This document shows positions 1-49,489 of a stretch of 49,489 bases of DNA, in pieces. This DNA comes from an uncultured Clostridia bacterium (GTDB taxonomy: Bacteria; Bacillota; Clostridia; Oscillospirales; Ruminococcaceae). The number at the start of each line of letters is the position of its first letter. Position 1 is the first letter of the stretch. Position numbers and translations under genes: made by a program. The stretch lies in contig CANQTP010000014.1 of the NCBI GenBank assembly GCA_947626755.1, forward strand, positions 1-49,489. The letters run 5' to 3'. Under the pieces are notes generated by a model, which was not told the origin of the DNA, ran no database searches, and saw only the letters and a list, made by a program, of their open reading frames with translations.

Positions 1-86
1 CTTGCTTTTTCTTTTGTTTTTCCTGCTCTCTTCAATTTTTCTGCCTTTGAGTTCGGTGTTTTGCTCTACTCTATTTTTTCAATTAT

Positions 87-115
87 ATTATAACACAGTT
101 TTCGGGAAAATGCAA
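87..115 (-). promoter_or_regulatory. Promoter for a gene beyond the left edge
   Basis: On the minus strand there is a TTGCAT -35 box at 110-115 and a TATAAT -10 box at 87-92 separated by 17 bases. The core is very similar to the promoter of the Rpn gene at 1755-1783, including an identical 17-base stretch starting at the -10 box. The gene it drives would lie mostly left of position 1; bases 1-60 read as an A/G-rich leader on the minus strand without a start codon I can defend. Confidence 0.6.
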
Positions 116-125
116 TAGAAACCTG

Positions 126-162
126 CTGCAAAAATCCCCGCCGAAGGCGGGGATTTTTGCAG
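126..162 (-). terminator. Intrinsic terminator of the first Rpn locus
   Basis: This is a perfect 17-bp stem (126-142 with 146-162) closed by a 3-base loop. The GC-rich apex is flanked by A/T runs on both sides, so it can act in either direction. It lies just downstream of the last Rpn tail copy and just upstream of the promoter at 87-115. Confidence 0.8.
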
Positions 163-170
163 ATATGCGT

Positions 171-217
171 GCAGGCTCAGTCTGCCTCTCAACTCTATAA
201 TTACGCATTACGAATTA
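171..217. repeat. Palindrome plus 7-bp repeat element, copy 1
   Basis: A variant of the 15-bp palindrome (GCAGGCTCAGTCTGC at 171-185) is followed by short runs of TCAACTC-type and AATTACG/CATTACG-type 7-mers. The element ends 15 bases from the stop codon of the Rpn tail gene at 233. Other members of the family are at 1838, 1971, 7128, 25046 and 36834-37023. Confidence 0.7.
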
Positions 218-232
218 AAACAGTCGAATTCC

Positions 233-556
233 TCATTTGCGTAGCTTTATATTGAAAATTTTCCTTATATCTTCATCAGATAAGCCGAATTTTTTCATTT
301 TGTCAGATATTTCATTATCTCTTTCTGCTCTGCCTTTGGCAATTCCCATTGCTTCGCCTTCTGCTCTGCCTTCTGCTCTGCCTTTGGCTAAACCTCTTTC
401 CTCCCCGGTTTGAATAGCTTCTTCCAGTTCGGACGCTTTGTCGTGCATGGCTTTTTCACGCATACGGGCAAGCTCTTTTAATTTTTCATTATTATTCATA
501 TTATAAAGATCATCTATAGCTCTGTCTAACGCTGACATTTCGGCTGTTCTCAACAT
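233..556 (-). CDS. Stand-alone Rpn C-terminal tail, copy 2 (candidate antitoxin)
   Basis: This 107-residue protein is almost identical to the C-terminal third of the Rpn protein at 853-1731, starting at the same Met-Leu-Arg-Thr that follows an internal ribosome binding site in the full gene. It lacks the nuclease domain. It differs from the other copies mainly in the number of Lys/Arg-Gly-Arg-Ala-Glu-Gly units in the middle, and ends with the same Asn-Ile-Lys-Leu-Arg-Lys tail. It starts 10 bases after the stop of the preceding copy; the upstream TGA forms part of the GAGGA ribosome binding site, which implies translational coupling. Known for the family: short C-terminal RpnS products made from internal starts block the full-length RpnL toxin. 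By inference this is a dedicated antitoxin made by gene-end duplication. It could instead be a decaying remnant. Confidence 0.7.
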   Translation of the reverse strand: MLRTAEMSALDRAIDDLYNMNNNEKLKELARMREKAMHDKASELEEAIQTGEERGLAKGRAEGRAEGEAMGIAKGRAERDNEISDKMKKFGLSDEDIRKIFNIKLRK

Positions 557-566
557 CTCAAATTCC

Positions 567-842
567 TCATTTACGTAGCTTTATATTGAAAATTTTCTTT
601 ATATCCTCATCGGATAAGCCGAATTTTTTCATTTTGTCAGATATTTCATTATCTCTTTCTGCTCTGCCTTTGGCTAAACCTCTTTCCTCCCCAGTCTGCA
701 TAGCTTCCTCAAGCTCGGAAGCTTTGTCGTGCATGGCTTTTTCACGCATTCGGGCAAGCTCTTTTAATTTTTCATTATTATTCATATTATAAAGATCATC
801 TATAGCTCTGTCTAATGCTGACATTTCGGCTGTTCTCAACAT
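567..842 (-). CDS. Stand-alone Rpn C-terminal tail, copy 1 (candidate antitoxin)
   Basis: This 91-residue protein repeats the C-terminal region of the upstream Rpn gene and has the shortest Gly-Arg-Ala-Glu repeat of the three tails. It begins 10 bases after the Rpn stop codon, with the stop overlapping a GAGGA ribosome binding site 5-6 bases from the ATG, so reinitiation is likely. The DNA between copies is preserved, including the 10-base junction, which shows these are tandem duplications of one segment. The open frame has been kept in all copies. It has no nuclease motif. The likely role is binding or inhibition of the full-length nuclease, by analogy with RpnS; this is not demonstrated by the sequence alone. 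Confidence 0.7.
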   Translation of the reverse strand: MLRTAEMSALDRAIDDLYNMNNNEKLKELARMREKAMHDKASELEEAMQTGEERGLAKGRAERDNEISDKMKKFGLSDEDIKKIFNIKLRK

Positions 843-852
843 CTCAAATTCC

Positions 853-1164
853 TCATTTGCGTAGCTTTATATTGAAAATTTTCTTTATATCCTCATCGGA
901 TAAGCCGAATTTTTTCATTTTATCAAGCATTTCGGCTTCTTTTTTTGCTTCGCCTCTTGCTTCGCCTTCTGCTCTGCCTTTGGCAATGCCTTTGGCTAAA
1001 CCTCTTTCCTCCCCGGTTTGAATGGCTTCTTCCAGCTCGGACGCTTTGTCGTGCATGGCTTTTTCACGCATACGGGCAAGCTCTTTTAATTTTTCATTAT
1101 TATTCATATTATAAAGATCATCTATAGCTCTGTCTAACGCTGACATTTCGGCTGTTCTCAACAT
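853..1164 (-). other. Intragenic start producing a short Rpn tail protein (RpnS-like)
   Basis: An in-frame ATG at 1164-1162 (codon 190 of the Rpn gene) is preceded by AAGGAGG at 1173-1179 with exactly 8 bases between. Translation from it gives a 103-residue protein consisting of the tail alone. The two downstream tail genes begin at the same residue. Published work on E. coli Rpn shows that intragenic short products act as antitoxins; expression here is inferred from the ribosome binding site. Confidence 0.65.
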
Positions 1165-1731
1165 CTCAAACTCCTCCTTCTTGGTGGATTTTATGAACTG
1201 TAGCCAAAGATTTTTCCTATTACCCTTATCTATTCCATCTTTTACCTTTTTAAGTTCAAAAAAGTGTATCTGCATTTTGTCGGAAAGTTTTTTATTGTGT
1301 TCAACGTCCCACACGGAAAATTCGGAGTGAACATCTTCATGTTCCCCGAAAAGTACGAAATCCAATATATTTATTGATATGCAGGGACACAGCTTGCTAT
1401 ACGGTTCTCCCTCTTCAAGCTGCGAAGAATAGAGTTTCGACCAATAGAGAAGCGTCCTGTCGGGATAATATTTTTCCGCACGCACCTGCATTTCAATATT
1501 CACAAGCTGATCGCCTATATCAAGATTCAGATCAAGCCTGTAATATTTTTCATTGATACTTGTCGGCTCGATCTCGGGATTCTTTATGCGTATATTATGC
1601 ATTTTCTCCTCGGGAATGTCGAGCATATCCGAAAGAAAAGCTTTTAAAATATCCTTGTTATTTTCGTTTCCGAAAAGCATTTTGAAAACTATGTCAAGTT
1701 TCGGAGATAACATTGTTTCGTCCTTTGCCAC
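853..1731 (-). CDS. Rpn family recombination-promoting nuclease (PD-(D/E)XK)
   Basis: This 292-residue protein belongs to the Rpn/'PD-(D/E)XK nuclease family transposase' group. The N-terminal ~185 residues carry the nuclease fold: a Leu-Asp-Ile-Val-Phe-Lys start, an Arg-Leu-Asp-Leu strand and an Asn-Ile-Glu-Met-Gln strand giving the D...ExQ type active site. The C-terminal ~100 residues are a charged helical region with Gly-Arg-Ala-Glu repeats. E. coli Rpn proteins are DNA endonucleases that stimulate recombination and give phage defence. The start is taken as GTG at 1731; ATG at 1713 with AAAGGA upstream is an equally good alternative. Codon 190 is an internal ATG with a perfect AAGGAGG eight bases upstream (see 853-1164). 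It is followed by two coupled tail copies, and base composition is lower in GC than in the neighbouring genes. Confidence 0.88.
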   Translation of the reverse strand: MAKDETMLSPKLDIVFKMLFGNENNKDILKAFLSDMLDIPEEKMHNIRIKNPEIEPTSINEKYYRLDLNLDIGDQLVNIEMQVRAEKYYPDRTLLYWSKLYSSQLEEGEPYSKLCPCISINILDFVLFGEHEDVHSEFSVWDVEHNKKLSDKMQIHFFELKKVKDGIDKGNRKNLWLQFIKSTKKEEFEMLRTAEMSALDRAIDDLYNMNNNEKLKELARMREKAMHDKASELEEAIQTGEERGLAKGIAKGRAEGEARGEAKKEAEMLDKMKKFGLSDEDIKKIFNIKLRK

Positions 1732-1754
1732 TTAAACCGCCTCTTTTCAATTAT

Positions 1755-1783
1755 ATTATATCACGCTCAACTTAAAATTGCAA
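1755..1783 (-). promoter_or_regulatory. Promoter of the first Rpn locus
   Basis: The minus strand has a TTGCAA -35 box at 1778-1783, a 17-base spacer, and a TATAAT -10 box at 1755-1760. The same -35 and -10 hexamers and spacing are found upstream of the second Rpn gene at 19222-19250. Confidence 0.75.
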
Positions 1784-1790
1784 TAGATAC

Positions 1791-1830
1791 ATTTTTGAAA
1801 AAACCGCCTTTCGGCGGTTTTTTCAAAAAT
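1791..1830. terminator. Bidirectional intrinsic terminator
   Basis: An 18-bp A/T-flanked stem (1791-1808 with 1813-1830) has a GC core CCGCC/GGCGG and a TTTC loop. It is symmetrical enough to end minus-strand transcripts coming from the cytidylate-kinase-like gene before they reach the Rpn promoter. Confidence 0.8.
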
Positions 1831-1837
1831 CATGCGT

Positions 1838-2003
1838 GCAGGCTCAGCCTGCTCTCAACTCTCAATACTTTTGTAGATTTAATTTTGCTTTATCTCACGG
1901 CAGGTACACGCGGAAGATAGCAAAACTTTGCCTGAAAAAGCCCGCGGGGGCTCCCCCGCCTCAGTCTGCTAATTACGCATTACGCATTACGAATTACGCA
2001 TTA
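1838..2003. repeat. Composite interspersed repeat: palindrome, 20-bp motif, 7-bp units
   Basis: The stretch between the terminator and the cytidylate-kinase-like gene is built from repeat parts. It has the perfect palindrome GCAGGCTCAGCCTGC at 1838-1852 followed by CTCAACT units; TCTCACGGCAG at 1893-1903; a 20-bp motif at 1915-1934 that recurs inverted at 24876-24895; a GC hairpin with a 7-bp stem at 1944-1959; and four AATTACG/CATTACG 7-mers at 1971-1998. The last units run into the coding end of the gene that stops at 1987. Confidence 0.75.
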
Positions 2004-2598
2004 AGCCTGCTGTCTTTATAATTTCTGCACATAAATTCAGTCCGAGTTTCCCACTGTCAAGCACAAGATGGTAATTTGACGGATCGTTCCACTTCTTTCC
2101 CGTGTTTGCGGAATAGTAACTGCGGCGCTTCTTGTCGTAGCGCGCCATGATATACGCTGCGGACGCCTGATCTATGCCGTATTCCCGAACGGCGCGTTCC
2201 ATGCGGAATTCCTTGTCCGCGCGGATAAATACCGACAGAACATCGTCTTCCGACTTGATCGCCGCACCCGCGCAGCGTCCTACAAATATCGCAGCGCCCT
2301 GCATTGCGTGTCCGCGGATAATTTTCTGCTGCTCGATGAAAATTTTGTCCTCGCGGGAAAGTATCTCGTCCGAGCCGCTGTTCATCTTGCTCATTGCGTA
2401 CAGGGAATACAACAGGCTGTTGGTAACGCTTTCCTCGTATTTTTCAATTTCCGAAACGGGAATATTCAGCACCGCCGCTGTTTCCTGCTGGATCTCCGTC
2501 CCGTAACAGGGAATATCGGTGATCTCGGACAGAATATGCCCTATCTCCGTTCCCCCGCTGCCGTATTCACGTTCTATGACAATGTATCTGTATTTCAT
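1987..2598 (-). CDS. Cytidylate kinase-like family protein
   Basis: This 203-residue protein matches the 'cytidylate kinase-like' P-loop family common in Firmicutes. It opens with Ile-Glu-Arg-Glu-Tyr-Gly-Ser-Gly-Gly, a modified nucleotide-binding loop lacking the classic GxxxxGK[ST], and contains Phe-Val-Gly-Arg-Cys-Ala-Gly and an Arg-rich lid (Arg-Tyr-Asp-Lys-Lys-Arg-Arg). Its substrate is not known. The start is ATG at 2598 with GGGAGG upstream; an upstream in-frame ATG at 2649 lies inside the ABC gene and is unlikely. It is the last gene of the MarR-ABC operon, 19 bases after the ABC gene. Its final residues (Leu-Met-Arg-Asn-Ser) and stop codon are written in the extragenic AATTACG/CATTACG repeat, so the natural C terminus was probably replaced by repeat insertion. 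Confidence 0.85.
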   Translation of the reverse strand: MKYRYIVIEREYGSGGTEIGHILSEITDIPCYGTEIQQETAAVLNIPVSEIEKYEESVTNSLLYSLYAMSKMNSGSDEILSREDKIFIEQQKIIRGHAMQGAAIFVGRCAGAAIKSEDDVLSVFIRADKEFRMERAVREYGIDQASAAYIMARYDKKRRSYYSANTGKKWNDPSNYHLVLDSGKLGLNLCAEIIKTAGLMRNS

Positions 2599-2617
2599 AA
2601 TCGACCTCCCGAAAATT

Positions 2618-4417
2618 TTATGCGAACTGGGCGTTGTAAAGTTCGGCATAGAAGCCGTTCTTTTCCATAAGAGTCTCGTGGTTTCCCTGTTCGATGATGT
2701 CGCCGTCCTTCATGACAAGTATCATGTCCGCATTCCGTATAGTGCTTAAACGGTGGGCAATAACAAAGCTTGTGCGTCCCCGCATAAGATTGTCCATAGC
2801 GCGCTGTATGCGGTGTTCCGTCCTTGTGTCAACGGAGGAAGTCGCTTCGTCAAGTATAAGGACGGGTCTGTCTGCAAGGATCGCGCGGGCAATGGTAAGA
2901 AGCTGCCGCTGTCCTGCGGAAACGTTGGTTGCGTCCTCGTTCAGTTCAAAATCATAACCGCCGGGAAGCGTCCTGATAAAGTGATCCGCGTGTGCGGATT
3001 TAGCCGCAGCAACAACTTCTTCATCGGAAGCTTCAAGTCTGCCGTAACGGATATTTTCCATAATGCTTCCCTTGAAAAGCCATGTGTCCTGCAAAACCAT
3101 TCCGAACGCGCTCCGCAGTTCATTGCGGTTGTATTCTTTAAGTCCGTGACCGTCAAGCTGTATCTCGCCGCTGTTCACGTCATAGAAACGCATCAGCAGC
3201 TTGACCATGGTGGTTTTTCCCGCACCGGTCGGACCTACTATCGCTATCTGCTTTCCCTGATCCACATGAGCGTTGAAGTCTTTTATAACTATCTTGTCGG
3301 GAGAATATCCGAAGCTTACGTGGGTAAAATCCACAACCCCGCTGATGTTTTCCGCGGAAACGGCATTTTCCGTGACCTGATCTTCTTCCTCTTCTTCGAG
3401 AAATTCAAATACCCGTTCCGCAGCTGCCGCCATGGACTGCATCATGTTTGTTACCTGCGCTATCTGCTGCATGGGCTGGGTGAAATTCCGCACATATGTG
3501 ATAAATGCAAGAATATCGCCTATTTCGATAGTTCCCTTGACTGCAAGGAACGCTCCCGAAATTGCAACTCCCACATATCCCAAATTTCCCACAAATTGCA
3601 TGACAGGCATCATAAGACCCGACAGGAACTGTGATTTCCAAGCAGACTCGTAAAGGACTTTGTTTGTGCTGTCAAATTCGCTTATAACGTCATTTTCCTT
3701 GCCGAAAGCTTTTACAACAAGGTGTCCCGCATAGTTTTCTTCCACCTGACCGTTTATGTGTCCCAGATACGCCTGCTGCTGCTTGAAGTATTTCTGGGAT
3801 TTTTTCATAACAAAACTTATGAAAATAAGGCTTATGGGAAGTATCAGCAGGGTAATGAGCGTCATAAGCGGGCTTATGGTAAGCATCATTATAACAACGC
3901 CTATCATCGTTGTAACGGAAGTTATAAGCTGCGTAACACTCTGGTTGAAACCGTTTCCGAAGGTGTCAACATCGTTTGTGATCCTCGACAGCACCTCGCC
4001 GTTTGTCCTGCTTTCAAAATATTTTAACGGCATACGGTCTATCTTTTCGGTGATGTCTTTTCTTAACTTGTAGCAAAGTTTCTGTGTGATGGACGACATT
4101 GTAAGTCCCTGTATCAGGCTGAACAGGAAACTGAAAACGTAAAGTCCCAGCACTATCAGAAGTATTTTTCCGATATAGCCGAAATCTATTCCGCCTGTGC
4201 CTGTTATTTTTGCCATAAGTCCTTCGGAAAGCGATGTAGTGGCTTTTCCGAGTATCTTCGGGCTGACGATGTGGAATACCGCGCTTGCTGCCGCGCAGAC
4301 CATTACCGCCGCGACTCCCGCTTTGTATCTGCCTGTGTATTTTATGACTTTGCGGATAGTTCCTTTAAAATCCTTTGCCTTTTCAACGGCAGGACCTCTA
4401 CCTCTCCTTGGCGGCAT
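2618..4417 (-). CDS. ABC exporter half-transporter (consensus ATPase subunit)
   Basis: This 599-residue type IV ABC exporter has an N-terminal membrane domain with six predicted helices (about residues 30-310) and a C-terminal ATPase. The Walker A Gly-Pro-Thr-Gly-Ala-Gly-Lys-Thr lies near residue 395, the signature Asn-Val-Ser-Ala-Gly-Gln-Arg-Gln near 495, and the Walker B Leu-Ile-Leu-Asp-Glu near 520 has the catalytic Glu. The ATG directly follows the TGA of the upstream ABC gene with AGGAGGTG as ribosome binding site, so the two are translationally coupled and very likely form a heterodimer. Heterodimers of this kind (LmrCD, BmrCD, TM287/288) export drugs or lipids. The MarR gene in the same operon points to inducible efflux; the real substrate is unknown. 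Confidence 0.92.
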   Translation of the reverse strand: MPPRRGRGPAVEKAKDFKGTIRKVIKYTGRYKAGVAAVMVCAAASAVFHIVSPKILGKATTSLSEGLMAKITGTGGIDFGYIGKILLIVLGLYVFSFLFSLIQGLTMSSITQKLCYKLRKDITEKIDRMPLKYFESRTNGEVLSRITNDVDTFGNGFNQSVTQLITSVTTMIGVVIMMLTISPLMTLITLLILPISLIFISFVMKKSQKYFKQQQAYLGHINGQVEENYAGHLVVKAFGKENDVISEFDSTNKVLYESAWKSQFLSGLMMPVMQFVGNLGYVGVAISGAFLAVKGTIEIGDILAFITYVRNFTQPMQQIAQVTNMMQSMAAAAERVFEFLEEEEEDQVTENAVSAENISGVVDFTHVSFGYSPDKIVIKDFNAHVDQGKQIAIVGPTGAGKTTMVKLLMRFYDVNSGEIQLDGHGLKEYNRNELRSAFGMVLQDTWLFKGSIMENIRYGRLEASDEEVVAAAKSAHADHFIRTLPGGYDFELNEDATNVSAGQRQLLTIARAILADRPVLILDEATSSVDTRTEHRIQRAMDNLMRGRTSFVIAHRLSTIRNADMILVMKDGDIIEQGNHETLMEKNGFYAELYNAQFA

Positions 4418-6655
4418 TCAGCACACCTCCTCTATGCTTTTGTTAAATTCCGATTCCGAAAGCTGTGAACGTGCGATCTGCTCATATTCTTCGCAGCTTT
4501 TTACAAGTTCCCTGTGAGTGCCTTTGCCCACCATTTTTCCGTCCTCAAGGACGATTATCTGATCGGCATTCAGAATGGTGCTTACACGCTGGGCAACAAT
4601 TATGACAGCGGCGTCCTTTGTCCTTTCGGAAAGCGCTTTCCGCAATGCAGTATCTGTCTTGAAGTCTAACGCCGAAAAGCTGTCGTCAAAAATGTATATT
4701 TTAGGATCTCGGGCAATTGCTCTTGCTATCGAAAGCCGCTGCTTCTGACCGCCTGAAACATTGGTTCCGCCCTGCGCTATGGGACTCTTGTAACCCTCGG
4801 GTTTTTCGTTTATAAACTCGGCAGCCTGAGCGATCTCCGCGGCTTTGATGATATTTTCTTCAGAAACGTCCGCTGCGCCGTAGGAAATATTTGAGAAAAT
4901 ATCCCCCGAAAACAGTATTGCTTTCTGCGGAACATATCCGATCTGCCTGCGGAGCGTTTCCACGGACATATCCTTGACATTCACACCGCCCACGGAAATG
5001 CTTCCCTCGGTAACGTCAAAGAAACGGGGGATAAGCTTCACAAGGGTGGATTTTCCGCAGCCTGTGCTTCCGATAACAGCGGTGGTCTTTCCCGGTTCTG
5101 CGGTGAAATCAATGTCCGTCAGAACATTTTCTCCGCCGTCAGGGTATCTGAAACTTACATGATCGAATTTTACTGCCGCGTTTTCGGGAGCGGAAGTTAC
5201 GGCATTTTCATTGTCGAAAATTACAGGCTCAGTGTCCAGAACTTCCTTGATACGGTCGGCGGCAACGCCCGCTCTTGGCAGCATTACCGAGATCATCGTT
5301 ATCATAAGGAAGGACATGATTATAAGCATTGCATATGTTACGAATGCAGTCATTGCGCCAACTTCCAGAACGCCCGAATCTATCTTCTTTGCGGCTACCC
5401 AGACGATAAGCGCGGAAATACCGTTCATTACCAGCATTAGCGCAGGCATCATAAAGGACATTACCCTGTTTGTAAAGAGCATGACTTTCATAAGTTCCGT
5501 ATTTGCGCCGTCAAAACGTTCTTCCTCGTGCTTTTCCCGTCCGAAAGCCCTTATAACGGGAATACCCGTAAGTATTTCCCTTGCCGCAAGGTTCACCTTG
5601 TCCACAAGATCCTGCATTATCCTGAACTTGGGCATTGCTATCATCATCAGCGCAAGCACGATGCAGAGAACCATTGCAACTGCAAGAACGATTATCCAGC
5701 TCATTCCCGACCTGTATCTGCTGATGTTGATTATTCCGCCGACCGCAAGGATCGGAGAGTAAAGAACCATTCGCAGCAGCATAACAGTAACAAATTGTAT
5801 CTGCTGAACGTCATTTGTGCTTCTTGTGATCAGCGACGCGGTGGAAAATTTGTCAAGTTCCGCGTTTGAAAAGCTCATTACCTTGCGGAATATGTTATTA
5901 CGCAGGTCACGTCCAACGCCCGCAGCAACAAGGGACGCAAGAAATCCCACGGCTATCGCCATAAGAGCCATTATCAGAGCCATGATAAGCATTTTGCCGC
6001 CTGTGCGCCAGAGGTAATCGTTCTGAATTTCCTGCAGATCGATCCCGCAGGCTTCGTACTGTTCCTTTACGAAATACTTTGCCATGGAATCGGTCATGCT
6101 GCTTCCAAGAGAAGCAAGCTGCTCTTCAAGAGCGTTTCTCATGTCAAGAAGCGCGTTCCCGCTTCCCGACTGCTGTATCTGCATGAAAATTTCCAGCTCT
6201 TCCTCGCTCATCTGTGATGTGTCGATCTGAGACATATCCATGCTTTGAACGGCGGACATATCCACGGCGGAAAGGTCAACGTCCTCCGACTCTGCGCGGG
6301 AATTTATCATATAAGCAATTGCGATAACGTTGGAAAATTCCTCGTCAAGAGCGTCCAAGTCCTCCGTTTTTTCGTCTTTGAGAACGTAATATCCCGCATT
6401 TTCGTCATAATTGTAAATGTTTTTCCAGTCGGAAAGTTCCGTTTCGTTCATGAATGCGGAAACTTCCGCAAAGCCCTGTTCCGAAATATACGTCGGCACG
6501 GAATGTTCAATTCCCGAATTGGAAATGCCCACGTCTATAAGTTCGGAAGTATAGTCGGGCAGCGAAAGATCGCAATACGCCTGAACGAACAGCAGTACAA
6601 ATATTGCTGCGACAAAATACCAATACTTTTTCAGATTACGGAAAATATTTCCCAT
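4418..6655 (-). CDS. ABC exporter half-transporter (degenerate ATPase site, long loop)
   Basis: This 745-residue exporter subunit is longer than the usual ~600-670 because about 170 residues separate the first helix (near residues 10-30) from the second (near 215-240). That outer loop contains a Ser/Met/Asp-rich stretch with the pattern Asp-(Leu/Met)-Ser-Ala-Val / Met-Ser-Gln-Ile. The ATPase has Walker A Gly-Ser-Thr-Gly-Cys-Gly-Lys-Ser near 527, signature Asn-Val-Ser-Gly-Gly-Gln near 630, and Walker B Ile-Phe-Asp-Asp near 655: the catalytic Glu is Asp, which marks the degenerate site of heterodimeric exporters. Its partner is the next gene, whose ATG abuts this stop. GGGAG lies 7 bases before the ATG. 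It is cotranscribed 21 bases after marR. Confidence 0.92.
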   Translation of the reverse strand: MGNIFRNLKKYWYFVAAIFVLLFVQAYCDLSLPDYTSELIDVGISNSGIEHSVPTYISEQGFAEVSAFMNETELSDWKNIYNYDENAGYYVLKDEKTEDLDALDEEFSNVIAIAYMINSRAESEDVDLSAVDMSAVQSMDMSQIDTSQMSEEELEIFMQIQQSGSGNALLDMRNALEEQLASLGSSMTDSMAKYFVKEQYEACGIDLQEIQNDYLWRTGGKMLIMALIMALMAIAVGFLASLVAAGVGRDLRNNIFRKVMSFSNAELDKFSTASLITRSTNDVQQIQFVTVMLLRMVLYSPILAVGGIINISRYRSGMSWIIVLAVAMVLCIVLALMMIAMPKFRIMQDLVDKVNLAAREILTGIPVIRAFGREKHEEERFDGANTELMKVMLFTNRVMSFMMPALMLVMNGISALIVWVAAKKIDSGVLEVGAMTAFVTYAMLIIMSFLMITMISVMLPRAGVAADRIKEVLDTEPVIFDNENAVTSAPENAAVKFDHVSFRYPDGGENVLTDIDFTAEPGKTTAVIGSTGCGKSTLVKLIPRFFDVTEGSISVGGVNVKDMSVETLRRQIGYVPQKAILFSGDIFSNISYGAADVSEENIIKAAEIAQAAEFINEKPEGYKSPIAQGGTNVSGGQKQRLSIARAIARDPKIYIFDDSFSALDFKTDTALRKALSERTKDAAVIIVAQRVSTILNADQIIVLEDGKMVGKGTHRELVKSCEEYEQIARSQLSESEFNKSIEEVC

Positions 6656-6676
6656 ACACTGTCTCCCTTCAAAAAA

Positions 6677-7096
6677 TTATTCGTCAAGAACGTCCCGTAT
6701 TTTGCGGGAGATCCTGATAAATTCTTCCAAGTCTTTCATTCCCACCTTTTCAATAAGGAGTTCGGTCTTTTTCAGGAATTCCGCACGTTTTTCCAGAATT
6801 GTCTCCCTGCCTTTCGGAGTAATTTTCACAACGGTGCGTCTTGCGTCGCTGCTTGAATTTTCCCTTGTGATAAGACCGTTTTGCTCCATTTTTTTAAGAA
6901 GTGCGGCAACGCGGGCGGTGGAGACGTTCATTCCTTCGGCAATATCCCCCGCAACAATTTCCCTGTCGGAGTTTTCTAACATCAGCAGCACAAAGCCCAT
7001 GCCGCGCTTGGTTTCTTCCACGCGGGAGAAGATCTTCTGCGGAGCACAGGTCCTGAACTCTAACATTAACCTTTCCGCTTCGGTTTTAACGTCCAT
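6677..7096 (-). CDS. MarR family transcriptional repressor
   Basis: This 139-residue winged-helix regulator has the MarR pattern: an N-terminal dimerisation helix, a helix-turn-helix around Ala-Gly-Asp-Ile-Ala-Glu-Gly-Met-Asn-Val-Ser-Thr-Ala-Arg, the wing Arg-Glu-Asn-Ser-Ser-Ser-Asp-Ala-Arg-Arg, and C-terminal helices. The start is ATG at 7096 with AAAGGGTGG upstream; a longer frame from 7150 exists only because the 7-bp repeats are open there. It heads the operon with both ABC genes and the cytidylate-kinase-like gene. A perfect inverted repeat overlaps its promoter (7191-7212), so it most likely represses its own operon until a ligand releases it. Confidence 0.92.
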   Translation of the reverse strand: MDVKTEAERLMLEFRTCAPQKIFSRVEETKRGMGFVLLMLENSDREIVAGDIAEGMNVSTARVAALLKKMEQNGLITRENSSSDARRTVVKITPKGRETILEKRAEFLKKTELLIEKVGMKDLEEFIRISRKIRDVLDE

Positions 7097-7127
7097 AAAA
7101 CCACCCTTTTTGAAATGCGTAATGCGT

Positions 7128-7182
7128 AATTCGTAATGCGTAATTATCAAAACCGTAAATTACGAATTACGCATTACGAATT
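7128..7182. repeat. Inverted pair of 7-bp repeat runs in the marR leader
   Basis: Two runs of the AATTACG/CATTACG 7-mers face each other here. An 18-bp sequence at 7128-7145 is a perfect inverted copy of 7165-7182, with 19 bases between. Transcribed from the marR promoter this makes an 18-bp hairpin in the 5' leader, about 30 bases before the ribosome binding site. Surrounding units extend the repeats from about 7114 to 7190. Confidence 0.8.
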
Positions 7183-7190
7183 AAGAATTA

Positions 7191-7239
7191 ATATCTAATG
7201 CCTATTAGATATTTTATAACATTAGCCCGTGAATGTCAA
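7191..7239 (-). promoter_or_regulatory. marR operon promoter with overlapping operator
   Basis: The minus-strand promoter is TTGACA at 7234-7239, a 17-base spacer and TAAAAT at 7211-7216. A perfect 9-bp inverted repeat with a 4-base centre (ATATCTAAT, GCCT, ATTAGATAT; 7191-7212) covers the downstream edge of the -10 box and the start-site region. That is where a MarR dimer would block transcription. Confidence 0.8.
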
Positions 7240-7275
7240 TAGCAGTAAAAAAGTTTCACCTGTTTTTCACATATA

Positions 7276-7309
7276 AAAAGTCTCCCGTTCAATTGAACAG
7301 GAGACTTTT
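7276..7309 (-). terminator. Terminator of rpoB-rpoC
   Basis: A hairpin AAAAGTCTCC / GGAGACTTTT with one C/A mismatch and an inner GTTC-AATT-GAAC lies 6 bases beyond the rpoC stop. On the minus strand it runs into CTTTTTATAT. Confidence 0.8.
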
Positions 7310-7314
7310 GATAA

Positions 7315-10300
7315 TTATACAACTGTTGCCGCAGGAGCGCCGGTGTGTTCGGGGATCGTCTCATTCTTTACGAGCTGAATGTTGTTGTAAACGTCCATGC
7401 CCGTTCCGGCAGGAATAAGCTTACCAATGATAACATTTTCTTTAAGACCCTGGAGATGATCGCTCTTGCCCTTGATAGCCGCATCGGTGAGCGCTCTTGT
7501 AGTCTCTTGGAAAGATGCCGCCGACAGGAAGCTGTCGGAGTTGGAAGACGCCTTCGTGATACCCTGAAGTACGGGAACGGTGGTAACAAGCGAAAGTCCT
7601 TCCTCGCCTGCATCTATGCGCTTCTGAATGTCCGCATTGATCTCGTCTATCTCCCGCTTGTCAACAAGAGAGCCGGGAAGCAGATAGCTTGAACCGCTTT
7701 CGTCCACTTTGACCTTGCGGAGCATCTGACGGACGATAACTTCAATGTGCTTGTCGTTGATGTCAACACCCTGCAAGCCGTAAACTTTCTGAACTTCGGT
7801 AATGATGTAGTTCTGAACAGCCTGCTGACCGTTTACCGCAAGAATGTCTCCCGGGTTCAGCGAACCTTCTGTAAGGGGCGCGCCCTTTTCAACGGTGTCG
7901 CCTTCATGGACTTTGATCTTGTAGCCGTAAGGTACGGGATAATATTCCTCCGCGCCTGTTTCGGCATCGGTTATGATAACATTTCTTATCTTCTTTATCT
8001 CCTCAATGCGGACCGTTCCGCTTATTCTGGAGATTATAGCGCAGTTCTTGGGACGTCTGCTCTCGAAAAGTTCCTCAACACGGGGCAGACCCTGTGTAAT
8101 ATCTTCCGCAGAAGCGATACCGCCTGTGTGGAACGTTCTCATCGTAAGCTGTGTACCCGGTTCACCGATGGACTGCGCCGCAATTACGCCTACAGCTTCA
8201 CCGACTGCAACAAGATTGTTGTTTGTAAGATTTGCACCGTAGCACTTTGCGCAGACTCCGTGCTTTGCCTTGCAGTTCAGAACGGAACGTATCTTTACTC
8301 TTTCAACGCCGCTTTCAACGATCTTCTGCGCGTCCGATTCGGTAATGAGCTTGGTGTGGCTCATAATGAGATCGCCTGTGTTTGGATCGCGGAGATCGTC
8401 AATAAGGTAACGTCCAACAAGACGCGTTTTCAGCGACTCGATGACCTGATTTCCGTTTGTGATGGTGTAAACTTCGATACCTTCTGTAGAACCGCAGTCC
8501 TCTTCGCGGATAATAACGTCCTGAGAAACATCAACAAGACGTCTTGTAAGGTAACCCGAGTCGGCGGTACGCAGAGCGGTGTCCGCAAGACCCTTTCTTG
8601 CACCACGGGAGGAAATGAAGTATTCCAGAATGTTAAGACCTTCACGGTAATTTGCACGGATAGGCATTTCGATGGTAGATCCGGAAGTATTTGCGATAAG
8701 TCCGCGCATTCCCGCCAGCTGACGGATCTGGTTGATACTACCGCGGGCGCCTGAATCCGCCATCATGAAGATAGGATTGTACTTGTCAAGACCGTTCTTC
8801 AGCGCGTCTGTAACTTCGTCCGTAGCCTTGTTCCAGATGTCGATGAACCTCTTGGATTTTTCAGCCGAAGAAATAAATCCTCTCTTGTAAAGCTTGTTTA
8901 TCTTTTCGACCTGTGAATCCGCATCGGCGAGAATATCCTTCTTAGCCGCAGGGATCTCCGCATCGCATACCGCAACGGTTATTGCAGCCTTTGTGGAGAA
9001 CTTGAATCCCAGAGCCTTTACTTTATCAAGAACTTCGGAAGTGGTAGCTGTTCCGTGAATACGGATACATCTTTCGATAATGTCGGAAAGCTGTCCTTTC
9101 TTAACAAGGAAGTCAATTTCAAGATCAAACTGCTTGTCGGAATTAGTCCTGTCAACATATCCCAGATTCTGAGGGATATTTTCGTTGAAGATGATCCTTC
9201 CCACTGTGCATTCGATAAGCTTGGAAACCGTTCTTCCGCCGATGTCCTTGGAGATCCTTACTTTTATGGGAGCGTGTATTGATACCGCGCCTGCGCTGTA
9301 AGCCATAAGTGCTTCATTCACATCGCGGAATACCTTTCCTGCGCCTTTTTCAATATAGTTGCCGTTCTCGTCCTTGTCGTCCTTCTTCATGGTAAGGTAG
9401 TAAGAACCAAGGACCATATCCTGCGAAGGAACTGCAACAGGACGTCCGTCGGAAGGCTTTAACAGGTTGTTTGCCGCAAGCATAAGGAATCTTGCTTCCG
9501 CCTGTGCTTCCGCAGAGAGCGGAAGGTGAACAGCCATCTGGTCGCCGTCAAAGTCCGCATTGTAAGCGGTACAAACCAGCGGGTGAAGTTTCAGCGCACG
9601 TCCTTCAACAAGGATAGGCTCAAACGCCTGAATACCAAGCCTGTGAAGCGTAGGAGCGCGATTCAGCAGAACAGGGTGATCCTTGATGACATTTTCAAGA
9701 GCGTCCCACACATCGTTCTCCGCTCTGTCAACCTTTTTGCGGGCGGATTTGATGTTGTTGGATTTCTGAGTATCCACAAGACGTTTCATAACAAAGGGCT
9801 TGAACAGTTCCAGAGCCATTTCCTTGGGCAGACCGCACTGGAACATTTTCAGCTCAGGACCTACAACGATAACCGAACGTCCCGAATAGTCAACACGTTT
9901 ACCCAGAAGGTTCTGACGGAAACGTCCCTGCTTACCTTTCAGCATATCGGAAAGGGATTTGAGAGCGCGGTTGTTGGGACCTGTAACGGGTCTGCCGTGT
10001 CTGCCGTTGTCGATAAGAGCGTCAACGGCTTCCTGAAGCATTCTCTTTTCATTCCGTATAATGATGTCGGGAGCTTCAAGTTCAAGCATTTTCTTTAAAC
10101 GGTTATTTCTGTTTATAACACGTCTGTAAAGATCGTTAAGATCGGAAGTTCCGTATCTGCCGCCGTCCAGCATTATCATAGGACGGATATCCGGCGGGAT
10201 AACGGGAAGAATGGTTATTACCATCCACTCGGGCTTATTTCCCGAAAGGCGGAACGCTTCAATGATCTCTAATCTTTTCAGCAGCTTTATCTTCTTCTGT

Positions 10301-11280
10301 CCGGGAGGGAGATCCCTGAGTTCCTCTTTCAGTTCGTTTGAAGCCCATACAAGGTTGTTGATCCAGTTTTCCTTGTCGGCAAGTTCGTCAAGTTCGCCGT
10401 TGGTGTTTGCGGCTTCAAGATTTTCAAAGAATTTTCTTTCAATATAGTGAGAGCCTGTATCCACCTTTACGACAGGACCTTTTTCCTCTGCCTGACGGCG
10501 GTTATAGGGAAGTATCTCCTCTTTATACTGTACTCTGGAAATAACATCTCCCACATGGAAAGTTTTCATTTCCAGACCGACTTTTATCTCATAGCTGTCA
10601 ACGCCTTCCTCATCGCCGGGAATTATTTCATAGTAACGCTTTGCAAGGAAATCCTTTATCTTTTCCTCGTCAATTCCCGTTACCTTTTCAAATTCCGCAA
10701 TGCGGCTGCATATGAAATTGTCGTACCTGTCATGGCTGTATTCTTCAAGAAGTTCCTGAATAGCTTCCGCGCCCATTTCGGCAACGAAATCATCTTCATA
10801 CTTCTCGCGCATATCTGCATATTCCTTTTCGGAAAGCAGCTGCTTCTTCTGAAGTTCCGTGTTTCCGGGATCCGTTACGATATATTTGGTAAAATACAGA
10901 ACTTCTTCAAGGCGCTTCTGGGAAACTTCAATTACCTGACCTATCCTCGAAGGCGTACCCTTGAAATACCAGATATGGGAAGCTGGAGCGGCAAGTTCGA
11001 TATGACCCATGCGCTCACGGCGGACTTTTGCCCGTGTTACTTCAACACCGCAGCGGTCGCAGATCTTTCCCTTGAAGCGGATCTTCTTATACTTTCCGCA
11101 GTGACATTCCCAGTCCTTCTGGGGTCCGAAGATCCTTTCGCAGAAAAGTCCGTCACGTTCCGGCTTCTGTGTTCTGTAGTTGATGGTTTCGGGTCTTGTT
11201 ACTTCGCCGTGAGACCAGTCCAGTATCTGTTCTGGGGAAGCAAGCCCGATCTTTATAGATTCAAAGGTATTGAATTCCAA
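7315..11280 (-). CDS. rpoC: RNA polymerase subunit beta'
   Basis: This is the 1321-residue large catalytic subunit of RNA polymerase. The N terminus shows Ile-Lys-Ile-Gly-Leu-Ala-Ser and the first zinc site (Cys-His-Cys-Gly ... Cys-Asp-Arg-Cys-Gly, residues ~65-85). The catalytic magnesium loop Asn-Ala-Asp-Phe-Asp-Gly-Asp is at about residue 574, and the second zinc site (Cys-Gly-Ser, then Cys-x6-Cys-x2-Cys) is in the C-terminal third. The start is taken as TTG at 11280 with AAGGAG 8 bases upstream; the GTG at 11289 sits inside that ribosome binding site and is less likely. It follows rpoB by about 90 bases and is the last gene of the unit. Confidence 0.97.
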
Positions 11281-11325
11281 ATATAACACTCCTTTTAAAG
11301 GTTGATCGTTTCATTCAGAAATGAA

Positions 11326-11352
11326 GTCCCGTCCCGCATTTTCACACGGGAC
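11326..11352 (-). other. Hairpin between rpoB and rpoC
   Basis: A 7-bp stem GTCCCGT / ACGGGAC with a 13-base loop occupies the space between the two genes. There is no T-run after it on the minus strand, so it is more likely an mRNA stability or processing element than a terminator. Confidence 0.4.
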
Positions 11353-11369
11353 GAAACAGAGTGTCTGCA

Positions 11370-14300
11370 TCAGATCAGGTCGTCGTCGCCGTCATAGGAG
11401 AAGTCGCTTTCTCCGCCTGTTTCGCCGTCCTCATCATCATCTTCATCATCGCCGAAACTGTCGAAGCCGTCCTCTTCATCGTCATCATCTTCGTCGTCAT
11501 CGTCCTCAATGAGGAAATCTTCATCAAATTCTCTTTCGTCAATGATGGTATCCATATCCTCAATATCGGAAACAGGCTGCGGGATAATATCGTCCTCGTC
11601 CTCAAAGCTCTGTTTAAGGTCGATCTCCTCATTGTTTCCGTCAAGGACTTTAACGTCCAGACCAAGGGACTGGAGTTCCTTGACAAGTACCTTGAAGGAT
11701 TCGGGGATACCCGGCTTAGGAACGTTCTGACCCTTTACTATAGCTTCGTAAGTCTTTACACGTCCTACCGTATCGTCCGACTTGACGGTAAGGATCTCCT
11801 GCAAAGTATAAGCTGCGCCGTAAGCTTCCAGAGCCCAAACTTCCATTTCACCGAAACGCTGACCGCCGAACTGTGCTTTACCGCCCAGAGGCTGTTGAGT
11901 TACCAGCGAATAAGGTCCTACCGAACGTGCGTGGATCTTATCGTCAACAAGGTGGTGGAGTTTGAGATAGTACATATATCCCACTGTAACGGGATTGTCG
12001 AACTTATCGCCTGTACGTCCGTCATAAAGAACGGTCTTTCCGTCCTCGCTCATTCCTGCCGCCTTGAAGCACTCGCGGATATCGTCCTCGTGAGCGCCGT
12101 CAAATACGGGAGTCATGATCTTCCAGCCAAGTTTCTTTGCTGCCATTCCGAGGTGGACTTCAAGCACCTGACCGATGTTCATACGTGAAGGAACGCCCAG
12201 CGGGTTAAGAACGATGTCCAGCGGAGTTCCGTCAGGCAGGAAAGGCATATCCTCGGATTTGAGGATTCTGGAAACAACACCCTTGTTTCCGTGACGTCCC
12301 GCCATTTTGTCGCCCACGGAAATTTTACGCTTCTGGGCAATGTAGCAGCGGACAAGCATATTTACTCCCGGAGCAAGTTCCTCTGAGTTTTCTCTTGTAA
12401 ATACTTTTACATCAATGATAACGCCTGCTTCGCCATGGGGAACTTTCAGGGAGTTGTCCCTTACTTCCCTTGCCTTTTCGCCGAATATTGCTCGGAGAAG
12501 TCTTTCCTCGGCGGTGAGTTCTGTTTCGCCCTTCGGCGTTACCTTTCCGACGAGAATGTCGCCCGCACGCACTTCCGCGCCAATGCGGATAATTCCCCTG
12601 TCGTCAAGGTCTTTGAGAGCGTCCTCGCCCACGTTGGGAATGTCTCTTGTGATCTCTTCGGGTCCCAGTTTTGTGTCGCGGGACTCTATCTCGTATTCTT
12701 CGATATGCACCGAAGTGTATATATCTTCACGGACAACGCGTTCGTTAAGAAGAACGGCGTCCTCGTAGTTGTAGCCTTCCCATGTCATGAAGCCGATAAG
12801 GGCATTCTTGCCGATGGAAATTTCACCGTTGCTTGTAGCAGGACCGTCCGCAAGCACCTGACCTACGGTAACTCTTTCGCCCTTATCAACGATAGGACGC
12901 TGATTTATGCAAGTCCCTTGGTTGGAACGCTTGAATTTTATGAGCTTGTAGGTGTGTGTCGCGCCTGTTCCCTCTTTGATAACGACTTCATCTGCGGAAA
13001 CGCGTTCCACAACGCCGTCATGCTTGGAGATCACGCATACTCCCGAGTCAACTGCGGATTTGTACTCCATGCCTGTTCCGACGATAGGAGCTTCCGTTTT
13101 AAGGAGCGGAACTGCCTGACGCTGCATATTCGCACCCATAAGAGCACGGTTCGCATCATCGTTTTCAAGGAACGGTATCATAGCCGTTGCAATGGAAACT
13201 ACCATTTTCGGGGAAACGTCCATATAGTCGATCCGTTCACGCTCACATTCAAGTATCTGATCGCGGCAGCGGGCATTTACGATAGGACGTGCAAACTTTC
13301 CGTCCTCTGTAAGAGGTTCGTTAGCCTGTGCAACGGTGTAATTGTCCTCAACGTCAGCGGTCATGTAAACCACTTCATCGGTAACAACGCCTGTTGCCTT
13401 GTCAACTTTCCTGTAAGGAGCTTCAATGAATCCGTACTCATTTATGCGGGCAAAAGAAGCCAGATAGGAGATAAGTCCGATGTTAGGACCTTCAGGAGTT
13501 TCGATAGGACACATTCTTCCGTAGTGGGAATAGTGAACGTCACGGACTTCAAATCCCGCGCGGTCACGGGAAAGACCGCCCGGTCCCAGTGCGGAAAGAC
13601 GTCTCTTGTGCGTAAGTTCCGCAAGAGGGTTAGTCTGATCCATGAACTGTGACAGCGGAGAAGATCCGAAAAATTCTTTTATAGCCGCCGTGATAGGACG
13701 GATATTTATAAGCGACTGAGCGGTGATGTTGGTCAGATCCTGAGCCTGAATGTTCATTCTCTCGCGGATAACGCGTTCCATTCTGGAAAAGCCGATCCTG
13801 AACTGATTCTGGAGAAGTTCGCCTACAGAGCGGATACGTCTGTTTCCCAGATGGTCGATGTCGTCCACCTGACCTACGCCTTCGCAAAGGTTTATAAAAT
13901 AGCTTATCGAAGCATATATATCATCAAGGATAATGTGTTTGGGAACGAGATCATCGGCGCGGGTCTTTACCATTTCTTCGATCTCCTCTTCATCGGAAGC
14001 GGAATCGAGTATCTCCCTGAGGACGGGGAAATGCACCTTTTCGTTTATGCCGTACTTGGCAGGATCGAACTTTACATAGGGGGCAATGTCAACCATGCGG
14101 TTTCCTATTACCTTTATCTCCCTTTCCTCAACGCTGTGAGTGGTCTCGCCCGTAGGAGTGGTAAATGTTTCCTTGTGTTCAACTCTGAGCCATACTTCTC
14201 CAACGCCTGCCTGCTCGATCTTGACAGCCTTTTCATAGGTGATAAGTTCGCCTTCTTCGGCAAGTATCTCGCCTGTAGAAGGGTCGGCAACGGGTCTTGA

Positions 14301-15179
14301 AACGTAATGACCGCTTATTCTGGAACTTACGCCCAGTTTCTTGTTGTATTTGTAGCGTCCGAAACGCGCAAGATCATATCTTTTAGCATCAAAGAACAGT
14401 CCGTTGAGATGTCCCTCAGCGCTTTCCACCGTAGGAGGCTCGCCGGGGCGGAGCTTTTTGTAAACTTCAAGGAGAGCTTCCTCTCTGTTCTTGGTGCTGT
14501 CCTTCTGGAGTATGGTCTGGGTAAGTCTTTCGTCCGAGCCGAAAAACTCCTCTATTTCAACGTCCGTGCCGCAGCCGAGGGCGCGGATAAATGTTGTAAG
14601 AGGGATCTTTCTGTTTTTGTCGATCCTTACATAAGAGACATCGTTTGAATCCATTTCGTATTCAAGCCATGCGCCCCTGTTAGGAATGACGGTCGCCTTG
14701 AAAAGGTCCTTGCCTGTCTTATCCTTTTCAAACGCATAGTAAACGCCGGGGGAACGCACCAATTGAGAAACGATAACACGCTCTGCACCGTTGATAACGA
14801 AAGTGCCGCTTTCGGTCATGAGCGGCAATTCGCCCATAAACACCTTGCTGTCTCCCTTGATCTCGCCGCGTTCCTTAGTCCACAGAACGGTCTCGACTCT
14901 CAGGGGAGCAGCGTAGGTAACATCGCGTTCCTTGCATTCTGCAACGGTATATTTCGGCGTTTCGTCGATAGAATAGCCCACGAAGCTGAGCGAAATATTG
15001 CCGTTATAGTCCGTGATAGTGGATACGTCACGGAACACCTCTTTAAGTCCCTCATCAAGAAACCATTCATAGGATTTCTTCTGCACCTCAATAAGATTCG
15101 GCATTTCAAGAGCCTCGTTTATCTTTCCGAAGCTCATTCGCGTGGTCTTACCGAGCTGCACCGGCTTGACATTCACCAT
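11370..15179 (-). CDS. rpoB: RNA polymerase subunit beta
   Basis: This 1269-residue protein has the full set of beta-subunit landmarks. They include the rifampicin-pocket region ([11 protein letters not shown], then [10 protein letters not shown]), Glu-Gly-Pro-Asn-Ile-Gly-Leu, and the C-terminal [15 protein letters not shown] clamp motif. Ser and His at the common rifampicin sites look like wild type. The start is ATG at 15179 with AAGGAGGG; the frame stays open to 15371 but that part is leader. The protein ends in about 80 residues dominated by Asp and Glu, including a run of more than ten consecutive acids, well beyond the short acidic end seen in many clostridial RpoB. Confidence 0.97.
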
Positions 15180-15257
15180 AGTCGGGTCCCTCCTTATAAT
15201 TTTGCGGGAATGTTTCCGAAAAAATTTTATCGGAACTGTTGCAATTCTGCCGTCAAT

Positions 15258-15349
15258 ATGATATACTATATAAATAGCATCGTCAAAACGGCATAAAATC
15301 ACATTATGATACAGTATATAATTATACCACAACAAGCAATACTTGTCAA
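15258..15349 (-). promoter_or_regulatory. rpoB promoters P1 and possible P2
   Basis: P1 is close to consensus on the minus strand: TTGACA at 15344-15349, 17-base spacer, TATAAT at 15321-15326. A second candidate further downstream has TTGACG at 15281-15286, 17 bases, then TATCAT at 15258-15263. P1 leaves a leader of about 140 bases before the rpoB ATG. I see no L10-type leader here because the ribosomal protein genes are not adjacent. Confidence 0.75.
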
Positions 15350-15444
15350 GAACTTTTTTTGGATTTTTCAATTTTTTTCAAATTTTAATAGTCTGCCCGA
15401 AAATTCCCTTCAAAATGTGCCAAAAAACAATAATTTTCCACAAA

Positions 15445-15476
15445 AAAGCCTTGTCCCGTACATGGGGCAAGGCTTT
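15445..15476 (-). terminator. Terminator after the ComM-like gene
   Basis: A 13-bp stem (AAAGCCTTG... / ...CAAGGCTTT, one G-T pair) with a 6-base loop lies 3 bases past the stop codon and is followed by TTTTTTG on the minus strand. Confidence 0.85.
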
Positions 15477-15479
15477 GTG

Positions 15480-17006
15480 TTATCTGCCATTCCAGTATTT
15501 CCTGTCAAGGCTGCGGAACTGCACAGCCTGTGCAACATGGGGCTTGTCAATAATCTCCGAACCGTCCATATCCGCGATCGTCCTTGCAACTTTCAGGATA
15601 CGATCATATGCCCTTGCGGAAAGTCCCATCTTCTCAAAAACATTTTTAAGCATTTCGGTAGCCTTTTCAGTCATTTTGCAGACTTCGGGAAGAATATCCG
15701 CGGTCATATCCGCATTGCAGGTTATCCCCGTACCCCTGAACCGCTTGTTCTGTATCTCGCGGGCAGCCTGCACGCGTTCCCGTATCTTCGCGGAACTTTC
15801 CTCCTTTTCGGAAGAATTTATATGTTCAAATTCCACAGGCGGAACTTCTATATGTATGTCAAATCTGTCTAGCAGCGGTCCGCTTATTTTGGAAATATAT
15901 GTTTCCCGCTTGCTGCCGCAGATACACTCTCTTGTGGGGTGTCCGTAATAGCCGCAGGGACAGGGGTTCATTGCCGCTATAAGCATGAATGAACACGGAT
16001 AAGTCACCGTTCCTGCCGCACGGGATATGGTAACTTTCCCGTCCTCAAGGGGCTGACGGAGAATTTCCAGCGTCTGGCGGCTGAATTCGGGAAGCTCGTC
16101 CAGAAACAGCACACCATTGTGGGCAAGGGAAATTTCCCCAGGCTTGGGAACAGTTCCTCCGCCTGCAAGTCCCGCCGCCGATATAGTATGATGGGGACTT
16201 CTGAAAGGTCTCTTTGTAACAAGGGGCGAATGCTTGTCCACAAGTCCGCTTATGGAATGGATATTTGTGGTTTCAACAGATTCCTCAAATGTCATTTCGG
16301 GAAGGATCGTTGGAATGCGTTTTGCAAGCATTGATTTTCCCGAACCGGGACTGCCTATCATCAGGACATTGTGTCCGCCTGCCGCGGCATATTCAAGAGC
16401 TTTCTTTGCGGCGTACTGTCCTTTCACGTCCGCAAAATCCACACTGTCAAAACGTTCTTCGGGTCTTATAACATATTTATTCTGAGGAAGTATCACCGAT
16501 TCCCTTTCAAAATGCTTTATAAGCTCCTTTGTGTTTTCAACTCCGTAAATGTTTATCCCGTCCACAACACTTGCTTCGTAAGCATTCTCCGCAGGAACAA
16601 ATACATTTTCAAATCCCTCTTTGCGGGCAAGCAGAACCATGGGAAGAACGCCGTTTACAGGTCTTACATCGCCGTTGAGGGCAAGTTCTCCGATAAATGC
16701 TGTTTTGGAAATATCCTCGTCAATATTCCCCGTCACGCAGAGCATTGCCATGAAAATCGCCAGATCGTGAACGCTTCCCGATTTTTTGGCATCGGCAGGA
16801 GCAAGATTCACCGTTACTCTTGCCAGCGGGAAAGTCAGTCCCGACGAACGCATTGCAGAGCGGATACGTTCCCTGCCTTCTTTGACCACCGTGTCCGCCA
16901 GTCCGAAAATGTCAAATGACGGAGTACCCCTGCTTGTTTCCACTTCCACTTCAACGGAAAAGGCATTCAGCCCGAAAAGTCCAAGGCTCCTGACCTTTGC
17001 ATACAT
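15480..17006 (-). CDS. YifB/ComM family magnesium-chelatase-like AAA+ ATPase
   Basis: This 508-residue protein matches the YifB/ComM family. An N-terminal Lon-protease-like ChlI domain (residues ~1-170, starting Met-Tyr-Ala-Lys-Val) is followed by an AAA+ core with Walker A Gly-Ser-Pro-Gly-Ser-Gly-Lys-Ser near 218, Walker B Leu-Phe-Leu-Asp-Glu near 295, and the Cys-Pro-Cys-Gly-Tyr-Tyr-Gly ... Cys-Ile-Cys zinc-like cluster near 345. A C-terminal helical domain with Arg-Ala-Tyr-Asp-Arg completes it. In Gram-negative bacteria ComM is a branch-migration helicase for natural transformation; in Firmicutes its role is less clear. The start chosen is ATG at 17006, 10 bases after AAGGA; a TTG at 17012 is too close to the ribosome binding site. 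It begins 2 bases after the hydrolase stop (coupled). Confidence 0.92.
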   Translation of the reverse strand: MYAKVRSLGLFGLNAFSVEVEVETSRGTPSFDIFGLADTVVKEGRERIRSAMRSSGLTFPLARVTVNLAPADAKKSGSVHDLAIFMAMLCVTGNIDEDISKTAFIGELALNGDVRPVNGVLPMVLLARKEGFENVFVPAENAYEASVVDGINIYGVENTKELIKHFERESVILPQNKYVIRPEERFDSVDFADVKGQYAAKKALEYAAAGGHNVLMIGSPGSGKSMLAKRIPTILPEMTFEESVETTNIHSISGLVDKHSPLVTKRPFRSPHHTISAAGLAGGGTVPKPGEISLAHNGVLFLDELPEFSRQTLEILRQPLEDGKVTISRAAGTVTYPCSFMLIAAMNPCPCGYYGHPTRECICGSKRETYISKISGPLLDRFDIHIEVPPVEFEHINSSEKEESSAKIRERVQAAREIQNKRFRGTGITCNADMTADILPEVCKMTEKATEMLKNVFEKMGLSARAYDRILKVARTIADMDGSEIIDKPHVAQAVQFRSLDRKYWNGR

Positions 17007-17008
17007 AG

Positions 17009-17959
17009 TCAATCATTCCTTTCGATGCCGTCAATGTGGGAATTGAGCCACGACAGTATATCTTCATAGACTTCCGCGCGGTTAGTTTCGTTAAGAAGTT
17101 CATGCCTTGCGCCGCTGTAAAGTTTCAGTTCAAGATCGTCAAAGCCCTCGGCATTCAGCACATCGAAAACTTCCTGCGGTCCTTTGCCGTAATTCCCGAT
17201 AGGATCGTCCGTGCCGCTGCATATCAGCACCGGAAGGTCTTTTTCAAGCTTTTTCGCCCAGTTTTTATCCGAAACATAGCTTACAAGGAAAAGCAGATCG
17301 GAATATGCCCGCATTGTAAAGTGGAAATTACACAGTGGGTCATTTTCGTATGCCGAAACGATCTCCTCATCGCGGGAGATCCATGAATATTCACTGGCAG
17401 GCTCTTCAATTTTCCTGTTGTTAAGTCCGAAGATAAGTTCGTCCACGGCTTTGGAGCGGTAGTGACTGCCTTTTATTTTTGAAAGAGATCTTGTAAGAAC
17501 GATTCCCGCGTCCGTTCCGACTTTGGTATTAAGCGTTCCCAGCAAAACCGCTCCGCTGTAAAGGAAATCGAATTTTGCAAGCACGGTGCGGACAACCAGA
17601 GAACCCATGCTGTGTCCGATGATATAGAACGGGATCCGATGATCCTGAGCTTTCATTATCTTGCTCATATGAACGGTGTCCTTTGCAAGGAATTGCCAGC
17701 CCCGCTCTTCCGCGAAGAATCCTAATTTCTCCTCATTTCCCGCCGTAGTGCCGTGCCCGAGCTGATCGTGACAGCAGACAGTTATCCCGTTTGCACAAAG
17801 GAAACTTATAAAATCCTCATATCTGCCGCAGTATTCGCACATTCCGTGAACTATCTGAACGACAGCTTTCGGCTCGCAAAGCGGCTTATAAATATAGTAT
17901 GCCACATCATCGATCCCGTTTGAACTTGGAAACGTTCCGCATTCTTTTGTGTAATTCAT
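17009..17959 (-). CDS. Alpha/beta hydrolase, monoacylglycerol-lipase-like
   Basis: This 316-residue serine hydrolase is of the 'Hydrolase_4' type. The oxyanion strand His-Gly-Met-Cys-Glu-Tyr is near residue 38, the nucleophile elbow Gly-His-Ser-Met-Gly-Ser near 115, an acidic Asp in Ser-Gly-Thr-Asp-Asp-Pro-Ile-Gly near 255, and the catalytic His in Gly-Ala-Arg-His-Glu-Leu-Leu near 285. There is no signal peptide, so it is cytoplasmic. Family members cleave monoacylglycerols or lysophospholipids; the substrate here is not readable. AGGAGAG precedes the ATG. It lies between the second Rpn locus (16 bases upstream) and the ComM-like gene, all on one probable transcript. Confidence 0.9.
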   Translation of the reverse strand: MNYTKECGTFPSSNGIDDVAYYIYKPLCEPKAVVQIVHGMCEYCGRYEDFISFLCANGITVCCHDQLGHGTTAGNEEKLGFFAEERGWQFLAKDTVHMSKIMKAQDHRIPFYIIGHSMGSLVVRTVLAKFDFLYSGAVLLGTLNTKVGTDAGIVLTRSLSKIKGSHYRSKAVDELIFGLNNRKIEEPASEYSWISRDEEIVSAYENDPLCNFHFTMRAYSDLLFLVSYVSDKNWAKKLEKDLPVLICSGTDDPIGNYGKGPQEVFDVLNAEGFDDLELKLYSGARHELLNETNRAEVYEDILSWLNSHIDGIERND

Positions 17960-17975
17960 AGCAATCTCTCCTAAT

Positions 17976-18275
17976 TTATAGATTCAGTATCCTGTTGATC
18001 TCCTCTTCCGTCATTCCCGAAAGCCTTAACTTTGAAATGATCGCCGCCCGCTCCTCGTCACGTCCGATCTTGACGCCTTCCTGACGCCCGATCTTCACGC
18101 CTTCCTGACGCCCGATCTTCACGCCCTCCTGACGTCCGATCTTTAATCCCTCATTCTTGGCGGTGTCCAGTGAGGACATCATGTCAAGCAGTGATTTTTC
18201 ACGCCAACGGGCAAGTTCGCGGGTCTTTGTGTCATCGCTCATGTCAAAAGTAATGTTTACCGACATATTTATCAC
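17976..18275 (-). CDS. Stand-alone Rpn C-terminal tail of the second locus (candidate antitoxin)
   Basis: This 99-residue protein (96 if ATG 18266 is used instead of GTG 18275) repeats the C-terminal region of the Rpn protein just upstream: Asp-Met-Ser-Asp-Asp-Thr-Lys-Thr-Arg-Glu-Leu-Ala through Lys-Ile-Gly-Arg-Gln-Glu-Gly-Val repeats to the shared end Glu-Glu-Ile-Asn-Arg-Ile-Leu-Asn-Leu. It starts 4 bases after the upstream TAA without its own strong ribosome binding site, so it probably depends on reinitiation. The duplication junction falls in AAAACGGT, the bases just before the internal start of the full gene. Same layout as at 233-842 but with an unrelated tail sequence. The role is inferred to be an RpnS-like inhibitor. 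Confidence 0.7.
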   Translation of the reverse strand: MINMSVNITFDMSDDTKTRELARWREKSLLDMMSSLDTAKNEGLKIGRQEGVKIGRQEGVKIGRQEGVKIGRDEERAAIISKLRLSGMTEEEINRILNL

Positions 18276-18279
18276 CGTT

Positions 18280-18597
18280 TTATAGATTCAGTATCCTGTT
18301 GATCTCCTCTTCCGTCATTCCCGAAAGCCTTAACTTTGAAATGATCGCAGCTCGCTCCTCGTCGCGTCCTTCCTGACGCCCGATCTTCACGCCCTCCTGA
18401 CGCCCGATCTTCACGCCCTCCTGACGTCCGATCTTAACGCCCTCCTGACGTCCGATCTTTAATCCCTCATTCTTGGCGGTATCCAGTGAGGACATCATAT
18501 CAAGCAGTGATTTTTCACGCCAGCGGGCAAGTTCGCGGGTCTTTGTGTCATCGCTCATGTCAAAAACAATATTTACAGCTCTATCCATAATATCCAT
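18280..18597 (-). other. Intragenic start producing a short Rpn tail protein, second locus
   Basis: The in-frame ATG at 18597-18595 (codon 194) is preceded by GTGAGGG at 18606-18612 with 8 bases between. Its product is a 105-residue tail. The position is nearly the same as in the first locus (codon 190), directly after the nuclease domain. Confidence 0.55.
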
Positions 18598-19176
18598 ACC
18601 GTTTTCCCTCACTTTCTCAAGGTCTTCTTCGCTGTCGGCTTTGATAAACTCCATCCAGACAGCTTTGCGGTCAAGCTTTCCGCCGCTTGTATGCGCTTTG
18701 ACTTTATTCAGTTCAAAGAAATGTATGCTGAATTTGTCGGAAAATACTTCGTGAGTATCGCTCATCGCCGCAACTATCTCGGTGTGATACTGTTCCCTGT
18801 TTTTAAATATGGTATGATCCATGATATTCACAGCGATAGTCTTTTTAAGATCGCCGTATCTTTCGCCTTTTTTCAGCCCCGATGTATAAAGTTTCGACCA
18901 GTAGAACAGTGTCCGCTCCCTGAAATCACTCATATAGCTCAGCTGTATTTCCACATCTACAAGTGTTCCGTCCACATCAAGGGAAAGATCAAGCCTGCCG
19001 AACTTTCCTTCCTCGGTCTCCGGCGGAAGTTCCGGATTCATTACCTGTATATTCCTTATGGAATCAAGGGGAATATCAAGTATGTCCGACAGGAACACTT
19101 TTAGTATATCCGGATTTTCCATAAAGAACTTTTTAAATATAACGTCTATTTTTATACTAACTATTTCTCTGCCCAT
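18280..19176 (-). CDS. Rpn family recombination-promoting nuclease, second locus
   Basis: This 298-residue Rpn protein has the same plan as the one at 853-1731. The nuclease half has Ile-Asp-Val-Ile-Phe-Lys-Lys near the start, Gly-Arg-Leu-Asp-Leu-Ser and Asp-Val-Glu-Ile-Gln (D...ExQ active site). Its charged tail is dominated by four copies of the octapeptide Lys-Ile-Gly-Arg-Gln-Glu-Gly-Val, 24 bp each. The two Rpn proteins are related in the nuclease half and clearly diverged in the tail. AAGGTGG lies before the ATG. An internal ATG at 18597 has GTGAGGG eight bases upstream. A near-consensus promoter is at 19222-19250. Downstream genes (tail copy, hydrolase, ComM-like) are probably cotranscribed. 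Confidence 0.88.
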   Translation of the reverse strand: MGREIVSIKIDVIFKKFFMENPDILKVFLSDILDIPLDSIRNIQVMNPELPPETEEGKFGRLDLSLDVDGTLVDVEIQLSYMSDFRERTLFYWSKLYTSGLKKGERYGDLKKTIAVNIMDHTIFKNREQYHTEIVAAMSDTHEVFSDKFSIHFFELNKVKAHTSGGKLDRKAVWMEFIKADSEEDLEKVRENGMDIMDRAVNIVFDMSDDTKTRELARWREKSLLDMMSSLDTAKNEGLKIGRQEGVKIGRQEGVKIGRQEGVKIGRQEGRDEERAAIISKLRLSGMTEEEINRILNL

Positions 19177-19221
19177 AATATTCCACCTTCTGACCTGCTT
19201 TGCACTTTATCGTACAAATAT

Positions 19222-19250
19222 ATTATACCACATTTCTTTCGGAATTGCAA
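19222..19250 (-). promoter_or_regulatory. Promoter of the second Rpn locus
   Basis: TTGCAA at 19245-19250, a 17-base spacer and TATAAT at 19222-19227 on the minus strand. The bases around the -10 box (GTG, N, TATAATATA) match those of the first Rpn promoter and of the promoter at 87-115. Confidence 0.75.
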
Positions 19251-19310
19251 CAAAAATGGCCGCTAAATGAAAATTCATGAAAAATAGTTGTTAAAAATTT
19301 TTAAAACCTA

Positions 19311-19339
19311 TTTTCAAACGGAAAAATTTATGATATACT
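19311..19339 (+). promoter_or_regulatory. Promoter of the phosphoglucomutase gene
   Basis: A TTTTCA -35 box at 19311-19316 and a TATACT -10 box at 19334-19339 are separated by 17 bases. The transcript would have a leader of about 70 bases. Confidence 0.6.
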
Positions 19340-19416
19340 ATAAATTATAAGATAATAAGAGAACTTTTCGGCGCGGTCTAAACGCCGTGAAATTTTCAGA
19401 CATGGAGGTAATTTTT

Positions 19417-21138
19417 ATGAACGAAACCGAACTCTATTCCCTCTGGCTTGAAAAAGCTGTTGACGACCCGGATCTGCAGACAGAACTCAAATCTATCGAA
19501 GGCGATAAGGACGCTATCACCGACCGTTTCTACCGCGATCTCGAATTCGGCACGGGCGGTCTGAGAGGCGTTATCGGCGCGGGCGCGTACAGAATGAACA
19601 TCTACACCATCAGACGCGCTACTCAGGGACTTGCCGATTACGTCAACGAAGCTTTCCCCGTTAATCCTTCCGTTGCAATTGCTTACGACAGCAGGATCAA
19701 ATCCGACGTTTTCGCAAAAGAAGCCGCTTCCGTACTTGCCGCAAACGGCATTAAAGTACACATCTACAGCGAACTCATGCCTACTCCTATGCTCTCCTTT
19801 GCAGTCCGTCAGCTGAAATGCAGCGCGGGTATCGTTATCACCGCAAGTCACAACCCCGCTAAATACAACGGCTACAAAGTCTACGGTTCGGACGGCTGTC
19901 AGCTTACCCTCGGAGCTGCCGAGATAGTTCTCAAGAATATAAATAAAGTCCCCATGTTTGACGGTGCCAAACTCATTCCCTTTGACAAAGGTCTTGCAGA
20001 CGGCACTATCGAATACATCGGTCAGGACGTTATCTCCGCATACATTGAAAAAGTTGCCGAACAGGGTATCCACACCGACCTGTGCGCTTCCAGCGGTCTG
20101 AAAGTCGTTTACACTCCCCTTAACGGAACGGGCAACAAGCCTGTACGCATGATACTTAAAAAGATAGGCATTACCGATGTTACCGTTGTTCCCGAGCAGG
20201 AATATCCCAACGGAAACTTTACTACCTGTCCGTTCCCCAACCCCGAGATCAAGGAAGCTCTTGCTCTCGGTCTGAAGCTCTGTGAGACCGTAAAACCCGA
20301 TCTTCTCCTTGCCACCGACCCCGACTGCGACCGTGTGGGAATTGCTGTTCCCGACGGAAAGGGCGGCTATGTTCTTTTCAGCGGAAACGAAGTAGGCGCA
20401 ATGCTTCTTGAATACATCTGCGCGGAAAGGACAAAGCTGGGAACGATGCCCGAAGAGCCTATCGCCGTAAAAACTATCGTTACCACCGATATTACCAAAG
20501 CTATTGCCAAGGAATACGGCGTAAAGATAGTTGAAGTCCTCACAGGCTTCAAGTTCATAGGCGAACAGATAGGCTTCCTTGAGGACAAGGGCGAGCAGGA
20601 CAGATACATTTTCGGCTTTGAGGAAAGCTACGGCTATCTTGCAGGATCTTATGTAAGAGACAAGGACGCCGTTGTGGCTTCCATGCTGATATGCGAAATG
20701 GCTGCATTCTACCGCACAAAGGGAATTTCCCTGCTGCAGGCGCGTGAGAATATGTACAAGAAGTACGGCGTTTACACCCACGCACAGCAGTCCTTCACCT
20801 GCGAGGGCGCAAGCGGTATGCAGAGAATGAAAGAGATCATGACCGATCTGCGTACAAACACTCCCAAGGAAATTGCCGGTCTTACAGTTACAAGATTTGA
20901 CGACTACCTTGACAGCACTTCCACCGATTGTGCAACAGGCGCAAAAACAAAGCTCACTCTTCCCAAATCGGACGTGCTTACATTTGCCCTGACAGACGGT
21001 GCTTCGGTAATAATCCGTCCTTCGGGAACAGAACCCAAGATCAAGGCTTACTACACCACAACAGGAACCACAAAGAAAGAATCGGACGCTCTTGAAGCAA
21101 AGATCGCCGACGATTTCAAGGCAAAACTCGGTTTCTGA
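19417..21138 (+). CDS. Phosphoglucomutase / phosphomannomutase
   Basis: This 573-residue alpha-D-phosphohexomutase interconverts sugar 1- and 6-phosphates, linking glycogen, cell-wall and cellobiose metabolism to glycolysis. The catalytic phosphoserine loop is Thr-Ala-Ser-His-Asn-Pro (near residue 145), the metal loop is Asp-Pro-Asp-Cys-Asp-Arg (near 305), the sugar loop is Glu-Glu-Ser-Tyr-Gly-Tyr (near 400), and the phosphate loop is Arg-Pro-Ser-Gly-Thr-Glu-Pro-Lys near the C terminus. Length and motifs fit the PgcA/PGM2-like branch found in Firmicutes. ATG 19417 is chosen because GGAGG sits 8 bases upstream; a frame-open ATG at 19387 has no such site. In a Ruminococcus-like cellulose user it would act after cellobiose phosphorylase (inference). 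Confidence 0.95.
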   Translation: MNETELYSLWLEKAVDDPDLQTELKSIEGDKDAITDRFYRDLEFGTGGLRGVIGAGAYRMNIYTIRRATQGLADYVNEAFPVNPSVAIAYDSRIKSDVFAKEAASVLAANGIKVHIYSELMPTPMLSFAVRQLKCSAGIVITASHNPAKYNGYKVYGSDGCQLTLGAAEIVLKNINKVPMFDGAKLIPFDKGLADGTIEYIGQDVISAYIEKVAEQGIHTDLCASSGLKVVYTPLNGTGNKPVRMILKKIGITDVTVVPEQEYPNGNFTTCPFPNPEIKEALALGLKLCETVKPDLLLATDPDCDRVGIAVPDGKGGYVLFSGNEVGAMLLEYICAERTKLGTMPEEPIAVKTIVTTDITKAIAKEYGVKIVEVLTGFKFIGEQIGFLEDKGEQDRYIFGFEESYGYLAGSYVRDKDAVVASMLICEMAAFYRTKGISLLQARENMYKKYGVYTHAQQSFTCEGASGMQRMKEIMTDLRTNTPKEIAGLTVTRFDDYLDSTSTDCATGAKTKLTLPKSDVLTFALTDGASVIIRPSGTEPKIKAYYTTTGTTKKESDALEAKIADDFKAKLGF

Positions 21139-21157
21139 TACGAATAACATCAAAAGC

Positions 21158-21194
21158 AAATGCCGATCCTCAGAACAGGGGATCGGCATTTTTT
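21158..21194. terminator. Bidirectional terminator between phosphoglucomutase and nucleoside kinase
   Basis: A 12-bp stem AAATGCCGATCC / GGATCGGCATTT with a 10-base loop and T-runs on both strands. It serves the two convergent genes. Confidence 0.85.
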
Positions 21195-21199
21195 GAATA

Positions 21200-22141
21200 T
21201 CAGTATTTAAAACTGCTGCCGCCTATAAATTCGCGGACAAGCGAGTCGGAAGGAACGTTCTTCCCGGGAAGCGGGGCAAGTTCTCCGAGAGTCTTTACAA
21301 GTTCCCGATAGTCCTCAATATCGGCGGAAAAATCTTCGGGATCTTTAAGATCGTCCATAAGCATTGATCTGTAAACCGACGGTTCATATGCAAGAAACGT
21401 GTCAATGTCAAAATGTGCACGTCCTTTATGCGGCATTATGTAAAGGTCTTCCCCGCGGGTAACGCTGGGCAGCATTGCAAAAACTTCCTTTGCGCTCCTG
21501 CCGCGGAAAAGCTTGTCGCGGCAAAGTCTGCGCATGAGCCTGATAAGTCTCGGGTGGAGAAGAGTGCCGTCGCTGTTTCTGATACGGGTGCGGACGCTGA
21601 CATAAACACAGGTTGTAAAATCGTCCGTATCGCCTGTTACCTGAGGATTCAGGGCGTGTATGCCTTCAATAATAACTATCTCGTCCTTCCCGCGGCAGAT
21701 AGTTTTCCCGGGGTTTCTGCTCTGGGTCTTGAAATTGAAGCGCGGGATCTCCACAGGTTCACAGCGCGACAGCTTTTCAAGATGTTCCGAAAATAACGGT
21801 ATATCCATTCTCAGCGGCGATTCAAGATCAATGTTGCCGTTTTCGTCATGGGGGATCTCCCCCACTCCGCTTGGGAGGAAATAATTATCCATGGAAATTA
21901 TATGCACAGGCAGACCTTTTTCTTTAAGCCGCTGACCGATACGCAGTGCGCCCGTGGTCTTTCCCGAGCCTGACGGTCCCGACACAAGCACAAGAGGACG
22001 TTTCTTATGATCCATATAAATTTTTTCGGCAGCTTCGGCGATCCCCTGCTTGTAGATGTCCTCACATTTCTTTACATATGCCGCGGTATCGGAAGAAAGT
22101 CCGCTGTTTATTTTTGACGCGTCAATAAAATTTGTTATCAT
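21200..22141 (-). CDS. Uridine-kinase-like nucleoside kinase
   Basis: This 313-residue P-loop kinase has Walker A Gly-Pro-Ser-Gly-Ser-Gly-Lys-Thr near residue 55, Ser-Met-Asp-Asn-Tyr-Phe (substrate Asp) near 85, and Glu-Gly-Ile-His-Ala-Leu-Asn near 160, the pattern of phosphoribulokinase/uridine kinase proteins. It corresponds to the C-terminal kinase half of the TGS-containing clostridial nucleoside kinases; no TGS or threonyl-tRNA-synthetase-like N-terminal domain is present. It would phosphorylate uridine or cytidine in pyrimidine salvage. AAGGAGAA precedes the ATG and a promoter candidate lies at 22211-22239. Confidence 0.88.
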   Translation of the reverse strand: MITNFIDASKINSGLSSDTAAYVKKCEDIYKQGIAEAAEKIYMDHKKRPLVLVSGPSGSGKTTGALRIGQRLKEKGLPVHIISMDNYFLPSGVGEIPHDENGNIDLESPLRMDIPLFSEHLEKLSRCEPVEIPRFNFKTQSRNPGKTICRGKDEIVIIEGIHALNPQVTGDTDDFTTCVYVSVRTRIRNSDGTLLHPRLIRLMRRLCRDKLFRGRSAKEVFAMLPSVTRGEDLYIMPHKGRAHFDIDTFLAYEPSVYRSMLMDDLKDPEDFSADIEDYRELVKTLGELAPLPGKNVPSDSLVREFIGGSSFKY

Positions 22142-22210
22142 AGAAAATTCTCCTTAAAAAGTCAGTCCGACAGCAATTATACCGTATCTTTACGGAGCGC
22201 CGATACAGAT

Positions 22211-22239
22211 ATTTTACCATGTTCCGTGAAATTTTTCAA
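22211..22239 (-). promoter_or_regulatory. Promoter of the nucleoside kinase gene
   Basis: TTGAAA at 22234-22239, 17 bases, TAAAAT at 22211-22216 on the minus strand. It leaves a leader of about 65 bases. Confidence 0.5.
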
Positions 22240-22320
22240 CATCTGCGGAAAAATTTTTTAGGAATTTGTAACGATCTGCAAAATAAAAAGTTTAATATAC
22301 AGAAAGCGAGGTGAACGGCT

Positions 22321-22788
22321 CTGAAACCTGACGAAACATACAAGCAGTACGCAGATACGGTTTTCAGGTATCTTATGGTCCTTACAGGGAATGAGGACAT
22401 TTCAGAAGAACTTACACAGGAAACTTTTTTCCGCGCCGTAAAGAATTCGGACAAATTTGACGGAAGCGTCAAAATTACCACATGGTTATGCGCAATTGCC
22501 AAAAATGCGTACTTTTCCTACCTTAAAAAAGCAAAGCGTAACATAGACAAAGACATAGGAGAAATGGAGATACCCGATGAAACGGACTTTCTGGAGCGGG
22601 AAAACTGACGCGAGATCTTCAGAGCCGTTCACAAGCTTGAAGAACCGTATCGGGAAATTATCCTGCTAAGACTTAATACCGACATGAAATTTTCCGACAT
22701 CGGCGATATATTCGGCAAGTCGGAAGTGTGGACGCGGGTGACGTTCTACCGCGGCAAGGAAAAACTCAAACAATTACTGGAGGAATGA
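22321..22788 (+). pseudogene. ECF sigma factor interrupted by an in-frame TGA
   Basis: Read in one frame this is a complete ~155-residue ECF sigma factor. Region 2 lies in 22321-22605 (Tyr-Ala-Asp-Thr-Val-Phe-Arg-Tyr-Leu, then Glu-Glu-Leu-Thr-Gln-Glu-Thr-Phe and Thr-Trp-Leu-Cys-Ala-Ile-Ala). Region 4 lies in 22609-22785 (Arg-Glu-Ile-Phe-Arg-Ala-Val-His-Lys-Leu, Pro-Tyr-Arg-Glu-Ile-Ile, and a helix-turn-helix Asp-Ile-Gly-Asp-Ile-Phe-Gly-Lys-Ser). A TGA at 22606-22608 in the linker separates them. There is no ATG at the expected start; CTG at 22321, after GCGAGGTGA, is the best start, otherwise ATG 22375 truncates region 2. It may be a nonsense-mutated gene, a read-through gene (TGA followed by C is a leaky context), or carry a sequencing error. 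The anti-sigma gene follows 3 bases after the stop and is intact. Confidence 0.75.
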
Positions 22789-22791
22789 GCC

Positions 22792-23994
22792 ATGACCTGT
22801 AATATCATCGAGGATCTGCTGCCGCTGTATGCGGACAATATCTGTTCGGACGACAGCAGAGACCTTATCGAACAGCATATCGCCCAATGCGAAGATTGCA
22901 GAAAGAAGCTTGAAGCCATGACCGAACAGCATGATATTCCCAAAAAGAAAGGAGAAGCAAAAATGCCGTTCAAAAAAGTAAAAAAACATTATCTGAGAAT
23001 AATCATTGTAACGCTTATTATCTGCGTCATTGCAATAATTCCGTCTGTTACGGCAATAGTCCTGACCGTGAACGATCAATGCGGAACGGGACGTGGCTGG
23101 GCTGTCATTGCATTTGAAAAGCGCATGACGGAAACTGTTTCCTACCTGAAAAATGGCGAGTACCGACAATTTCTCGATCATGTGGATATTGTAAATCAGC
23201 ACGAATACAGTCAGGAAGAACTTTCGGGGTTCAAGGATATTTTTGCCGATGAATTCAAACGCTTTTTTGAGAAATATCCCATAAAGAAAATAAAAGTCAT
23301 CGGACGGACGGGGACTCCGAATGACTGCACGGAGGGCATTGTTCAGGCAGAGTTAGAGACCGAATATTCCGACAGGCAGAAAGCTGTATATTTCTATTTC
23401 TACCTTGGTGAACTTTACGAAAACAGCAATGATCTTTATATTGACGGTTTTGATATAAAATGTATGTCACGGGATATTCCGTTTATAAAAGACACTCAAT
23501 ATGATATTCCGCTTGACGGAAATATTCTGTCCGATATGAAAATACAGCTGCCGATACTTGACTTCCCGGATATTGGTTTTACCGAGGAATATTTCGGACA
23601 TCTGAAAAACGCGCAGAAATTTGAAGAAGTGAGCTCTATGTCGTTATTCTTCTACAAAGAGGGAAAATACGAGAATTTCAAAGAATTCAGCGATACCATG
23701 AATGCGGATATTCAGGATCTTGCATCGGCATATGATTATATCGGCTGTGAAGTGGGCGCGCTTACCTACGAGCCGTCCGATATTATAAACAAAGGCGATA
23801 TGCTTTACTTCCGGAAAGTCAAACTGACTTTTTCCGACAAGGACGGCGAAGAATTTTCGGTAAGTTTTTCAATGCCGATAGATCCCACGGGCTATCCGGA
23901 AACGATAACTTACTTTCAGGATATTTCCTACTCCGACAACGCACCTGACGAATTCAGGACTTTATTTGAAAAAGCGTTTACTTTGCAAAAATAA
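22792..23994 (+). CDS. Zinc-finger anti-sigma factor, membrane-anchored
   Basis: This 400-residue protein has the N-terminal zf-HC2 anti-sigma domain (His-Ile-Ala-Gln-Cys-Glu-Asp-Cys, the HxxxCxxC zinc site near residues 29-36), a basic linker, one transmembrane helix at about 63-88, and an extracytoplasmic domain of about 310 residues that I do not recognise. It should hold the ECF sigma factor at the membrane until an envelope signal is sensed. GGAGG lies 11 bases before the ATG, inside the last codons of the sigma gene, so the pair is translationally coupled. The frame is intact over 400 codons although its partner gene carries a stop, which argues that the pair still has a function or lost it recently. 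Confidence 0.85.
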   Translation: MTCNIIEDLLPLYADNICSDDSRDLIEQHIAQCEDCRKKLEAMTEQHDIPKKKGEAKMPFKKVKKHYLRIIIVTLIICVIAIIPSVTAIVLTVNDQCGTGRGWAVIAFEKRMTETVSYLKNGEYRQFLDHVDIVNQHEYSQEELSGFKDIFADEFKRFFEKYPIKKIKVIGRTGTPNDCTEGIVQAELETEYSDRQKAVYFYFYLGELYENSNDLYIDGFDIKCMSRDIPFIKDTQYDIPLDGNILSDMKIQLPILDFPDIGFTEEYFGHLKNAQKFEEVSSMSLFFYKEGKYENFKEFSDTMNADIQDLASAYDYIGCEVGALTYEPSDIINKGDMLYFRKVKLTFSDKDGEEFSVSFSMPIDPTGYPETITYFQDISYSDNAPDEFRTLFEKAFTLQK

Positions 23995-24008
23995 TGGTTA
24001 ATATTTGA

Positions 24009-24042
24009 GCAAGGCTGTGGGAAAGTCTCCCCGCAGCCTTGC
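24009..24042 (+). terminator. Terminator after the anti-sigma gene
   Basis: A 13-bp stem GCAAGGCTGTGGG / CCCGCAGCCTTGC (one G-T pair) with an 8-base loop, followed by TTGTTT. Confidence 0.75.
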
Positions 24043-24052
24043 TTGTTTGGTG

Positions 24053-24595
24053 TTATACGAGTATCGGTAATTCTTTCTGTGTCCATTCATATGCTCCTTT
24101 TTCAAGATCTTTGAAATCAAAGCATCTTTGCGATATTTTGTCATCAGGCTTGGAATATTTTCGTTGATATAGTGCTAATGCAGCTTGTTCCAAAGGTAAT
24201 TTTTGTATTTCAGCCATTTCTGTTTTCAATAAGCTGATATACTTGTTTCGTGTTGCTGTGTCTTTAAATGCAACATATTTATCAATATCGCTATAATTTA
24301 ATTTAGTCAGTTCATTTATGGGAACGGGAAACATATAATTTAAATTTATTACAGCAATCAACCTGTTTGATTTAGGTTCTATTATTTTATAAAAATCTAT
24401 ACTGTTTTTCATGTTATTATGCCGCGGTTTAGGAGAAGATACCTGAGTAACATATACAAGATCATCAACAGTAAATAAAGAACCAAAAAACGGCTTTATT
24501 CTGTCTTTACCATAATTTGTATTTGGTATCCGCTTGTCAAATTTGTTTCTTAAAAAATCGGTGTATCCTTCATTAATGATTTTCCATTCAAACAT
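24053..24595 (-). CDS. toxN: Type III toxin, ToxN/AbiQ family endoribonuclease
   Basis: This 180-residue protein matches the ToxN/AbiQ family in length and layout. It has Tyr-x-x-Phe-Leu-Arg near residue 12, Asp-Lys-Arg-Ile-Pro near 20, Lys-Pro-Phe-Phe-Gly-Ser-Leu-Phe near 35, and the hallmark Val-Ser-Ser-Pro-Lys-Pro-Arg-His-Asn-Asn-Met-Lys-Asn near 55 that carries active-site residues. Val-Ile-Asn-Leu-Asn-Tyr-Met-Phe-Pro-Val-Pro follows near 90. Such toxins cut RNA and are held inactive by their repeat RNA; several abort phage infection. The start is ATG 24595 (AAGGA upstream); the frame continues upstream through the antitoxin RNA but that is not coding. Promoter, repeats, leaky terminator and toxin lie in the standard order. 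The gene is markedly AT-rich compared with its neighbours, which suggests acquisition. Confidence 0.92.
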   Translation of the reverse strand: MFEWKIINEGYTDFLRNKFDKRIPNTNYGKDRIKPFFGSLFTVDDLVYVTQVSSPKPRHNNMKNSIDFYKIIEPKSNRLIAVINLNYMFPVPINELTKLNYSDIDKYVAFKDTATRNKYISLLKTEMAEIQKLPLEQAALALYQRKYSKPDDKISQRCFDFKDLEKGAYEWTQKELPILV

Positions 24596-24616
24596 ATAGA
24601 TAACTTCCTTATGTAT

Positions 24617-24647
24617 AAGAAAAGACCGTTTATGGCGGTCTTTTCTT
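24617..24647 (-). terminator. Leaky terminator between antitoxin RNA and toxin gene
   Basis: A perfect 12-bp stem (AAGAAAAGACCG / CGGTCTTTTCTT) with a 7-base loop sits between the repeats and the ToxN ribosome binding site. In known type III systems a terminator in this place makes antitoxin RNA far more abundant than toxin mRNA. Confidence 0.85.
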
Positions 24648-24655
24648 GCTATTAA

Positions 24656-24754
24656 AACGATTTTAGACGGTTTCGTAACCCCTATTAAAACGATTTTAGA
24701 CGGATTCGCAACCCCTATTAAGACGATTTTAGACGGATTCGCAACCCCTATTAA
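24656..24754 (-). ncRNA. toxI: Type III antitoxin repeat RNA (ToxI-like)
   Basis: Three direct repeats of exactly 33 nt lie head to tail at 24722-24754, 24689-24721 and 24656-24688, with a 5-base partial fourth copy. On the transcribed minus strand each unit starts TTAATAGGGG and ends AAAATCGTC or AAAATCGTT. Copies 1 and 2 differ at one base (the last); copy 3 has two additional changes. Known ToxI RNAs have 2-6 repeats of 33-45 nt; each unit is cut out by the toxin and folds as a pseudoknot that blocks it. There is no room for a protein-coding reading of this stretch. Confidence 0.88.
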
Positions 24755-24781
24755 GCAAGCAATATATGCTTTACCACTTGT

Positions 24782-24811
24782 ATTATAACATACAGAAGCT
24801 TTAATAATCAA
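24782..24811 (-). promoter_or_regulatory. Promoter of the ToxI-ToxN module
   Basis: TTGATT at 24806-24811, an 18-base spacer, and TATAAT at 24782-24787 on the minus strand. The start point would be about 20-25 bases before the first 33-nt repeat. Confidence 0.8.
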
Positions 24812-24875
24812 TTGCCTTTTTTGCTAAAAAAGCTGCCGCATTATTGTATATCTTGCACGTGAACATAAAGCCCTA

Positions 24876-25135
24876 CAGGCAAAGTTTTGCTATCTTACGC
24901 ATAAATATAGTTTAACTGAAATAAAGGTTAAATTGCCAAGAGTTTTTCCGTCCATACAGACGGGATTTTTTGTTTGCAGACCGTGCTTTACCTTGTCTCA
25001 CGGCAGATATTTATTTGAAAATATCCAAACTTTGCCTGAATGCGTGCAGGCTCAGCCTGCTCTCAACTCTTAACTCTCAACTCTAAAAAGGCTCAGCCTG
25101 CTCTCAACTCTCAACTCTTAACTCTTAACTCTCTT
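24876..25135. repeat. Composite interspersed repeat downstream of the flavoprotein gene
   Basis: This 300-base gap holds no gene. It contains the 20-bp motif at 24876-24895 (inverted copy of 1915-1934), a weak hairpin at 24946-24965 with a T-run on the plus strand, TCTCACGGCAG at 24996-25006, ACTTTGCCTGAA up to 25040, and the palindrome GCAGGCTCAGCCTGC at 25046-25060 followed by CTCAACT/TTAACTC 7-mers. A second shorter palindrome (GGCTCAGCC) near 25090 and more 7-mers run to 25135. The 7-mers enter the coding end of the gene that stops at 25118. Confidence 0.75.
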
Positions 25136-26182
25136 TACAGTGATGCTTTGTATCCCGCTTTTCATTACCATCTTCCGCAGGAACGGCAGGTACATGAACG
25201 GACATTTCAGCACTTTTATAAGGATTTTTATACGCATTGGAATAATCTTAGCAGAATATTCCTTGTTGGAAGCGCCGTTCAGAAGAACGTCCGAAAGTAT
25301 ACGCGCACTGTTTACCGCGAAACTTATGCCTTCAAGGGAACTGGGACTTATCAGTCCTGCCGCTTCGCCGATAAGGAACGCTCCGTCCCTGCCCGTGCAG
25401 ACGTCAAAGGGCGACTTCGGGCGCAGAACTACGCAGGCTTCGGTTTTTATGGGCGTTCCGAAAACAAATCCGCGGGCTTCGAGACGCTTTTTCTGCTTTT
25501 CAAAATTTTCCCTGCACCTTTCGGGAGCAAACGCTCCGCCGAAAATGAAAATGTTATCTTTTGAAATTGACCATGAACAGCAGTCGCTGGTTTCGGGATC
25601 AAAAATGCAGCTGTAGAACGGGTTGGCGTTCTCCTCGGGAAACCACTGCTGTATGGCGGTGTAACGGCGTATCTTCTTGTTTGGGTAAAGATATTTCCGC
25701 ACTATGGAATTTGCCCCGTCCGCGCCTACTATCTTTTCGGCGGTGAAAATTTCTTCTTTGCCGCCGTTTCCTTTGCACACAAGGCGGAACGTTCCGTCTG
25801 CGGACTTGGAAATTTCCCTGCACTTTCCGAGAAATCTTTCCACACTGTCGGGAATAAGACTTTCAAGCCACAAGTCGAACTTGTGGCGGTCAAGATTCAT
25901 GTAAAAACGCTGATAATGCCGCTCCGCGCCGCTTTTCAGGTCGATGGTGCGGACGGAAAATATCTGCGGGTCCACAAGTATTTCCTTGGGAAGCGTCAGA
26001 TCAAATTCCGCAAAAGCTTTCTGCGCGTCGGGAGAAAGCAGCCCGCCGCAGGTTTTCCTGAAACTGTCCGCAGAATCGGTTTTCCCGTCAATTAACAGCA
26101 CTTTGAAATTTTTCCCGATAAGCCTTGCCAGAGTCGCTCCCGCAGGTCCTCCGCCTATAATTGCTATGTCAAATTTTGTCAT
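25118..26182 (-). CDS. Geranylgeranyl-reductase-like FAD-dependent oxidoreductase
   Basis: This 354-residue flavoprotein has an N-terminal Rossmann FAD motif (Ile-Ile-Gly-Gly-Gly-Pro-Ala-Gly-Ala-Thr, residues ~7-16), the internal Gly-Ala-Asp-Gly-Ala-Asn-Ser motif near 155, and the second FAD-contact Gly-Glu-Ala-Ala-Gly-Leu-Ile-Ser-Pro-Ser near 285. This is the pattern of geranylgeranyl reductase and p-hydroxybenzoate hydroxylase relatives. The cluster Thr-Cys-Gly-Gly-Leu-Leu near residue 45 is typical of the former. It could reduce an isoprenoid or act on an aromatic; the substrate is not readable. AAAGGGGAA lies before the ATG. Its last residues (Arg-Val-Lys-Ser) and TAA stop are written in the TTAACTC-type 7-bp repeat. 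Confidence 0.88.
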   Translation of the reverse strand: MTKFDIAIIGGGPAGATLARLIGKNFKVLLIDGKTDSADSFRKTCGGLLSPDAQKAFAEFDLTLPKEILVDPQIFSVRTIDLKSGAERHYQRFYMNLDRHKFDLWLESLIPDSVERFLGKCREISKSADGTFRLVCKGNGGKEEIFTAEKIVGADGANSIVRKYLYPNKKIRRYTAIQQWFPEENANPFYSCIFDPETSDCCSWSISKDNIFIFGGAFAPERCRENFEKQKKRLEARGFVFGTPIKTEACVVLRPKSPFDVCTGRDGAFLIGEAAGLISPSSLEGISFAVNSARILSDVLLNGASNKEYSAKIIPMRIKILIKVLKCPFMYLPFLRKMVMKSGIQSITVKRVKS

Positions 26183-26554
26183 AAAAATTCCCCTTTAAAG
26201 TAATTTCTTCAAAATATATGAAACGCTTCTGTCTGTTTGCGGCAAAAGAATATCCCGGCAATAAGCGGAATATATTTATCCATATAGAGAATAATACTTG
26301 TCCGTGATTTTCCAGAAAATTTTGCACAATACATAAAGTATAGCATAATTTTGCGGAAAATGGAATTGCCGCGGGTGAGTTTTGTATGAAATGCACAACA
26401 AAAGTGCTGAACGCTTGTTATAAATTTTTATAGCATTTTGTCGGAATATATGTTATAATGTTTATATGACTGTATATCGTGTGTAAACACTTCAAAAGGC
26501 TTATATACGGTGGCGCAACGCTCGAACAGTATAATTTTTTGAGGAGGTTCTATA
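26183..26554. promoter_or_regulatory. Divergent control region of flavoprotein and hydrogenase operons
   Basis: No gene lies in these 372 bases. For the hydrogenase operon there is an extended -10 box TGTTATAAT ending at 26459 with a poor -35. An imperfect inverted repeat at 26415-26435 (TTGTTATAA ... TTTATAGCA) overlaps the expected -35 and resembles a Rex redox-repressor site. The transcript would have a leader of about 90 bases ending in GAGGAGG. For the flavoprotein the best -10 is TATACT at 26337-26342 on the minus strand, with only a weak -35. Confidence 0.5.
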
Positions 26555-27046
26555 ATGTCTACAATTTCATCCGTTCCTTTCGCCGGTACTCCCGAACAGG
26601 AAAAAAAGCTTCGCGAAATAATCGCAAAGCATAAGGAAGAAAAAGGCTGCCTGATGCCTATCCTTCAGCAGGCTCAGGAGGTTTACGGCTATCTTCCTAT
26701 CGAAGTGCAGAAGATAATCGCTGCCGAAACAGGTTATCCGCTGGAGAAAATTTACGGTATAGTTACTTTCTATGCACAGTTCGCTCTTAATCCTAAGGGC
26801 AAATACAGAATTTCCGTCTGTCTCGGAACTGCCTGCTATGTTAAAGGAAGCGGCGATATTTACAACAAACTTATCGAAAAGCTGGGCATTGAAGGCGGAG
26901 GCTGTACTCCCGATGGAAAATTCTCCCTTGAGGCTTGCCGCTGCATAGGCGCGTGCGGACTTGCTCCCGTTCTCACAGTCAACGATGACGTTTTCGGCAG
27001 ATTGACCGTGGACGATGTTGACAAGATACTTTCACAATACGATTGA
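26555..27046 (+). CDS. hydC: Bifurcating [FeFe] hydrogenase, NuoE-like subunit
   Basis: This 163-residue protein has the thioredoxin-like [2Fe-2S] ferredoxin fold of NuoE, the 24-kDa subunit of complex I. Its cluster ligands are Cys-Leu-Gly-Thr-Ala-Cys (near residue 87) and Cys-Arg-Cys-Ile-Gly-Ala-Cys (near 130). In trimeric electron-bifurcating hydrogenases HydC passes electrons between the flavin subunit and the hydrogenase. GAGGAGG lies before the ATG. It is the first gene of the hydC-hydB-hydA operon, with 89 bases to hydB. It is cytoplasmic, and there are no membrane-subunit genes nearby, so this is a soluble enzyme rather than complex I. Confidence 0.95.
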   Translation: MSTISSVPFAGTPEQEKKLREIIAKHKEEKGCLMPILQQAQEVYGYLPIEVQKIIAAETGYPLEKIYGIVTFYAQFALNPKGKYRISVCLGTACYVKGSGDIYNKLIEKLGIEGGGCTPDGKFSLEACRCIGACGLAPVLTVNDDVFGRLTVDDVDKILSQYD

Positions 27047-27135
27047 TTCCCCCGGAAATTACCTTTATCCCGATCTGTCCGATACTTTCGGAAAGGGGAA
27101 AATAAAAATAAAATACTCAAGGAGGAAAATTACCA

Positions 27136-29022
27136 ATGAAAAAATCACTGGAAGAGCTTATGAAAATAGGCGCTGACATGAAAGAAAAACTGGGTATCCG
27201 CGACGAGAAAAACGCGAACGGTACCATTACAAAGCGTCACGTTCTGGTGTGCGGCGGTACAGGCTGTACTTCATCAGGAAGCACTAAGATAATCGACAAA
27301 CTGAATGAGGAGATCAAGAAGAACGGCATCGAGGACAAAGTCGAAGTAGTAAGAACAGGCTGCTTCGGTCTCTGCGCTCTCGGTCCTATCATGATCGTTT
27401 ACCCCGAAGGATCTTTCTATTCCATGGTAAAGGAAGAAGAGATCGAGGAGATCGTTGCCGAACACCTCAAAAACGGCAATATCGTTAAAAAATACCTCTA
27501 CAAAGAGACCGTTATGGACGACGGCAGCATCAAGTCGCTCCATGAGACAAACTTCTATAAGAAACAGCACCGCGTTGCTCTCAGAAACTGCGGTAATATA
27601 GATCCCGAAAACATTGACGAGTACCTTGGAACAGACGGTTACAAGGCTCTGGAAAAAGTTCTGAAGGAAATGACTCCGGAAGAAGTTATCCGGACTATCC
27701 TTGATTCAGGTCTCCGCGGACGCGGCGGCGGCGGATTCCCCACAGGTCAGAAGTGGAAACTGGCAAGAAACATTGTTCCCAATGCGGATCAGAAATACGT
27801 TTGCTGTAACGCCGACGAAGGCGACCCGGGCGCATTCATGGATCGTTCCGTTCTGGAAGGCGACCCCCATGTTGTTCTTGAAGCTATGGCTATCGCAGGT
27901 TTTGCTATCGGCGCAAATCAGGGCTACATATATGTTCGTGCAGAATATCCTATAGCTATCCACCGTCTGGAAATTGCCATCGGACAGGCAAGAGATTACG
28001 GTCTGCTGGGCAAGGATATTTTCGGAACAGGCTTTGATTTCGATATCGAACTCCGTCTCGGCGCAGGCGCATTCGTCTGCGGTGAGGAAACAGCGCTTAT
28101 GACTTCTATCGAAGGCAACCGCGGCGAGCCTCGTCCCCGTCCTCCGTTCCCTGCTGAAAAAGGTCTTTACAGCAAGCCTACTATTCTTAATAACGTTGAA
28201 ACTTACGCAAACGTTCCGAGGATCATTCTCAACGGCGCAAAGTGGTTCGCCGATATGGGTACGGAAAAATCCAAGGGTACTAAGGTATTCGCTCTCGGCG
28301 GAAAGATCAACAACACAGGTCTGGTTGAAGTTCCTATGGGAACTACCCTCCGCGAAGTTGTTGAGGAGATCGGCGGCGGTATCCCCAACGGCAAGAAGTT
28401 CAAGGCTGCTCAGACAGGCGGACCTTCCGGCGGCTGTATCCCCGCAGAACATTTTGACGTTCAGATCGATTACGATAACCTTATCGCCATCGGTTCCATG
28501 ATGGGTTCCGGCGGACTTATCGTTATGGACGAGGACAACTGTATGGTTGATATTGCGAAATTCTTCCTTGAATTCACAGTTGACGAATCCTGCGGTAAAT
28601 GTACTCCCTGCCGCGTAGGTACAAAGAGACTTCTGGAAATACTCACAAAGATCACCAAGGGTCAGGGTACTCTTGAAGATATAGACAAGATGGAGGAACT
28701 TTGCTATTACATCAAGGCAAATTCTCTCTGCGGTCTGGGTCAGACAGCACCTAACCCCGTTCTTTCAACGCTGAAATTCTTCCGTGACGAATATATCGCT
28801 CACGTTGTTGATAAGAAATGTCCCGCAGGCGTCTGCAAAGACCTGCTCAGCTATGAGATCGATCCCGCCAAGTGCAAAGGCTGCACAGCCTGCGCAAGAG
28901 TTTGTCCCGGCGGAGCTATCGAGGGAACGGTCAAGAATCCTCACGTTATCAACAAGGATAAGTGCCTGAAATGCGGCGCTTGCATTGAGAAATGTAAGTT
29001 CGGCGCAATTTCCAAGAAGTAA
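27136..29022 (+). CDS. hydB: Bifurcating [FeFe] hydrogenase, NuoF-like flavin subunit
   Basis: This 628-residue protein has, in order: an N-terminal thioredoxin-like [2Fe-2S] domain (Cys-x4-Cys near residue 39, Cys-Phe-Gly-Leu-Cys near 75), the NuoF core with the Gly-rich NADH/FMN loop Gly-Arg-Gly-Gly-Gly-Gly-Phe-Pro-Thr-Gly near 197, an SLBB domain, a Cys-Gly-Lys-Cys-Thr-Pro-Cys-Arg-x-Gly [4Fe-4S] site near 485, and a C-terminal pair of [4Fe-4S] ferredoxin motifs (Cys-Lys-Gly-Cys-Thr-Ala-Cys and Cys-Leu-Lys-Cys-Gly-Ala-Cys). It oxidises NADH and couples it to reduced ferredoxin to make hydrogen. AAGGAGG lies upstream; hydA follows after 21 bases. Confidence 0.95.
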   Translation: MKKSLEELMKIGADMKEKLGIRDEKNANGTITKRHVLVCGGTGCTSSGSTKIIDKLNEEIKKNGIEDKVEVVRTGCFGLCALGPIMIVYPEGSFYSMVKEEEIEEIVAEHLKNGNIVKKYLYKETVMDDGSIKSLHETNFYKKQHRVALRNCGNIDPENIDEYLGTDGYKALEKVLKEMTPEEVIRTILDSGLRGRGGGGFPTGQKWKLARNIVPNADQKYVCCNADEGDPGAFMDRSVLEGDPHVVLEAMAIAGFAIGANQGYIYVRAEYPIAIHRLEIAIGQARDYGLLGKDIFGTGFDFDIELRLGAGAFVCGEETALMTSIEGNRGEPRPRPPFPAEKGLYSKPTILNNVETYANVPRIILNGAKWFADMGTEKSKGTKVFALGGKINNTGLVEVPMGTTLREVVEEIGGGIPNGKKFKAAQTGGPSGGCIPAEHFDVQIDYDNLIAIGSMMGSGGLIVMDEDNCMVDIAKFFLEFTVDESCGKCTPCRVGTKRLLEILTKITKGQGTLEDIDKMEELCYYIKANSLCGLGQTAPNPVLSTLKFFRDEYIAHVVDKKCPAGVCKDLLSYEIDPAKCKGCTACARVCPGGAIEGTVKNPHVINKDKCLKCGACIEKCKFGAISKK

Positions 29023-29043
29023 GCCATAGGAGGAATTGAATAG

Positions 29044-30789
29044 ATGGATATGATCAATGTAAAAGTCAACGGCGTTGATGTTTCCGCACCTAAGGGTACT
29101 ACCATCCTTCAGGCTGCGCGCCTTGCAAATGTAGATATTCCCACACTCTGCTACCTCAAAGACATAAACGAGATCGGCGCTTGCCGTATCTGCGTTGTCG
29201 AAGCTGACGAGGGCAGAGGCAAAAGACTGGTAGCTTCCTGCGTTTACCCCATTTCCGAGGGTATGCAGATATTCACAAACACACCTAAAGTTCTGGAATC
29301 CAGAAAGAAAACTCTCCAGCTCATTCTTTCCACTCACGACAAGAAGTGTACTTCCTGCGTAAGAAGCGAAAACTGCGAACTGAAGAAGATGTGCCACGAT
29401 ATGGGCATTGAGGACGAGTTCAAATACGAGGGCGAGAACATTCCTTACGAGATCGACTACTCCGCTGCTCATATGATAAGAGACAACAACAAGTGCGTTC
29501 TCTGCCGCCGCTGCGTTGCAGTATGTAATGCAAATCAGGGTGTCGGCGTTATCGGCGCAAACGAGAGAGGTTTCAAGACACACATCAGCTCCGCATTCGA
29601 GCTTGGTCTTGGTGAAACAAGCTGTATCTCCTGCGGACAGTGTATTTCCGTATGTCCCGTTGGTGCTATCACCGAAAAGGACGACACTGGAAAAGTTCTT
29701 GAAGCAATCGCCGATGAGAAGAAATTCGTTATCGTACAGACCGCTCCCGCAGTCCGCGCAGGTCTGGGCGAAGAATTCGGCTACCCTATGGGAACCAATG
29801 TTGAGGGCAAAATGGCTGCCGCTCTCAGAAGGATCGGCTTCGACAAGGTATTTGACACCGATTTCGGCGCAGATCTTACCATTATGGAAGAAGCAACCGA
29901 GCTTGTTGAGCGCGTTAAGAACGGCGGTAAGCTGCCGATGATAACTTCCTGCTCACCCGGCTGGGTAAAATACTGCGAACACTATTTCCCCGATATGATA
30001 GAGAATCTTTCTTCCTGCAAATCTCCTATGCAGATGTTCGGTGCAACTGCAAAGACCTACTATGCTCAGAAGATGAACATTGATCCCAAGGATATGGTAG
30101 TTGTTGCGGTAATGCCCTGCACAGCGAAGAAATTCGAGATAGGCAGAGACGATCAGAGCGCAGCAGGCGTTCCTGACGTTGATATTTCTATCACAACAAG
30201 AGAACTTGCACGCCTTATCAAGAGATGCGGTATCAAGTTCACCGAACTGCCCGATGAAAAGTTTGACGAACCTTTGGGAATTTCCACAGGCGCAGGCGTT
30301 ATCTTCGGCGCAACAGGCGGCGTTATGGAAGCTGCACTCCGTTCCGCTGTTAAGTTCATCACAGGCGAAGAAGCAGGCAATATCGACTTCACAGAAGTCC
30401 GCGGCACACAAGGTATCAAGGAAGCTTCCTACAAGGTTGGCGATCTTGACGTGAAAGTTGCCGTTGCTTCCGGAACTGCAAATGCAGCAGAACTCCTGAA
30501 AAAAGTTCAGAAGGGCGAAGCAGACTACACATTCATTGAAATTATGGGTTGTCCCGGCGGCTGTGTAAACGGCGGCGGTCAGCCTCAGGTTCCCGCTTCT
30601 GTCCGCAACTTTGAGGACGTAAGAGGTATCCGTGCAAAGGCACTGTACGATCAGGACGCTAAGATGGAACACAGACGTTCACATGAGAATCCTGCAATTC
30701 AGGCACTTTACAAGGAATTCTTCGAGAAGCCCGGCAGCCACAAGGCGCACGAAGTTCTCCACACAAGCTATGTAAAGAGAGGACTTTAA
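29044..30789 (+). CDS. hydA: NADH/ferredoxin-dependent bifurcating [FeFe] hydrogenase catalytic subunit
   Basis: This 581-residue protein has an N-terminal plant-type [2Fe-2S] domain, a His-Cys3 [4Fe-4S] motif (His-Asp-Lys-Lys-Cys-Thr-Ser-Cys near 98), two [4Fe-4S] ferredoxin motifs (near 145-200), and the H-cluster signatures Thr-Ser-Cys-Ser-Pro-Gly-Trp (L1), Met-Pro-Cys-Thr-Ala-Lys-Lys (L2) and Met-Gly-Cys-Pro-Gly-Gly-Cys-Val (L3). The small-subunit domain is fused at the C terminus. L1 has the Cys of the usual TSCCP replaced by Ser; this reading is direct from the codons and marks the Ser-Pro-Gly variant also known in group A hydrogenases of clostridia. Hydrogen production regenerates NAD during fermentation. 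AGGAGG lies 10 bases before the ATG. Confidence 0.95.
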   Translation: MDMINVKVNGVDVSAPKGTTILQAARLANVDIPTLCYLKDINEIGACRICVVEADEGRGKRLVASCVYPISEGMQIFTNTPKVLESRKKTLQLILSTHDKKCTSCVRSENCELKKMCHDMGIEDEFKYEGENIPYEIDYSAAHMIRDNNKCVLCRRCVAVCNANQGVGVIGANERGFKTHISSAFELGLGETSCISCGQCISVCPVGAITEKDDTGKVLEAIADEKKFVIVQTAPAVRAGLGEEFGYPMGTNVEGKMAAALRRIGFDKVFDTDFGADLTIMEEATELVERVKNGGKLPMITSCSPGWVKYCEHYFPDMIENLSSCKSPMQMFGATAKTYYAQKMNIDPKDMVVVAVMPCTAKKFEIGRDDQSAAGVPDVDISITTRELARLIKRCGIKFTELPDEKFDEPLGISTGAGVIFGATGGVMEAALRSAVKFITGEEAGNIDFTEVRGTQGIKEASYKVGDLDVKVAVASGTANAAELLKKVQKGEADYTFIEIMGCPGGCVNGGGQPQVPASVRNFEDVRGIRAKALYDQDAKMEHRRSHENPAIQALYKEFFEKPGSHKAHEVLHTSYVKRGL

Positions 30790-30805
30790 TTGAATTAAAA
30801 GCAAT

Positions 30806-30832
30806 ACCGCCCGTGAGAAATTCACGGGCGGT
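30806..30832 (+). terminator. Terminator of the hydrogenase operon
   Basis: An 11-bp perfect stem ACCGCCCGTGA / TCACGGGCGGT with a 5-base loop, followed by TTTACTTTT, 17 bases after the hydA stop. Confidence 0.85.
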
Positions 30833-30851
30833 TTACTTTTCCGGCAAAACG

Positions 30852-30875
30852 AAAAGACCGCAAAAGCGGTCTTTT
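30852..30875 (-). terminator. Terminator of the aroK operon
   Basis: A perfect 10-bp stem AAAAGACCGC / GCGGTCTTTT with an AAAA loop lies 2 bases beyond the aroK stop on the minus strand. Confidence 0.85.
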
Positions 30876-30877
30876 AA

Positions 30878-31369
30878 TTATAATTCTTTGATTATCCTGT
30901 CTGCAATTTCCTCCGCAGTGCCGTTTCCGACAATTGTAAGAGCCGCATTTTCTTTGTAGATCGGCGCGCGGCTGTCATAAATGAACTCCAATTCTTCCTT
31001 GGTATTGCTCATAACTATGGGACGGTTGTTATCCCCCGAGATCCTGCTGTAACATTCTTCAAACGGAACATCAATATAAACTATAACGCCGTTTTCCGAA
31101 GCTATTGCCGCGTTTTCCTTTTTAAGCATCGCTCCGCCGCCGCAGGCAATTATCCCTTTGCTTTCGGAAAGCTCCCTTATTGCCGCAGTTTCCGCTTCGC
31201 GGAAATATCTTTCCCCTTTTTCCGCAAATATCTGCGGGATCTTCATTTTTTCCCGCTCAACGATATATTCGTCCATATCGTAGAATCCGCAATCAAGCTT
31301 TTCCGCAAGGATCTTGCCCACAGTGGTTTTTCCGCACCCCATAAATCCGCACAGATAAACAGATCTCAT
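30878..31369 (-). CDS. aroK: Shikimate kinase
   Basis: This 163-residue P-loop kinase phosphorylates shikimate in the chorismate pathway. It has Walker A Gly-Phe-Met-Gly-Cys-Gly-Lys-Thr-Thr (residues 8-16), the shikimate-binding Asp pair in Asp-Met-Asp-Glu-Tyr (near 32), Tyr-Phe-Arg-Glu-Ala-Glu (Arg near 57), Cys-Gly-Gly-Gly-Ala (near 78) and the lid Arg in Asn-Asn-Arg-Pro-Ile near 115. The length is normal. It is the last gene of a three-gene run with two unknown genes, 18 bases downstream of the 215-residue one; no other aromatic-pathway gene is adjacent. Confidence 0.94.
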   Translation of the reverse strand: MRSVYLCGFMGCGKTTVGKILAEKLDCGFYDMDEYIVEREKMKIPQIFAEKGERYFREAETAAIRELSESKGIIACGGGAMLKKENAAIASENGVIVYIDVPFEECYSRISGDNNRPIVMSNTKEELEFIYDSRAPIYKENAALTIVGNGTAEEIADRIIKEL

Positions 31370-31387
31370 GATATTTCCCCCTTTTTA

Positions 31388-32035
31388 TCATTCTTCCTCT
31401 TCGGCAGGAAGATCGGCAGTGTATTCAAATATCTTGTTTTTCAGTTCCTCTTCAAGGCAGGAATAGAACATCGCAAACAGCACATCTGAAAATCCGAGAA
31501 GAAACATATTCTTATTGGTGATCTCCGCAAGTGACGGAACACTTGTATAGATGTACGTCTTGAACCAGTCAGCCGTAAAAGGCGGCAAGCGCTTTCCCTT
31601 GCGGACAAGATACTTTGTTTCCAGAAATGTTTCCGAAACCATATCGCGGTAATTATCCGCGCCTTTTTCCATTACAAGATTGTAAAGCCTGTAAAGCTGA
31701 TCGTCCGACATATTATCATCGCTGCAGCGAACGCTTTTAAGAGTCGGTATCCTCACCGCAAGAGAATACACTATCATCGGCAGAACATGATTATACTCAT
31801 CGTTCTGCATTTCGCGGCAGGTCATGTCATCTATCCGCAGACCCAGCACCTGCAATGAATCGGTATCGGTTATATTGTTAAGGACTACCTTGAACGCGTC
31901 CTTTATATTTACGTTATAGAAGTCCTTTTCGGCAATGGAATAGATGTATTTTATTGCATTGTAAAGGCTTACGCCGCCTTTTATTATCGTGTCCGCAAGA
32001 CCGTTGAGAGCGGCTGCTTCATTGATAAAAACCAT
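31388..32035 (-). CDS. Uncharacterised acidic protein
   Basis: This 215-residue protein is not recognised. It is mostly helical by composition, with no signal peptide, membrane helix, Cys cluster or nucleotide-binding motif. It begins Val-Phe-Ile-Asn-Glu-Ala-Ala-Ala-Leu-Asn and ends in an acidic Ala-Glu-Glu-Glu-Glu. It starts 12 bases after the stop of the 571-residue unknown gene and is followed at 18 bases by aroK, so the three share a transcript. The tight pairing with the upstream zinc-binding protein suggests the two work together. Confidence 0.75.
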   Translation of the reverse strand: MVFINEAAALNGLADTIIKGGVSLYNAIKYIYSIAEKDFYNVNIKDAFKVVLNNITDTDSLQVLGLRIDDMTCREMQNDEYNHVLPMIVYSLAVRIPTLKSVRCSDDNMSDDQLYRLYNLVMEKGADNYRDMVSETFLETKYLVRKGKRLPPFTADWFKTYIYTSVPSLAEITNKNMFLLGFSDVLFAMFYSCLEEELKNKIFEYTADLPAEEEE

Positions 32036-32047
32036 TATGAGCCTCCC

Positions 32048-33763
32048 TTAATCATCGTTCTTTTTTCCGTAAGCGTCCTCGCGGGTCAGATGCTCCCACT
32101 GAGGAGCTTTTATCTCCACCTGCTTCTTTTCATGCTTTTCGGGAACGGTCTCCTTGTCCTCATCTTCATGGGCATAGCCTGCCATGAACGCGTCAAAAAG
32201 GCTGTCAAACGTCTGGGGAACGAAAGGTTTTACCTCTACTTTTTCACTTGCAGGAATGACAACGGCTGCTTCTTTTACATCGGAAAGTTCAAGCTGCTCC
32301 GCCTGATCGTTTTTTTGCGTGTCCTTGTGTTCATAGGTCTTTTCAACGGGAGCGTGGACGGTCTTATTTTTAGCGGCAAGCTTCACTTCTTCGCAAAGTC
32401 TGTCGGAATAATCAAGAAATTCTTCAAACTGGCTTATTGTTGCTTCGCCTATTTTGATATTACGCTTCATATTGGAAAGATACTGTGACCATTCGCGGAA
32501 CTCGTTTTCTTCAATGCCGCGTCCTACGCGTTTATACAAAGCATTGTAAAGCTTCTGTCCCCGTTTTTCAAGTTCCTTGGGAACTTTTATTTCCTGTTTT
32601 GGAACATCGGGTACAGAAGCGGGAACAGCCGCTGCGGGAACGGAAGCGGTTTCGGGCAGTTCTTCCGAGACAGCTGTTTCAGCGGCTGCGGAACGCTTCT
32701 CTTCCTCTGCAGATTCACGGGCTTTTACCGCAATGCTTTCGCAGAGTTCTTCGTACTGCTGACGGCAGGTCTTTCCCGAACTGTTCACCCTGTCGCAGCG
32801 GGAGTTATCATCGGCAATATTTTCAATGCTGAAATACTTTCCGCAGTTTTCGCACTTGCGCAGATATATTCCCCGCTTATACATAAGATCAAATTCAAGA
32901 TCTATTGCTGCTTTCAGGCTGTCGGGAAGATAAAGTTCGGAAGGATTTGCCTTTATAGCGGAAATTGCGTAATTCATATCCAGCTCGCCGGGACGAGTCA
33001 TATTCTTGACGTAGGTGTACGCTTCCATGGCAGTCTGATCCTGAATTTTAGAACAGTTCCTGCCTTCCAGCGAGGACATATCCCTTCCCATTGCAAGCGC
33101 GTCAGAAAAACGTCTGTAAATGGATTTTGAAACTTTCCCCACGGCAAATGCAGCGTTCGGCACTGTTGCAGGATTGCAGACCTTTACCGAAGGGAGCGCT
33201 TCGGGCGGACAGCCCAGTTCATTTGCGGCTACCGACAGCGCAAGATCGAAATACTCCTTGCGGACTCTTACAATATCGTCATTGAGAACGGTGTTGCCGT
33301 CCTCGGTGCCAAAGATGAAATCTATCTTATTCCGCGCATATTCCTGCAAACGGACAAGACTTGTCCATCTGTTTGCGGCGCGGCTTGTTTTATATTCGGA
33401 AATACGGCGGAATATCGCCGATTCATACATATTTTTCGGAGAAATGCACCTTGCCCACAGCTCTTCAAGACCTATCCTTTCGCTGTGGCAGATATACTCT
33501 ATTATGCAGTCGGTAACGATCTCGGAATAATCGGTGGAAATGCAGGCTTCGATATACGGGTGAGCCTTGCTGATAACAGATCTTGCGTTTGAGACAAGAT
33601 TCTGCGGGAGTCTGCCTGATTTCCGCGCGGTACGTCCCGCCTCGATACACTGTTCCCAGAAATAGGTAAAGTCGTACTCTGTGAAGTACAGAAGCGTTTT
33701 AGAAATATCTATCTTATAAAAATTATTATTATCGCGAACCGCAAAGCCCACGGTATTTTCCAT
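32048..33763 (-). CDS. Uncharacterised protein with a central Cys4 zinc-finger-like site
   Basis: This 571-residue protein is not securely recognised; it recalls DUF6076-type proteins of clostridia. Residues 1-300 are a helical domain. Near residue 300 a Cys-Glu-Asn-Cys-Gly-Lys-Tyr-Phe, then Cys-Asp-Arg ... Cys-Arg-Gln pattern forms a likely zinc site similar to those in CGNR-like or integrase-like fingers. A low-complexity Ala/Pro/Val/Glu linker follows (about 350-385), then a coiled, Lys/Glu-rich C-terminal part. There is no signal peptide. AAAGGAG precedes the ATG. It is the first gene of the transcript that ends with aroK. Function unknown. Confidence 0.75.
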   Translation of the reverse strand: MENTVGFAVRDNNNFYKIDISKTLLYFTEYDFTYFWEQCIEAGRTARKSGRLPQNLVSNARSVISKAHPYIEACISTDYSEIVTDCIIEYICHSERIGLEELWARCISPKNMYESAIFRRISEYKTSRAANRWTSLVRLQEYARNKIDFIFGTEDGNTVLNDDIVRVRKEYFDLALSVAANELGCPPEALPSVKVCNPATVPNAAFAVGKVSKSIYRRFSDALAMGRDMSSLEGRNCSKIQDQTAMEAYTYVKNMTRPGELDMNYAISAIKANPSELYLPDSLKAAIDLEFDLMYKRGIYLRKCENCGKYFSIENIADDNSRCDRVNSSGKTCRQQYEELCESIAVKARESAEEEKRSAAAETAVSEELPETASVPAAAVPASVPDVPKQEIKVPKELEKRGQKLYNALYKRVGRGIEENEFREWSQYLSNMKRNIKIGEATISQFEEFLDYSDRLCEEVKLAAKNKTVHAPVEKTYEHKDTQKNDQAEQLELSDVKEAAVVIPASEKVEVKPFVPQTFDSLFDAFMAGYAHEDEDKETVPEKHEKKQVEIKAPQWEHLTREDAYGKKNDD

Positions 33764-33828
33764 AAAAAAGCTCCTTTCTCAAAACGTATCCGTCAGAACA
33801 GTATGACCCGCACCGTCGGCTGACCGAC

Positions 33829-33857
33829 AGTTTACCCGTCTGCATAAGTATGTTCAA
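33829..33857 (-). promoter_or_regulatory. Candidate promoter of the unknown-unknown-aroK operon
   Basis: TTGAAC at 33852-33857, 17 bases, TAAACT at 33829-33834 on the minus strand. A small perfect hairpin (GTCGG-CTGA-CCGAC, 33815-33828) follows immediately, in the early leader. Confidence 0.45.
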
Positions 33858-33903
33858 GAACTACGGCTTATATGCCTTCTCCTCAGAAATGCCAAGACAG
33901 TAT

Positions 33904-34167
33904 TTATGATCTGTGAGGAGATGAACTTACCGCAGCAATTGCCTTTGTAACTGCAATATCAATATCCACCGTGTTCTGGTACTTGCTGGAATCTATCCTG
34001 CTGAACAGCTCTCCCTTATGGGAATTGACATACTTAGGCTTCAGCATATTCAGAGCCATTGCCATCATATCGCCCTTGCAGATCTCACACTGACAGCAAT
34101 CCATTCCTGCCAGAAAAACTTCCAGCCGTTCACGGACTATATCCTCCATTACGTTGATAACAGCCAT
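33904..34167 (-). CDS. Late competence protein ComFB-like
   Basis: This 87-residue protein matches ComFB. It starts Val-Met-Glu-Asp-Ile-Val-Arg-Glu-Arg-Leu, has the metal-binding Cys-Cys-Gln-Cys-Glu-Ile-Cys-Lys-Gly-Asp near residue 23, then Met-Ala-Leu-Asn-Met-Leu-Lys-Pro-Lys-Tyr-Val near 41. In Bacillus the gene lies within the comF operon but is not needed for transformation; related proteins in cyanobacteria bind cyclic dinucleotides. It stands alone here with AAAGGAA before the ATG. No comFA or comFC is next to it. Confidence 0.8.
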   Translation of the reverse strand: MAVINVMEDIVRERLEVFLAGMDCCQCEICKGDMMAMALNMLKPKYVNSHKGELFSRIDSSKYQNTVDIDIAVTKAIAAVSSSPHRS

Positions 34168-34297
34168 AATACTGCATTCCTTTCCGTTGAATTAAAACAC
34201 CGCCGCTTGTGTTCCGAACATCGACGTTATTTTTATATTTAACGGATCCCCGTTCCCGCGGTGCGGAAATTTCCGTTGGAGATCCGCTGTCCGCATT

Positions 34298-35470
34298 TTA
34301 TAGGGAAACGCTTCTGTTGATAACTTCGATGCACATTCTGCCGTTATGGTAAGGACATTTCCAAGGATTTACCATCGCAACGGTCTGCATGGGCTCGCCC
34401 TCAAATGTGACTTCGCCCCACCACTCTGAATCCTTTCTCTTATCGGCTTGCTTGGTGATTATCCAGTTGAAAACGGTCTTTGCAGCGTCAAGATACTTGG
34501 TATCGCCGTCATTCTGAAAAGCATTTATAAAACCAACAACGCTTTCGGCTTGTACCCACCATATGCGTTTCTTGTCGATCTTGTCGTTTTCGCGCTCATT
34601 GTTGACAGCACCGTTTTCAAAAGCGATCTCATAAATATTTCTTGCGATCCGCAGATCAATGAATCTCCATTCCGCCTGAACGCGGGTATTGCCGAGGACT
34701 TCGCAGGCGCGGTCGATGAGCCACGAAGCTTCAATATCGTGACCGTAGGAATGAATGTCGCCGATCTCGTTCAGTTCCCTGTCAAAGAAAACTCTCAGGC
34801 AGTTCTTGTCGCTGTTGAATATCTTGGTTTTGGTAATTTCCAAAAGGAACAGCAGTCTTTCTTCCACTCTGTGATCCCTGCTTGCTTCAAAAAGAACTGT
34901 GTACGCTTCTATCAGGTGCAGAACGGTGTTCATGGTCTTGTCAGCCATAAGTCCGTTTTCCGAAAGTGCATCATTGGGAACAAGTTTCCAGTCTTTTGAA
35001 AATGCTTCCATATAGGCAATATCGTCCGTGCATTTCTCCTCAACGGTATCAAAAAGCTCGAAAGCAAGTTTCAGTGCCGATCCGTCCTGAGAAGCAAGGT
35101 AATATGTGGAAAGCGCATATATTGCAAATGCCTGATTGTATGTATGTTTCATGGTATCGGCGGGTTTTCCGTCATATGTCATCATCCAGTAAACGCCGCC
35201 CTGTTCCTTGTCAACGCACTTTTTCAGGAACTCGTAAGCGTGCTTTGCATTTTCAAGCAGATAGTCATCTTTGAAAACACGGTAGCAGGAAGAATAGAAC
35301 CAGAGTATGCGGGAATGTAGGATAACTCCCTTATCCGCCTTTTTGTCGACTTCCAGATCGTTATTCATAAATCCGTAAAAGCCGCCGTTTTCATCGTCCC
35401 TGAGCTTATTCCAGAACGGAAGTATCCGCTCGGTAAGTTCCTTTTTGCATTCGTTTACAAGAACAGCCAT
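34298..35470 (-). CDS. Cellobiose 2-epimerase (AGE family)
   Basis: This 390-residue (alpha/alpha)6-barrel enzyme aligns from end to end with Ruminococcus albus cellobiose 2-epimerase as I recall it, which has about the same length. Shared stretches include Phe-Trp-Asn-Lys-Leu-Arg-Asp-Asp-Glu-Asn-Gly-Gly-Phe-Tyr-Gly, Met-Lys-His-Thr-Tyr-Asn, His-Ser-Tyr-Gly-His-Asp-Ile-Glu-Ala and Trp-Lys-Cys-Pro-Tyr-His-Asn-Gly-Arg-Met. Those contain the catalytic His residues. It converts cellobiose to 4-O-glucosyl-mannose (EC 5.1.3.11), the first step of the mannan/cellobiose route that needs a mannosylglucose phosphorylase. It is cytoplasmic. AAAGAGG precedes the ATG; it follows the DUF1015 gene by 14 bases. 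Confidence 0.9.
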   Translation of the reverse strand: MAVLVNECKKELTERILPFWNKLRDDENGGFYGFMNNDLEVDKKADKGVILHSRILWFYSSCYRVFKDDYLLENAKHAYEFLKKCVDKEQGGVYWMMTYDGKPADTMKHTYNQAFAIYALSTYYLASQDGSALKLAFELFDTVEEKCTDDIAYMEAFSKDWKLVPNDALSENGLMADKTMNTVLHLIEAYTVLFEASRDHRVEERLLFLLEITKTKIFNSDKNCLRVFFDRELNEIGDIHSYGHDIEASWLIDRACEVLGNTRVQAEWRFIDLRIARNIYEIAFENGAVNNERENDKIDKKRIWWVQAESVVGFINAFQNDGDTKYLDAAKTVFNWIITKQADKRKDSEWWGEVTFEGEPMQTVAMVNPWKCPYHNGRMCIEVINRSVSL

Positions 35471-35484
35471 ATAAATTACCTCTT

Positions 35485-36750
35485 TCAGAATTTATTCATT
35501 ACAAGACCTGTAATAAGCTTTGGATAGAAATATGTGGATTTCTGTGGCATTTTCTCCGATGCAAGGGCAACATCGCGGATCTCCGTTACCTTTGTGGGAT
35601 TCAGGATAAACGCGCAGTTTGCGTCCTCAAGGTCAACGGCTTCAAGGGCTTCCTGACGGGAACGGGTATAAGTCAGGTTCTTCTGATTTGCCATATTTTC
35701 CTTGTCAATGCCGAGAATTCTTTCCAAAATAAGGGTATGCAGCACCGAAACGTCCAGCCCGCAGTATGCGTCGGACATATCAGGCAGAAGCTTCTTAACG
35801 GCAGTTTCGTCTTTTAACGTGAGAACATAGCATTTCCCCGCACCTGCGTAAAGGGCAAAGACCTTTTTGCCGTCGTCATAGCCTGTGTTCAGAGCCGCCT
35901 GCATACGAATTTCCCCGGGAGCTTCGGAAATATCAAAATATTTCCTGCTTTCTTCAAGAACACGGTCAATATCAAAATTTTCCAGACCGCGCACGATCCT
36001 GTGTGTGGGGAAAACTACAAGACCGTCATTTTCCATGTTCACAAGCATCATGGAAATGTAACCGCTTCCGGGAACGTCCTTTCCGCTTTCAATAAGATGC
36101 TTGTGGAAATTCAGAGCAGTTTCGTAACGGTGGTGTCCGTCCGCAATATACAATTTCTTGTCCGCAAATGCCGCCGTCACCTTGGAAATGATATTTTCAT
36201 CGGAAATGCACCACATTCTGTGAACAGTGCCGTCGGGATCAGTGACTTCCATGTCGGGAAGTCCTTTGGAGCAACCGTCTATCAGCGAATAGACAGAGCC
36301 GCCCTCGTCCATGTAAAGAGAATATATCTGACTGAAATTGCAGAAAGTTTCGCTCATCAGGCTGAACCTGTCCGCCTTTGCCTTGGAAAGAGTTTCCTCG
36401 TGAGGAAGTACCACGCCTTTGGAAAATTCTTCAAGCTTCACAAGAGAAACGAAGCCTTTCAGGCTTTTCCGTTTTCCGTTTGCAGAGAACTGCATTTCAT
36501 AAACGTAAATGCTGTCCTTTTCATCACAGGCAAGAACGCCTTCATCAAGCCATTTCCGCAGAGTCTTTCCCGCTTCCACATAGCGTTCGTCCCCGCCCTT
36601 GGGCAGTTCCAGACGAATGATGTTGTGGGGATCGTTGGAAATATACTGTTCCCTCTGCTTGTCGGAAATGATGTCATAGGGCGGACAAACCAGAGAATTC
36701 TTGTCCTTTGCGGTGTATCTCATTCCCTTAAAAGCCTTTATTTCAGCCAT
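35485..36750 (-). CDS. DUF1015 family protein
   Basis: This 421-residue protein belongs to DUF1015, widespread in anaerobes and often near serine or amino-acid enzymes. It begins Ile-Lys-Ala-Phe-Lys-Gly-Met-Arg-Tyr and has Val-Cys-Pro-Pro-Tyr-Asp-Ile-Ile near residue 22, Leu-Pro-His-Glu-Glu-Thr near 115, and Ile-Ala-Asp-Gly-His-His-Arg-Tyr-Glu-Thr-Ala near 203, the family's conserved core with possible catalytic His pair. The biochemical role is uncertain. There is no signal peptide. AAAGGA precedes the ATG. It is first of a two-gene operon with the cellobiose epimerase. Upstream lie an inverted repeat and the large 7-bp repeat array. Confidence 0.85.
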   Translation of the reverse strand: MAEIKAFKGMRYTAKDKNSLVCPPYDIISDKQREQYISNDPHNIIRLELPKGGDERYVEAGKTLRKWLDEGVLACDEKDSIYVYEMQFSANGKRKSLKGFVSLVKLEEFSKGVVLPHEETLSKAKADRFSLMSETFCNFSQIYSLYMDEGGSVYSLIDGCSKGLPDMEVTDPDGTVHRMWCISDENIISKVTAAFADKKLYIADGHHRYETALNFHKHLIESGKDVPGSGYISMMLVNMENDGLVVFPTHRIVRGLENFDIDRVLEESRKYFDISEAPGEIRMQAALNTGYDDGKKVFALYAGAGKCYVLTLKDETAVKKLLPDMSDAYCGLDVSVLHTLILERILGIDKENMANQKNLTYTRSRQEALEAVDLEDANCAFILNPTKVTEIRDVALASEKMPQKSTYFYPKLITGLVMNKF

Positions 36751-36799
36751 AATAGTAAATCCTTTCGCAAATATTTAAAATTATTTCAGCAAATCATCT

Positions 36800-36818
36800 G
36801 CAAATATTACATATTTGC
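36800..36818 (-). promoter_or_regulatory. Inverted repeat upstream of the DUF1015-epimerase operon
   Basis: A perfect 8-bp inverted repeat (GCAAATAT, TAC, ATATTTGC) lies about 50 bases before the DUF1015 ATG and includes a TAATAT that could be a -10 box on the minus strand. It could be an operator; a clear -35 is not visible. Confidence 0.35.
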
Positions 36819-36833
36819 CTTAAATCACAACTT

Positions 36834-37023
36834 TTAACTCTCAACTCTTAACTCTTAAATCTCAACTCTCAACTCTTAACTCTCAACTCTCAACTCTTAA
36901 CTCTCAACTCTAAACTCTCAACTGTTAACTCTTAACTCTCAACTCTCAACTCTTAACTCTCAACTCTATAAGGGTGCAGGCTCAGCCTGCTAATTACGCA
37001 TTACGCATTACGAATTACGAATT
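36834..37023. repeat. Nineteen-unit 7-bp array, palindrome, and second 7-bp array
   Basis: Nineteen uninterrupted 7-mers, mainly TCAACTC and TTAACTC with single variants (TTAAATC, TAAACTC, TCAACTG), fill 36834-36966. Ten bases later comes the perfect palindrome GCAGGCTCAGCCTGC (36976-36990), then four AATTACG/CATTACG 7-mers and a partial one up to 37023. The secA stop codon begins at 37025, so the element abuts the end of secA. The rest of the 274-base gap (36751-36833) holds only the operon start region of the DUF1015 gene. Confidence 0.9.
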
Positions 37024-37024
37024 A

Positions 37025-39769
37025 TCATTTCAGGTCCATTCCGCAGCATTTCTTGTACTTTTTGCCGCTGCCGCAGGGACAGGGATCGTTTCTGCCGACT
37101 TTTCCGGTAACCTTTCTTGGAGTATTCGACACTGTTCCGTCACTGCCTGTGTCAACGGGCTTCATGACCCTTTCACGTTTGGGAGCAGCACCGTTCTGCT
37201 GTACCTGAATGGTAAACAACAGGCGGATAGTCTCTTCGCGGATAGATTCAACCATGGCGTCGAACATTTCAAAGCCCTCAAAACGGTATTCAACAACGGG
37301 GTTTTTCTGACCGTAGGAGCGAAGTCCGATACCGCGCTTCAGTTCTTCCATATCGTCAATATGCGCCATCCACTTGATGTCTACTATCTTTAACAGGATA
37401 ACTCTTTCCAGTTCGCGGAGAACTTCCGAGCCAACGCGTTCTTCCTTCTGCTTGTAGAAGTCAAGAGCGCGGTTCACAAGCTTGTCAACAATGTCCTTCT
37501 TGGAAACTTCTTCAAGTTCCGCAGTTGTGTAACGGAAATCCTCGTTCACCGTGAACAGACCCATAAATCTGTCGCGGAGACCCGCAAGGTTCCAGTCGTC
37601 CTTTACATTGTCGTCTAAAATGTACTGATCCACCGTTTCGGAGATCATATCCTGTATCATTTTCAGGATATATTCGTGAATATCCTCGCCGTCAAGGACT
37701 TTTGCCCTCTGGCTGTAGATGATCTGTCTCTGGGCGGACATAACATCATCGTAGTTAAGGACGTTCTTACGTATAGCAAAGTTTCTGCCTTCTACCTTTT
37801 TCTGGGAAGATTCTATTACTTTTGTGAGGAGTTTCGCTTCGATAGGCATATCCTCCTCAACGTTGAGTGCTTCCATCATTCCCGTGATACGGTCGCCGCC
37901 GAAAAGGCGCATAAGATCGTCCTCAAGGGAAAGGAAGAACTGGCTTTCGCCCACATCTCCCTGACGTCCCGCACGTCCGCGGAGCTGATTGTCGATACGG
38001 CGGGACTCGTGTCTTTCCGTACCTAAAATGAACAGTCCGCCTGCTTCCTTTACCTTTTCCGCCTTTTCCTTGACTTCGGCGTTGTATTTATCGTAAAGTT
38101 CGCGGTAAGTCTTTCTTGCTTCGAGGATCGCCTCATCATCTGTTTCCGCAAAGCTTATAGCTTCGTTGATAAGATCATCTTCCATGCCCATTTTCTTCAT
38201 TTCGGCTTTTGCCTTGAATTCGGCATTACCGCCGAGGATAATGTCGGTACCGCGTCCTGCCATGTTGGTGGCAATTGTAACGGCTCCGTACTTACCTGCC
38301 TGAGCAACGATCTCCGCTTCTTTTTCGTGCTGTTTTGCGTTCAGGACATTGTGCTTTATGCCCTTCTTGGAAAGCATTTTGGAAAGTATTTCCGATTTTT
38401 CAATGGAAACAGTACCCACAAGAACAGGCTGTCCCTTTTCGTGGCATTCCTCGATCTTTCTTATAGCCGCAAGGAATTTTCCGTGTTCGGTCTTGAATAC
38501 CACATCGGAGTGATCTATACGCTGAACAGGACGGTTTGTAGGTATCTCGATAACGTCCAATTTGTAAATTTCCTTGAACTCTTCCTCTTCGGTCATAGCC
38601 GTACCTGTCATACCCGAAAGCCTGTCATAAAGGCGGAAATAGTTCTGGAAAGTAATGCTCGCCAAGGTTTTTGACTCGTGAGCAACTTTAACGCCTTCCT
38701 TGGCTTCAATAGCCTGATGCAGACCGTCATTGAATCGGCGTCCCATCATAAGACGTCCTGTAAACTCGTCAACGATAATGACTTCGCCGTCCTTGACAAC
38801 ATAGTCAATGTCGGCTTTCATAACGCCGTTTGCTTTCAGTGCCTGATTGACATGGTGGAGCAGCGTGGAGTTATCCGCATCGAAAAGGTTCACAACGTTG
38901 AAGTATTTCTCCGCTTTCTTAACGCCCTGACGGGTGATAGTGGCGGTCTTTGCCTTTTCGTCGATGATGTAGTCGCAGTTCTCGGAAGCTTCTTCCTGAT
39001 CCACCTTGTTGTCCATTTCAACAACAACGTAGGGTTTCAGAGTCTTGGCAAATTTATCCGCCATGGTGTAAAGCTCCGTGGACTTATCGCCCTTACCCGA
39101 AATGATAAGCGGAGTTCTTGCTTCATCAATGAGGATCGAGTCAACTTCGTCCACAATGGCAAAATGGTGTTCGCGCTGAACTTTTTCGCTCTTGTAAATT
39201 ACCATGTTGTCACGGAGATAGTCGAAGCCGAACTCATTGTTTGTACCGTAGGTAATATCGCAGTTGTAGGCTTCACGGCGCTGATCGTTGTTAAGGTCGT
39301 GAAGTATGCAGCCTATGGTAAGTCCCAGATAGCGGTAAACTTTTCCCATTTCCTCAGACTGGAATTTTGCAAGGTAGTCGTTTACCGTAACAACGTGAAC
39401 GCCCTTGCCTTCCAGAGCGCAAAGGTAAGATGCGCAGCAGGCAACAAGAGTTTTACCTTCACCTGTTCTCATTTCCGCGATACGTCCCTGATGAAGGACG
39501 ATAGCGCCGATTATCTGAACTGGGAACGGCTTCTTTCCCAGAACACGCCAAGCAGCCTCGCGGACTGTAGCCAGAGCCTGCGGAAGAATATCGTCAAGAG
39601 TCTCGCCTTCCTCGAGACGTTTTTTAAGGATCTTGGTCTGACCTCTCAGCACCTCTTCCGACATGGCGGCATACTGATCTTCCAGATCAAGAACGCGGTT
39701 CTTGATAGGTTCTATCTTAGCAAGTTCGCGCTTGCTGTAGCTTCCGAAAAGTCCGTCAAAAATACCCAT
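37025..39769 (-). CDS. secA: Preprotein translocase ATPase SecA
   Basis: This 914-residue motor drives secretory proteins through SecYEG. It has Walker A Met-Arg-Thr-Gly-Glu-Gly-Lys-Thr near residue 103, DEAD-like Asp-Glu-Val-Asp-Ser near 207, Ser-Gly-Met-Thr-Gly-Thr-Ala near 370, the second helicase half (Asn-Met-Ala-Gly-Arg-Gly-Thr-Asp, near 495, and [11 protein letters not shown]), and a C-terminal zinc tail [13 protein letters not shown]. ATG 39769 has AAAGGTGG upstream; the longer frame to 39862 crosses the promoter. It is transcribed alone from a strong promoter. Confidence 0.97.
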
Positions 39770-39830
39770 TTTAACAATTCCACCTTTGTATTTGAAATGA
39801 TCTTTATACTTCTTTTTAGCATACATTATA

Positions 39831-39859
39831 ATTATACCGTAAAAATCCCGATTTGTCAA
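39831..39859 (-). promoter_or_regulatory. secA promoter
   Basis: A full-consensus promoter on the minus strand: TTGACA at 39854-39859, 17-base spacer, TATAAT at 39831-39836. Confidence 0.85.
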
Positions 39860-39893
39860 CAATTTTTGAATATAATTTCACAAACATCACAAG

Positions 39894-41501
39894 TCAGGAA
39901 GCGGCATTGACGGTAATTTCAAATTTTCTCAGCACTTCTCCGCTGTCCTTAATTGAGATCACTATCTCCGCATTCCCCGCAGCTACGCCGTTCAACGGTA
40001 TTTCCGCGCTGAATGAACTGCTGTTGCGGACGTTTCCGCACTCGGCGGAAAGAACGTTCCCGCCGCTGTCCGTAAGGGAGATCACAAGCGTAACAGATCC
40101 CGACGGGGAGTCCGTCCCCACCGTGCAGATAACATTCAGCTTGTCTTCCGCCGAAAATTCCGATGTGCAGAAACCGTCTGCCGAAGTATATCCGTCCGCA
40201 TACCATTTCAGACCGTTTGCGGACGCCTTTTTCATAGCCGCGCTGTCCGAATAGTTCCCCAGCATGGCAAATATTGAATATGCGGACGCGCTGTCCGTGT
40301 CTCTGAGCGACATTCCCAGCTGATACAGCGCATTGTGGAGCTGCGCATAGGAATCCTTGTATGTTCCCGAGTTCCTGAACATCAGTGAAGCTTCATAATA
40401 TTTGCCGCTTTCAAGAAGTTTCACGCCGTTTTCGTATGCGGACTCCGTGAAAAGTGTTTCGGAATCCATGTAATTCCCCATTTCGTAGAATCCTCTTACC
40501 GTTTCCGACGAAAAATTTCCGCTTCTGAATTCTTCTTCGCAGGTCTGATACATACATTCCCCGAAAAGTTCCCGCGAATCCTTGTAATCTCCAAGTTTCA
40601 GGAATCCCGCCGCAGCCGTTTCCAAATCGCCTCCGTCCTTTGCCGTCAGAGAACCTGTGTAAATGTATTCCAACGCCGCTTCATGGGAATATTTTTCCGC
40701 AATTTCCGCTGCGGAAAAGAGATCGCCCGTTTCCGCAAGCCGTTCAGCCTGAGATCTTGCAGCGTTTTCCGCAAGATCGTCTCTTCCCGCCGAGCGGTAC
40801 GCCGACATTGCCGCGTCAAGTTCGCCCTTTGCCAGAAGCGTATCCGCGGAACGGATAAGACATTCCGCCGCTTTTTCGTCCGAGTCGGAAAAACCGCTCA
40901 AAGCCGCAAACGCTTCTGCCGCTTCGTCAAAATTTTCCTTTTCCGCAAGGATCTCCGCCATTCCGTAACGGCATTTCAGGATATTTCCCGCGCTTTCCCT
41001 GTAGTCACCGAGTTCTGTGAAAATATCCGCAGCGGCTTCATATTCTCCGTCGCGGAAAAGCCTTTCGGCTTTTGAATATTTCAGAAACGGAGCTGCGTAT
41101 GTAGGGATCAGGAACACCGCGCCGATACAAACTGCCGCCGCAATTGCCGCAATAAGCAGAGCTTTTCCTCTTTTGGAAGAGAATCTTACCGTGCGTTCCG
41201 CTTTCGTTTCGGAAGGTTTTTCTTTTTCGGGAATTTTCACTTTTCCCGCCGACGGATCAGGCACAAAAAGCTGTTTTCCGCTGTCGAATTTAAGCCCCAG
41301 CTCCGACTTGTTTTCCGCGGCCTTTTCGGTTTCCGCGGCGGCTGTTTCCGCTTTTTCCGAAATTTTTTCCGCAGTTATTTCCGTTTCCGCAGGAGCTGTT
41401 TCCGCTTTTTCCGATTTCGCATCGGCAGAAATACTTGCTCCGCACCACGGGCAGAATTTTGCCGTATCTCTTACCGTTCCGCCGCAGCTGCCGCAGGTCA
41501 T
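39894..41501 (-). CDS. Zinc-ribbon, single-pass membrane protein with TPR-like repeats
   Basis: This 535-residue protein has an N-terminal zinc ribbon (Cys-Gly-Ser-Cys ... Cys-Pro-Trp-Cys, residues 3-20) and a Glu/Ala/Thr-rich linker (25-100) with repeats of Glu-Lys-Ala-Glu-Thr-Ala. A transmembrane helix follows near 112-135. A long array of helical hairpins contains recurring Gly-(Asp/Glu)-Tyr-(Lys/Arg)-(Asp/Glu)-Ser, as in the Sel1/TPR-like repeats of clostridial membrane proteins. The C-terminal ~100-residue beta domain is unrecognised. Function unknown; it probably presents the repeat domain outside the membrane. AAAGGAGG precedes the ATG. It follows the PASTA pseudokinase gene after a terminator and shares its zinc-ribbon-plus-one-helix design. 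Confidence 0.78.
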   Translation of the reverse strand: MTCGSCGGTVRDTAKFCPWCGASISADAKSEKAETAPAETEITAEKISEKAETAAAETEKAAENKSELGLKFDSGKQLFVPDPSAGKVKIPEKEKPSETKAERTVRFSSKRGKALLIAAIAAAVCIGAVFLIPTYAAPFLKYSKAERLFRDGEYEAAADIFTELGDYRESAGNILKCRYGMAEILAEKENFDEAAEAFAALSGFSDSDEKAAECLIRSADTLLAKGELDAAMSAYRSAGRDDLAENAARSQAERLAETGDLFSAAEIAEKYSHEAALEYIYTGSLTAKDGGDLETAAAGFLKLGDYKDSRELFGECMYQTCEEEFRSGNFSSETVRGFYEMGNYMDSETLFTESAYENGVKLLESGKYYEASLMFRNSGTYKDSYAQLHNALYQLGMSLRDTDSASAYSIFAMLGNYSDSAAMKKASANGLKWYADGYTSADGFCTSEFSAEDKLNVICTVGTDSPSGSVTLVISLTDSGGNVLSAECGNVRNSSSFSAEIPLNGVAAGNAEIVISIKDSGEVLRKFEITVNAAS

Positions 41502-41534
41502 GGCGTTTCCTCCTTTCAGGGAAAATTGATAAAA

Positions 41535-41560
41535 AAGCCGCCGTAACGGAACGGCGGCTT
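41535..41560 (-). terminator. Terminator after the pseudokinase gene
   Basis: A perfect 10-bp stem AAGCCGCCGT / ACGGCGGCTT with a 6-base loop and TTTTTT on the minus strand, 7 bases beyond the stop. The TPR gene begins 34 bases later, so some read-through would be needed to express it from the upstream promoter. Confidence 0.8.
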
Positions 41561-41566
41561 CTAAAT

Positions 41567-43387
41567 TCAGTCAAATATAGTTATGATAACGTCGGGTTCT
41601 TCTGTGACATAGCCGGTTTCCGACGGAACATCGGGTTCATCGGGGGATCGGGGTTCATCAGAAGGCTCGGTCTTGGGCGGATTCTTCGCCACATAAACAA
41701 TAAGCGTTTCTCCCTTTTCAACGTCTATCTGTTCGCCCGCTTCCTTGCTTGTTCTGTAAACATAGCCTTCCAGAACGTCCTCCGTCAGTTCTTCCTGCTC
41801 CTCATACTTTATCCCGAGGCTGTCAAGCTTTGCAAAATAGTCCTTTTTGCTGAGTGTAAGGTATTCGGGAACGGTGATATACTTAGGACCAAGGCTTACC
41901 TTTACGGTAATTTCCGCGCCGTCCTCATAGGTGTCGTTCTTGGGGATAGACTGTTCAAATATCTGTCCCTTGGGGTACATATCGTTATACTCGTATTCGG
42001 GAGTAAATTTCAGATTGCTGTAATTTTCCGACTTGCTGATAACATCGTATATCTTGCCTGTAAGGTCGTTCATGACATATACCATGGCATTTTCCTGAGA
42101 TGTCATGGTAGTGACTGTAGAAATTGAAGTTTCGGAAGTAACGCTTTCAAGCGGCGTCATGGAAGTCGATCCGAAACTTCCCGGACTTCCTTCCGTTATC
42201 TGGGGCAGAGTCGAACCCTCCATATAGCTTCCGCTGTGATCGTCAACAGACAGTATCAGCACCATTACAAGGAAGAACATTCCTATGCATAATATGATGG
42301 CAATTACCATTATGAAAAGTCCGTGTCTGCTGGGCGCGGAATTCTTTTTGCGGCGGTTTCCGCTGCCGCTTTGTCTGGGAATGGTTATAGTCTGCGTACT
42401 GGAAGAAGAAAGCCTTGCAGAGCCGTACTCAGGCTGTTCAAAAAGTTCTGTTACAAGTTCGGTAATGGTCTGTATGCGCATTTCTCCGTTGACGCTGAGT
42501 CCGTTCATGATAACTCTTGAAACGCTTCCGGGGATATTCTTATCTATCATTGCAGGTTCAACAAGTTCATCGTTTGAGATCCTGCTCATGGCATCTGTGG
42601 GAACGACTCCCGTCAATATCCTGTAAAGGAGCGCAGATATGCCGTAAACGTCCGTCCATGTTCCCTGCCAGTTATTTGAGCCGTACTGTTCGGGAGCGGC
42701 ATAGCCGTTGTATATTTCGGGGACAAGTTCCGTATTGGCTGTTCTGGCGTCGGCGATGCAGAAACCTGTTATTTTAAGTTCGCCCTTGTCGCTGATGATA
42801 ATATTTTCGGGAGAGATGCCTCTGTGGATCAGTCCCGCATTATGGACAAGCGAAAGCGTTGTAAAGATAGGCGGGAAAAGCTTTTTGACTTCTTCCCATG
42901 AAAGTTTTCCGCCGTGCTTTTTAAGGTATTCCCCGAGAGTTTCCCCGCCGACCCAGTCAAAGACGGCATAGGCGGTATTGTTGTCTCCGAACATATCTAT
43001 AGCGGCGTTGATATGGTTAAGAGTGCGCATTTTTGAAAGCACTTTATTAAGTTCAACAAATTCCGAGAGAAGCGTTTTATACCCTGCAACGCAGTCCGGG
43101 TCAACGATCACCGCAGAACTGCCCTTTTCCCTTTTGCAGAGCGAATCGGGCATATACTCCCTGATAACCACCTTGGATTCGGTTATGGTATCAAAAGCTA
43201 TATATGAAGCACTCTCGCCGTTGTATGCCAGAAGTTTTCCGACCATATATCTGTCATTGAGCATAGTACCGGGCGCAAGGTACGACGGAAGATGCGGCGC
43301 ATTCATGTGATAACCGCATTCAGGGCATACCGCGGCATTCTCATCTATCGGCTCCATACAGCCGTAGCAAAGATTCAAGCGTTCCAA
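41567..43387 (-). CDS. PASTA-domain pseudokinase with N-terminal zinc ribbon
   Basis: This 606-residue protein has a zinc ribbon (Cys-Tyr-Gly-Cys ... Cys-Pro-Glu-Cys, residues 7-24), a Ser/Thr kinase fold (about 45-315), one transmembrane helix (about 335-360), and an outer part with two PASTA-like repeats (about 425-565) and a Pro/Glu/Ser tail. The fold lacks the catalytic residues. The VAIK Lys is Arg (residue 76), the HRD Asp is Gly (His-Arg-Gly, residue 190), and DFG reads Gly-Phe-Cys (208-210); Ala-Pro-Glu is kept. Known PASTA kinases sense muropeptides or lipid II. This one is probably a binding or scaffolding relative that cannot phosphorylate (inference). The start is TTG 43387 with AGGAGG 11 bases upstream. 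The promoter is at 43434-43462. Confidence 0.88.
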   Translation of the reverse strand: MERLNLCYGCMEPIDENAAVCPECGYHMNAPHLPSYLAPGTMLNDRYMVGKLLAYNGESASYIAFDTITESKVVIREYMPDSLCKREKGSSAVIVDPDCVAGYKTLLSEFVELNKVLSKMRTLNHINAAIDMFGDNNTAYAVFDWVGGETLGEYLKKHGGKLSWEEVKKLFPPIFTTLSLVHNAGLIHRGISPENIIISDKGELKITGFCIADARTANTELVPEIYNGYAAPEQYGSNNWQGTWTDVYGISALLYRILTGVVPTDAMSRISNDELVEPAMIDKNIPGSVSRVIMNGLSVNGEMRIQTITELVTELFEQPEYGSARLSSSSTQTITIPRQSGSGNRRKKNSAPSRHGLFIMVIAIILCIGMFFLVMVLILSVDDHSGSYMEGSTLPQITEGSPGSFGSTSMTPLESVTSETSISTVTTMTSQENAMVYVMNDLTGKIYDVISKSENYSNLKFTPEYEYNDMYPKGQIFEQSIPKNDTYEDGAEITVKVSLGPKYITVPEYLTLSKKDYFAKLDSLGIKYEEQEELTEDVLEGYVYRTSKEAGEQIDVEKGETLIVYVAKNPPKTEPSDEPRSPDEPDVPSETGYVTEEPDVIITIFD

Positions 43388-43433
43388 TTTGAAATATTCC
43401 TCCTCCGCTTTACCTGCCGATCATACTATACTA

Positions 43434-43462
43434 ATAATATCAGCAAGCCCGCCCTTTGTCAA
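43434..43462 (-). promoter_or_regulatory. Promoter of the pseudokinase gene
   Basis: TTGACA at 43457-43462, 17 bases, TATTAT at 43434-43439 on the minus strand. The remaining bases 43463-43790 are AT-rich and hold no gene I can support. Confidence 0.7.
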
Positions 43463-43791
43463 TGATTTTGCAAAATTGTATCCGTTTTGTAATAATTGTA
43501 ATTATATTGTAATCATATACAGTATATGTTACCGCATAAAAAGATACCGTCACTTTAATATTTCAATTATATCAAAAAATAACGCTATCGTCAAGCAAAA
43601 TGACTAAAATCTGTTAATTTCAACGGATTTACATAGAAATCAGGCTTGATTTTACAGCATTTCAGCAATTATTTCCCGCTTAGCAAAGCAAAAGCCGAAA
43701 GTTTCAAAGTCATATGATATACACAATTTACAGAATATATAGGCAAGATTTGGTAAAAATACCAAATTTGTAAATTCCGCCCAATTTTCTG

Positions 43792-44050
43792 TTGACAAAA
43801 TAAAATTTTTGTATTATTATGGATTATATGCATAAATTTTATACCTGTTTTATGCCTGTCATTTGTTTTGTACAGGCAATTTAAAAGCTTTTTCGTACAC
43901 GTAAACCGTGTGCATATTTTTAAAATATATGCATTTTTTATAAGATCCTGCAGAGAACATACCGCAGCAGAATGTTCCCGTACACCTCTAAAACCGCTGT
44001 TTTCCGTAAGTTCCTGACGCTCCTGATGTATCATGATGTAAAATGTCGAA
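43792..44050 (+). promoter_or_regulatory. spo0A upstream region: distal promoter and 0A-box-like site
   Basis: TTGACA at 43792-43797, 17 bases, TATTAT at 43815-43820 form a promoter that would give a leader of about 320 bases. In the leader are a 6-bp stem (GCCTGT / ACAGGC, about 43855-43880), an imperfect AT hairpin followed by TTTTTTAT near 43915-43942, and TGTCGAA at 44044-44050. TGTCGAA is an exact match to the Spo0A recognition core, about 95 bases before the ATG. Autoregulation is a reasonable inference. Confidence 0.5.
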
Positions 44051-44145
44051 TTTTGTGGAAATATTTGGATAATTTACTATTAAAAATCCTGCGGTTTTAT
44101 GGTAATATATGGATAAAGATAAAATATTCAGGAGGTCAATTATCA

Positions 44146-44949
44146 ATGACAACAACAAATACCGGAATTTCCACAAAAGTTCTTATCGGAGAAGAAAATG
44201 CAGAATTCGCAGGGCAGTGCGCCCGTGCGGCGGAATTGGCAGGATATAACGTAAAATTATGCCCTGCTGACGGAATGTCCTTATTCTCCGAGATAGAAAG
44301 CTTCATGCCGAATTTTGTAATGTGCAGCGCGATAATGCCAGGCGGCGGTGCGCTGGACATTATCGAAAAGACCAAGGACATGGAGAACAAGCCGTTCTTT
44401 ATCATAACTTCGTCCTATAAGAATACTTACATCGAAAAGGAAGTGATGGCTGTCCGCAACGCCTACATCATGCTGAAACCTTTTGAATCCGCCGCGTTTG
44501 TAAAAACCATAATGCATATTTCCCCTGACGAGCTTACGGAACTGACCGCAGACTGCTACCCGGAAGACCGCGATTCACGCCTTGAAATGCTCGTTACCGA
44601 CATTATACATCATATCGGGATCCCCGCTCATATAAAAGGATACCATTATTTAAGAGAAGCTATCCTTCTTTCCATAAACGATCCCGAAATGCTGGAAAGC
44701 ATTACAAAAATGCTTTATCCCACAATTGCGGAGAAATTCTCCACAACGCCTTCCAGAGTCGAAAGAGCCATACGCCATGCCATTGAAACGGCTTGGGACA
44801 GAGGTGATGTTGACGTACTTAACGGAATGTTCGGCTACACCGTCAGCGTCGGCAAAGGCAAACCCACCAACTCGGAATTCATTGCTCTTATTACCGACGA
44901 TCTCCGTCTCAAACACAAGCTCAGGAGCCGCGAAGTAAGCAATATCTGA
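44146..44949 (+). CDS. spo0A: Spo0A-type sporulation regulator with degenerate receiver domain
   Basis: This 267-residue protein has the Spo0A DNA-binding domain nearly intact (about residues 150-260): Ile-Pro-Ala-His-Ile-Lys-Gly-Tyr, Ser-Ile-Thr-Lys-Met-Leu-Tyr-Pro, [11 protein letters not shown] and Phe-Gly-Tyr-Thr-Val-Ser. The N-terminal receiver has the right length but lost its chemistry. The acidic pair reads Glu-Glu, and the phospho-acceptor Asp is Ser61 in Cys-Ser-Ala-Ile-Met-Pro; the conserved Lys in Leu-Lys-Pro-Phe is kept. It therefore cannot be switched on by the usual phosphorelay and may be constitutively active, ligand-controlled, or a paralogue of a normal Spo0A elsewhere. AGGAGGT precedes ATG 44146. 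The frame extends upstream to 43972, but this is leader. Confidence 0.9.
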
Positions 44950-44962
44950 ATCGAATAATAGG

Positions 44963-44999
44963 AAGTCCCTGCTCCCGAATGTGTCGGGAACAGGGACTT
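44963..44999 (+). terminator. Terminator between spo0A and amt
   Basis: A two-part stem, AAGTCCCTG and TCCCGA pairing with TCGGGA and CAGGGACTT across one mismatch and a 5-base loop, 13 bases after the spo0A stop. It can serve both convergent genes. Confidence 0.85.
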
Positions 45000-45022
45000 T
45001 CTGTGTGTTTTATGGCAGTTTA

Positions 45023-46813
45023 TCAGTCATCTTCCGCGTCCTGAAGCGCATCATAACCGCTTTCGCCGGTTCTTACTCTTACAACGTCCTCAACATCGTA
45101 TACGAAGATCTTTCCATCGCCGATGTGACCCGTGTAAAGTGCCTTTCTCGCAGCTTCAACAACCGTTTCAACAGGGACTTTGCAGACTACTACTTCCACC
45201 TTTACTTTAGGCAGCAGAGTTGTTTCCACGGGAACACCACGGTACATTTCGCCTGCGCCCCTCTGAGTTCCGCAGCCCAGTATCTGCGTTACCGTCAGAC
45301 CTGTTACGCCTATGTCGCCAAGTTCGCGCTTCAGATCCTCAAACTTATTCTGCTTGCAGATAACGGAAACCTTGGTATACTTGTTCTTTGCGTCCGAAAG
45401 ACGTTCGATATGGGGTCTTTCGGAAACGGTAACAGGTACTGCCGCAGAAGCGGGAGCAGGAGTTTCCGAAGTTGTTGCGCCTGTAAATACTGCAATATTG
45501 TTTGCGTTTAAAGCAGGCATAAAGTCTGCATAAGAAGAAACCAGACCGTGTTCTGTAATATCCAGACCTCTTGTTTCTTCTTCAACGGAAGCACGAAGTC
45601 CGATAGTTGCTTTTATGATAAGGAATGTGATCGTAATTGTAACAGCAGTCCATGCGCCTACTGTAAGAACGCCCAGACACTGGAGTCCGAGAAGTTCGGC
45701 GTTGCCTGTATAGAACAGACCGCCAATTGTTTCGCCTGCTTTGTTTGCAATGCCGTATTCGGGAACAGCAGGATTTGCAAGAAGTCCTACCGCAACTGTT
45801 CCCCAGATGCCGTTCATCATATGTACGGCAACAGCACCGACAGGGTCGTCAATGTGGAGAACATTGTCAAGGAGCCATACTCCGAACACTACCAACAGTC
45901 CCGAGACCGCACCTACAACGCACGCGCCTGCCGCGTCCATAACGTCACAGCCTGCTGTGATACCTACCAGACCTGCAAGAGAAGCGTTCAAGCACATTGA
46001 AACATCAGGCTTCTTGTACTTTACCCATGTGAAGATCATACATACTACCGTTGCAACGGAAGGAGCAATAGTAGTTGTAAGGAATATCGAACCAAGCTGT
46101 GCGGGAGTTGTTGCAGCAGCACCGTTGAATCCGTACCAGCCGAACCAGAGGATAAAGCAGCCCAGAGCGCCGAGAGTAAGTGAGTGACCGGGAATAGCGT
46201 TTACCTTGGTGACCTTGCCTGTTTTCTTGTCGGTGACAAATTTTCCGATACGGGGTCCGAGGATCTTTGCGCCGATAAGTGCGGAAATGCCGCCTACCAT
46301 GTGGATCGCGCAGGATCCTGCAAAATCGTGGAATCCGAGCTGTGCGAGCCAGCCGTCGCCGTTCCAGATCCAGTGCGCTTCGATAGGATATATCAGCGCG
46401 CTGATAACTCCGGAATATACGCAGTAGGAAAGGAACTTAGTCCTTTCAGCCATTGCGCCCGAAACGATAGTTGCTGTCGTAGCGCAGAAAACCATATTGA
46501 AAACGAATGATGACCAGTCGAAATTATCATAAGCAGTGAAAATATCGAAACCGGGTTTTCCGATAAATCCCAGAACATCTTCTCCCATGAGAAGGCTGAA
46601 ACCTATCAGAATGAACATCGGCACACCGATACAGAAGTCCATAAGGTTCTTCATGATGATGTTAGCCGCGTTCTTGGCTCTTGTGAAGCCTGTTTCAACC
46701 ATTGCGAAGCCTGCCTGCATAAAGAATACCAGTGCCGCTCCTATAAGATACCATATGGAGAACACGCCGCTGTTGACTTCGGTTGCAATGGTGTCAAGTA
46801 AATTTGCATCCAT
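45023..46813 (-). CDS. amt: Ammonium transporter fused to a PII (GlnK/GlnB) domain
   Basis: This 596-residue protein joins an Amt channel (residues ~15-430, eleven helices, with Phe-Ala-Gly-Ser-Cys-Ala-Ile-His-Met-Val and the second pore His in Val-Ala-Val-His-Met-Met-Asn-Gly) to a C-terminal PII domain (about 480-585). The PII part has the T-loop Gly-Cys-Gly-Thr-Gln-Arg-Gly-Ala-Gly-Glu-Met-Tyr-Arg-Gly with the modifiable Tyr, Leu-Leu-Pro-Lys-Val-Lys-Val-Glu, and Thr-Gly-His-Ile-Gly-Asp-Gly-Lys-Ile. Normally PII is a separate protein that plugs Amt at low 2-oxoglutarate; here the plug is tethered through an Ala/Pro linker. AGGAGGGG precedes the ATG. Control is through a strong promoter and an antitermination leader (46851-46908). 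Confidence 0.95.
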   Translation of the reverse strand: MDANLLDTIATEVNSGVFSIWYLIGAALVFFMQAGFAMVETGFTRAKNAANIIMKNLMDFCIGVPMFILIGFSLLMGEDVLGFIGKPGFDIFTAYDNFDWSSFVFNMVFCATTATIVSGAMAERTKFLSYCVYSGVISALIYPIEAHWIWNGDGWLAQLGFHDFAGSCAIHMVGGISALIGAKILGPRIGKFVTDKKTGKVTKVNAIPGHSLTLGALGCFILWFGWYGFNGAAATTPAQLGSIFLTTTIAPSVATVVCMIFTWVKYKKPDVSMCLNASLAGLVGITAGCDVMDAAGACVVGAVSGLLVVFGVWLLDNVLHIDDPVGAVAVHMMNGIWGTVAVGLLANPAVPEYGIANKAGETIGGLFYTGNAELLGLQCLGVLTVGAWTAVTITITFLIIKATIGLRASVEEETRGLDITEHGLVSSYADFMPALNANNIAVFTGATTSETPAPASAAVPVTVSERPHIERLSDAKNKYTKVSVICKQNKFEDLKRELGDIGVTGLTVTQILGCGTQRGAGEMYRGVPVETTLLPKVKVEVVVCKVPVETVVEAARKALYTGHIGDGKIFVYDVEDVVRVRTGESGYDALQDAEDD

Positions 46814-46850
46814 ATTTTACCCCTCCTGAAATATTGGTAAAATTTGAAAC

Positions 46851-46908
46851 AAAAAGGGTACTGCAAGTAAACTGCGCCTTTGCAATTTACTTACAGCACC
46901 CTTGCTGT
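46851..46908 (-). promoter_or_regulatory. ANTAR-type antitermination leader of amt (two hexaloop hairpins versus terminator)
   Basis: The minus-strand leader holds hairpin P1 (ACAGC-AAGGGT-GCTGT, 46908-46893), a 2-base linker and hairpin P2 (GTAAATTGC-AAAGGC-GCAGTTTAC, 46890-46867). Both loops are six bases with A at position 1 and G at position 4, the signature of RNAs bound by ANTAR-domain antiterminators. The alternative fold is a 22-bp stem (46903-46882 with 46875-46854, three G-U pairs, no mismatch) followed by TTTTTGTTT: an intrinsic terminator. P1 and the lower part of the terminator use the same bases, so they exclude each other. Transcription would start about 7 bases before P1. Confidence 0.8.
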
Positions 46909-46921
46909 TTTCCATGATTTT

Positions 46922-46950
46922 ATTATACGCCGTCCGAGCAGAAATGTCAA
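46922..46950 (-). promoter_or_regulatory. amt promoter
   Basis: TTGACA at 46945-46950, 17 bases, TATAAT at 46922-46927 on the minus strand, a full consensus. From here to 47091 is AT-rich with no gene visible. Confidence 0.88.
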
Positions 46951-47091
46951 GGCTTTTTTGAAAGTTTATGCAACTTTTTATATTTGAACTTGCATTTTAC
47001 AAGCTTTTTAGCTATATTGTTCAACATATTTGCAGGAATTAATAATTTTTATTGCATAAATAATTTCTAATTGTTACGAAAAAGTAAATCA

Positions 47092-47125
47092 GGCTGCAAG
47101 ATCCCGGAATCGGAGATTTGCAGCC
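47092..47125 (-). terminator. Probable terminator after the C39-like peptidase gene
   Basis: An 8-bp stem GGCTGCAA / TTGCAGCC with a partly paired interior, 12 bases beyond the stop; a loose T-rich stretch follows on the minus strand. Confidence 0.6.
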
Positions 47126-47137
47126 CGACAAAAAATT

Positions 47138-48175
47138 TTATTCATTTTCGCTTGGAAGATCTTCATATTCCTCGCCATCTTCCAAATTTTCCGAAAACTC
47201 TGTTTCCGAAAACGCAGTTTCCGTGGTGTCAGCGGGAATTTCCTCGCCGCCTGTGGGAACTATCACTATAGCCTGCCTGTACATCTGATCGTAACGTGTT
47301 TCAAATTTGTTGATATTGTAGTCGATGATCCCTTTCATGGGGTCATTGAGAGTCACAAGATCGCCGCTCATGTTGAATCCCGCAAGCACGAAGCAATGCT
47401 CATTCAGGTACCAGTCAAGCTGTTCCCCCGTCTCGTTGTCGTACCATGTTTCGTAATACTCAGGCTCGATCATTCCGTCCGTTGCCCAACAGAGGACGGG
47501 CGTTCCCGCCGCAAGATAGTCATAAAGCACATCGGGGTGCGAACCCGAGATATTCTTCACTTCAAATCCTCCGCCATGGTCGGCGATGTAAGCTTTTGCC
47601 GCCTTTTCAATGGCGTTTGAAAAGCAGCCGTAACCCTTGCTGAACGGATCGCCTATAAAATAGTCAAAGAAGCTGTCCTTGTAGGTCTTGCCGTCCTCGT
47701 AGCGGGCATTTCCCCAGCTTGTGGGAAGATAATTCTTGGCAAGATCGGTCTTTTCTGCGTCAAATCCGTAATGCCGCAGCAGGATCGTCAGGGCGGTTAT
47801 CTCACAGCCAACGGGCAGTTCGGGCAATTGCAGGATATTTTCCATATCGATATAGACCGAGTTGTTATCATACTCTTTCCGCACGCGGCTCGTTATGATA
47901 GTTCTGCTTGCAGTGGTGCTTTCGCCTTCCGTGTCGGCGATCTCCGTTTCGGCGGGAACTGTGGTAGTCACGCTTTCGGTGAACGTCACGGAAGTCTCTG
48001 CCGCAGAAGTTTCCGTTCCTGTGACAGCGGCAGTTTCCGTAACGGAAATATCTGCATATGCGTCCGAAGCATCAGGCTCTTCCCCGCTGTCATTATCCAC
48101 AAGCACAAACGCCACAAGCGCAAGCACGGCAATACACAATATCAGCACTATTACCCTGACACGAAGCTCACTCAT
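47138..48175 (-). CDS. C39-like family peptidase, membrane-anchored
   Basis: This 345-residue protein has an N-terminal signal anchor (about residues 5-28), a Thr/Ser/Glu/Val-rich stalk (30-100), a papain-like C39_2 domain (about 110-310) and an acidic tail. The catalytic Cys lies in Leu-Pro-Val-Gly-Cys-Glu-Ile-Thr-Ala-Leu near residue 125, the His in Asn-Glu-His-Cys-Phe-Val-Leu-Ala-Gly near 260, and the Asp in Leu-Asn-Asp-Pro-Met-Lys-Gly near 277. The active domain would sit outside the membrane; targets may be wall peptides or secreted proteins. AAAGGGG precedes the ATG. It starts 12 bases after the glycoside hydrolase stop and is probably cotranscribed. Confidence 0.85.
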   Translation of the reverse strand: MSELRVRVIVLILCIAVLALVAFVLVDNDSGEEPDASDAYADISVTETAAVTGTETSAAETSVTFTESVTTTVPAETEIADTEGESTTASRTIITSRVRKEYDNNSVYIDMENILQLPELPVGCEITALTILLRHYGFDAEKTDLAKNYLPTSWGNARYEDGKTYKDSFFDYFIGDPFSKGYGCFSNAIEKAAKAYIADHGGGFEVKNISGSHPDVLYDYLAAGTPVLCWATDGMIEPEYYETWYDNETGEQLDWYLNEHCFVLAGFNMSGDLVTLNDPMKGIIDYNINKFETRYDQMYRQAIVIVPTGGEEIPADTTETAFSETEFSENLEDGEEYEDLPSENE

Positions 48176-48187
48176 AAGCTTACCCCT

Positions 48188-49489
48188 TTACTCAAATCTG
48201 AAACTTTCAAAATCAAAGTTGCTTCCCGGCAGGAACGCAAAGGACACCTTGCATTTTCCCGAAATGCCCTTTACGGGGAACTCTCTGGACGTAAAATCAT
48301 CTGCTCCCGCAAATTCCGCAAGTATCCGCGTCTCGCTTTCGCCGTCAAAAATTATGTGTATGCTGTTCTTGTCAAGAACGGAACGTCCCGTAATAACTAT
48401 CTTTGAGGGAGCTTTTTCGGTGAAATCAAACTCGCCGAATTCAAGAAGCACATTGTTTCCGATACCCGTTACCGCATCGCTTTCAACGGTGAATTTGTCG
48501 CCGTAAATTCGTTCGCTGTCAACGGCGCGTATCTCCGCAAATTCCTTTTCGGGCTTCTTGAAGCTGAATCCCTTTACATGGAATCCGTCCGACGACTCCA
48601 TAACAAATGTATGAACGCCTTTCAGAACTTTGCTCAGCTTGAATGTGTTCGGCTTGTAGGTGAGCCACTCGGGCGGCTCATGATAGGTAAATTCCCCGAT
48701 AAGTTCGCCGCCGTCTCCGGGAATTCCGTCATAGAAACGTATCTGCACGGGGGTGGTGCAATTTGCATAAATTGGAACGTTAACCGTGTCGCTTCCCAAA
48801 GTGCCGAAATCCACATTTTCAAAGCCGAACCAGCTGTTTTCCCAAGCGAAAGCCGCGCCCCGCTCGATACCGTTGCCCGCATTGCCGCTCTGAACGGTGA
48901 AAAGTCCGCCTATAACAAATCCGTACGGGTCAAAGGACGCCGCTCCCAGTCCCTCGCCTTTCAGGAGCATTGGCGTGAGAATATGGTACTTGTCCGTGCC
49001 GTTTTTGCAAAGTGCTCGCAGGTAAAATTCCCCGTCGCCCTTGCATTTCACCGTAACGGAATTTTCGTCATGGGAAACTATCTCCGCAAGATTGGAATTT
49101 ATCCCCAGAACGGTAGTTACCCGATATTCCACATCATTCTTATAAGACGCATTTTCGGGGTAAAATTTCGTTTTAAAAGTTATCTCACGCATTTCGGGGG
49201 TGAAGATCCTGCTTTCGCCCGAAAATTCTATCTTTCGTATAGGAATGTCGCTCTTGTCGTCGGGGCAGTCGGAAATCGCAGGAGAATTTTCTGTTATCGC
49301 AGAAACGCCCGCGGGAACTTCCGCGAGAACGGCTTTCAGCGTAAGGAAAGCGTCCTTTACGGCGGGAGAAGTGATTTTCACGTTAATGTCGCCCGCCTCG
49401 GTCTTTGCGGCAATTATCGCAAGGAGTTTTCCCGAAAACAGACGGCGGGAAACGCCTTTGTATTCCTCATAGTCGGTGGAATCGCCGTT
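48188..49489 (-). CDS. Family 2 glycoside hydrolase (beta-galactosidase-like), 3' part with CBM-like domains
   Basis: The frame is open to the right edge, so only about 433 C-terminal residues are present; the GTG at 49381 is an internal Val codon, not a start. The part entering the window reads Tyr-Lys-Gly-Val-Ser-Arg-Arg-Leu-Phe-Ser-Gly-Lys-Leu-Leu-Ala-Ile-Ile, the junction between the last GH2 beta-sandwich domains of many Bacteroidetes- and Firmicutes-type beta-galactosidases. After it come an immunoglobulin-like segment, a CBM6-like module (with Trp-Phe-Gly-Phe-Glu-Asn-Val-Asp-Phe and Val-Asn-Val-Pro-Ile-Tyr-Ala) and a final beta-sandwich ending at 48188. The catalytic barrel lies outside, so the substrate cannot be given. 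It fits a plant-polysaccharide degrader. Confidence 0.75.
   Translation of the reverse strand, partial: NGDSTDYEEYKGVSRRLFSGKLLAIIAAKTEAGDINVKITSPAVKDAFLTLKAVLAEVPAGVSAITENSPAISDCPDDKSDIPIRKIEFSGESRIFTPEMREITFKTKFYPENASYKNDVEYRVTTVLGINSNLAEIVSHDENSVTVKCKGDGEFYLRALCKNGTDKYHILTPMLLKGEGLGAASFDPYGFVIGGLFTVQSGNAGNGIERGAAFAWENSWFGFENVDFGTLGSDTVNVPIYANCTTPVQIRFYDGIPGDGGELIGEFTYHEPPEWLTYKPNTFKLSKVLKGVHTFVMESSDGFHVKGFSFKKPEKEFAEIRAVDSERIYGDKFTVESDAVTGIGNNVLLEFGEFDFTEKAPSKIVITGRSVLDKNSIHIIFDGESETRILAEFAGADDFTSREFPVKGISGKCKVSFAFLPGSNFDFESFRFE

Follow-up and report, generated by a model that had tools for sequence, protein, structure and literature searches.

The leader of the amt-PII gene on the minus strand of the window (the whole stretch of 49,489 nucleotides analysed, contig CANQTP010000014.1 of an uncultured Clostridia bacterium) very probably acts as a transcription attenuator under the control of the only ANTAR protein encoded in the genome, with a single hexaloop hairpin of the P1 type as its essential unit. 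All parts named in an earlier note on this DNA, which gave no strand for the element, were confirmed on the minus strand, namely a consensus promoter, two hairpins whose hexaloops both have A at position 1 and G at position 4 (A1/G4), and a 22-bp terminator with a T-run (Table 1). The leader folds at -45.5 kcal/mol, compared with -22.4 +/- 2.8 kcal/mol for shuffled versions (z -8.3; none of 200 shuffles as low). The -10 box ends 13 nt before P1, and a linker of 7 nt separates P1 from P2. Transcription was assumed to start about 7 nt past the -10 box, which places the start 7 nt before P1. A pair of A1/G4 hexaloops arose in only 4 of 1,080 shuffled leaders, a control in which 14 minus-strand loci were read in the wrong orientation. 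A plus-strand reading of the element was rejected, as its fold is weaker and amt-PII lies on the minus strand. Likewise, the leader is small and without an Rfam match, and a riboswitch or T-box identity was set aside. The Rfam search of the leader returned no family at gathering score, and its 13 weaker matches, at E values of up to 10 and for the most part to microRNA models, fell below gathering without exception and were taken as chance. The amt-PII protein itself scores above the cut-off of the NCBIfam amt subfamily. Just past the end of its gene, at window positions 43972-44949 on the plus strand, lies a gene for a Spo0A-type regulator (Spo0A_C domain).

Table 1 Features of the amt-PII leader and gene in the window
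Feature	Position	Strand	Basis or remark
Promoter TTGACA-17-TATAAT	46922..46950	-	12 of 12 letters match the consensus
P1, 5-bp hairpin ACAGC-AAGGGU-GCUGU, hexaloop AAGGGU	46893..46908	-	Sequence and folding; excludes the terminator
P2, hairpin UUGC-AAAGGC-GCAG, hexaloop AAAGGC	46872..46885	-	Nested in the terminator tip; genus-level feature
Intrinsic terminator stem, 22 bp	46854..46903	-	5' arm is P1 loop plus P1 3' arm
Terminator U-tract (T-tract in DNA)	46847..46855	-	Read from the letters
Ribosome-binding site AGGAGGGG	46820..46827	-	Read from the letters
amt-PII fusion, 596 aa (ammonium transporter and PII domain)	45023..46813	-	PF00909 E 8.1e-118; PF00543 E 2.2e-24

When ever longer pieces of the leader RNA were folded (minimum-energy folds, not kinetics), P1 formed first, at 24 nt, P1 and P2 stood together at 44-52 nt, and the terminator replaced P1 from 56 nt. 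The shared segment makes P1 and the terminator mutually exclusive, as the earlier note had claimed for both hairpins; for P2 the claim fails, since this hairpin is compatible with the terminator and does not compete with it. The terminator-blocking hairpin is therefore the first one, and the extra hexaloop lies downstream, within the terminator. One folding result counts against our reading: the P1 loop AAGGGU is able to close an extra A-U pair. In eut leaders, according to the available text of PMC3369936, it is the downstream hairpin P2 that overlaps the terminator. Of the features of the dual-hexaloop ANTAR target RNA (Ramesh 2012), the window leader has two hairpins of at least 3 bp with A1/G4 hexaloops and a short linker, but its terminator overlaps P1 instead of the distal arm of P2. 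Because the terminator overlaps P1 and P2 is nested in its tip, the pair is not in the textbook layout. A single A1/G4 hexaloop competing with a terminator was found in the window (P1), in the leader of GSIII in the same genome and in the P1-type units of the relatives described below. A classical EutV-type dual-hexaloop switch, in which a phosphorylated ANTAR response regulator would need both loops, would account for two A1/G4 loops 7 nt apart, a distance inside the 5-12 nt given for eut leaders in the available text of PMC3369931; hexaloop spacing is described there and in the available part of PMC8934654 as mattering for EutV antitermination, which counts against our reading. We consider such a switch unlikely, given this geometry and the further evidence presented below on GSIII, the relatives and the ANTAR receiver.

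For the attenuator that we favour, binding, the direction of control and the partner protein are what we infer, while the anatomy, like the conservation, covariation, co-occurrence, predicted regulon and lost phosphorylation residues reported below, was computed. RNA polymerase would start a few nucleotides before P1, at the start deduced from the promoter, and P1 would fold on leaving the polymerase. A free ANTAR protein would then hold the P1 hexaloop (A1, A2, G4 and the closing C-G), keeping the loop and 3' arm out of the terminator and allowing amt-PII to be transcribed; were the protein not free, the terminator 3' arm would displace P1 and transcription would stop. P2 would be a second hexaloop gained or kept in the genus, and it may recruit or hand over the ANTAR protein. 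The switch would allow transcription under nitrogen shortage, the direction reported for NitR: when nitrogen is limiting, that regulator is said to induce GS/GOGAT genes (available text of PMC6316151).

We gathered 110 amt-PII loci (30 plus 80, the latter being the best 80 of 587 confirmed places), of which one had too short a leader, leaving 109. A strict scan for two hexaloops with stems of at least 4 bp was positive in 24 of the 109, while the P1-type unit (a hairpin with an A1/G4 hexaloop, its loop and 3' arm serving as the 5' arm of a terminator) was present in 67. L005 and L033 are identical in sequence, and the unit-bearing leaders comprise 66 distinct sequences. Seven control patterns with other letters at loop positions 1 and 4 were found in 0-1 of 109 leaders. 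The shifted pattern.A..G. scored 61/109, because the loop is mostly AAnGGn, and ..A..G scored 10/109. With a looser terminator rule, 69 of 108 leaders carried a unit, 15 of them as tandem pairs, compared with 0-5 for ten other patterns. A promoter was recognised in 48 of the 67 unit leaders versus 208 of 987 random positions, and in 46 of these 48 P1 starts 6-15 nt past the -10 box. The RNA therefore begins close to P1, with no room for an upstream partner. The genus group (genus and sister genus) comprises 17 leaders, and 16 of them show the spacing of 13 nt seen in the window; in the remaining one, L016, no promoter was recognised.

A second hexaloop downstream of the first was found in 28 of the 66 leaders (2.0 expected from shuffles), and one upstream in three (1.4 expected). 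Fifteen of the 28 are the P2 of the genus group at one fixed offset; in two further leaders of that group (L006 and L018) P2 is present and too weak for the rule. Outside the genus group, 13 of 49 unit-bearing leaders have a second downstream hexaloop, in several cases some 40-54 nt further along, the distance expected of tandem units, and 36 of 49 have none. These 36 leaders speak against a need for both loops and, together with the geometry in the window, against the earlier description of the element as a complete EutV-type dual switch. Among the 39 leaders without a unit under the looser rule, 18 lie no more than 400 nt downstream of the end of GSIII; in such cases a leader would be expected before GSIII instead. 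Furthermore, 16 of the 39 match R1, a model trained on amt-PII leaders only (E up to 0.15; P1 unchecked), and in L038 and L079 loop position 1 is G by eye. One of the 39 has both an upstream GSIII and an R1 match, and six have neither.

The consensus of the unit is a loop C[AAnGnn]G on a covarying stem. Conservation was examined in an alignment of 42 of the 66 distinct unit leaders, covering 3 of the 17 in the genus group and 39 of the 49 outside it; ten of the latter were dropped by eye as weaker or near-duplicate. The finder demanded A1, G4, the P1 top pairs and the terminator, and to that extent the conservation and covariation result from how the leaders were chosen. The closing C-G, A1, A2 and G4 are invariant in all 42 leaders, and A2 and the closing pair were not required by the finder. 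In the P1 stem, 63 cells were changed on both sides versus 23 in shuffled alignments, and covariation was 0.675 versus 0.214 (slid partners at most 0.123); two of five covariation measures were not above the shuffles (double-change pairs, 4 versus 3.9; pair types, 10 versus 12.2). The terminator helix that shares the P1 3' arm had 80 such cells versus 25 and covariation of 0.546 versus 0.230 (slid partners at most 0.213). The P1 3' arm thus covaries with two partners, which is the mark of a switch. The compensatory changes proposed in the earlier note as a check were accordingly present in the wider relatives, in both the P1 stem and the terminator. The other check proposed there, conservation of A1 and G4, came out positive in the 17 leaders of the genus group, where both letters are invariant in both loops, those of P1 being demanded by the finder and those of P2 not. 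P1 barely varies in this group, and P2 retains 97.5% of its pairs and an invariant A1, A2, G4 and closing C-G. The invariance of the P2 loop letters would be expected of a dual switch.

Exactly one ANTAR gene was found in the genome of the window (E 4.8e-15, 190 aa, at 6378-6950 on the minus strand of locus L002). It lies outside the window, so that the regulator would act in trans as the earlier note had supposed; its suggestion of a place next to glnA did not hold. The gene follows the GXGXG gene of an apparent split glutamate-synthase operon, whose other subunits were named by eye, and precedes dapF. With one such gene present, the leader is best read as an ANTAR antitermination switch. The protein matches the structure of Rv1626 over residues 12-187 and that of EutV over residues 7-184, and NCBIfam names no family for it. 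We aligned it with the ANTAR proteins of 30 loci returned by the genome search (31 in total). The phospho-acceptor position is Asn in 26 proteins, including that of this genome, Asp in two, and Ser, Cys and Gly in one each. None of the 31 retains the acidic pair, which is Ser-Asn in the protein of this genome. Judged from these residues, the receiver is a pseudo-receiver and kinase input is unlikely. Phosphorylation is an unlikely signal because both the phospho-acceptor Asp and the acidic pair are missing, which goes against the activation by phosphorylation proposed earlier; the absence of the Asp in 29 of 31 proteins likewise speaks against the dual switch with a phosphorylated regulator. 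The nitrogen signal would therefore probably pass through a partner protein rather than a kinase. All 31 proteins keep the residues that correspond, by manual mapping, to Lys149 and Glu160 of EutV (numbering from PMC8934654). Two positions count against our reading: every one of the 31 has His in place of EutV Tyr164, and the equivalent of Arg142 appears to be Val in the protein of this genome.

In the genome of the window, R1 found the amt leader (E 2.3e-5), the leader of GSIII, a type III enzyme and the only glutamine synthetase found there (E 0.0015), and the leader of a circularly permuted ATP-grasp gene (E 7.3e-5, P1 of 3 bp). The last of these units lies at C22:18443-18486, and two other genomes (G001 and G003) carry 5-bp versions before the ATP-grasp gene. 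The GSIII attenuator has one hexaloop, a further point against a requirement for two, although another A1/G4 hexaloop occurs at the GSIII ribosome-binding site. This hairpin, past the terminator, has a 7-bp stem (AAATTCT-AAGGGA-GGAATTT) that encloses the ribosome-binding site, and it is also found in G018; it could act on translation or be due to chance. No unit was seen by eye before the glutamate-synthase operon of this genome, and relatives have a unit before gltB. R1 hits on contig C5 of the same genome were rejected as motif members, as their loop is by eye UAAGGA, which is not the motif. Two of these places (L159 and L148, 184 bases apart) are similar terminator-like repeats before ORFs which, on inspection by eye, may be part of a mobile element.

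Across 61 genomes, we examined 72 R1 hits chosen among the matches listed. The P1 stem has at least 4 bp in 51 of these 72 listed hits, and 48 of the 51 precede ammonia or glutamine genes (25 GSIII, 17 amt, 2 glutamate synthase, 2 AsnB, 1 AsnA and 1 class-I amidotransferase), two the ATP-grasp gene and one no ORF. Just 31 of the 48 are independent, because the 17 before amt include training sequences. With later R1 hits, PurF and large glutamate synthase join the set. Across 79 named loci, searched under a stricter rule by which 35 of the 79 amt leaders have a unit, 44 units lay in amt leaders and 12 elsewhere, an 81-fold higher density by length in the leaders. Of the 12 other units, nine are found before glutamate synthase and two before a gene identified by eye as CTP synthase. 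The hexaloop units of L058 and L065 lie downstream of amt-PII, before a gene whose N-terminus, judged by eye, reads as that of CTP synthase, an enzyme that uses glutamine. The remaining 21 of the 72 hits chosen among the matches listed have a P1 of fewer than 4 bp, and 18 of the 21 precede none of the reference genes. R1 thus also matches terminators without a P1 stem, as it would if the window held an ordinary leader terminator with hexaloops by chance. We regard that explanation as very improbable in view of the pattern controls (0-1 of 109), the 81-fold enrichment, the covariation and the fixed place of the unit near the transcript start.

The Pfam family PF03861 (ANTAR) was found in 46 of the 61 genomes. 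A unit with a P1 of at least 4 bp before an ammonia or glutamine gene was present in at least 41 of the 46 genomes with ANTAR versus 2 of the 15 without, the genomes being related and the counts uncorrected for kinship. The 41 comprise 34 genomes from the first set of R1 hits, three from a set of 21 hits added for genomes without ANTAR and for genomes without a unit so far, and four from the scan of amt leaders. By R1 score alone (E up to 1e-3), among the matches listed, the counts were 35 of 46 versus 3 of 15. No unit before such a gene was found in five ANTAR genomes, namely G004, G012, G044, G056 and G003, the last with a unit before the ATP-grasp gene only. The two genomes with a unit and no ANTAR are G010 (before amt-PII, 80% complete) and G052 (before asnA, 95% complete), and the ANTAR protein of the window's genome gave no match in either when used as query. 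G040 and G053, also without ANTAR, have a 4-bp P1 with no ammonia or glutamine gene behind it. As the genomes are related, this co-occurrence is support for the ANTAR reading, not proof. The units in G010 and G052 are what would be expected if P1 were read by another RNA-binding protein or acted as an unaided kinetic folding switch. This seems quite unlikely to us, as the loop letters obey the ANTAR rule, the unit co-occurs with the ANTAR gene across the genomes as counted above, the ANTAR gene lies within the same gene clusters in several genera, and NitR provides a precedent (available text of PMC6316151).

Overall, the interpretation in the earlier note is partly supported. In regulators of the NitR type, the ANTAR gene reportedly lies directly downstream of a GS gene, and the primary paper on NitR is that of Stutz 2007. 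The ANTAR gene studied here differs in that it ends a glutamate-synthase operon and is not next to GS, in a genome without a type-I GS. NitR of Clostridium saccharobutylicum is, according to the available text of PMC6316151, likewise an ANTAR antiterminator of ammonium assimilation in Clostridia. The window leader resembles the eut leaders that EutV controls in Enterococcus faecalis, as described in the available parts of PMC3369931 and PMC8934654, in its A1/G4 hexaloops, a conserved closing pair and competition with an intrinsic terminator. Within those same parts, EutV itself is phosphorylated, whereas the receiver here lacks the phosphorylation residues; and of the two hexaloops in a eut leader it is the downstream one that overlaps the terminator, whereas in the window the overlap is with the upstream hexaloop and the downstream one is enclosed by the terminator. 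In Clostridium thermocellum (Clo1313_2030-2036), an ANTAR gene is co-expressed with glutamate synthase genes, and Clo1313_2031 is annotated as GS (available text of PMC4676874, which describes no leader RNA). ANTAR sites upstream of genes for ammonium transporters, PII and glutamine and glutamate synthases are already in print (available text of PMC3369931). That ANTAR proteins control ammonium and GS/GOGAT genes is thus known, and the arrangement with a one-hexaloop core appears to be new. The available text of Walshe 2022 (PMC8934654) cuts the minimal ANTAR site to one hexaloop, leaves open how widely single hexaloops are used and calls for more bioinformatics and experiments. The leaders described here offer a large natural set of candidates for such use, in many Clostridia and before a coherent set of ammonia and glutamine genes. 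They make the single-hexaloop question directly testable and put a small portable switch on offer. A literature search, whose coverage took in few subscription journals, returned no further paper on ANTAR leaders or sites with a single hexaloop in this group of bacteria.

Of 20 regions from other genera, 16 have a type-I-GS-like gene ahead of and adjacent to the ANTAR gene (for example, L263 3458-4666, with others in L261-L280; the ANTAR position in G031, G043 and G044 was taken from the genome-wide ANTAR search). By eye, the GS-like proteins have QNE or QQE in 14 of 16 and QHE in two, and the flap Glu before Ala/Val-Pro, which we take to be a catalytic residue of glutamine synthetase, is missing in 10 of 16. 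These residues are hinting that the GS-like proteins without the flap Glu may have lost catalysis. Both of the two GS-like proteins scored fell below the NCBIfam GlnA cut-off. We infer that the GS-like protein may be the sensor partner of ANTAR in these genera, and a GS-fold nitrogen sensor for ANTAR proteins is thereby indicated as possible. The likeness to AmiR-AmiC, a pseudo-receiver ANTAR protein with a ligand-binding partner, lies in the unphosphorylated receiver (available parts of PMC3369931 and PMC3369936); unlike there, the candidate partner gene, the divergent GS-like one, adjoins ANTAR only in the other genera. No type-I GS or divergent GS-like gene was found in the genome of the window. 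Two features seem to be new, the single-hexaloop layout and, in other genera, the divergent GS-like gene beside ANTAR. Tentatively, the units could belong to a glutamine-economy regulon (amt, GSIII, glutamate synthase, AsnA/AsnB, PurF and CTP synthase) controlled through single-hexaloop attenuators by a pseudo-receiver ANTAR protein, with an adjacent GS-like sensor, probably catalytically crippled in many genera, in which glutamine binding to the GS fold would control RNA binding and for which GSIII might substitute in the genome of the window. Glutamate-synthase genes precede the pair of GS-like and ANTAR genes in 9 of the 16 regions, and in four genomes (G031, G050, G039 and G027) GSIII and amt-PII lie on the same stretch as the pair.
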